From a virus: a stretch of 31,311 nucleotides of DNA. The notes below the pieces were generated by a model. It was not told the origin of the DNA, ran no database searches, and was given only the letters and a program-made list of their open reading frames with translations. Position numbers and translations under genes: made by a program. The DNA lies in the IMG/VR virus record IMGVR_UViG_3300047668_000227, positions 1 to 31,311 of that record, one strand, 5' to 3'. Shown here piece by piece: positions 1-31,311 of this stretch (position 1 is the first letter of the stretch; each line of letters starts with the position of its first letter).

Positions 1-1
1 T

Positions 2-3000
2 ACATTAGCTCAAAAAGGGATTGTTGCGTCAAGCTTACAAAGACTTAAACCTATGTTTTATAATGGGCTAGAAGAGACTTTGCAAGAAAGTCTTCAAATG
101 GGTTCTGGAGCTTTTGCTAGCACATACCATACGGATAAATATAATAATGGTGGATATGGAGATATGACTAAGGCCCTTACTGCTGCGGGTGAAGCTATGC
201 AGTCTAAAGAAGGTCAAGAATCTGCTTTAGTAGGGTTCTTAACAGGTATGATAATGGGAGGCGGACAATCTATTGTAGGTAAAGAGTATTCTAATAGAAA
301 ACAACAAGCACAAATGTTAACTGATTTAGTTAATCAGGGTATATTTGATAGTACACAAAAAAGTTTACAAAATGCAGATGCTTCTGCAGCAGCGTCAACA
401 AGAATGGAGGGCCACCTTAAAGATGGTAATCTAAAGAAATTTAAAGATGAACAATTTAAACTTATACAATATCAAGCTTTAGAAGCTAAAAATAGAGGAG
501 GATTACAGCTTATAATGGAAAAACTTGAAGATGCAAAAGGGTTATCAGAGACTGAGTTTATGAAACAGTTTGGATACCCAACAGAAGATGCAAAAGGAAA
601 TGTTTTAACATTAAAAGATTCTGGAGATAAATCACAAGATGCTATTATAGAAGGATTTAAAAAGAAACTTGTTAATTTTGAAAAAGTACACGACAGTGTA
701 ACTAAGCAGTTTCCTTTAGCAGATAAAACTCAAGGGCTTCCTAGAAAGTTAATGTCTGAAGAAGCAAGAAAGGCAGAAGACCAAGTATATAGTCATCAAG
801 AAAGACTTAGGACTGAATTAATTCTTACAGGTTCTGAGATAAACGATAGAGTTAGAAGAATGGAGGTTTTAGATCAAGGTATGAAAAATACTTTAAATGA
901 TACAACTTCTGATAATTGGTACAAACAAAAAGGATTAAACACAGCTCTTGAAGACCAGTATAAAACTCCTGGAGAAGTAGATGCTTCTGAATTTGATGCA
1001 TTAGATCAACTAAAAGAAACAGCTACTAGACTTAATAAAATATCAGAAAATTTACAAAGATCTAATCCTACACTTGTTGCTGAATTTAACGAACAAGCTA
1101 AAGATTATTTAGAGTTAATGACAGAAAATAATATTGGTATTGATAGGTATAACAAATTATCTTCTAACGAGTATGCTCAAGCTCAGTTTCAAAAAGAATT
1201 AGACATTCAAGAAGCAGCAGCTAAGCAAAATAAAATAGATAAACAAATTACTGAGTCTTTAAAAAATGCTACTACTAAAAAAGAACTTATAGATTTAGAC
1301 TCTGATAACGCTTCTCCTGAAGTACAAAGAGAATATAATAAAAAATTAGCAGAGTTTAGAGATGCAGAAGCTGTAGAGTTTAGAAAATACATGGAAGAAA
1401 ATCCGGGTGAAACTAAACAGCAGCATCTAAAAAGACTTGAAGATCTTGATAAAAAAGATTTAACTCCTAGTGAAATTGAAGGTTTAAATCAAGCTATAGA
1501 AGTATTATCAGAAGAAACTTCTGAAGAAGTAAAGGAAGAAGTAGAGCCTACAGAAGAAGATTTTAGAGAAGAAGATGAGAAAGGAGTACAAAAAGCTTTT
1601 ATAGACGATAACACTGCAGGTATTGAAAGTGCAAGTGAAGACGGAAGATCTTTTATGATAGAAGGAGAAGAATACTTTAATGATGAAGGTAACCCTTTAG
1701 ATGCAATACTTAGAACTAAAAGAGGTAATATTAGAGGTATAAGACTTACTAAAAAAAGAAATGGACAAGTAGATGTTATATGGGGTAAGGATAAAATACC
1801 TGTTTTAGCTTATATAATTCTAAACACTGAACAAGCAAAAGTAGATTCTAACCAAGGTATTCCAATAGAAGATATTTTAGACTCAGTAGAAGTAATTAAA
1901 GAAGAAATAGATTTAGAACTTATTAGCAAACAACCTCACGGAGCTAAAACATCGGAAAGTATTAATGTTGAAATACATGATTTAAGCCTTAGCTTATCTG
2001 CAGTGTTAGAGAGTATAGATACTTTAAGAACTTATTACATACAAGAAGCAGAGGCTACTAAAGAAGATTTAAAAAATGATTCTGAACTAAAAGCATTAAA
2101 CAGAAAAGCAAAGTCTCTTAGGATACAAATAGCACAAAGAAAAAGAGTGTTAAGTTTAAGAGGTGAGGATTCTTCACCGTCTTCAGAGCAGCAATTAAAA
2201 GCAGAAAGAAATATACTAGATAAGATCTACGATAAAGAGGCTAATATTACTGATATAAAGTCTGATATAAAGTCTTTAGAATCTGATCTAGAACAATATG
2301 AATCTGATGCAGCGAGATATAAGAGTCAAGATGATTTTGAATCTTTTAAACAATCTAACAGAAATGCACAAGCTGCTGAAAAATTAATTGAAGAGTCTTT
2401 AGCTAAATTAAAAAAATTAGAAAACAGTTTATCCTATTATAAATCAAAATTAAATAAATTTAAAAATGAGCAAGAAGAAAACAACATTGACGAAAATGGA
2501 GAGCAGGTTGAATCCGATCCTACAGAAGGAGTTGAAGGACAAAACGATGGAAGAGAAAGTGAAGATACTGGAGAAGTCGTTGAAGAAGAGGGGGCTCCTG
2601 TAGACAATATACAAGTAGCAAAAGAAAAAGGAGCAATTCCTTCAAAAGAGTCTTTTACAAATGAAGAAGAAGAAACTAGAAAAGCTATTCAAATAACTAA
2701 GAATAGTAATGAGAATAACAACACTGAGCAACAGACTGTTCCTGGAGCACCTGTTCAACAAGGGTTTATAATGGGATTACCTGAAGGTATGACTGAAGCA
2801 GATCTTAGAGGCCCTGTAGAAGAGTCTCCAGTTCAAGAAGGATTTATTAGACCTGTAGTTAAACCTGCAGCTCCGGTTATGATTACTGATGTTGCAGGTA
2901 TGCCTATGAAGTACAAGAGAAATGATGTTAAAAATAATGAAGATCCAAGATACAATGTACACATAGACGATTTAATAGCTAAAGGAGAAAATGCAGGTAA

Positions 3001-4744
3001 TGAAAATTTATCTTTTAAACTGACTAATTTAAGAGCTAATATAGATGGTAGAAAAATAGTTGAAATTACTATCCCTGAAACAGGAGAGACATTTTTATTT
3101 TATAAATCTACAGGAACTGGTACAACAGCAGATACTAAAGGTTTATGGGCTCCAATACCTGGGTTTGCTGAAGACGGATGGTTCTTAAAAAGATACCATG
3201 AAGGAGTAGACCCAAAGAAAAATAAATATAATGTACCTTTCTTTAAAAAAGTGTCAGATTATTTAGAAAAAAATGAAAGTATAGGTGTAGAAGCTCCAGT
3301 AGCACAACCAACTAGTGAGGTTGAAGAAAGTATAGAAAATACTGATAACACTGAGTTAGAGATTAAAGCTGCAAATACAACTAAAGTAGTTAAAGTAGGT
3401 AATAAGTATAGAGTACAAGTAGACTCGTCAGATAATCCTGTTATGTACCCTGCTGACACTGTAGATGGTAAAATAATAAAAGTTAATAAAGATCTATTAC
3501 TAGATCCAAATATAAAAAACGAAGTAGTAACTCTAGAGATAATAGCTAATGATTATTATAAAAGTCTAGGAGATGAAACATCTGAAAGTTGGAAAAACAT
3601 ACCTATATACTATAAAATAAAAAATGAGTATGTAGGTAAATTAGGAGTTTCTGACTCATTAGAAAGAAAGTATATAGTAGACCAATTAATGTCAGGTAAT
3701 TCAGTTACTACTAAAATATCTGATATAATGGCTGGGCCTAGAAATATGAACCATACTGTAGATAAAAATGGAGAAAGAGTATTTTTAAATCCAGAAACAA
3801 CGTTTGGTAAAAACGAAGTAATACTAGCAGTAGTAAATAAATCTCCAATGAAAACAGGAGTTATTACAGGACCTGTAGATGAATCTTTAGATCAAGGAGA
3901 TTTAGAAGAGATACAAGGAGCTTTATCAACTCAACCTATAGAAAATCTTGGCAATGGTCAAATATTATCAATTGTTAGACCTAAAAACAATCCTCAAGGA
4001 GACCCAAGAGTAACACCTTTATTAACTGCTAATCTAAGCGAAGAACATTCAAAAAAAATTCTAGATCTTATTAAAGCAGAAGAATATGAAGCAGTTCAAG
4101 AAATTATGTCTACAAGTGCAATACCTTCTAATTCTAAAAAACACTTTAGTATAGACACGTATCCTGACGGTAGTTTTAGTATTACTTATAATAGTGAGGC
4201 AGCAGGAGGTGTAGTTCGTATTAAAGACTATTATTTAGATAAAATGTTTAGAAAAGAATCTTATAAATTTGATGATATGAAATTTAAAGATGGTGAGTTT
4301 GTTAGATATAAAACTGATAGAGGAGAAAAAGTAATTGATATAGAAAAAGATTTATTTGAATTTATAAAAGGTAAAAAATATAATGTAGATAATGATCTTA
4401 TAAATCTTGCAGGAGACTATACAAGTCGTTTAACAGGTGAGGTCTATGAGTCTACAGCAACTGAACCTTTTGGGTATCAGCAATATTTATTTAGTGGTAC
4501 TGAGTTATGGAGACAAACAAGCATACTTTCGACAGATGTAGTTAAAATAGGAGAAAGCATGTTTAATAATCCTGCAGTAACTTTTAATAAAGTGTCAGTA
4601 ACAGATAATACCGGAGAATCTGTAATTAAAAAAAGTGACATTATAGACCCTGTAGTAGTTAGTAGACTAGATGAAGATACACAGTTTGAAGATATACCAG
4701 AAGATGAATTTGATTTTGATGAAAACCCTAATGATTGCTTATAA
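2..4744 (+). CDS. Giant coiled-coil probable virion protein, 5' end outside window
   Basis: The reading frame is open to the left edge: 17 codons without a stop precede the first in-window ATG at 53, so the gene is partial and at least 1580 residues long. Numbering here is from that ATG. Residues about 50-75 form a glycine-rich hydrophobic patch (ALVGFLTGMIMGGG), possibly membrane-active. Residues 1-500 are mostly charged helix. A heptad-like coiled coil runs from about 716 to 812, followed by an acidic low-complexity linker (about 813-890) and a motif PVQ[QE]GFI that occurs twice (900-906, 926-932). The C-terminus is strongly acidic. No enzyme motif was recognised. It lies 11 bp upstream of the RNA-polymerase-like gene on the same strand, as in crAss-like phages where very large virion or ejected proteins flank the polymerase. 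That role is inferred from position, not from homology I can show. Confidence 0.8.
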   Translation, partial: TLAQKGIVASSLQRLKPMFYNGLEETLQESLQMGSGAFASTYHTDKYNNGGYGDMTKALTAAGEAMQSKEGQESALVGFLTGMIMGGGQSIVGKEYSNRKQQAQMLTDLVNQGIFDSTQKSLQNADASAAASTRMEGHLKDGNLKKFKDEQFKLIQYQALEAKNRGGLQLIMEKLEDAKGLSETEFMKQFGYPTEDAKGNVLTLKDSGDKSQDAIIEGFKKKLVNFEKVHDSVTKQFPLADKTQGLPRKLMSEEARKAEDQVYSHQERLRTELILTGSEINDRVRRMEVLDQGMKNTLNDTTSDNWYKQKGLNTALEDQYKTPGEVDASEFDALDQLKETATRLNKISENLQRSNPTLVAEFNEQAKDYLELMTENNIGIDRYNKLSSNEYAQAQFQKELDIQEAAAKQNKIDKQITESLKNATTKKELIDLDSDNASPEVQREYNKKLAEFRDAEAVEFRKYMEENPGETKQQHLKRLEDLDKKDLTPSEIEGLNQAIEVLSEETSEEVKEEVEPTEEDFREEDEKGVQKAFIDDNTAGIESASEDGRSFMIEGEEYFNDEGNPLDAILRTKRGNIRGIRLTKKRNGQVDVIWGKDKIPVLAYIILNTEQAKVDSNQGIPIEDILDSVEVIKEEIDLELISKQPHGAKTSESINVEIHDLSLSLSAVLESIDTLRTYYIQEAEATKEDLKNDSELKALNRKAKSLRIQIAQRKRVLSLRGEDSSPSSEQQLKAERNILDKIYDKEANITDIKSDIKSLESDLEQYESDAARYKSQDDFESFKQSNRNAQAAEKLIEESLAKLKKLENSLSYYKSKLNKFKNEQEENNIDENGEQVESDPTEGVEGQNDGRESEDTGEVVEEEGAPVDNIQVAKEKGAIPSKESFTNEEEETRKAIQITKNSNENNNTEQQTVPGAPVQQGFIMGLPEGMTEADLRGPVEESPVQEGFIRPVVKPAAPVMITDVAGMPMKYKRNDVKNNEDPRYNVHIDDLIAKGENAGNENLSFKLTNLRANIDGRKIVEITIPETGETFLFYKSTGTGTTADTKGLWAPIPGFAEDGWFLKRYHEGVDPKKNKYNVPFFKKVSDYLEKNESIGVEAPVAQPTSEVEESIENTDNTELEIKAANTTKVVKVGNKYRVQVDSSDNPVMYPADTVDGKIIKVNKDLLLDPNIKNEVVTLEIIANDYYKSLGDETSESWKNIPIYYKIKNEYVGKLGVSDSLERKYIVDQLMSGNSVTTKISDIMAGPRNMNHTVDKNGERVFLNPETTFGKNEVILAVVNKSPMKTGVITGPVDESLDQGDLEEIQGALSTQPIENLGNGQILSIVRPKNNPQGDPRVTPLLTANLSEEHSKKILDLIKAEEYEAVQEIMSTSAIPSNSKKHFSIDTYPDGSFSITYNSEAAGGVVRIKDYYLDKMFRKESYKFDDMKFKDGEFVRYKTDRGEKVIDIEKDLFEFIKGKKYNVDNDLINLAGDYTSRLTGEVYESTATEPFGYQQYLFSGTELWRQTSILSTDVVKIGESMFNNPAVTFNKVSVTDNTGESVIKKSDIIDPVVVSRLDEDTQFEDIPEDEFDFDENPNDCL

Positions 4745-4755
4745 AAAATATATAG

Positions 4756-7700
4756 ATGGCTTGTAAATACGTAAAAAATAATGGAAATGTAGTAGGAGCT
4801 TTAGCGCCAAATGGTAAAGAGTCTGAGTTGTTTAAAAAATTAAGAAAGTCTACAGGTAGTATTACTAAAGCTAAAGCAGTTTATGATACATTTCGTTCTG
4901 ATAAATTTAAAAAATGGTTTGGTAAAAACTGGGAATCTAGTACAAAGAGTGAATCTGCTGTAGATTCGTTTTATATAGACGATAATGGAGAACCTCTTAT
5001 TATTGCAGCTAGAGGTGAGTTTGTAGTGATGAATTCTGATATGGAAACGCAAGTTGTTAAAGGGGCTACAAATCCAATAAACACTAGTGGAATGTCTTTA
5101 CTACAGGAAACTAATTTAACTCGTATAGCAGTACAAAAATTTAAAGACAGCAAAAACTCTAAGAATTTTGATACTAATAAATTTTTTAATCCTAGTAATC
5201 CCGGAAAAGATAAAGGACTGTTAGCTGAAAAACTTCTTTCACATGCGTTTACTGGTATTGATGATAACAATTTATCTATAGGAAGAGAACTCTTTGACAT
5301 ATATAAATCATCTGGGTTTAAAAAAATGCTAGAACAAATGCCAGAAGGAGTTGCATTTAATCCTGCAAAAAGAGTAGGACAAGCATTCCTTACAATATAT
5401 GATCAGTGGGAAGACGTTGTTTCTCCTTATACAGGTAATTTAGAAAGAGAAGGGTGGAGAAGTAGAATTGCAATTAAATTAGAAGAGCTTGATTATAGTT
5501 TAAGAGATGATGTAGGTGAAATTTATACTATAGATGATACTCCAGTACGTATACATAACATATCTAGACTACAAGAAGATCCTAAAACTAAATTATCTAG
5601 TCAAGCTAAAAGTATACTTAGTAATATAACAGAAAATTCTACAATTTATGGCCATAAAGTTGATATGGAGATGTCAGACGTGTATAGCGCTGTAGCAGAA
5701 GCTACTGTAGGAGAAATGACTTATACTGGTATGGTTCAAAAAATGGAAAATATAGTAAAATATAAACCTAAATTGGCTCCTATTTTAGATCGTCTTAAAT
5801 CTGCTACCGCACAAGAACAAGCATCTTTGTTTTCTAATTTTGCAATGGCTTATAAAAACTTTTTATTATTTAAAGCTAAAAAAGTTTTTGCTTTTGATCA
5901 TCAACAAGGGAAAGTAGATTCTTTTGTACAGACTTCAATGATAAGCTCTAATCAAAGTGACACAGGTAAAAAGGCTATACAAGATTGGTCTAACATTTCT
6001 AAAGAATATGATACTCCTAATGAAAGAGCTCTTTATAAAGTAACTCCAAATGAATTAGGAGAAGAAGTATTAACAGTTTCTAAAAAGAAAAAAGCAGCTA
6101 TTACAAAAGCATTTGATAAAATAGATAATGCTACTAGAGAAAACCGTAGTGCTGTAGGACCAGTACCTGCAAAAGCTATTGAAGGTTTAGGAGAATTTTT
6201 ATGGGAATTAGGAATAAGTTATGGACCTACTTTAGAGTCTACCAAAGAAAACTTAACAAAATACTTTGAAATAGGAGATATTAGAAAAAATACTGTAGTA
6301 ACCGGTATGCCTTTGTTTGTAGAATTTATGACTGGTGCATCTAAAACTAAATCTGCTGGAAGAAATATTAGAGGACTTAAAAATATAGTAATAAAAGACG
6401 GACCTGCTACAAGTATATACTCAGATCAAAAATCTTTAATACAAAGAATTTCAGGTATTAGCTATTTGTTTGAAGAGCAACCATTTGGATCTTTTATTAG
6501 TGGTACAAATAAACAATATTGGCCTATAAATCAACCAACTCCATTAGATGAATTACAACAGACTATAAAATCTCCAGAACGTGCAGATAAATTTTTATTA
6601 AATTTATTAGAAGACCCTATGAATAATCCGGGGAGTTCTTTAGAGCATACTTCTCCATTAATACAGGCTTTACATCATGGACAAGGTTTAGCTAGAGAAT
6701 CTTTTAAAATAGAAATAGTAGACTCATTTAAAAGTGCAAATGAATCTATAGCTACTACTGACTACTCAAATCAATCTGAAAAAGTTTCTTTAATTGTTAG
6801 GCTTAATGCTTTTGCAAATAGAGGTGATGAAAATCTTATGAAAATTGCTGTTCCTACACAAGCAGATAGACAACGTTTAGATTTTGTTACTATACCTAGA
6901 TTTACAAAATCAGTTTTACAAAAATTTGGTGTAAATACTGATAGAAAAACTATTTTAGAAAGTATTATAATACAAGATTTAGCTAGAATGAATCAGGCTA
7001 AAGAAGAGATAAATAAAGCAATAGATACAAATGATTATAGTCAGTTAGTAGAAGGGTATCATTATTTTAAAGGACAAGATCCTAGTACAGGATATACAGG
7101 ACCTAGAATAGACGGGGCATTTGATAAAACTAAAAGAGGTACTGCATTTACTATGCCTCAAATACAAAACTTAGAAAACACTCCATTAGAAAAAGGTTTA
7201 GATATGTCTGATGAAGTTTTTAAATACATAAATGACGACTCTAAAAGTAAATATAAACGATCAAAATTAGGAAAAACGTTTCAAAAAGAATTAAATAAAA
7301 AAGTAGAAGCATTAGAAGATAAATTAAAGCAGTACGAAAAAAATGTACAGGATGCTATAGATACTTATGGAATAAATTTAGGCCAAGATGTAGATTCTAG
7401 AATGTCTGTTAAAAAAGATTTTATATCAGATTTTGTATTTAATGATTTTGTTGGTAGAACAGAATTAAATAAACTTTATAGAGGTGGTATGAGTTATTCT
7501 AAAAACCCTGCTGATTTTTATAAACGTGCGGGTTTATTAAATACTCCTGGAACAAAATTGTTTATAAAGGGTATGACTGAACAAGGGGGTGGAGTTTATG
7601 GAATGATGCCAACTTACAATGAGACTGTTATAAAAGATTTTGATTTTAACAATAAAGAAGCAGCTAATTTAGTTGCGGATAATATGTATAAATCACTAAT

Positions 7701-10700
7701 TGCACAAAAAGTTCCTGCTAATAAAGCTAAAAAAATTGCTGATAGTTATAGATCAGTTAACAAAACAGATGCGCAGGGGTTTATATCTATTGATATGTAT
7801 AGAGGTATAATGATGGGATTAGGTAAGTGGAACAATAAGCTAGACGGGCAAGCATATAGAAATGAAAAAAAAGGTATAGGTTTTGTAACTGATGAAGGAA
7901 AAGCTAGGCCTATATACCCTGTAAAACCTTATCATGAAGAATTAATGTTAGATAATGGAAGAATGACTATGTATATGAATAAGAATTCATATGTAACAGT
8001 CACTAAAGAACTCTCAGCTAACATGCCTCAGCTTGAAACAGTTAGACAGGCTATGGATGATAAAGGAATACATGTAGTAAATGTAGAAAGCGCTACAAAA
8101 GGAGCTAGAAAGAATGTTTTAGATTTACAAGCAGGAAAAACTTTTGATGATGCAACTATAACTACTATGGACTCTACAAAACTTAGAATACCTCAACAAT
8201 ATAACAGCCCTTCTAAAGGTACAATTACATTTTCTAGACAAGTAAGAAAAAATATAATAACTAACTTAGAAAAAACTCCTAATAGTGTATATATGTTAGA
8301 CGGTAGTCCTGAGTCAGGAAGTGATTTATATAACTTATATCAAGAAACTGTTGCTGCTAATATTAAAGAAGACACTAAAGCTTTAAATAATCTTCTTAAA
8401 ATACCACAATTAAAAAAAGCTGTAAAAGGAACAAAAGAATATGCAGACGCTAAATTAGAGCATTTACAAGCTGTTAGAGAAGAAATAAGAAGTCAGTTAA
8501 TACAAAAAGATTTACCTTCAAATTATTTAGATGCTTTAAACATTGTCCCAGAAGGACAACATGATTGGGGATTTGAAATTCCTTTAGCTTTTCCAAACTA
8601 TCAAGCTAAATTTGAACAAATATTTTTTGGTATATATAATAATGCTATTTTTAATCAAAAGTTAAAAGGAGTAGATTTAGTTCAAATAGCTGAGTTAGGT
8701 GGGTCCGGCACAGCTGGTATGAATGAGTTAAAATTCTATGATGGTAAAAATCTTGCAGAAGTAAAAATTAGAGCTAGTGCGTTAGGTTTACCTGCAGGAA
8801 CTAAAATAGAAGATGTTGATCCTTCTTTGTTAACTGTTATTGGATATAGAACTCCAAATCAAGGTAAAAACTCTTCATTAGTAATGAAAGTTGTAGAATT
8901 CTTACCTGAATCACATTCTAAAGCCATTATGGTGCCTGGAGCAATTACTGTACAACAAGGGGGTGATTTTGATGTCGATAAATTAAGTATAATTCTAAAA
9001 CAAACAAAAATGGTAGATGGTGTTTTAACTAAAATTACACCAGATTACTCTAAAAAAGATCCATCTAAGATGTCGAGGGAAGAAAGAGACAATGTGATAT
9101 TTAGTATAGCTGAATCTATCTTAACTGATCCTAAACATTTAGAAGAAGTTGTTTCTCCTTTAGACTCTAGAAGACTTGAGCTTTTAGCAGAAGAATTAAG
9201 AGATACTTCTGCAACGTTAGATTATAATAATCCTTTAGCAGAGCTTGATATGGAGTCTAGAAATAAAGAAGGACAAGCTTTAACAGGTCTTTGGTCTAAT
9301 ATGCTAGCAGGTAGAAATGTAGCTGAGACAGCTAACGCCTTAACTATACATGAAGATTACGCTCCTGTTATAAATTACGGTGAAAACCAAATAACATTTA
9401 ATTCTATAGGTAAAACTAGAGAATACGATCCTATAACAAATACTTTTACTGGTGATTACACAGATTTTAATATATCTATGTATTTATCTGCTGCAGTAGA
9501 TGCAGCTAAAGATCCAATACAGATTGATATAAATGATAATAAATATACAGTGCCAATTGCAGGATTAATGCTAAGTACTGGAGTTCCTGTAGAAGATGTA
9601 GTGTATTTTTTAGCACAACCTTCTATAAAAGATTTAATAAATAGAGCTAAAATAGAACAAAAGGGATTATCAAAACTTTTAACTCTGATTAAAAATGTAA
9701 CAGATTCTTCTATTAACGAGTTGCCGGTTGAAGAAAGAGCGCCTCTTAGAAAAAGAATAGAAACAATAAATTCTAATAGAGCTTTTATGCCTATGAGTTC
9801 TGAGATTTTAAAAACATCAGCTGCATTACCTAATATAGGATTAGACTCATCAGAGATTATAAATCAAGCAAAATATTTACATAATTTTGGACAACTATTT
9901 AAAGCTGGTAGACAGCTACAAACTGTATATAAAATAATAACTCCTGATAATATGTCTAATGTTAATGAAATATCTTCATTAATGTCATATTTAGATACTG
10001 AAAACACATATTTAGAAGGTAGTACTAACGATATTATACAAGGTGCAGAGCAACTTATATCAGAAAATAGAGCTGACATTAATAACCCATTAAATGCAAT
10101 AGCTTTATCGTATAGAGGTATATTAGACACAATGTTAGAAGCAGGAGAAAACATTGGTTTTATAAATAATAGACCTTCTTTTTATACATTTAAAAATGAA
10201 CTTAAAAAAAGTATTAATCAGCATTCATTAAGTGCAGACCAACATAAGTTTATAGACAAAATGTTATTTTTAGATATGATGACTAGGCCTGAAAGTCCTT
10301 TTGTAAAAAGTAAGCTTATATCTAAGAAAACTTTTGAGTCTTTATATACTGATCCTACAAATAATATTATTACTAAGTTAAATAATATTAAAATTAAGTA
10401 TCCTAAATTAGCTACTAATAAGTTTGTAGAGTTATTAAAGCCTGATGTGTTTAATCAAGAAAAAAAGAATGGAGTATATCTAATTAAAATGGAAACTTTA
10501 TTAGAATCTTCTGCAAATAGTAAAAACATTATATCTAACGCATTATTAACTATGGTTACTAATCCTGGAAGATACGCAAATGATAAAAACAACATAGAAG
10601 AGTTAAAAGAAATAAAACAATTTGCTAAAATTATAGTTGCAAATCAATTATATACTAAAGGGTTTACTCTTGGGGCTGGAACTTATATGGATCTTATTCC

Positions 10701-11286
10701 ATCACAGTTTTTATCTACAAATATGTTGTTTGAAAATCAAGACTCTCCTGTAACTTATTATTTACAAGCGTCAGAAGCATCAAAAACTCAAAATTATTTT
10801 ACAAGTACAGATTTTATGCATACATTTGTAAGGAATTTTGGAACATTAAAACCTGGAGGATTTCCTTTATTACCATCAGTTCCTTATAAAGAAAATAAAT
10901 TCAGAGATAAGAAAAACAAAATGGCATTTAAAGAAACAGTATTTTTTACTCAGAACGATAACAGTGTATTTGATAAAAATTTAAAGTTTACAGATTATTT
11001 TATTACAAACCCCCCAATGGGAGACCCTATGATTTATGTAAGAACATCAATTCAATCTAACGGTATTGCTGGTTATCAAATACTACAAACTACAGGCCTT
11101 CCTGGAAAGTTAAGTGAAGTAGGAGTTACTCAAAGCACTCAAGATTCTATGCTTACTAGGAGTGGTAAATCTATAATGCCAAAAAAAGCTGAAGGTGATT
11201 TCATAGCTAATAATAAAATAAACGCACTTCCTGAATTTGTAATGAAACCTGTTAAGGATGTAATTGAAAAATTTTGTAAAATATAA
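4756..11286 (+). CDS. Giant single-chain DNA-dependent RNA polymerase-like protein (crAss-like gp50/YonO type)
   Basis: This 2176-residue protein probably transcribes early phage genes after entering the cell with the DNA. The decisive motif is DFDVD at residues 1404-1408, the metal-binding DxDxD loop of the second double-psi beta-barrel. It is preceded by YRTPNQGK (1364-1371), which parallels the NRAPT segment of cellular beta' subunits about 40 residues before NADFDGD. Upstream, IFNQKLKG and VESATKGA (about 1110-1117) resemble segments I recall from crAss-like phage polymerases. The approximate catalytic region is 900-1450. The N-terminal and C-terminal parts are unassigned. Near the N-terminus, FKKWFGKNW resembles a recurrent motif of phage polyvalent proteins. 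The protein starts MACKYVKNNG, shared in pattern with the next gene. The leader is A/T-rich (AAAAAATATATAG) without Shine-Dalgarno. Family known from phi14:2 gp66 and YonO; assignment from motifs only. Confidence 0.8.
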   Translation: MACKYVKNNGNVVGALAPNGKESELFKKLRKSTGSITKAKAVYDTFRSDKFKKWFGKNWESSTKSESAVDSFYIDDNGEPLIIAARGEFVVMNSDMETQVVKGATNPINTSGMSLLQETNLTRIAVQKFKDSKNSKNFDTNKFFNPSNPGKDKGLLAEKLLSHAFTGIDDNNLSIGRELFDIYKSSGFKKMLEQMPEGVAFNPAKRVGQAFLTIYDQWEDVVSPYTGNLEREGWRSRIAIKLEELDYSLRDDVGEIYTIDDTPVRIHNISRLQEDPKTKLSSQAKSILSNITENSTIYGHKVDMEMSDVYSAVAEATVGEMTYTGMVQKMENIVKYKPKLAPILDRLKSATAQEQASLFSNFAMAYKNFLLFKAKKVFAFDHQQGKVDSFVQTSMISSNQSDTGKKAIQDWSNISKEYDTPNERALYKVTPNELGEEVLTVSKKKKAAITKAFDKIDNATRENRSAVGPVPAKAIEGLGEFLWELGISYGPTLESTKENLTKYFEIGDIRKNTVVTGMPLFVEFMTGASKTKSAGRNIRGLKNIVIKDGPATSIYSDQKSLIQRISGISYLFEEQPFGSFISGTNKQYWPINQPTPLDELQQTIKSPERADKFLLNLLEDPMNNPGSSLEHTSPLIQALHHGQGLARESFKIEIVDSFKSANESIATTDYSNQSEKVSLIVRLNAFANRGDENLMKIAVPTQADRQRLDFVTIPRFTKSVLQKFGVNTDRKTILESIIIQDLARMNQAKEEINKAIDTNDYSQLVEGYHYFKGQDPSTGYTGPRIDGAFDKTKRGTAFTMPQIQNLENTPLEKGLDMSDEVFKYINDDSKSKYKRSKLGKTFQKELNKKVEALEDKLKQYEKNVQDAIDTYGINLGQDVDSRMSVKKDFISDFVFNDFVGRTELNKLYRGGMSYSKNPADFYKRAGLLNTPGTKLFIKGMTEQGGGVYGMMPTYNETVIKDFDFNNKEAANLVADNMYKSLIAQKVPANKAKKIADSYRSVNKTDAQGFISIDMYRGIMMGLGKWNNKLDGQAYRNEKKGIGFVTDEGKARPIYPVKPYHEELMLDNGRMTMYMNKNSYVTVTKELSANMPQLETVRQAMDDKGIHVVNVESATKGARKNVLDLQAGKTFDDATITTMDSTKLRIPQQYNSPSKGTITFSRQVRKNIITNLEKTPNSVYMLDGSPESGSDLYNLYQETVAANIKEDTKALNNLLKIPQLKKAVKGTKEYADAKLEHLQAVREEIRSQLIQKDLPSNYLDALNIVPEGQHDWGFEIPLAFPNYQAKFEQIFFGIYNNAIFNQKLKGVDLVQIAELGGSGTAGMNELKFYDGKNLAEVKIRASALGLPAGTKIEDVDPSLLTVIGYRTPNQGKNSSLVMKVVEFLPESHSKAIMVPGAITVQQGGDFDVDKLSIILKQTKMVDGVLTKITPDYSKKDPSKMSREERDNVIFSIAESILTDPKHLEEVVSPLDSRRLELLAEELRDTSATLDYNNPLAELDMESRNKEGQALTGLWSNMLAGRNVAETANALTIHEDYAPVINYGENQITFNSIGKTREYDPITNTFTGDYTDFNISMYLSAAVDAAKDPIQIDINDNKYTVPIAGLMLSTGVPVEDVVYFLAQPSIKDLINRAKIEQKGLSKLLTLIKNVTDSSINELPVEERAPLRKRIETINSNRAFMPMSSEILKTSAALPNIGLDSSEIINQAKYLHNFGQLFKAGRQLQTVYKIITPDNMSNVNEISSLMSYLDTENTYLEGSTNDIIQGAEQLISENRADINNPLNAIALSYRGILDTMLEAGENIGFINNRPSFYTFKNELKKSINQHSLSADQHKFIDKMLFLDMMTRPESPFVKSKLISKKTFESLYTDPTNNIITKLNNIKIKYPKLATNKFVELLKPDVFNQEKKNGVYLIKMETLLESSANSKNIISNALLTMVTNPGRYANDKNNIEELKEIKQFAKIIVANQLYTKGFTLGAGTYMDLIPSQFLSTNMLFENQDSPVTYYLQASEASKTQNYFTSTDFMHTFVRNFGTLKPGGFPLLPSVPYKENKFRDKKNKMAFKETVFFTQNDNSVFDKNLKFTDYFITNPPMGDPMIYVRTSIQSNGIAGYQILQTTGLPGKLSEVGVTQSTQDSMLTRSGKSIMPKKAEGDFIANNKINALPEFVMKPVKDVIEKFCKI

Positions 11287-11294
11287 AAATAAAT

Positions 11295-14200
11295 ATGAAG
11301 TGTAAATATTATAAAAATGGAGTAGAAAATATATTGTATACAGATCTTTTTGGGTATATGGATAACACAGCTCCTAAAAATAAAAAAGTTGATGCAGTAT
11401 ACAAAATTTTAAAGTCTCACGGCATTGCTACTAAAAAAGGAGGTTCTATTTATTTAACTCAATCTAATGTACAATCAAGTCTTAGAGAAATAGAAAATAT
11501 AAACAATCGTTATCCTGGTTTAATAGACACTGAGTATATAAAAATGACTCAAGAAAATATATATTCTAAGTCTGCACAACTTCATGCAGTTACTATAAAT
11601 GAAGATCTCTTAAAAAGAATAACAGATGAAGGAGGAACTAATGCTGACTTAACATATAAAACTCAGAATGATATAGATACTTATGTTAGGACCGTAGCAG
11701 GATTAACAGCTGCTTCACAAGAAGACACAAGAGTTTCTGAATCTATTAGAAGAGAAAATCGTAATGAAAGTAGATACTCTGAACAGGACAGAGAAGAAAA
11801 AGCTGAGGTACAAAAGAAATCTAATCATTTAAAAGATGCTTTTGCTAAGGCCGGAGTAACTGTAGATGTAGTATATGATAATCAAATGGACTCTTTAGGG
11901 TCTATAGAAAAGTCTAAAGACTCTGACTCTCCTACTGTAACCTTTAATACAGATTTAACAACAGAAGATACGGTGTATCATGAGTTTGGCCATGCATATG
12001 TAGATATGTTAGGCGCAGATAACCCGGTTATTGTTCAGGCTTTTGAAGAACTTAAAGATACAGAGTTATATAATAAAGTAGCTGATAAATACCCAGAACT
12101 GGAAGGAGAAAGGTTAGATAAAGAAGTTTTAGCAACAGCAATTGGTATCGAAGGTGCTAAAATAACTAGAAAGAATCCTAGTCCTATGCAACAAATGTTA
12201 AATAAGATTTTTAGAGCGTTTTCTAAGATGTTAAATAAGCTAGGACTTGTTACTACTCCTAACACAGCTGCTATCTTAGCACAAGAAATGTTTGCTAAAG
12301 ATCTTAGAGCTAGTGAAATGGTTAATCCTATAAGTGGGTATACACAGTTTCAAAAAAAGACTAGAGATCAAGAAAAGTTAAAAGATATAACAATCCAACT
12401 TAAAGTAAAAATTAAAGCAGACCTTGCTAGGATTAAAAAATTACCACAAGAAGAGCAAGACGTTTTATTACCTAAAATGGAAAAACTAGAAGCATCTTTA
12501 ACTAAAGTTGATAGAGTTGAAGATTTTGTAAAGTTTGTAGATGCTACTACTGCTACTATGTTAGAAACTAAACAGCAGTTTAATGACATCATGAATTTAA
12601 AAGATGAAAACGGTAATATTGATTTTAAAGAACAATCTAGTTATAAAAACTTAAATTTAATGTATTCTATGAAAGTTAATCTAGATGGATTAGATGTTCT
12701 TTCTGATATTAAACAATTAGTAAAAAGAAAAAAACGCTCAGGAAAGGTTTTAAGTTTAGATGCTTTTAATTCATTAGAAGAAAAATTAAATGCAGTTTTA
12801 GAAGAAGTAGAAGAAATGAAAGAAGATTTTGACTATGAAGTAGTACCTATTATAGCTGAGTCTTTATTAGGATTTCATAATAAAAATATTGATGTTGAAC
12901 TCCAGTCTCTTATACAAAACATCCAAGATAATTTAAAAAATGGAGTTATAAGAAGTACTAACATGAAAGAAGTTAAAAATACTACTGAGTATAAAAGAGC
13001 TAAAAGAAAATTTGATAATAAAGAATATACTCAAGAAGAGTTTGATGCTGCAATAGCTAACATGCAAATAGAATCTCTTAAAAATAAAATGATTCCTAAT
13101 AGATCAATGCTTATAAAAGAGTTAAGAGAGGCGCAAAAAGATAAATCAGGGTTTTCATATTTAATGGACCCTATGATATACTCTAGTGAGTCTGCTTTAC
13201 AATTATTTGTTAAAGCAGTAGATGAAGCTAATCTTAAGTCTAATGATATGACTAGAGATTTTAAATATACTTTAAGAGATCAGTATAATGAAATGGCAGA
13301 AGGCCAAAATGAATTTGATATTGCAGGTTTAAATGATCCGTTTTTAGAAGAAGTAGAAATGACTGTTAGAGATGATCAATATTTTACTGATAAATCTCAA
13401 CAAAAAGAAACTTCTACTATAAAAGTACTAACTTTAGTACAACCTTTATTGGCTGATCAATATTATTCTGATATTAGAACAGAGTATGCAAGATTAGCTG
13501 ATAAATATAATAAACCTAAAAGAAAAGATTTTAATGACCAGTCAGATTTTAAAGATGCTAATTCTAAATTTTATAAATCTGATAATGGTAAAAGATATGT
13601 TGCAGATCAAACTAAATTTTTAAACAATAATACTGAACCTATAGAAGGATGGCAAGACATAAGAGATAGTATACAAAAGCAAATAAAAACAGCACAAAGT
13701 ATAATAGACTCTTCAAACTCTACAGATGTAGCTGCTAATCAAGAGCTTAAAATAAAAAAACTAAGAAGTACTTTATCTAACAATATGCTAGGCAAGCTTC
13801 CTAGAGGTGAATGGGTTAAACCTAAAGCTTCTAAATATGCTAATCCTAAATACACTGCAATACAAAACGATCCTAAAAAGAAAAAGTATTATGACTTTGT
13901 ATTAGCAGAATTACAAAAAGGACATAAAATGGTAGGAGTTAATCGTATGGAAAAAAATAGTTGGGATACTTTTTCATATTTAATGCCATCTATTAGAAAA
14001 GAAGGCTTAGATAGAGCTAAAGAGCAAGGAGCATACACTGCCGGTAAAGATATGATAAAAGATAGTTTTAGCCTTACTGAAACAGCAGATGAAATGGCTA
14101 TATATGATAATGCTACTGGAGAACTTCAAAGAAATGTACCAGTTAGATATACTAACTTAGTTCCTTCTAAAGATGTATCTAAAGATATTGCTAGTAGTTT

Positions 14201-15776
14201 ATATAGGTTTAGACACATGGCTCATAATGTTAAAACTAAATCTGAAATTGTAGGACAAGTTATGCTTTTTAGAGATATAATAGAAAAAAGAGGAACTGTA
14301 GAGGTAGATGCTTCTGGTAGAGCATATGTAAGTGCAATTGCAGAAAAATTAGGAGTTAAAATGCCAATAACAAGACCAGGAGAGTCTTACACATATAAAC
14401 ATTTAAATGAATGGATAAATATGGTAATGTTTGGAGAAACTTCTTATAGAACTGATGTAAATGTTTTTGGAAGAACTATAAATTTAGAGCAAGCTGCAGG
14501 TACTATAAATCAGTATGTAGCTATGAATACATTATCTCTTAATTTACTTCAAGGTGGTAATCAATTTATTTTAGATAATGCATCTTTACTTCAGGAATCT
14601 GTAGCGGGACAATTTGTAACTAAATCTGATTTAGCTTGGGCAACTCAAAAGTACTGGGGAGAAGGGGCTGCAATTAGTGATGTAGGAAATTTTGCTCCTG
14701 ATACAAAACTAGGAAAAGCATTAGAAATGTTTGATGCATTAACAGAGTTTACAGACAGAGAAGGTAATAAACTAGTAGGGTCTAAATTACGTAAAGCATT
14801 AGATACAGGAAATTTAATGGTGTTACAACAAGCTGTAGAACATGAACTTTCTAGTAAACGTATGTTAGCTCTTATGAAGAATTTAGAAGGTAAATTAAAA
14901 GATAAAGATGGAAATGTTATAATGAAAGATGGTAAGCCTGCAAATCTATATGATATGTTAGAAATAGATAAAAAAGGTTTTATGTCTGTAAATAAAAAAG
15001 TAGCTAATTTTAATAAAGCTGATTTTATACATTTATTAAGAGGTTTAGGTAGAAGAACAAATCAAGTTAAAAGTAGATTTGATTCTCCAATATTAAGTAA
15101 ATCTTGGTATGGTAAAATGTTAGGACTTTTTCGTAGTTGGGTAGTGCCTGGTATAAGAAGAAGATACGGCCACGGAGGATTTACAGGATCTACTATACAC
15201 ACTGATGAAGAACTAGGGGCAGTTACACAAGGTATGTATGTATCATTCTTTAATCTTTTAAGTGAATCTGTAGTAGATGGTGTAAAATCTCCATTAGGTG
15301 TATATGATAATATGTCTCTTATGGAGCAACAAAACGTAAAACGTACATTAGTAGAACTATCTTCTTTAATTGCAGCAATGGCGTTAGTAGCAGCTTTATC
15401 TAATCTAGATGATGATGATGAAACTTATGTATCTAATTTTATGTTGTACCAAGCTAAAAGATTTCAAACAGAGATACTACAATGGACTCCTATTGTTGGT
15501 ACTAAGGAGGCATTTAGAATTTTAAAATCACCTTCAGCAACACTTAGGCCTATTGAGCAAGCAGGTAGCTTAATTGAAAACATAGGAAATGAACTTTTGC
15601 ATGGTGTAGGTATACCTGTAGCTGATAAAACAATATTTTACCAAAGAAATACTGGTAGATTTAAGAAAGGCGATAGAAAAATAAGAAAAGACTTTGAAGA
15701 TTTAATGCCGGTATTAAGAGGGTTAAGGACAACTCAAACTCCAAAAGAAAAATACCAGTGGTTCTTAAACTTATAA
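11295..15776 (+). CDS. Giant polyvalent-type virion protein with zincin-like metallopeptidase domain
   Basis: The protein has 1493 residues. A zinc-peptidase motif HEFGH lies at 229-233 and a candidate third ligand, E277 in KEVLATAIG, lies 44 residues after the motif, a gluzincin-like spacing. Residues 345-620 are rich in charged helix or coiled coil. The region from about 970 on contains LYRFRHMAHNVKTKSEI, AMNTLSLNLLQGGNQF and FRSWVVPGIRRRY, the style of C-terminal domains in giant crAss-like and polyvalent phage proteins. A short hydrophobic helix (SSLIAAMALVAALS) near residue 1360 precedes an acidic run and could contact a membrane. The N-terminus MKCKYYKNG matches the pattern at the start of the upstream polymerase-like protein. 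Only 8 bp separate the two genes. Likely roles (inferred) are processing of virion proteins or a function after ejection. It ends just before a terminator. Confidence 0.75.
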   Translation: MKCKYYKNGVENILYTDLFGYMDNTAPKNKKVDAVYKILKSHGIATKKGGSIYLTQSNVQSSLREIENINNRYPGLIDTEYIKMTQENIYSKSAQLHAVTINEDLLKRITDEGGTNADLTYKTQNDIDTYVRTVAGLTAASQEDTRVSESIRRENRNESRYSEQDREEKAEVQKKSNHLKDAFAKAGVTVDVVYDNQMDSLGSIEKSKDSDSPTVTFNTDLTTEDTVYHEFGHAYVDMLGADNPVIVQAFEELKDTELYNKVADKYPELEGERLDKEVLATAIGIEGAKITRKNPSPMQQMLNKIFRAFSKMLNKLGLVTTPNTAAILAQEMFAKDLRASEMVNPISGYTQFQKKTRDQEKLKDITIQLKVKIKADLARIKKLPQEEQDVLLPKMEKLEASLTKVDRVEDFVKFVDATTATMLETKQQFNDIMNLKDENGNIDFKEQSSYKNLNLMYSMKVNLDGLDVLSDIKQLVKRKKRSGKVLSLDAFNSLEEKLNAVLEEVEEMKEDFDYEVVPIIAESLLGFHNKNIDVELQSLIQNIQDNLKNGVIRSTNMKEVKNTTEYKRAKRKFDNKEYTQEEFDAAIANMQIESLKNKMIPNRSMLIKELREAQKDKSGFSYLMDPMIYSSESALQLFVKAVDEANLKSNDMTRDFKYTLRDQYNEMAEGQNEFDIAGLNDPFLEEVEMTVRDDQYFTDKSQQKETSTIKVLTLVQPLLADQYYSDIRTEYARLADKYNKPKRKDFNDQSDFKDANSKFYKSDNGKRYVADQTKFLNNNTEPIEGWQDIRDSIQKQIKTAQSIIDSSNSTDVAANQELKIKKLRSTLSNNMLGKLPRGEWVKPKASKYANPKYTAIQNDPKKKKYYDFVLAELQKGHKMVGVNRMEKNSWDTFSYLMPSIRKEGLDRAKEQGAYTAGKDMIKDSFSLTETADEMAIYDNATGELQRNVPVRYTNLVPSKDVSKDIASSLYRFRHMAHNVKTKSEIVGQVMLFRDIIEKRGTVEVDASGRAYVSAIAEKLGVKMPITRPGESYTYKHLNEWINMVMFGETSYRTDVNVFGRTINLEQAAGTINQYVAMNTLSLNLLQGGNQFILDNASLLQESVAGQFVTKSDLAWATQKYWGEGAAISDVGNFAPDTKLGKALEMFDALTEFTDREGNKLVGSKLRKALDTGNLMVLQQAVEHELSSKRMLALMKNLEGKLKDKDGNVIMKDGKPANLYDMLEIDKKGFMSVNKKVANFNKADFIHLLRGLGRRTNQVKSRFDSPILSKSWYGKMLGLFRSWVVPGIRRRYGHGGFTGSTIHTDEELGAVTQGMYVSFFNLLSESVVDGVKSPLGVYDNMSLMEQQNVKRTLVELSSLIAAMALVAALSNLDDDDETYVSNFMLYQAKRFQTEILQWTPIVGTKEAFRILKSPSATLRPIEQAGSLIENIGNELLHGVGIPVADKTIFYQRNTGRFKKGDRKIRKDFEDLMPVLRGLRTTQTPKEKYQWFLNL

Positions 15777-15806
15777 AAAAAGGGGGCGAAAGCCCCCTCT
15801 TTAGTT
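15777..15806. terminator. Bidirectional intrinsic terminator between convergent genes
   Basis: A perfect 7-bp stem (AGGGGGC / GCCCCCT, 15781-15787 with 15792-15798) closes a GAAA tetraloop. On the minus strand it is followed by a run of seven T, and on the plus strand by TCTTTAGTTTT. It lies exactly between the stop of the plus-strand giant gene (15776) and the stop of the minus-strand gene (15807). It is strongest for minus-strand transcription and probably stops both. Confidence 0.9.
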
Positions 15807-16244
15807 TTACATAGACATTTTTAACAACAGTAAATAGCCTATTAAATCATCTACAGTATCCTCTGTAGCATCGTTGATTCCCCGATTCTTTATTCTCATC
15901 AATTTATCATCTATTCTAGAGCATAGAGATTCAGTGGCATTAAGTTGGCTAAATATTTTAGCTGGTTTTAATGCACTGTTTCCATACGCCTTATTTTTAC
16001 TTTTCAATAACTCTCCAATATCCGTTAAAATTGCATCTAAATGGGTTGCAAATACCTCGCTCTCTGTTTGTATATGTAAACTAACATTATTTGGTATTGT
16101 GTAAAAACAATAATCATTATTCTCAACTGAGCATAATTTTATATCTGTTTTTTGTATTTGTACTACCTCATAAATATTTCCAATTACTCCTCGTGAGTAA
16201 TGTTCTGTAAGTTTTATTAATTGTACTTTGTCTCCTATTTTCAT
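15807..16244 (-). CDS. DUF1599 (nucleotide modification associated)-like protein with N-terminal SH3-like domain
   Basis: The protein has 145 residues. Residues 1 to about 55 (MKIGDKVQLIK, then short beta-rich stretches) look like a small SH3/KOW-type barrel. Residues about 65-145 carry KNKAYGNSA, then IFSQL, RIDDKLMRI and EDTVDDLIGYLLLL. This is the pattern of DUF1599, a helical domain related to all-alpha NTP pyrophosphatases and found in phages and near nucleotide-modification genes. Acidic residues in RIDDK and EDTVDD would bind metal. A nucleotide-pool role is inferred; substrate is unknown. The ATG overlaps the upstream stop (ATGA), so translation is probably coupled. It is the last gene of the minus-strand unit, ending at the terminator. 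Confidence 0.7.
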   Translation of the reverse strand: MKIGDKVQLIKLTEHYSRGVIGNIYEVVQIQKTDIKLCSVENNDYCFYTIPNNVSLHIQTESEVFATHLDAILTDIGELLKSKNKAYGNSALKPAKIFSQLNATESLCSRIDDKLMRIKNRGINDATEDTVDDLIGYLLLLKMSM

Positions 16245-17005
16245 CTTATTGTTTTTGTTTTTTTAATATATTTTTCCATGTTTAGAATTTCTTTTTCTAA
16301 GTTTATAATACTCATTAATTCAGAATCGTCCTCTAAAGTACATCCTAACAGACCTTCTAAAAGTTTTTTCCTTGGAGCTAATTTGTGTACTACTTGCATT
16401 ATAGTTCCTGTAGGAGAAAAATTATGAAAATCTTCTATGGCATCTTTATACCTTGCGGACAACTTAGAATACTTACCTTTCATGAATTTTTGAAAATTAC
16501 GCGCTTGTTTTTTTGGAACATTAAGTATAAACACTACATAATGAGGATCAGGATCTAATATTTTAACAAATGATTCAAACTTTCTTACAGTTTGTTCAAA
16601 TTTTAAAAATAAAGGATCAGACGAATACCTATAGACTAAAGCCATATGATACACATCTTCTTCTATGTATAGATGGCAATTTACAAATAAAGATTCCCAA
16701 AAATATAAAGACCTATCACCTCCTATCATAGGCATTAAGAAAGTAGAACTTTTTGTTCTGTCAGCCATAGATAGTATATAAGTTGTATTTTTAAATCTAT
16801 TATCTACTTTTATAGAATTTATTATATACCAATTTCTATCTACTTCAACTGCTAGTCCTAAGCTTAAATGTAATCCGTCTGGGCCTTTTAATTCTTTTAT
16901 TTGTTTACCCTCTTTATACTCTTTTATGCCTTCAGTATATCCTGATATTTTAAAAGATAAAGCATCTATTGCTTTAAAAGTTATATCTTTTACTTTTATG
17001 CCCAT
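16241..17005 (-). CDS. Hypothetical phage protein (254 aa)
   Basis: I do not recognise a family. The N-terminal half (to about residue 140) is mixed alpha/beta with aromatic-rich strands (NWYIINSIKV, TYILSMADRT, ALVYRYSS). The C-terminal third is helical and basic (KKQARNFQKFMKGKYSKLSARYKDA), ending in a lysine-rich tail. No signal peptide, membrane segment or cysteine motif is seen. It overlaps the upstream exonuclease gene by 10 bp and ends in an ATGA overlap with the DUF1599-like gene, so the three are translated together. The position suggests a DNA-metabolism accessory role, but nothing in the sequence shows it. Confidence 0.75.
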   Translation of the reverse strand: MGIKVKDITFKAIDALSFKISGYTEGIKEYKEGKQIKELKGPDGLHLSLGLAVEVDRNWYIINSIKVDNRFKNTTYILSMADRTKSSTFLMPMIGGDRSLYFWESLFVNCHLYIEEDVYHMALVYRYSSDPLFLKFEQTVRKFESFVKILDPDPHYVVFILNVPKKQARNFQKFMKGKYSKLSARYKDAIEDFHNFSPTGTIMQVVHKLAPRKKLLEGLLGCTLEDDSELMSIINLEKEILNMEKYIKKTKTIR

Positions 17006-17772
17006 AAGTCGTCACTCTTAGATTCTGCTTCAATTTCTGACAACTCACTAATTATTAAATTTGGTAAAGGTATTCCAGTTTCTAGATATGCTTCTGCTTT
17101 AGTCTTTAATATATATACAAGTTTAAAAGTTTCAGAGAATCTATGCACTCCTTCATGTGTACCAAACTTTTCAATATATTTATTTAAAACAAGAGCTGGC
17201 ATCTCTTTAACATTAATTCCTTTCAATGCTGCATCAGCTGTCTTTTCACCTACTTTAGGTATACCTTGAATTCCATCAGTACTATCACCCATAAGCATTT
17301 GTTTCCACAAGAATTTTTCTGAATCCATTTTAGTAGTCCCAATTTTTTCAGCAGTTCTATAATTAAAATGCACTGAATCTACTTGCTTTAAAACATCTTT
17401 ATCTGGAGAACATATAATAGAATAGTCACAATCTTCTCTGTAGATAGCAACAAGATCATCTGCTTCTAATTCTGTTACATACGTAAATCCCCATTTTTGT
17501 TTTAAATACTCTTTAATTGCTGGAAAAATAATTGGCTTATTTCCGTACTTTCTGTTTCCTTTGTAAGGTTTAGTTGTTGCTCTATCATATCTAAAGCATT
17601 TTCCTTGAGTAAGAAAGCCTGCGTATTTTTTAGTTTCACACTGTTCTAGCATTGTGTGTATTCTATTATCTATACCTATTAAAGCTTCTTCTAAAGTTTC
17701 TTTACCCATTTCAAAGTAAATAAGACTATCTCCGTCTATAAGGGCGACGGTACCCGTAGTTTCTGTTGTCAT
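16996..17772 (-). CDS. 5'-3' exonuclease / flap endonuclease (FEN/PIN-like)
   Basis: This 258-residue protein carries the FEN-family metal ligands in order. They are D13 and D15 in LIDGDSLIYF, the DNA-contact segment YKGNRK (70-75), E103/D105/D106 in ELEADDL, and D124/D126 in SPDKD. The helix-hairpin-helix region with GDSTDGIQGIPKVGEKTA lies at 162-179, giving two further aspartates. It would remove RNA primers or 5' flaps during phage replication, like T5 D15 or T4 RNase H. The length fits phage members. The ATG at 17772 has an A/T leader (AATAATATAT). The 3' end overlaps the next gene by 10 bp. Its 105-bp upstream gap contains a hairpin separating it from the preceding block. Confidence 0.92.
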   Translation of the reverse strand: MTTETTGTVALIDGDSLIYFEMGKETLEEALIGIDNRIHTMLEQCETKKYAGFLTQGKCFRYDRATTKPYKGNRKYGNKPIIFPAIKEYLKQKWGFTYVTELEADDLVAIYREDCDYSIICSPDKDVLKQVDSVHFNYRTAEKIGTTKMDSEKFLWKQMLMGDSTDGIQGIPKVGEKTADAALKGINVKEMPALVLNKYIEKFGTHEGVHRFSETFKLVYILKTKAEAYLETGIPLPNLIISELSEIEAESKSDDLWA

Positions 17773-17808
17773 ATATATTATTTTATTTTATTACGGTTAA
17801 ACATATTA

Positions 17809-17827
17809 GGGGAGCATTACACTCCCC
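17809..17827 (-). terminator. Hairpin in the 105-bp gap before the exonuclease gene, possible terminator
   Basis: GGGGAG (17809-17814) pairs with CTCCCC (17822-17827) around a 7-nt loop. On the minus strand the sequence after it is TAATATGTTT, only weakly T-rich, so termination may be partial, or the hairpin may be an RNA-processing or stability element. It follows the stop of the 343-aa gene (17878). The rest of the gap (17773-17877) holds no other gene or clear promoter. Confidence 0.5.
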
Positions 17828-17877
17828 CTCTATGCATCAATTAAACACGAACATGTTAATCAGACAGTTCTTCTCAA

Positions 17878-18909
17878 CTAGTCTTTCATGTACTTTCTAT
17901 ACTCAGGTTTAACTTGAACTTTAAAAGTATACAATTCTCGGTTATTAATCTGTATTTGTTCCCTACATTTTACTTCTAGTGATTTAAAACATCTTGAATC
18001 TAACTGCCCTTTCTCATCAAAGTATTTAATAGCCTCTTCAGCATTTTTTCTAGATAAGTTGTATATATTATGTTTATCCATCCAGTACATAACATCTTTA
18101 TTCCTGTTAAACTTATAAGAAACATTATCCAACATGGTAGCACTTTCATATAATAAATAAGGCTCTCCTGTAGGGTCAATAGTAGGAATAATCTTACCTG
18201 CCATTTCTACATCGTCATCAGTAGCGGAATAACTATCAGCCATTTTTGTAATATCATCTATTAACTGTTGAGTTATAGGAATTCTATTAGCTGATTGATT
18301 AAGAATAGTATCAGTACCAATAACTTGCATTTCTTCATTTTGAATTAAACTTGCTAATTCTAAAGACATACTACTAAATATAAAAGAATCAAAAGGAGCG
18401 CTTTCATAATTCATATTATGTTGATAGTTAGTATCCTGACTTCTACTTTCTAAGAGAACATCATTATCAGTTTTATCATGATAGTCCTGAGTTAAAGGTC
18501 TATGGTCGTGACAATAGTACCCATTAGACACCTTAAACATTAGTTTAGTTTGAGGAATATTAGGAATATTGGTATAACTATCATAAAAATTAGTATGAGG
18601 AATAATAAAATCAGCTTTCTCATAATCATTAGTAACAGAAATCTTATGCTCTTTAAGAGAAGCCTTAAGTCTATCAGTTGACACATTATGCATAGGTAAT
18701 ATAAAAGCTCTTTTAACTGTAGTTAAATCAGAAGTTGTTTCTGTAGTTAAAAGATCTTGTATTGTAGTCCATTGAGTTTGTGACTCAGACAAATAAACAT
18801 CCACTACTTCTGAATTTGTACAAAATCCCACATCATTTATATCTGTAAATCCTAAGTCTTCTAAGGTCTCCTTGCTTGGGGAGCCTATATGTACATTCTT
18901 ACTGGCCAT
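17878..18909 (-). CDS. Unknown protein translationally coupled to MoxR-type ATPase
   Basis: The protein has 343 residues and I recognise no family. Residues about 60-105 (KRAFILPMHNVSTDRLKASL, then YEKADFIIPH) read like one alpha/beta unit. The middle is rich in D, N and S (DNDVLLESRSQDTNYQ), and the end is mixed and basic. No membrane segment or signal peptide is seen. The start codon shares a base with the stop of the ATPase gene (TAATG at 18907-18911), a strong sign that the product works in fixed proportion with the ATPase. It could be a substrate, target or adaptor of the MoxR-VWA pair; this is inference from gene order only. Confidence 0.75.
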   Translation of the reverse strand: MASKNVHIGSPSKETLEDLGFTDINDVGFCTNSEVVDVYLSESQTQWTTIQDLLTTETTSDLTTVKRAFILPMHNVSTDRLKASLKEHKISVTNDYEKADFIIPHTNFYDSYTNIPNIPQTKLMFKVSNGYYCHDHRPLTQDYHDKTDNDVLLESRSQDTNYQHNMNYESAPFDSFIFSSMSLELASLIQNEEMQVIGTDTILNQSANRIPITQQLIDDITKMADSYSATDDDVEMAGKIIPTIDPTGEPYLLYESATMLDNVSYKFNRNKDVMYWMDKHNIYNLSRKNAEEAIKYFDEKGQLDSRCFKSLEVKCREQIQINNRELYTFKVQVKPEYRKYMKD

Positions 18910-20084
18910 TATTTCACAGTCATTTTAATGATAGCTGGATTCATCATCATTTTATTAAACTTAGACTTATTACCGTTAAATATAGTTCTAACCACTAAAT
19001 ACTTTAAATCGTCAGTTAAATAGTCTAAAGTGCACAGCTTAACAAGACGATCTTGCACTTTTGCAGTTACGCTGTCCGTTTTAGAGAAAGCAACAGCAAA
19101 GTTAGCTACACGAGTGGCTAATAAACTTGCTATATCAGCTCTATATGAATCATCTTTACCAATACACTCTCTCAACTCTAGTAAAACCTCGTCTGGTCCT
19201 GTAACTAATTCACGGGGAGTTACTAATTTATCTAGCTTATTATTGATAAATGTAGTAAACATAGACGCAAACTCGTTGCCTACCGAGCCTTCACCAATCA
19301 TTTGTACTAAAGGTAACTGATCTTCGAACTTAGGTATACTTGATATACTGTTAAAGAACGTTGAAATAGATCGAGCATTAGTTTCTTGAGTAACTAATTC
19401 TGGATGCATTAACAAAAAGTTTATACATCTAGTATCCATGTTATTCTCTTCTGCCCAACGAGCCCATACATTTATATCAAACTTAAGGTTTGCTGTAATG
19501 TATCTAGTTTTCTGTGCAGGATCAGTACTATTAACCATATAATCACCATTATCCGGATTTGCCGTTAAGATTATGTGCCAATCTTTTGGTAACGTCCATG
19601 AAATGTAAGTTTGACGATCTACTAATTCCATACATGCTTGTATAAACCTCATATCTGCACGATTCCAGTCATCTAGTAATAACACACCACCGGCTTTCTT
19701 ATCCGCTATCCATTCAGGAGCTGAATAAGACATTCTACTTTTACCTGTAGTTTGGAAGCCTAGCTTATGTTGAGCATCTACTGCAACTTCGTCTACCCAT
19801 TTACCTATCTTCTTACCTTCTTTTTCTTTCCACATTTGGAACTGCTTAATAGGAAAACCTACTAAGTCACCTAACTCTTCGATCTGAGCCAGATTAAGCT
19901 TAACAAAGTCTAGACCGTGTTTAGCTGTCATGTCCATAATACTGGTTGTTTTACCAATACCTGATTCCCCTACTACTTCTATAGCTACAGGCTTTTTACC
20001 CTGTGCCTGTAAGTGACGATTGTTTGTTATGATGTGTCCTACAAAATCTTGTAGTTCATCAATGTTTAAATTTACTTCATTCAT
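18909..20084 (-). CDS. MoxR/CobS-type AAA+ ATPase
   Basis: This 391-residue protein contains one AAA+ module. Walker A is GESGIGKTT (39-47), Walker B is VLLLDDWNRAD (134-144), with the DDxNRA form typical of the MoxR/CobS/dynein-midasin clade. Sensor 1 is LTANPD (173-178). The later half is helical, with no second ATPase domain. MoxR ATPases act with VWA-domain partners to remodel or insert metal into target proteins, and a VWA protein is encoded directly upstream (19-bp gap). It is coupled downstream by TAATG to an unknown 343-aa gene. The ATG at 20084 follows an A/T-rich leader (AACAAAACAATT). It is similar in arrangement to cobS-like genes known in other marine phages. Confidence 0.88.
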   Translation of the reverse strand: MNEVNLNIDELQDFVGHIITNNRHLQAQGKKPVAIEVVGESGIGKTTSIMDMTAKHGLDFVKLNLAQIEELGDLVGFPIKQFQMWKEKEGKKIGKWVDEVAVDAQHKLGFQTTGKSRMSYSAPEWIADKKAGGVLLLDDWNRADMRFIQACMELVDRQTYISWTLPKDWHIILTANPDNGDYMVNSTDPAQKTRYITANLKFDINVWARWAEENNMDTRCINFLLMHPELVTQETNARSISTFFNSISSIPKFEDQLPLVQMIGEGSVGNEFASMFTTFINNKLDKLVTPRELVTGPDEVLLELRECIGKDDSYRADIASLLATRVANFAVAFSKTDSVTAKVQDRLVKLCTLDYLTDDLKYLVVRTIFNGNKSKFNKMMMNPAIIKMTVK

Positions 20085-20103
20085 AATTGTTTTGTTTAAT
20101 TGA

Positions 20104-21276
20104 TTAGTTTAATTGAATTTTTATACCAGGTAACTCTTCGTTTATCTGGCATTTACTGCTGTGTACCCATAAAGCATTCTTTGGGCAGTTGTCTGGGTTA
20201 GGAGCTTCTCCATCCGTTAGGCATATAAACCCTGAGTATTTATTCTTAGGGTCATTGTAATGATCTACTACCGGCTGAAAGTATGTGCCACCTCTACCTT
20301 TTATCTCCCAAGACTTCTTAGGATCAAATACAGATACATCTGTTAGCTGAGTGTCAAATTGTGCAACAGTTATAGTGTTGCCAGTTTTATGCATGTGACT
20401 TAACTCGTGCATAAACTCTACTAACTCTTCACTGCTAACTGATCCTGAAGTGTCAACACCTACGAGCACGTGATTCTTATGCTTGATCTTTAGGCCCGGA
20501 TTACCAGAGTAACGTTTGTTATTCTTTCTTCTAAGCTTTTTAGTATAGACCGTAGAAGAGTTGTTAATAAACCTTTTAAGATACTGCTTCCAATTGAACT
20601 TAGGAGGCTCTAAAGTAAATAGTCTTTCTATTATCTCCGCTAATTCACCAGGGATAGTACCACATTGCTTCTTGATTTCCTCAGCAGTTTGTTTCATTTG
20701 ATGCTCATACTGTTTTTGTACTAGCTTCTTCTCTGCTTCAGGTAATTCACTGATCTCTTCCCATTCTTTATGGTCATACTGGCTATTGCCATCCATATCT
20801 CCTAGTAATTTCTGCAGTGCTTCATTATCTGAATTACCTTCTTGATCACAAGTATCATTAAGTATATCATAATATACTTTAGTACCCGCTTTCTTTGGTA
20901 AATATACACCAGGGAATGAATCTAACTTAAGACCACCTTCTGGTAACATGTGCTCAGCAATATATTGGTTGATTTCTATATCTGCCGCAATATTAAAAAG
21001 CTTTTTGTTAGGGTATCTGTCTGACAATATAATATGTCCAAAAGCTATATGTAATAACTCATGTTTTAGTAGGCCGTGTTGATGATCCTCACTAAGGCCC
21101 ATAAAGAAGTCTGGGTTAATAACTAACCTCATACCTATACCGTGTTTTCCTACACCTGCAGTAGCACAACTCATAGTAAATTGCTTTTGCAATCCTATAA
21201 GAAAGATACCGTAGAAAGGCTCTGAAAATATCAATGTCTTTGATATTCTAGAGAGTTGATCTTGATTGTTTCTCAT
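20104..21276 (-). CDS. DUF2201-like metallopeptidase-VWA protein
   Basis: The protein has 390 residues. The N-terminal region carries a zinc motif HELLHIAFGH (72-81), followed by AADIEIN (97-103), which may supply another ligand. The middle (about 140-225) is charged helical linker. The C-terminal VWA-like domain has a MIDAS motif DTSGS (275-279), a threonine in GGTYF (330-333) and LTDGE (353-357). This is the architecture of predicted metal-dependent peptidases of the DUF2201/COG3864 type, usually paired with a MoxR ATPase, as here. Whether the peptidase is active is unknown. It could be the target-recognition arm of the ATPase. It starts at an ATG 11 bp after the radical SAM gene. Confidence 0.88.
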   Translation of the reverse strand: MRNNQDQLSRISKTLIFSEPFYGIFLIGLQKQFTMSCATAGVGKHGIGMRLVINPDFFMGLSEDHQHGLLKHELLHIAFGHIILSDRYPNKKLFNIAADIEINQYIAEHMLPEGGLKLDSFPGVYLPKKAGTKVYYDILNDTCDQEGNSDNEALQKLLGDMDGNSQYDHKEWEEISELPEAEKKLVQKQYEHQMKQTAEEIKKQCGTIPGELAEIIERLFTLEPPKFNWKQYLKRFINNSSTVYTKKLRRKNNKRYSGNPGLKIKHKNHVLVGVDTSGSVSSEELVEFMHELSHMHKTGNTITVAQFDTQLTDVSVFDPKKSWEIKGRGGTYFQPVVDHYNDPKNKYSGFICLTDGEAPNPDNCPKNALWVHSSKCQINEELPGIKIQLN

Positions 21277-21287
21277 GTTTAATTAAT

Positions 21288-22148
21288 TTAAAATATATAC
21301 CTTATAGTGTTCCAAGGTATAATTTGGTTATGTAATTCTGTGAATTCTTGTATATACTCAGACTTAAGCCCAAGTTTGTATCGTACATTTTCTCCACCAT
21401 ATTGTGAAATCTTAGCTTCTTGCTTATTAGGAACCCAAAGGTCTTTCTCTGTTGCTGGGTGCGCAAGCATATTAGCTGTGTGTTTTTTAAAATTGTGTGT
21501 AAGAAATATAACTTCAGCTTGTACTCTGCTTTTATATTTTCTATCCACAATAGCATCAACACCTTCAAATAATCGTGCATAATCATTTCTCCAAGTGTCT
21601 GTGATAATAACTGGAGAGAAGTTTATGTGTACGTCATACCCTGCTTCTATAAAATCATTGATTGCTCTAATTCTATCGATGATCTTAGATGTGTTGGGTT
21701 CGTGTATATCAGCCATTTTTTGTGGCATAAGGCTGAATCTTATACGTATTTTACGTTCAGGATCAAAAGACAATAGTTTCTTATTTACAAATTTTGTTGC
21801 AAATGATCCCATTGCTATCGGATGATATTTAAAGAAATCAAATATACCTTCCCACTCATGATACTTAGCATGAAGACAAAAATCTTCATTACAACTAATA
21901 TCATATGTTGTGAATGTAGGATGAGTTTGATTAGGTTTATCTACCGGGGTAAAGAATGCGTGATTGTTTACAGCTGTTAATATATCTCCTGTGTTTGTTG
22001 CTACAGTAAGACCTGTTGGTCTATGTCTTTTCATGTAGCAGTAAGAACAGTTATATAAACAGCCATAACCAAAGCTTGGTGTTATAAAGTCTGTGGATCT
22101 ACCAGAAGGCCTTATAAGCATAGACTTTCGAGTGATCTTTTCTATCAT
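21288..22148 (-). CDS. Radical SAM protein related to spore photoproduct lyase (SplB-like)
   Basis: The protein has 286 residues. The [4Fe-4S]-binding motif is C30-x3-C34-x2-C37 in GCLYNCSYCYMKRH, the CxxxCxxC spacing of radical SAM enzymes. DISCNED places C86 where spore photoproduct lyase has its hydrogen-donor cysteine (CTSD). Further on, IRFSLMP and HEPNTSKIIDRI match the FEPGTS...RI signature I recall from SplB, followed by AGYDVHINFSPVI. It would be a cytosolic DNA-lesion or related radical enzyme; the actual substrate is unproven, since Bacteroidota do not make spores. The ATG overlaps the stop of the zinc-ribbon gene (ATGA). It is somewhat shorter than bacterial SplB (about 340). Confidence 0.82.
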   Translation of the reverse strand: MIEKITRKSMLIRPSGRSTDFITPSFGYGCLYNCSYCYMKRHRPTGLTVATNTGDILTAVNNHAFFTPVDKPNQTHPTFTTYDISCNEDFCLHAKYHEWEGIFDFFKYHPIAMGSFATKFVNKKLLSFDPERKIRIRFSLMPQKMADIHEPNTSKIIDRIRAINDFIEAGYDVHINFSPVIITDTWRNDYARLFEGVDAIVDRKYKSRVQAEVIFLTHNFKKHTANMLAHPATEKDLWVPNKQEAKISQYGGENVRYKLGLKSEYIQEFTELHNQIIPWNTIRYIF

Positions 22149-22402
22149 CTCTCGTCTCTTTCTGCTTCTGATCTATCCTCTGCTTTAGCATCAAGCATTT
22201 GATTTTTGTATTCATAATCTTCAATAGAACTTTCAAAGAACTCTTCACATTTTTCACATACAAATCCCTCTTCAGGCTCTGCGTGCTCTTTACATTCACT
22301 GCAAAGTCCATTTTTTATTTCTGAGTTACAACAAAAACTGCCTCCCTCATCTTGATTATCTGTGTAATCCGCTCCACAGCATGAGCTTACTAACTCTGCC
22401 AT
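22145..22402 (-). CDS. Small cysteine-rich zinc-ribbon-like protein
   Basis: The 85-residue protein has four cysteine groups: SCCGADY (7-13), FCCNS (23-27), GLCSECKEH (32-40) and VCEKCEEF (48-55). This suggests two zinc-ribbon or knuckle folds. It ends in a charged helix rich in D, E and R. Related small proteins with CCGA and CSECKE motifs are widespread in phages of Bacteroidota, without known function. It overlaps the upstream 62-aa gene by 13 bp and the radical SAM gene by ATGA. Confidence 0.75.
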   Translation of the reverse strand: MAELVSSCCGADYTDNQDEGGSFCCNSEIKNGLCSECKEHAEPEEGFVCEKCEEFFESSIEDYEYKNQMLDAKAEDRSEAERDER

Positions 22403-22578
22403 TCGTTTCCTAATTCTTCAATATTAGCCACAATAAGTTGAAATTGTTTTTCTGCCCAGAGTTCTGCAAAGCGTATTAATTGTTCTTCAGTATATTCTTG
22501 TTTTCCTCCAGGATTAAACACTGAGTCATCCTCATGCATTTCATCTGAGTGTAGAAATTCTTTTGCTGTTTTTGCCAT
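22390..22578 (-). CDS. Small acidic hypothetical protein, first gene after terminator
   Basis: The 62-residue protein is acidic, with a disordered-looking N-terminal half (SDEMHEDDSVFNPGG) and an amphipathic helix in the second half (EEQLIRFAELWAEKQFQLIV). No family was recognised. It is the first gene downstream of the terminator at 22602-22630 and overlaps the zinc-ribbon gene, so it heads the six-gene block. The leader is very A/T-rich (TTAATTAATTAAAATTAAAATT). Confidence 0.65.
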   Translation of the reverse strand: MAKTAKEFLHSDEMHEDDSVFNPGGKQEYTEEQLIRFAELWAEKQFQLIVANIEELGNEWQS

Positions 22579-22601
22579 AATTTTAATTTTAATTAATTAA
22601 T

Positions 22602-22630
22602 AAAAAAAGGGCCCTTCCCTAAGAGCCCTT
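22602..22630 (-). terminator. Intrinsic terminator after the PDDEXK nuclease gene
   Basis: On the minus strand AAGGGC and GCCCTT pair (6 bp, 12-nt loop) and are followed directly by further T residues, making a run of seven. It is 40 bp past the stop of the nuclease gene and before the start of the 62-aa gene. The rest of the 92-bp gap (22579-22670) shows no clear -7 element, so how transcription restarts is not evident. Confidence 0.85.
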
Positions 22631-22670
22631 AATTTGGATACTATAGCGCACAATTTTACGTATCCCCGCT

Positions 22671-23108
22671 TTATAACTGTGTTATTAGTTCTAACACTTC
22701 TTTACATTGTTCTTTGTTCCGTGGCATAAATAAGACATAAGCCAGGTTATTTTCTTTAAGATGCTTTTTAAATAGCTTCCATCTTAAAGGAAAAGATTCA
22801 TTTGCATAGCCTTTAGTTTCAATAATCCACTTGCCATTAGGGTCTACAAAATCCGGTGTATAAGTTATAGATCTAACTTTACTACCTTTGTTATACAACT
22901 TCTTTGGCGTACCTTCATAACATGCTTGTGGATATACTAAAGCGTCAAATACAGTAAAAGAATGTTTTTCATAATCGACATCTATGTTAGCTTCTTCTAG
23001 AAGTTTATACATTCCTTTTTCTAATAGAGATTGAAATTCTATCCCATTGTATGACGCTTTCTTTGATTTAATCATTGATCGTCCTTTTGATCTTCTTTTC
23101 CAGGCCAT
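22671..23108 (-). CDS. PDDEXK-fold phage endonuclease (endonuclease I / DUF1064-like)
   Basis: The protein has 145 residues. A basic N-terminus (WKRRSKGRSMIKSKK) precedes GIEFQSLLEKGMYKLLEE, where an acidic residue sits in the first helix. The catalytic core is YTPDFVD, then WIIETKGY: the PD...ExK signature. This resembles T7 endonuclease I-like and DUF1064 phage nucleases that cut branched DNA, and a Holliday-junction-resolving role is likely but inferred. Its ATG shares a base with the phosphoesterase stop (TAATG at 23106-23110). It is the last gene before a terminator. Confidence 0.82.
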   Translation of the reverse strand: MAWKRRSKGRSMIKSKKASYNGIEFQSLLEKGMYKLLEEANIDVDYEKHSFTVFDALVYPQACYEGTPKKLYNKGSKVRSITYTPDFVDPNGKWIIETKGYANESFPLRWKLFKKHLKENNLAYVLFMPRNKEQCKEVLELITQL

Positions 23109-24268
23109 TAGTCTAGTACATTTACTTGAAACATTCCTTCGTACCCGCGCGCAATGTGATAAATATGCATTTGTCCAACACGTCTAGTGCCAACATAGGC
23201 TCTACCTTTGTGCCATTCATCATTACCACATATACTTGGAATATGTCTAACTTTAGTTCCCATGATTTCATCTACTAACTCTTTATGTATGTGTCCTACA
23301 AGAGCTTCTCTAAAGATGCACTCGCTCCACATAATAGGTTGTTCAGTAGCCATAAGTAAAGGAATATTATTTCTCTTTACTTTATCTCCATGAAAATTTA
23401 AAAACATATTTGCTCCATACTGGTAGTACTTTCTCTCATCAAGTGAATTGTCTACTGTAATGTTAGGATTATTAGCGTATCTAGAGTCTAACAATTCTCC
23501 AATATAAAACATACGCTCAAAATCATGATTACCTTGTACAATAACAACATCTACTGGAATTTTCTTTGATAACCATGTGATAGCTGTATCCATTAGTTGC
23601 CAATAGCCTCTAAAAGATTGTCTCCATCCCATATAATCATCTTGAGGAGTTCCTGCAGTAGTTGCTTTACTCAAACCTTCAGAATTCATACCGTCATTAC
23701 CTATAGGCATTAATAATCTTTCTATGTTAGATCCTTTTGCTTTCTCCCATAGTTCCATTACCACTTGCATATAGTGTTCTTCTATTGCTTCCGGGCCTTC
23801 ACCCGTAATCTTTCCATAATGTATGTCCGGTAAGGATAATACACCCAATGAAGGACTTGTTTTAGGTTTGTAAGAATATTTACTAACTTGTGGTGACTTC
23901 TTTTTAACTTCTTCTAAAAATGCGTTCTTTTCAGATTCTAACTCATGCCATCCTGTTAAAGGAACAACAGAGTATCTATGATCACCTTTGCTAGTTTGCC
24001 AAAATTTTACAGACTTAACGTCTTCTAATTTTAGACCGATCTCTGATAAGTGCATGTTAAAGCCTTTATCATTAATCTCGTTTATATTCTCATTTGTAAA
24101 TTCTTGCGTGTTTTCTTTGTACTTTTTGTACTCACTAGCCGCTACTTCTTTTTTACATTCAGTAGCTAAATTTAAATCAATGCCTAACTTATCAGCTACC
24201 CATTGGTTTCCTTTCTTTAAATAACCTGTCTTAGATCTCAGAAATTCAATTACATCTTGTCTTTTCAT
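23108..24268 (-). CDS. Calcineurin-like metallophosphoesterase
   Basis: The protein has 386 residues. All main metallophosphoesterase motifs are visible: D148-x-H150 in LPDIHYG, GND (190-192), GNHD (246-249), HGD (293-295) and GHIH (325-328). These bind two metals. The first 130 residues are helical and may form a DNA-binding or HTH-like region (KKGNQWVADKLGIDLNLA). The family includes SbcD/Mre11 nucleases and phage phosphoesterases; the neighbours (primase upstream, nuclease downstream) suggest a nuclease or DNA-end role. It overlaps the primase gene by 23 bp and is coupled to the nuclease by TAATG. Confidence 0.9.
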   Translation of the reverse strand: MKRQDVIEFLRSKTGYLKKGNQWVADKLGIDLNLATECKKEVAASEYKKYKENTQEFTNENINEINDKGFNMHLSEIGLKLEDVKSVKFWQTSKGDHRYSVVPLTGWHELESEKNAFLEEVKKKSPQVSKYSYKPKTSPSLGVLSLPDIHYGKITGEGPEAIEEHYMQVVMELWEKAKGSNIERLLMPIGNDGMNSEGLSKATTAGTPQDDYMGWRQSFRGYWQLMDTAITWLSKKIPVDVVIVQGNHDFERMFYIGELLDSRYANNPNITVDNSLDERKYYQYGANMFLNFHGDKVKRNNIPLLMATEQPIMWSECIFREALVGHIHKELVDEIMGTKVRHIPSICGNDEWHKGRAYVGTRRVGQMHIYHIARGYEGMFQVNVLD

Positions 24269-25250
24269 GTATTATATGTTTTAAAATGTTAAGTGAACCA
24301 ACATTTTTTACCAAATCAGAAGGATCTTTTGATTTATATTTGTTTGGAATACATATATTACGTAGATTAAACTTTTCACAGATTTTCCTGGCCATAGTTT
24401 GTCCAGGGTTGTTCTCATTATCATAATCATTGTCATAGAGAACAACTAATTCTTCAAATCTATCATGTAGGTCTTTCATTAATTTTTCGTCAGGATTTTG
24501 CATTTCGCTTTGAAAAGCGATTGCGCTATAACCTGCAGCGTAGAGACACATAACATCTTTTAAAGAAGAGGTAAGAAACAACTGTTTACCTGTAGCAGGT
24601 AGTTGTTTTAGGCCTTGTATATCAGTAGAGGTAGTGTTACTGCTCCATTTATAATCTATTTCTAATGGTGCATAGATTTTGAAGCGTTTGCCTAGTTTAA
24701 AGGCGTATGTAACTGATTTGCAACTGAATCTGTTTTGGTTCACCCAGTAATGGCTTATTGGTTCGACGCCAAATCTAACCAATATTTTCTTACTGATAAA
24801 GTATTTTGTCCAAAAGTTTTTATCATCTTCCGAAAAAGGCCGCCTTTTCTTCTTTATAATTGTTAATGTTTCTACTATCCTAGGTTGTTTCTGCCTTAAA
24901 CCCATCATCCCCATAGTGAATAAAGTTTCTTCTTTACGAGAATTTAAATTTAAATTGAAATCGCAATCTATAATTTTTAAAGCTGATATAAAATCACATG
25001 TATATTTATACATTACATATCTGAAACAGCTGAACGAATGTTCTGAACACCCAAAATCTTTATACAATAAATTACCTTTCCAAGAAACGATAGATGCAGT
25101 TGGTTTTCTATCCTGTCTTAACTCACTACAGAAAGGTTTTCCTAATTGTTTAAAGCTTGGACAATAATACACAAAAATGTCATACTCAGAGATTTCTCTA
25201 AGTATGACATCGGTGTGTAAATAATCATCACTGCTTCTAGCTGTTATCAC
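24246..25250 (-). CDS. TOPRIM primase (DnaG-like) with GTG start
   Basis: The 334-residue protein would make RNA primers for replication. The N-terminus has a zinc-finger-like set C30, C41, C68, H71 and C75, around FCSELRQDRKPTAS, typical of a CHC2-type primase domain. The TOPRIM part is LFLTSSLKDVMCLY (224-237), LYDNDYD (271-277) and KDPSDLV (308-314). The expected glutamate of the first TOPRIM motif is a serine here (TSSLKDV). The start is GTG at 25248-25250, only 2 bp after the previous stop; the first ATG would be residue 80, inside the zinc domain, so GTG is preferred. It lies next to the putative ssDNA-binding protein gene. Confidence 0.85.
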   Translation of the reverse strand: MITARSSDDYLHTDVILREISEYDIFVYYCPSFKQLGKPFCSELRQDRKPTASIVSWKGNLLYKDFGCSEHSFSCFRYVMYKYTCDFISALKIIDCDFNLNLNSRKEETLFTMGMMGLRQKQPRIVETLTIIKKKRRPFSEDDKNFWTKYFISKKILVRFGVEPISHYWVNQNRFSCKSVTYAFKLGKRFKIYAPLEIDYKWSSNTTSTDIQGLKQLPATGKQLFLTSSLKDVMCLYAAGYSAIAFQSEMQNPDEKLMKDLHDRFEELVVLYDNDYDNENNPGQTMARKICEKFNLRNICIPNKYKSKDPSDLVKNVGSLNILKHIIHEKTRCN

Positions 25251-25252
25251 TC

Positions 25253-26050
25253 TTAATTAGCAAATGGATCAGCTTCTTCTACAAGTTGTCTACCATTCAT
25301 TGGCTTTTCTGGCATAGTCCAGTCATCATCCTCATTCAAGGCATCTGGAGTTACTAAATCTGCAGTTGGTACGTGCTCTCCCCATTTAAGATCTGCATTA
25401 AAGTCTGCGTTAAATGTACCATAATCATCTTTTAACATTTTAACAAACATATCATCTCTTTGTGGCTTGATTCTACCAAATTGCTTATTGTAAATAGTTT
25501 GATATTTATCATCTTTAACTCCTACTAGTAATCTAACTTGATTATCTTTTAATACAGAAACAAGAGATTTAACTTCTTTTACATCACCATTAGCTATGTT
25601 TTTCATAGTCTCATAAGTTACCTCATCCCCTGCCGCTACATTAGCCCAAGCTTTAGTAAAGAAAATTAAAGTTTCCTCTCCTATATATGCTGGTCTTTCA
25701 CCTTCTTTTTTCCACCATTCGTATGTTGGTGCATCATCAGACCATGTAGTTTGACCAAATGCATTAATCCATTGCTTTTTACCTGCTTTTGAAACTCTGT
25801 GTTCTCCAGATAATAAAATCTCTACTCTAGTTGATAAGTCTTCATTCTTAACCCATAGTACAACTTTATTGTAATCTACGTTGTTAAATGATACTTGATA
25901 GTTAGGTTCAGATTTAACTTTAATGTCTAAATCGTGTAATTCCGCCATTGTTGGATTTACTGCGATAACATTAAAATTAGAAATACCTGAGTATACCTTC
26001 ATTCCTTGTCCTTGTACTGCTTCAGTACTTGCGTTGCTTTTAATTGCCAT
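25253..26050 (-). CDS. Probable phage single-stranded DNA-binding protein
   Basis: The protein has 265 residues. Residues 1-210 alternate beta-like and charged stretches (GISNFNVIAVNP, YQVSFNNVDY, VVLWVKNEDL, RVEILLSGEHRV) as expected for an OB-like fold. The last 50 residues are acidic and poorly ordered, ending LVEEADPFAN, which resembles the acidic aromatic tail of SSB proteins that recruits partners. It lies between a primase and a Sak4-type recombinase gene, a frequent place for phage SSB. No zinc motif or nuclease motif is seen. The call is by inference; I cannot show homology. Confidence 0.55.
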   Translation of the reverse strand: MAIKSNASTEAVQGQGMKVYSGISNFNVIAVNPTMAELHDLDIKVKSEPNYQVSFNNVDYNKVVLWVKNEDLSTRVEILLSGEHRVSKAGKKQWINAFGQTTWSDDAPTYEWWKKEGERPAYIGEETLIFFTKAWANVAAGDEVTYETMKNIANGDVKEVKSLVSVLKDNQVRLLVGVKDDKYQTIYNKQFGRIKPQRDDMFVKMLKDDYGTFNADFNADLKWGEHVPTADLVTPDALNEDDDWTMPEKPMNGRQLVEEADPFAN

Positions 26051-26076
26051 ATCTATTTATTTATTTATTAATTGGT

Positions 26077-26874
26077 TTATATTGTAAATGAATCGAATTC
26101 ATTCTCTTCCACTTCTACTTCTACTTCTACTTCTTCTGTACCAGCTTCCATCTCTTGTTCTTCTACTAATTCTAAAGTGTTGTCAAAGCTTGGTATTTCA
26201 AGTTCATCATCTGTTCTATTTACCTTGCAAGGGCTTTCAGAATCTGTAGGACTCAGCATATCAGCAATAACTTCATTAGTTTGCTTAATAGAGTTAAGAG
26301 CATTTTGAGTGTCTTGTGTAGCTTCTGTTATAGCAGTTTCTAAAGTTACTTCCCCACCTTTATGGTCTATACCTTCTTCAACTCTAGTATGTTCATCCCA
26401 GTTAGCTTTAACCTCGTCGTTAGCCTCTTCTATAACTTGTTCTAAAGTTACTTGATTAGGATCTACTTCATCTGTTACATCTTCCATACTAGATGGAAAT
26501 TGTGTAGACTCTTCTCTTTTACTAAACTGAGGCTCTGATGTATCTACCTTATGTTTATCCTCTATTGCGTCTGATATTAAATCACTTGGAGTAACTATTA
26601 CTGGATCAGTACCAGTATCGTCTACAAATGTAAAAGAAAGTTTTTTAACGTGGGCAGGTCTTTTGCCTTTTAATTTAGAATGTTTAAAAACTTCATCTAA
26701 TTCCCATTTTTTTACATTGTACTTTTCGCACATTCCCTTTTTTCCTATTCCATTTGCTAAATCTTTTAGCAACTGAGATACAGAGATGGTCTCTGGAGTT
26801 ACAATAGCGCTTTCTACGCTAACGTTTGGTCTTGCTTTAATCATTTTTTTTGTCTTTAAATTAATTTTATACAT
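26077..26874 (-). CDS. Acidic hypothetical protein with N-terminal HTH-like segment
   Basis: The protein has 265 residues. The first 80 are basic, with a helix-turn-helix-like stretch (ISVSQLLKDLANGIGKKGM, then KYNVKKWELDEVFKH). From about residue 100 to the end it is acidic and low complexity, with threonine/glutamate-rich helices, finishing with EVEVEVEVEENEFDSF. The end is encoded by a hexamer repeat. Only 1 bp separates it from the Sak4-type gene (TAACATG). It could be a DNA-binding regulator or recombination accessory protein with an acidic DNA-mimic-like tail; function unknown. A second in-frame ATG at residue 11 is possible. Confidence 0.7.
   Translation of the reverse strand: MYKINLKTKKMIKARPNVSVESAIVTPETISVSQLLKDLANGIGKKGMCEKYNVKKWELDEVFKHSKLKGKRPAHVKKLSFTFVDDTGTDPVIVTPSDLISDAIEDKHKVDTSEPQFSKREESTQFPSSMEDVTDEVDPNQVTLEQVIEEANDEVKANWDEHTRVEEGIDHKGGEVTLETAITEATQDTQNALNSIKQTNEVIADMLSPTDSESPCKVNRTDDELEIPSFDNTLELVEEQEMEAGTEEVEVEVEVEENEFDSFTI
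26111..26134 (+). repeat. Hexanucleotide tandem repeat (ACTTCT)x4
   Basis: Four perfect copies of ACTTCT, encoding the alternating Glu-Val run at the C-terminus of the acidic 265-aa protein on the minus strand. Copy number changes would stay in frame. Confidence 0.9.
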
Positions 26875-26875
26875 G

Positions 26876-27574
26876 TTAATCGATAAATATCTCTGACCAT
26901 TCTAAAGGCATGGTCTTACCTTTTAAGTGCTCACATCTACTACCAGCTACAATATCATCTAAAGAATCAAAACTAACCATAGTTCTATCATCTTCTCTGT
27001 ATATGTAACCAACTGCATCTGAGTTTGCACAGGTTATCTGCTTAATCTTACCGGTAAGGTCAATATCTTTTACTGCAACCTCTTTACCTTTCTTTTCAAG
27101 CATCTTATCCTTTAAGTGTCCAACTAATATGACATGGTCTGCTAGTTTGTTCAAGTTATCTATCCATTTTTTATAGGCCATTCTTAAATATAAGTAGCCT
27201 GCGCCATTAGGCAGTGATAGAATTGACATACCAGGGTTCTTTTCGTCAAAGTTTTTACCCATAGGAGTTTTCATATAAATTTTCTTACCTTCCGCTTCAC
27301 ACCACTCTTCTAATTTTGAAATAGTGTCAATAGCAATATATTTATAAGGTCTTCCTTTCTTCATAATAGCTTTACCCACTTCTGCAAGCTCAGCTAAATT
27401 ATTTACTTTTACTTTTAATGCGTCTATCATATCTGATCCATTTTCTAGATCAATTATTAAGCAGTCATCAAGTTGTGCTAATATTGAAGTCTTACCTATT
27501 TTAGGCGCTCCATATATTATCATGTTTTTTGGTGATTTACGGCTCGCCTTAACCTTTTCGTTTGGTAGTTCCAT
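26876..27574 (-). CDS. Sak4-type RecA-like ATPase (single-strand annealing / recombination)
   Basis: The protein has 232 residues. Walker A is GAPKIGKTS (22-30) and Walker B is YIAIDT (79-84), with a conserved run after it (ISKLEEWCEAEG). The motif set and length match AAA_24/Sak4 phage recombinases, small RecA-core proteins that act with an SSB in annealing. The neighbouring probable SSB gene fits this. LVGHLKD (145-151) is probably the motif 3 segment. It overlaps the small membrane-protein gene upstream by 26 bp. Confidence 0.8.
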   Translation of the reverse strand: MELPNEKVKASRKSPKNMIIYGAPKIGKTSILAQLDDCLIIDLENGSDMIDALKVKVNNLAELAEVGKAIMKKGRPYKYIAIDTISKLEEWCEAEGKKIYMKTPMGKNFDEKNPGMSILSLPNGAGYLYLRMAYKKWIDNLNKLADHVILVGHLKDKMLEKKGKEVAVKDIDLTGKIKQITCANSDAVGYIYREDDRTMVSFDSLDDIVAGSRCEHLKGKTMPLEWSEIFID

Positions 27575-27707
27575 GGTTATTTATTTTATTCATTTTATTT
27601 AATAATTCTAAGTTTCTTTGATTACTTATAATTCCTTTCTTAATGTTAAGTATAATTAATACAGTAGATATAAGTAATAGTAAAGGTATTACGACATTTG
27701 TTATCAT
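27549..27707 (-). CDS. Small single-pass membrane protein (52 aa)
   Basis: The start at 27705-27707 is ATG with leader AAAAACATAAAT; a longer reading from a TTG at 27752 is less likely. Residues 3-21 form a hydrophobic segment (TNVVIPLLLLISTVLIIL), followed by a basic helical tail with KKG and KRKG. Holin-like or membrane-anchor roles are possible, but it lies inside the replication operon, so a membrane-attachment or host-interaction function is equally likely. The 3' end overlaps the Sak4-type gene by 26 bp. Confidence 0.6.
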   Translation of the reverse strand: MITNVVIPLLLLISTVLIILNIKKGIISNQRNLELLNKMNKINNHGTTKRKG

Positions 27708-27942
27708 ATTTATGTTTTTAAATTGTTTAAACGGGTAAAACACGGGCCACAAGGTTACGCCACGGTCGGATTAGGATAGATGTTTAATAGCTCTGCCATA
27801 TTACTAATCCTTGTTTGCATGTTTATAGATCATTGGCCTGCAATAAAAAAATACTGAAAAATAGTGCTTAGTTATAATTCAGGTTAAGGCCTGACAACAA
27901 GTCTAGGCTAAGTTGTGTTTAGGCCAAATCACTACGATATTT
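27708..27942 (-). other. 235-bp non-coding gap in the replication operon
   Basis: The gap lies between two small membrane-protein genes and is the largest non-coding stretch in the window. It includes a locally GC-richer part near 27731-27770, a short hairpin TCAGG/CCTGA (27879-27894) and several AGGCC/GGCCT words. No tRNA, convincing ORF or -7 element was seen. It may hold a replication origin, a structured RNA or a regulatory leader; no direct evidence chooses among these. Confidence 0.45.
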
Positions 27943-28113
27943 CTATTCATGAGCATTAACTCTGCATTCTTCGTCAGGTGTTGCTGCTACTTTATAAGCT
28001 TCTAGCTCTAATTGAACTTGTCTTAAAGGTTTAAGCATAGCTATTACTCCAAGCACCATTCCTGTTAAAAAGCCAAACCCAAAAGTTACGGCTAGTATAG
28101 TTGTTTCCATCAT
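27943..28113 (-). CDS. Small membrane protein (56 aa)
   Basis: This is a short ORF. Two adjacent ATGs (28113 and 28110) are possible starts, 2-5 bp after the DnaB-type gene stop. The product begins MMETTILAVTFGFGFLTGM and continues with VLGVIAML, giving one glycine-containing transmembrane helix (residues about 5-26), followed by a short soluble helix (LRQVQLELEAYKV) and an acidic cysteine-containing end. Tight spacing to the helicase gene and intact codons support it. Function unknown. Confidence 0.65.
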   Translation of the reverse strand: MMETTILAVTFGFGFLTGMVLGVIAMLKPLRQVQLELEAYKVAATPDEECRVNAHE

Positions 28114-28115
28114 AA

Positions 28116-29069
28116 TTATTTAGTTTTAGTTCGTTCATTAATTGTAAATGTACTCATGTCTGCCTCAAACGGAAGCATACCTAATAAGCCATCTCTGTTT
28201 TTCTCTATATGTACTGCTAACAATCCTACTGGATCGTGATTACAATAAGGTTCTGTAATACCGTATAAATCATAAGGTCGTTGTAACATCATAACAACAT
28301 GTGCATCTTGACCAACACTATCACCTCCAAATAAATCTGTTAGTAATGGCTGATATTGAGCTTTAGCTCTATGCTCCTGTTCTATGTTACGATTAAGTTG
28401 AGATAAAAGTATATTAATAACTCCCATCTTAGCTTGCATCCACATACATCCTTTAGATAATTTATCAAGTTTCTCTAACTCATTATTATAATTACCCGCT
28501 ACTAATCTACTGTGATCAAATACATTGATAATTAGTCGATCAGGTAACGAATTAGTCATATCAACACAAGTATCTTTAATATAATCTATAGTTCTAGGTA
28601 TGTTATTAAATAGAATAGGGTACTTCTTATATACCTCTACTTTCTCTTTATATAATTCATACTCTTCTTCAGATAACTTAGTTTCTACAGATAATAAATC
28701 TAATACTTGTTTCTTAACGTCTTTAGAGCCGGCCCTGAGTATTTGTTGGTGACCAGGCATTTCGAAACTCCAATATAATACTATTAACTTTTTATTAGGA
28801 TTATTGTCTAATAAATCAAATATAAGTTGGTTTGAAAATGCTGATTTACCTACTCCAGGTCGTCCTGCTATGACATACATTTTACCAGGCTGTAATCCAC
28901 CTAATAAGTTCTTATTCAAGCGATTCCATTTAGTTGGTAACACTTTTCGTTTTCCCAGCATACCCATTCTTACGTCATTAATGGATGTATCTACTGATTT
29001 TTTTATGCTTGAGAACCCTCTAGATTTAAAGAGTTCTTGTAATTCTTGGCCTTTGTCCTTGTTCTCCAT
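28116..29069 (-). CDS. DnaB-type replicative helicase (core domain only)
   Basis: The protein has 317 residues. It carries the RecA-like motor: Walker A GRPGVGKSA (69-77), YWSFEMP (99-105), Walker B region IINVFDH (180-186), SQLNRN (223-228), and a C-terminal EKNRDG (arginine-finger-like). The N-terminal domain that binds primase in bacterial DnaB is absent; only about 60 residues precede the core. It would unwind DNA at the phage fork. The start overlaps the end of the upstream gene by 44 bp. Its downstream neighbour is a small membrane protein 2-5 bp away. Confidence 0.88.
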   Translation of the reverse strand: MENKDKGQELQELFKSRGFSSIKKSVDTSINDVRMGMLGKRKVLPTKWNRLNKNLLGGLQPGKMYVIAGRPGVGKSAFSNQLIFDLLDNNPNKKLIVLYWSFEMPGHQQILRAGSKDVKKQVLDLLSVETKLSEEEYELYKEKVEVYKKYPILFNNIPRTIDYIKDTCVDMTNSLPDRLIINVFDHSRLVAGNYNNELEKLDKLSKGCMWMQAKMGVINILLSQLNRNIEQEHRAKAQYQPLLTDLFGGDSVGQDAHVVMMLQRPYDLYGITEPYCNHDPVGLLAVHIEKNRDGLLGMLPFEADMSTFTINERTKTK

Positions 29070-29592
29070 TTTCTGTTTGTTGTTGTTCGTTTAAATTCTC
29101 GTATTTTTCCCAAGTATGGTTGTTTAACCAGACTTCTAAGTTTTGCAGATACCCTAAATTATGTTTATCTACAGTTAATTGTTTGTCTAAGCAATTCATA
29201 ATAGATCTGTGCTTGTGAGCTTTACCAGCTACAATAGATTTATATTTGTTTTTTGCTTTTACATTAGACTTAGCGTCTGGATCAATAGCATGTAACACTC
29301 TAACACCTCTTCCGGGAGAATTAACTTTAAATGGATATGTACCGCACAACTCAGTAAACATTGCATCAAAATCAGAGATGAAAAGGTCGATGAACTCTTG
29401 TCTAATCGTGTGACTAGCAGGAGATTCACCGAGCTTTACATATCCTTCTCTTTGCAATCTTTCTAAATCTGGTTTAAGATTAAGGTTGTTTAACAGAGTA
29501 AACCCTTTTTTATATATTATATACAAATAGGTATAATCATCAGCAGACATTTTAGTGTCTGTAAGTACATCAAATTCTATTTCTATTTTCAT
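29026..29592 (-). CDS. Unknown protein directly upstream of helicase, possible helicase loader/replisome factor
   Basis: The likely start is the ATG at 29592 (188 aa), downstream of a promoter; an upstream in-frame start at 29643 would fall outside the predicted transcript. The N-terminal half has a winged-helix-like pattern (TYLYIIYKKGFTLLNNLN, then LQREGYVKLGES). The middle has an SPGRG-containing segment (VNSPGRGVRVLHA) and the C-terminal third is helical. Overlap of 44 bp with the DnaB-type gene implies coupled expression; a loader or organiser role is inferred from this alone. Confidence 0.6.
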   Translation of the reverse strand: MKIEIEFDVLTDTKMSADDYTYLYIIYKKGFTLLNNLNLKPDLERLQREGYVKLGESPASHTIRQEFIDLFISDFDAMFTELCGTYPFKVNSPGRGVRVLHAIDPDAKSNVKAKNKYKSIVAGKAHKHRSIMNCLDKQLTVDKHNLGYLQNLEVWLNNHTWEKYENLNEQQQTENGEQGQRPRITRTL

Positions 29593-29631
29593 ATTATAAA
29601 GGATTCTTTTACAGTTGAACGGAACATTAAT

Positions 29632-29640
29632 GCAAATATA
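29632..29640 (-). promoter_or_regulatory. Bacteroidota-type -7 promoter element
   Basis: On the minus strand TATATTTGC matches the TAnnTTTGY -7 element of Bacteroidota primary-sigma promoters. It lies in the 88-bp gap before the 188-aa gene, so transcription would start roughly 30-35 bp before its ATG. A matching -33 TTTG was not seen at normal spacing. Confidence 0.55.
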
Positions 29641-29680
29641 CATAATTTATCCATACTTCCTATTCTTATTAAAGTTTTTA

Positions 29681-30835
29681 TTATAACCATTTTACACCCT
29701 TTAAATCATACACTGCATTCTTAAGCCACTTTTCTTCTTGAGAGTCTTTTACATATAATACATACACTTTACCAATCTTACCTTCTTCATATCTAATTAG
29801 TCTACCAACTCTCTGTATCATAGATAATGATTTAGACGTTAGTCCGCATATTATACCTAGATTAGCATTGGGTATATCAAATCCTTGATTTAAAGCTTTA
29901 GTAGAGCATAATATATTTACTTCACCTTCTTTAAAGCGTCTTAGAGCTTCTCTCTTCTTCTTAGTTGCTATTTTACTATGATATACTTCAGCTAGAGGTG
30001 AAACGCTCTGAGCAAGCATATCTGTAAAGTCATTTAAACCTCCAAAGGTTATAATTTTCTTGTCTAAGTTAGAATATACTATCTCTTTAAATTTAGATAT
30101 TTTATTGTGAGCTTTATCTACAATAGCTTTACGTTCTCTTATAGTTTTATAAAATCCAGCAGCGTGTGCTTTCATTTCATAACTAACACTTGAACTACTT
30201 AAAGCTATTTTAGCATACTGAAAAGCGTCAGGATCTAGGGCCATTTTATGTTCTACAAACTTATTATTGACCTTTTTATACTCGATTCTTTCTTCTTCTG
30301 TAAGCTCTAAAGGTATACAATAGATCTCATAAGGTGCTACTAATTTCATAGCTACACACTCATCTAAGGTTAATGTATATACTGTAGGTGCTAGTAAATG
30401 TAGATGTAATTTATACATTGGTTCTTCAGGCGGTGTAGCAGTTAAACATAAGATCCTATCATACACGTTGTTATTAAAGAATTGTCTGTACTTATTAGAC
30501 AAACCTAAATGAATTTCATCACATACTACTATATCATAATGCTCATTTTTAAGTTTATAAGCTGACTGATAACATACTACTTCGACCTTTTCCAAACAAT
30601 CTTCGCAGTCCCATTTTTTAAATTCCTCTTTGAACTGATCCTTAAGCTGTGTCGTTGGGACCAAGACAAGAGCTCTAGTACCGCCAAGGGTATTGAGAAC
30701 ATGATTAATAGCCATAACGCCACAACGTGACTTACCAAACCCTGTCCCTGCAATAATAGTACCGCAGTAATCATTATTGTGCCAATTGTTAAGTGCACGC
30801 CTCTGTTCTTTATCTTTAGTTTCATATAATTTCAT
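29681..30835 (-). CDS. SF2 DNA helicase (DEIH type)
   Basis: The protein has 384 residues. Motif I is GTGFGKS (30-36), motif II CDEIH (105-109), motif III LTATPP (131-136), motif V region STKALNQGFDIP (311-322) and motif VI QRVGRLIR (341-348). The two RecA lobes fill nearly the whole protein, so it is a minimal helicase without accessory domains. Phage relatives act in replication restart, recombination or transcription coupling (for example UvsW-like); which one applies is not visible. It starts 1 bp after the upstream stop (TAAAATG). No terminator was seen between it and the promoter downstream. Confidence 0.9.
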   Translation of the reverse strand: MKLYETKDKEQRRALNNWHNNDYCGTIIAGTGFGKSRCGVMAINHVLNTLGGTRALVLVPTTQLKDQFKEEFKKWDCEDCLEKVEVVCYQSAYKLKNEHYDIVVCDEIHLGLSNKYRQFFNNNVYDRILCLTATPPEEPMYKLHLHLLAPTVYTLTLDECVAMKLVAPYEIYCIPLELTEEERIEYKKVNNKFVEHKMALDPDAFQYAKIALSSSSVSYEMKAHAAGFYKTIRERKAIVDKAHNKISKFKEIVYSNLDKKIITFGGLNDFTDMLAQSVSPLAEVYHSKIATKKKREALRRFKEGEVNILCSTKALNQGFDIPNANLGIICGLTSKSLSMIQRVGRLIRYEEGKIGKVYVLYVKDSQEEKWLKNAVYDLKGVKWL

Positions 30836-30836
30836 T

Positions 30837-31190
30837 TTATTTATTTCTTATTTCTTTAAATTTAGTTAAATATTTAGCTACAGTTCTGGTTACAGTAGCT
30901 GGTTGACAGCCTACTATTTCAGCTATGTCTTTCATAGGTGTATCTAAATGAGATAACCAATAAGCAAGAATCCTAGACCTTTTCTCTGACAATACAGAAT
31001 ATATATTATTATCTAATAATACTATTCTTTCTTTTTGTTCAATATCTTCTTCTATTAACTTTGTAGAATCTTTTTCAGTCTCTCCACTATATTTCCATAG
31101 TTCATCTGCAGTCTTTACAATAGGACCATTATCCTTTTGCCACTGACGTTCTTCTTCCATTTGTACAGCTACATGATGTCTCTTTTTCAT
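30837..31190 (-). CDS. Small helix-turn-helix protein (sigma region 4-like)
   Basis: The protein has 117 residues. The C-terminal 45 residues form a trihelical HTH (LSEKRSRILAYWLSHL, PMKDIAEIVGCQPATVTRTV), of the kind in sigma-factor region 4 and related regulators. The N-terminal 60 residues are charged helices without a known domain. It probably binds DNA or the host polymerase as a regulator of phage genes. It sits 1 bp upstream of the SF2 helicase gene. Confidence 0.65.
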   Translation of the reverse strand: MKKRHHVAVQMEEERQWQKDNGPIVKTADELWKYSGETEKDSTKLIEEDIEQKERIVLLDNNIYSVLSEKRSRILAYWLSHLDTPMKDIAEIVGCQPATVTRTVAKYLTKFKEIRNK

Positions 31191-31219
31191 ATCTATTGTT
31201 TTAGTTTTAATACTCTTTG

Positions 31220-31311
31220 TTAGCCACCATTAATTAATTTTTTGGCTTTATTATAAATATCTTCATCCCCAATATCGTGCTGTTCATAATATTCAATCAC
31301 TTCTTTAGCAA
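31220..31311 (-). CDS. 3' end of an unidentified gene at the right edge
   Basis: Only the last 29 codons before a TAA (31220-31222) lie in the window. They encode a charged helical end (EVIEYYEQHDIGDEDIYNKA) without a recognisable motif. It lies 29 bp upstream of the HTH gene and is most likely the preceding member of the same transcript. Confidence 0.5.
   Translation of the reverse strand, partial: AKEVIEYYEQHDIGDEDIYNKAKKLINGG

Follow-up and report, generated by a model that had tools for sequence, protein, structure and literature searches.

In N4 (Schitoviridae), gp24 and gp25 form an adjacent pair of genes for an ATPase (PHROG 1297) and a metallopeptidase-VWA protein (PHROG 1314), and both are among the 14 core genes of N4-like phages, where they are listed as function unknown. 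The pair precedes the genes for exonuclease V and DNA polymerase in the Schitoviridae phage Presley, and the ATPase gene comes first in both Pollock and Presley. MoxR-vWA pairs of jumbo phages have an N-terminal metallopeptidase fused to the VWA domain, and a role in virion assembly has been proposed for them; the passage describing these pairs reports no conserved third gene (Iyer et al. 2021, PMC7824862). A variable third protein, either VMAP or iSTAND, accompanies MoxR and VWA in the cellular vWA-MoxR ternary conflict systems, in which the VWA protein often carries C-terminal effectors (PMC7159879). In spore photoproduct lyase (SPL), the H-donor cysteine is C141 in the Bs enzyme and C140 in the Gt enzyme, and the two tyrosines are Y97/Y99 (Bs), with roles as described in PMC5368176. 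The spore photoproduct dimer has so far been tied to bacterial spores. A literature search returned no paper on MoxR-VWA pairs in crAss-like phages, no paper on a phage SPL, and no target of any phage MoxR-VWA pair.

The window analysed here is the whole 31,311-nucleotide stretch of an IMG/VR virus record. Its source is probably a crAss-like marine phage, as a 2176-aa protein (4756-11286) matches the giant virion RNA polymerase of phi14:2 (6vr4, E 1e-26). The Crassvirales assignment rests on this polymerase, and crAss-type capsid, portal and terminase genes were not identified in the 31-kb record. The original prediction described a block of six closely spaced genes between two hairpins, and the ORF positions bear out both the genes and their spacing, with all six on the minus strand at 17878-22578. 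The features are as follows.

17808..17828, minus strand: hairpin after the block, between the genes for the 343-aa protein and the 5'-3' exonuclease; 9 pairs, weak T-tract
17878..18909, minus strand: 343-aa protein (g343), third member of the conserved trio; putative new family, no domain call
18909..20084, minus strand: MoxR-type AAA+ ATPase, 391 aa; phrog_1297, E 4e-32
20104..21276, minus strand: metallopeptidase-VWA protein, 390 aa; PF13203, PF09967, phrog_1314
21288..22148, minus strand: radical SAM protein of 286 aa resembling spore photoproduct lyase; accessory; PF20903, TIGR03886, PDB 4fhc
22145..22402, minus strand: zinc-ribbon-like protein, 85 aa, rich in Cys; accessory, confined to the near lineage
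22390..22578, minus strand: 62-aa protein, accessory and sporadic; 5 family members in 81 loci
22607..22630, minus strand: hairpin resembling an intrinsic terminator, upstream of the block; stem of 10 pairs followed by TTTTTTT

The 62-aa and zinc ribbon genes overlap by 13 nt and the zinc ribbon and SPL-like genes by 4 nt; gaps of 11 nt and 19 nt separate the SPL-like gene from the VWA gene and the VWA gene from the MoxR gene, and the MoxR and g343 genes overlap by 1 nt. The VWA and MoxR genes had been judged less AT-rich than their neighbours, which is right but modest: their GC contents are 36.8% and 35.8%, compared with 31.8% for the whole window, and the zinc ribbon gene exceeds both with 38.0%. 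The bounding hairpins held up unequally. The upstream one is a strong terminator, predicted to end the transcript of the endonuclease gene, whereas the downstream one is real but weak. Six terminator-like sites were observed in the region, compared with 3.1 +/- 1.6 in shuffles. Hairpins in the endonuclease-gene gap recur mostly in closer relatives, with comparable ones in about a dozen but not in all, and a G-rich hairpin recurs between the g343 and exonuclease genes in several relatives, again not in all.

To place the block, the window was compared with 80 related IMG/VR loci (81 in family counts). The VWA, MoxR and g343 families are each present in 77-81 of the 81 loci, in a single order, and the MoxR ATPase is present in 80/80 related loci. 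This linkage and order are kept even where the remaining replication module was replaced. In most of 77 loci, the g343 gene directly follows MoxR, with a 1 nt overlap or a 1-2 nt gap; with a distant g343 as the query, relatives adjoined MoxR in 13/13 loci, a few of which come from contigs that the first set also contained. The VWA-MoxR-g343 trio is thus the sole conserved unit within the six-gene block. The expected co-occurrence in other phages holds for these three genes and fails for the SPL-like, zinc ribbon and 62-aa genes, which vary by locus, so that the block cannot be treated as one set.

This distribution largely refutes the proposal that the six genes work together as a single system directed at damaged DNA or at complexes of the host or the phage; we consider that proposal highly improbable. 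In its favour are the close spacing of the genes between two hairpins of the window and the adjacency of the SPL-like and zinc ribbon genes, which is common in the near lineage. However, the SPL-like gene is absent in 8/35 near relatives with a readable site, 71/79 loci fetched with a phage SPL homologue contain no other gene that was searched for, and the zinc ribbon and 62-aa genes are moved or missing in the other lineage. Upstream of the trio, a locus either has the SPL-like gene or lacks it cleanly; where it is absent in the near lineage, the zinc ribbon gene is joined straight to the VWA gene. In most of the other lineage, the SPL-like gene lies kilobases away. The SPL-like enzyme is therefore an accessory gene independent of the trio. 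The zinc ribbon gene lies upstream of VWA with or without the SPL-like gene, and its short variants keep only part of the cysteines. Some members of the 62-aa family, found in 5/81 loci, lie elsewhere in the genome.

The predicted gene identities were borne out by Pfam, PHROG and TIGR03886 matches. The ATPase has the MoxR-like Walker B signature D-[ED]-x-N-R-A and a sensor-1 NP (Walker A GESGIGKT, Walker B LLLDDWNRAD, sensor-1 TANP); Walker A and B are essentially invariant in 81 MoxR sequences, with LLLDDWNRAD and TANPDN conserved. The VWA protein matches DUF2201_N (PF13203, E 1e-17), DUF2201 (PF09967, E 1e-12) and phrog_1314 (E 1e-64), and carries a zincin HExxH motif (HELLHIAFGH) followed by a VWA domain with a MIDAS of the DxSxS form (DTSGS). 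The HExxH...GH and MIDAS residues are invariant in 30 dereplicated sequences, and the VWA domains of experimentally solved structures are matched by the predicted model, whose pLDDT is only moderate (77).

Judging by these families and motifs, the pair is of the known N4 gp24/gp25 kind, likewise placed beside replication genes, although the gene order is the reverse of that in Pollock and Presley and the window proteins share <30% identity with the N4-type pair. It also shares the architecture of the jumbo-phage pairs, and differs from the cellular ternary systems in having an N-terminal zincin on the VWA protein and an unmatched phage family as its third member. The pair as such is not new, being known from the N4-like core and from jumbo phages. 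The suggestion that such a pair remodels target proteins is supported. A defence-system reading of the block was dropped, since PADLOC gave no convincing defence-system match.

g343 appears to represent a new protein family. It had no Pfam match above the cut-off and no consistent PHROG, a tblastn search against INPHARED gave no match, and none of the genes close to the pair in Moorella phage, AD45-P1, Pollock, PBS1 and S-TIM5 matched it when profiles were compared. Its model is good (pLDDT 89), and the whole fold was matched only by proteins of crAss-like and other uncultured phages; no match was obtained among PDB folds, Pfam families and PADLOC profiles. A short BRCT-like beta-alpha-beta-beta stretch may lie at residues ~61-105, as a lead only. 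A BRCT domain was not supported: the Foldseek hits were partial (~36-43 residues, probability 0.72-0.89, E 0.3-1.2), PF00533 had no match in 20 of these genomes at E<=1, and a PDB sequence search gave no support. Human-gut contigs labelled 'Bacteriophage sp.' that contain MoxR and VWA were also set aside, as the surrounding ORFs look like ordinary bacterial chromosomal genes and their other proteins are not g343.

Our preferred reading, to which we assign a probability of about 0.5, is that the trio is an AAA+ remodelling system of the replication/recombination phase, with accessory genes upstream of it and the SPL-like gene serving separately in UV repair. MoxR should assemble into an ATPase ring of the usual kind. 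The zincin-VWA protein would use its MIDAS site to link this ring to a target, which it may also cut, and g343, produced in step with MoxR, would be an adaptor or dedicated substrate. We infer that the trio acts on a replication/recombination complex rather than on the virion because in both lineages it sits among primase, Sak4, exonuclease, RusA resolvase, PolB polymerase and DnaB helicase genes. Such a neighbourhood is only suggestive, and genes for late chaperones of virion assembly could occupy it as well. A chaperone for virion assembly or maturation, with MoxR-VWA folding or cleaving some structural or injected protein, for instance the giant RNA polymerase cargo, is a rather less probable explanation. 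It agrees with the proposal of Iyer et al. (2021, PMC7824862) for the metallopeptidase-VWA and MoxR pair, with a role reported in the two-tailed archaeal virus ATV, and with the packaging of giant RNA polymerases by both N4-like phages and crassviruses, both of which have the pair. On the other hand, Presley and both crAss-like lineages carry the genes within the replication module, and phages that are not noted for packaging an RNA polymerase, S-TIM5 among them, have the pair as well.

The members of the trio evolve at different rates. Between the two lineages, identity is ~70% for MoxR, ~62% for VWA and 37% for g343, compared with 29% for primase and DnaB; within the near lineage, the means are 90% for MoxR and 71% for g343. 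The g343 gene is often followed by F7, a probable tandem paralogue with a median identity of 30% in the other lineage. This fast evolution and the tandem paralogue suggest that g343 faces a variable target. A host complex (defence or housekeeping) might be that target, with g343 and F7 as variable adaptors for a constant MoxR-VWA engine that disassembles or cleaves it, a logic similar to that described for the cellular ternary systems (PMC7159879). We regard this as unlikely; there is no known host target, and the highly conserved C-terminal part of g343 fits binding to MoxR, VWA or another phage protein equally well. That almost all the relatives examined have a dedicated third protein offers a direct handle on the target of the MoxR-VWA machine.

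The radical SAM protein matches PF20903 (E 9e-26), PDB 4fhc (E 1e-10) and TIGR03886 (E 2e-96); the first ~62 positions of the last model have no counterpart in it. It is called SPL-like rather than an equivalog because its scores lie below the curated cut-offs of TIGR03886 (323 bits, cut-off 437.55) and TIGR04070 (89 bits, cut-off 400). It shares the CX3CX2C motif, the two tyrosines and the H-donor cysteine with the Bacillus/Geobacillus SplB and TIGR03886 family, and differs in the missing initial positions, in being phage-encoded, and in that 8 related copies have CX3CX4C; the CX3CX2C spacing (C30, C34 and C37 in the window protein) is found in 107/115 aligned sequences, Gt reference included. 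C86, Y36 and Y38 align to their counterparts in the Gt protein, and all the radical-path residues (C30/C34/C37, Y36, Y38, C86) are invariant in 114 phage homologues. The enzyme most likely reverses spore-photoproduct-type thymine dimers, which UV would produce in tightly packed virion DNA; no evidence was found for spore photoproduct forming in marine virions. Its presence in many marine viruses with catalytic residues intact raises the testable question of whether this spore-linked dimer also arises in the dense DNA of virions exposed to sunlit water. Taken more broadly, marine crAss-like phages may possess a previously undescribed AAA+ system with three or four components, in which an N4-type pair with g343/F7 adaptors dismantles or cuts a protein complex during genome replication or host takeover; separately, a functional lyase of the spore-photoproduct type, repairing UV damage in packaged DNA, may be widespread in marine phages. 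We advance this combined picture only tentatively. SPL relatives were also found in 'bacterial' MAGs: one (L100) lies among phage-like genes, and two others (L101 and L102) belong to the second phage lineage, their contigs having been binned into MAGs.

The six open reading frames of the original prediction are real, lie on the minus strand within 17878-22578 as claimed, and are tightly packed in the window: three adjacent pairs overlap, by 13, 4 and 1 nt, and the other two are separated by 11 and 19 nt. Both hairpins said to bracket the block were also found:

22630-22607, minus strand: good terminator, immediately upstream of the block
17828-17808, minus strand: hairpin with a weak T-tract, immediately downstream of the block

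Similar hairpins occur at both block edges in many, not all, near relatives. The lower AT content described for the VWA and MoxR genes is true but modest (36.8% and 35.8% GC, respectively, compared with 31.8% for the window). The further proposal that the six genes form one system is not supported. The linked set consists of the VWA, MoxR and 343-aa (g343) genes, and the gene resembling spore photoproduct lyase (SPL) is independent of this trio. What the analysis does support is a conserved module of three genes, known in kind but for its third protein, which is new.

To compare related loci, IMG/VR was scanned with MoxR, giving 454 relatives, of which 80 were kept (81 loci with the window's own). 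These divide into a near lineage, with MoxR 84-100% identical to that of the window, and a second lineage at about 70%. Family ORFs were found for MoxR in 81 loci, VWA in 78 and g343 in 77, and the trio members are adjacent and in one order in nearly all of the 81, with MoxR and g343 overlapping or spaced by 1-2 nt. The surroundings vary; in the second lineage a RusA-like resolvase lies on one side and a PDDEXK exonuclease on the other, with a family B polymerase nearby. Median identity across lineages is 70% for MoxR and 62% for VWA, against 29% for primase and DnaB, which points to either strong constraint on the pair or its transfer. The zinc-ribbon gene is restricted to the near lineage, where it lies upstream of VWA with or without the SPL-like gene and where short variants keep the cysteines only in part; the 62-aa gene is sporadic among relatives.

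The zincin HExxH...GH and MIDAS DTSGS motifs of VWA are kept in 30/30 dereplicated sequences. MoxR retains Walker A, Walker B (DDWNRA) and sensor-1 (NP), and both proteins look active. The pair is of the same kind as gp24/gp25 of phage N4, which are core genes in 25 N4-like phages (PMC4193335), and in cells, vWA-MoxR systems that include a third protein have been described (PMC7159879). VWA relatives occur in 455 phage records. Many RefSeq phage records label this family (phrog_1314) 'HNH endonuclease' (e.g., L085:4965-6065 and L110:4935-6140), a label that looks wrong since the window protein consists of DUF2201_N and VWA with HExxH.

The phage, a virus contig of 31,311 bases, carries three giant plus-strand genes, the middle one resembling the phi14:2 RNA polymerase (6vr4, E 1e-26), and is therefore crAss-like. 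In the second lineage, each RNA polymerase-like segment falls within one open frame, roughly 4400-5300 codons long (records behind L038, L046, L048, L051, L067, L070, L074 and L080). Gene starts in the window show no obvious Shine-Dalgarno sequence and mostly AT-rich leaders, which we take to be compatible with a Bacteroidetes host. Two contigs of the second phage lineage (L101, L102) have been assigned to bacterial MAGs, of Pseudomonadales and Campylobacteraceae. The minus-strand replication module encodes, in order, a helicase, DnaB, Sak4, primase, Mre11-like exonuclease, endonuclease, the block and a 5'-3' exonuclease.

In the mechanism we propose, MoxR would form a ring, VWA would serve as coupler and possibly peptidase, and g343 would be an adaptor or substrate, with the trio acting in the replication or recombination phase. 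There are two main rivals: that the trio is a virion-assembly chaperone, the role proposed by Iyer et al. for the MoxR and metallopeptidase-VWA pair of jumbo phages (PMC7824862), or that it remodels a host target. Neither the occurrence of the pair in crAss-like phages nor phage-encoded SPL was the subject of any paper in a literature search that lay mostly outside subscription journals.

For the third protein, g343, neither Pfam nor PHROG gave a usable match, and the PDB gave no sequence relative. Its AlphaFold model is confident (pLDDT 89), and the only good structural matches are four viral models, all of proteins from uncultured phages; a crAss-like virus accounts for one of them and phage ctz6O13 for two. 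A search started from a distant g343 copy yielded 13 loci (including L077), with MoxR adjoining in 13/13. Directly after g343 in the second lineage and in locus L039, and absent from the window, is a 375-aa protein, F7 (e.g., L038:9796-11007 and relatives), whose profile matches that of g343 (probability 75%, E 2e-5, 264 columns); F7 is probably a fast-evolving paralogue, and the two ctz6O13 models fit such a tandem pair. A BRCT-like stretch of g343, with partial Foldseek matches and no match to the BRCT profile, is a weak lead.

The SPL-like protein matches PF20903 (E 9e-26), TIGR03886 (323 bits, under the cut-off) and solved SPL structures. The cluster cysteines, two tyrosines and H-donor cysteine, which have catalytic roles in SPL (PMC5368176), are invariant across 114 phage homologues, and the enzyme may repair spore-photoproduct-type dimers. 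Its independence of the trio is evident at readable sites in the near lineage (27 with the gene, 8 without) and at most second-lineage loci, where a more divergent copy lies elsewhere in the genome. Likewise, one relative, on a short Bacteroidetes MAG contig, shares that contig with a DnaB gene and lacks the trio. Used as a query, this copy retrieved 79 loci, many of them short contigs in which single absences are weak evidence; 71 of the 79 lack all of the other four profiles, and of the 17 whose flanks each reach at least about 4 kb, 4 contain MoxR. Eight second-lineage copies (e.g., L048:15752-16585, L057:11654-12487 and L059:16219-17052) have a CX3CX4C cluster motif rather than CX3CX2C, an unusual spacing for radical SAM proteins. 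Marine viral contigs often carry SPL-like genes (217 IMG/VR relatives of one query; L117-L195, L100:1117-1971), mostly without the trio and with all catalytic residues kept. That SPL-like enzymes whose catalytic residues are intact should be so widespread among marine viruses is the side result least expected at the outset.
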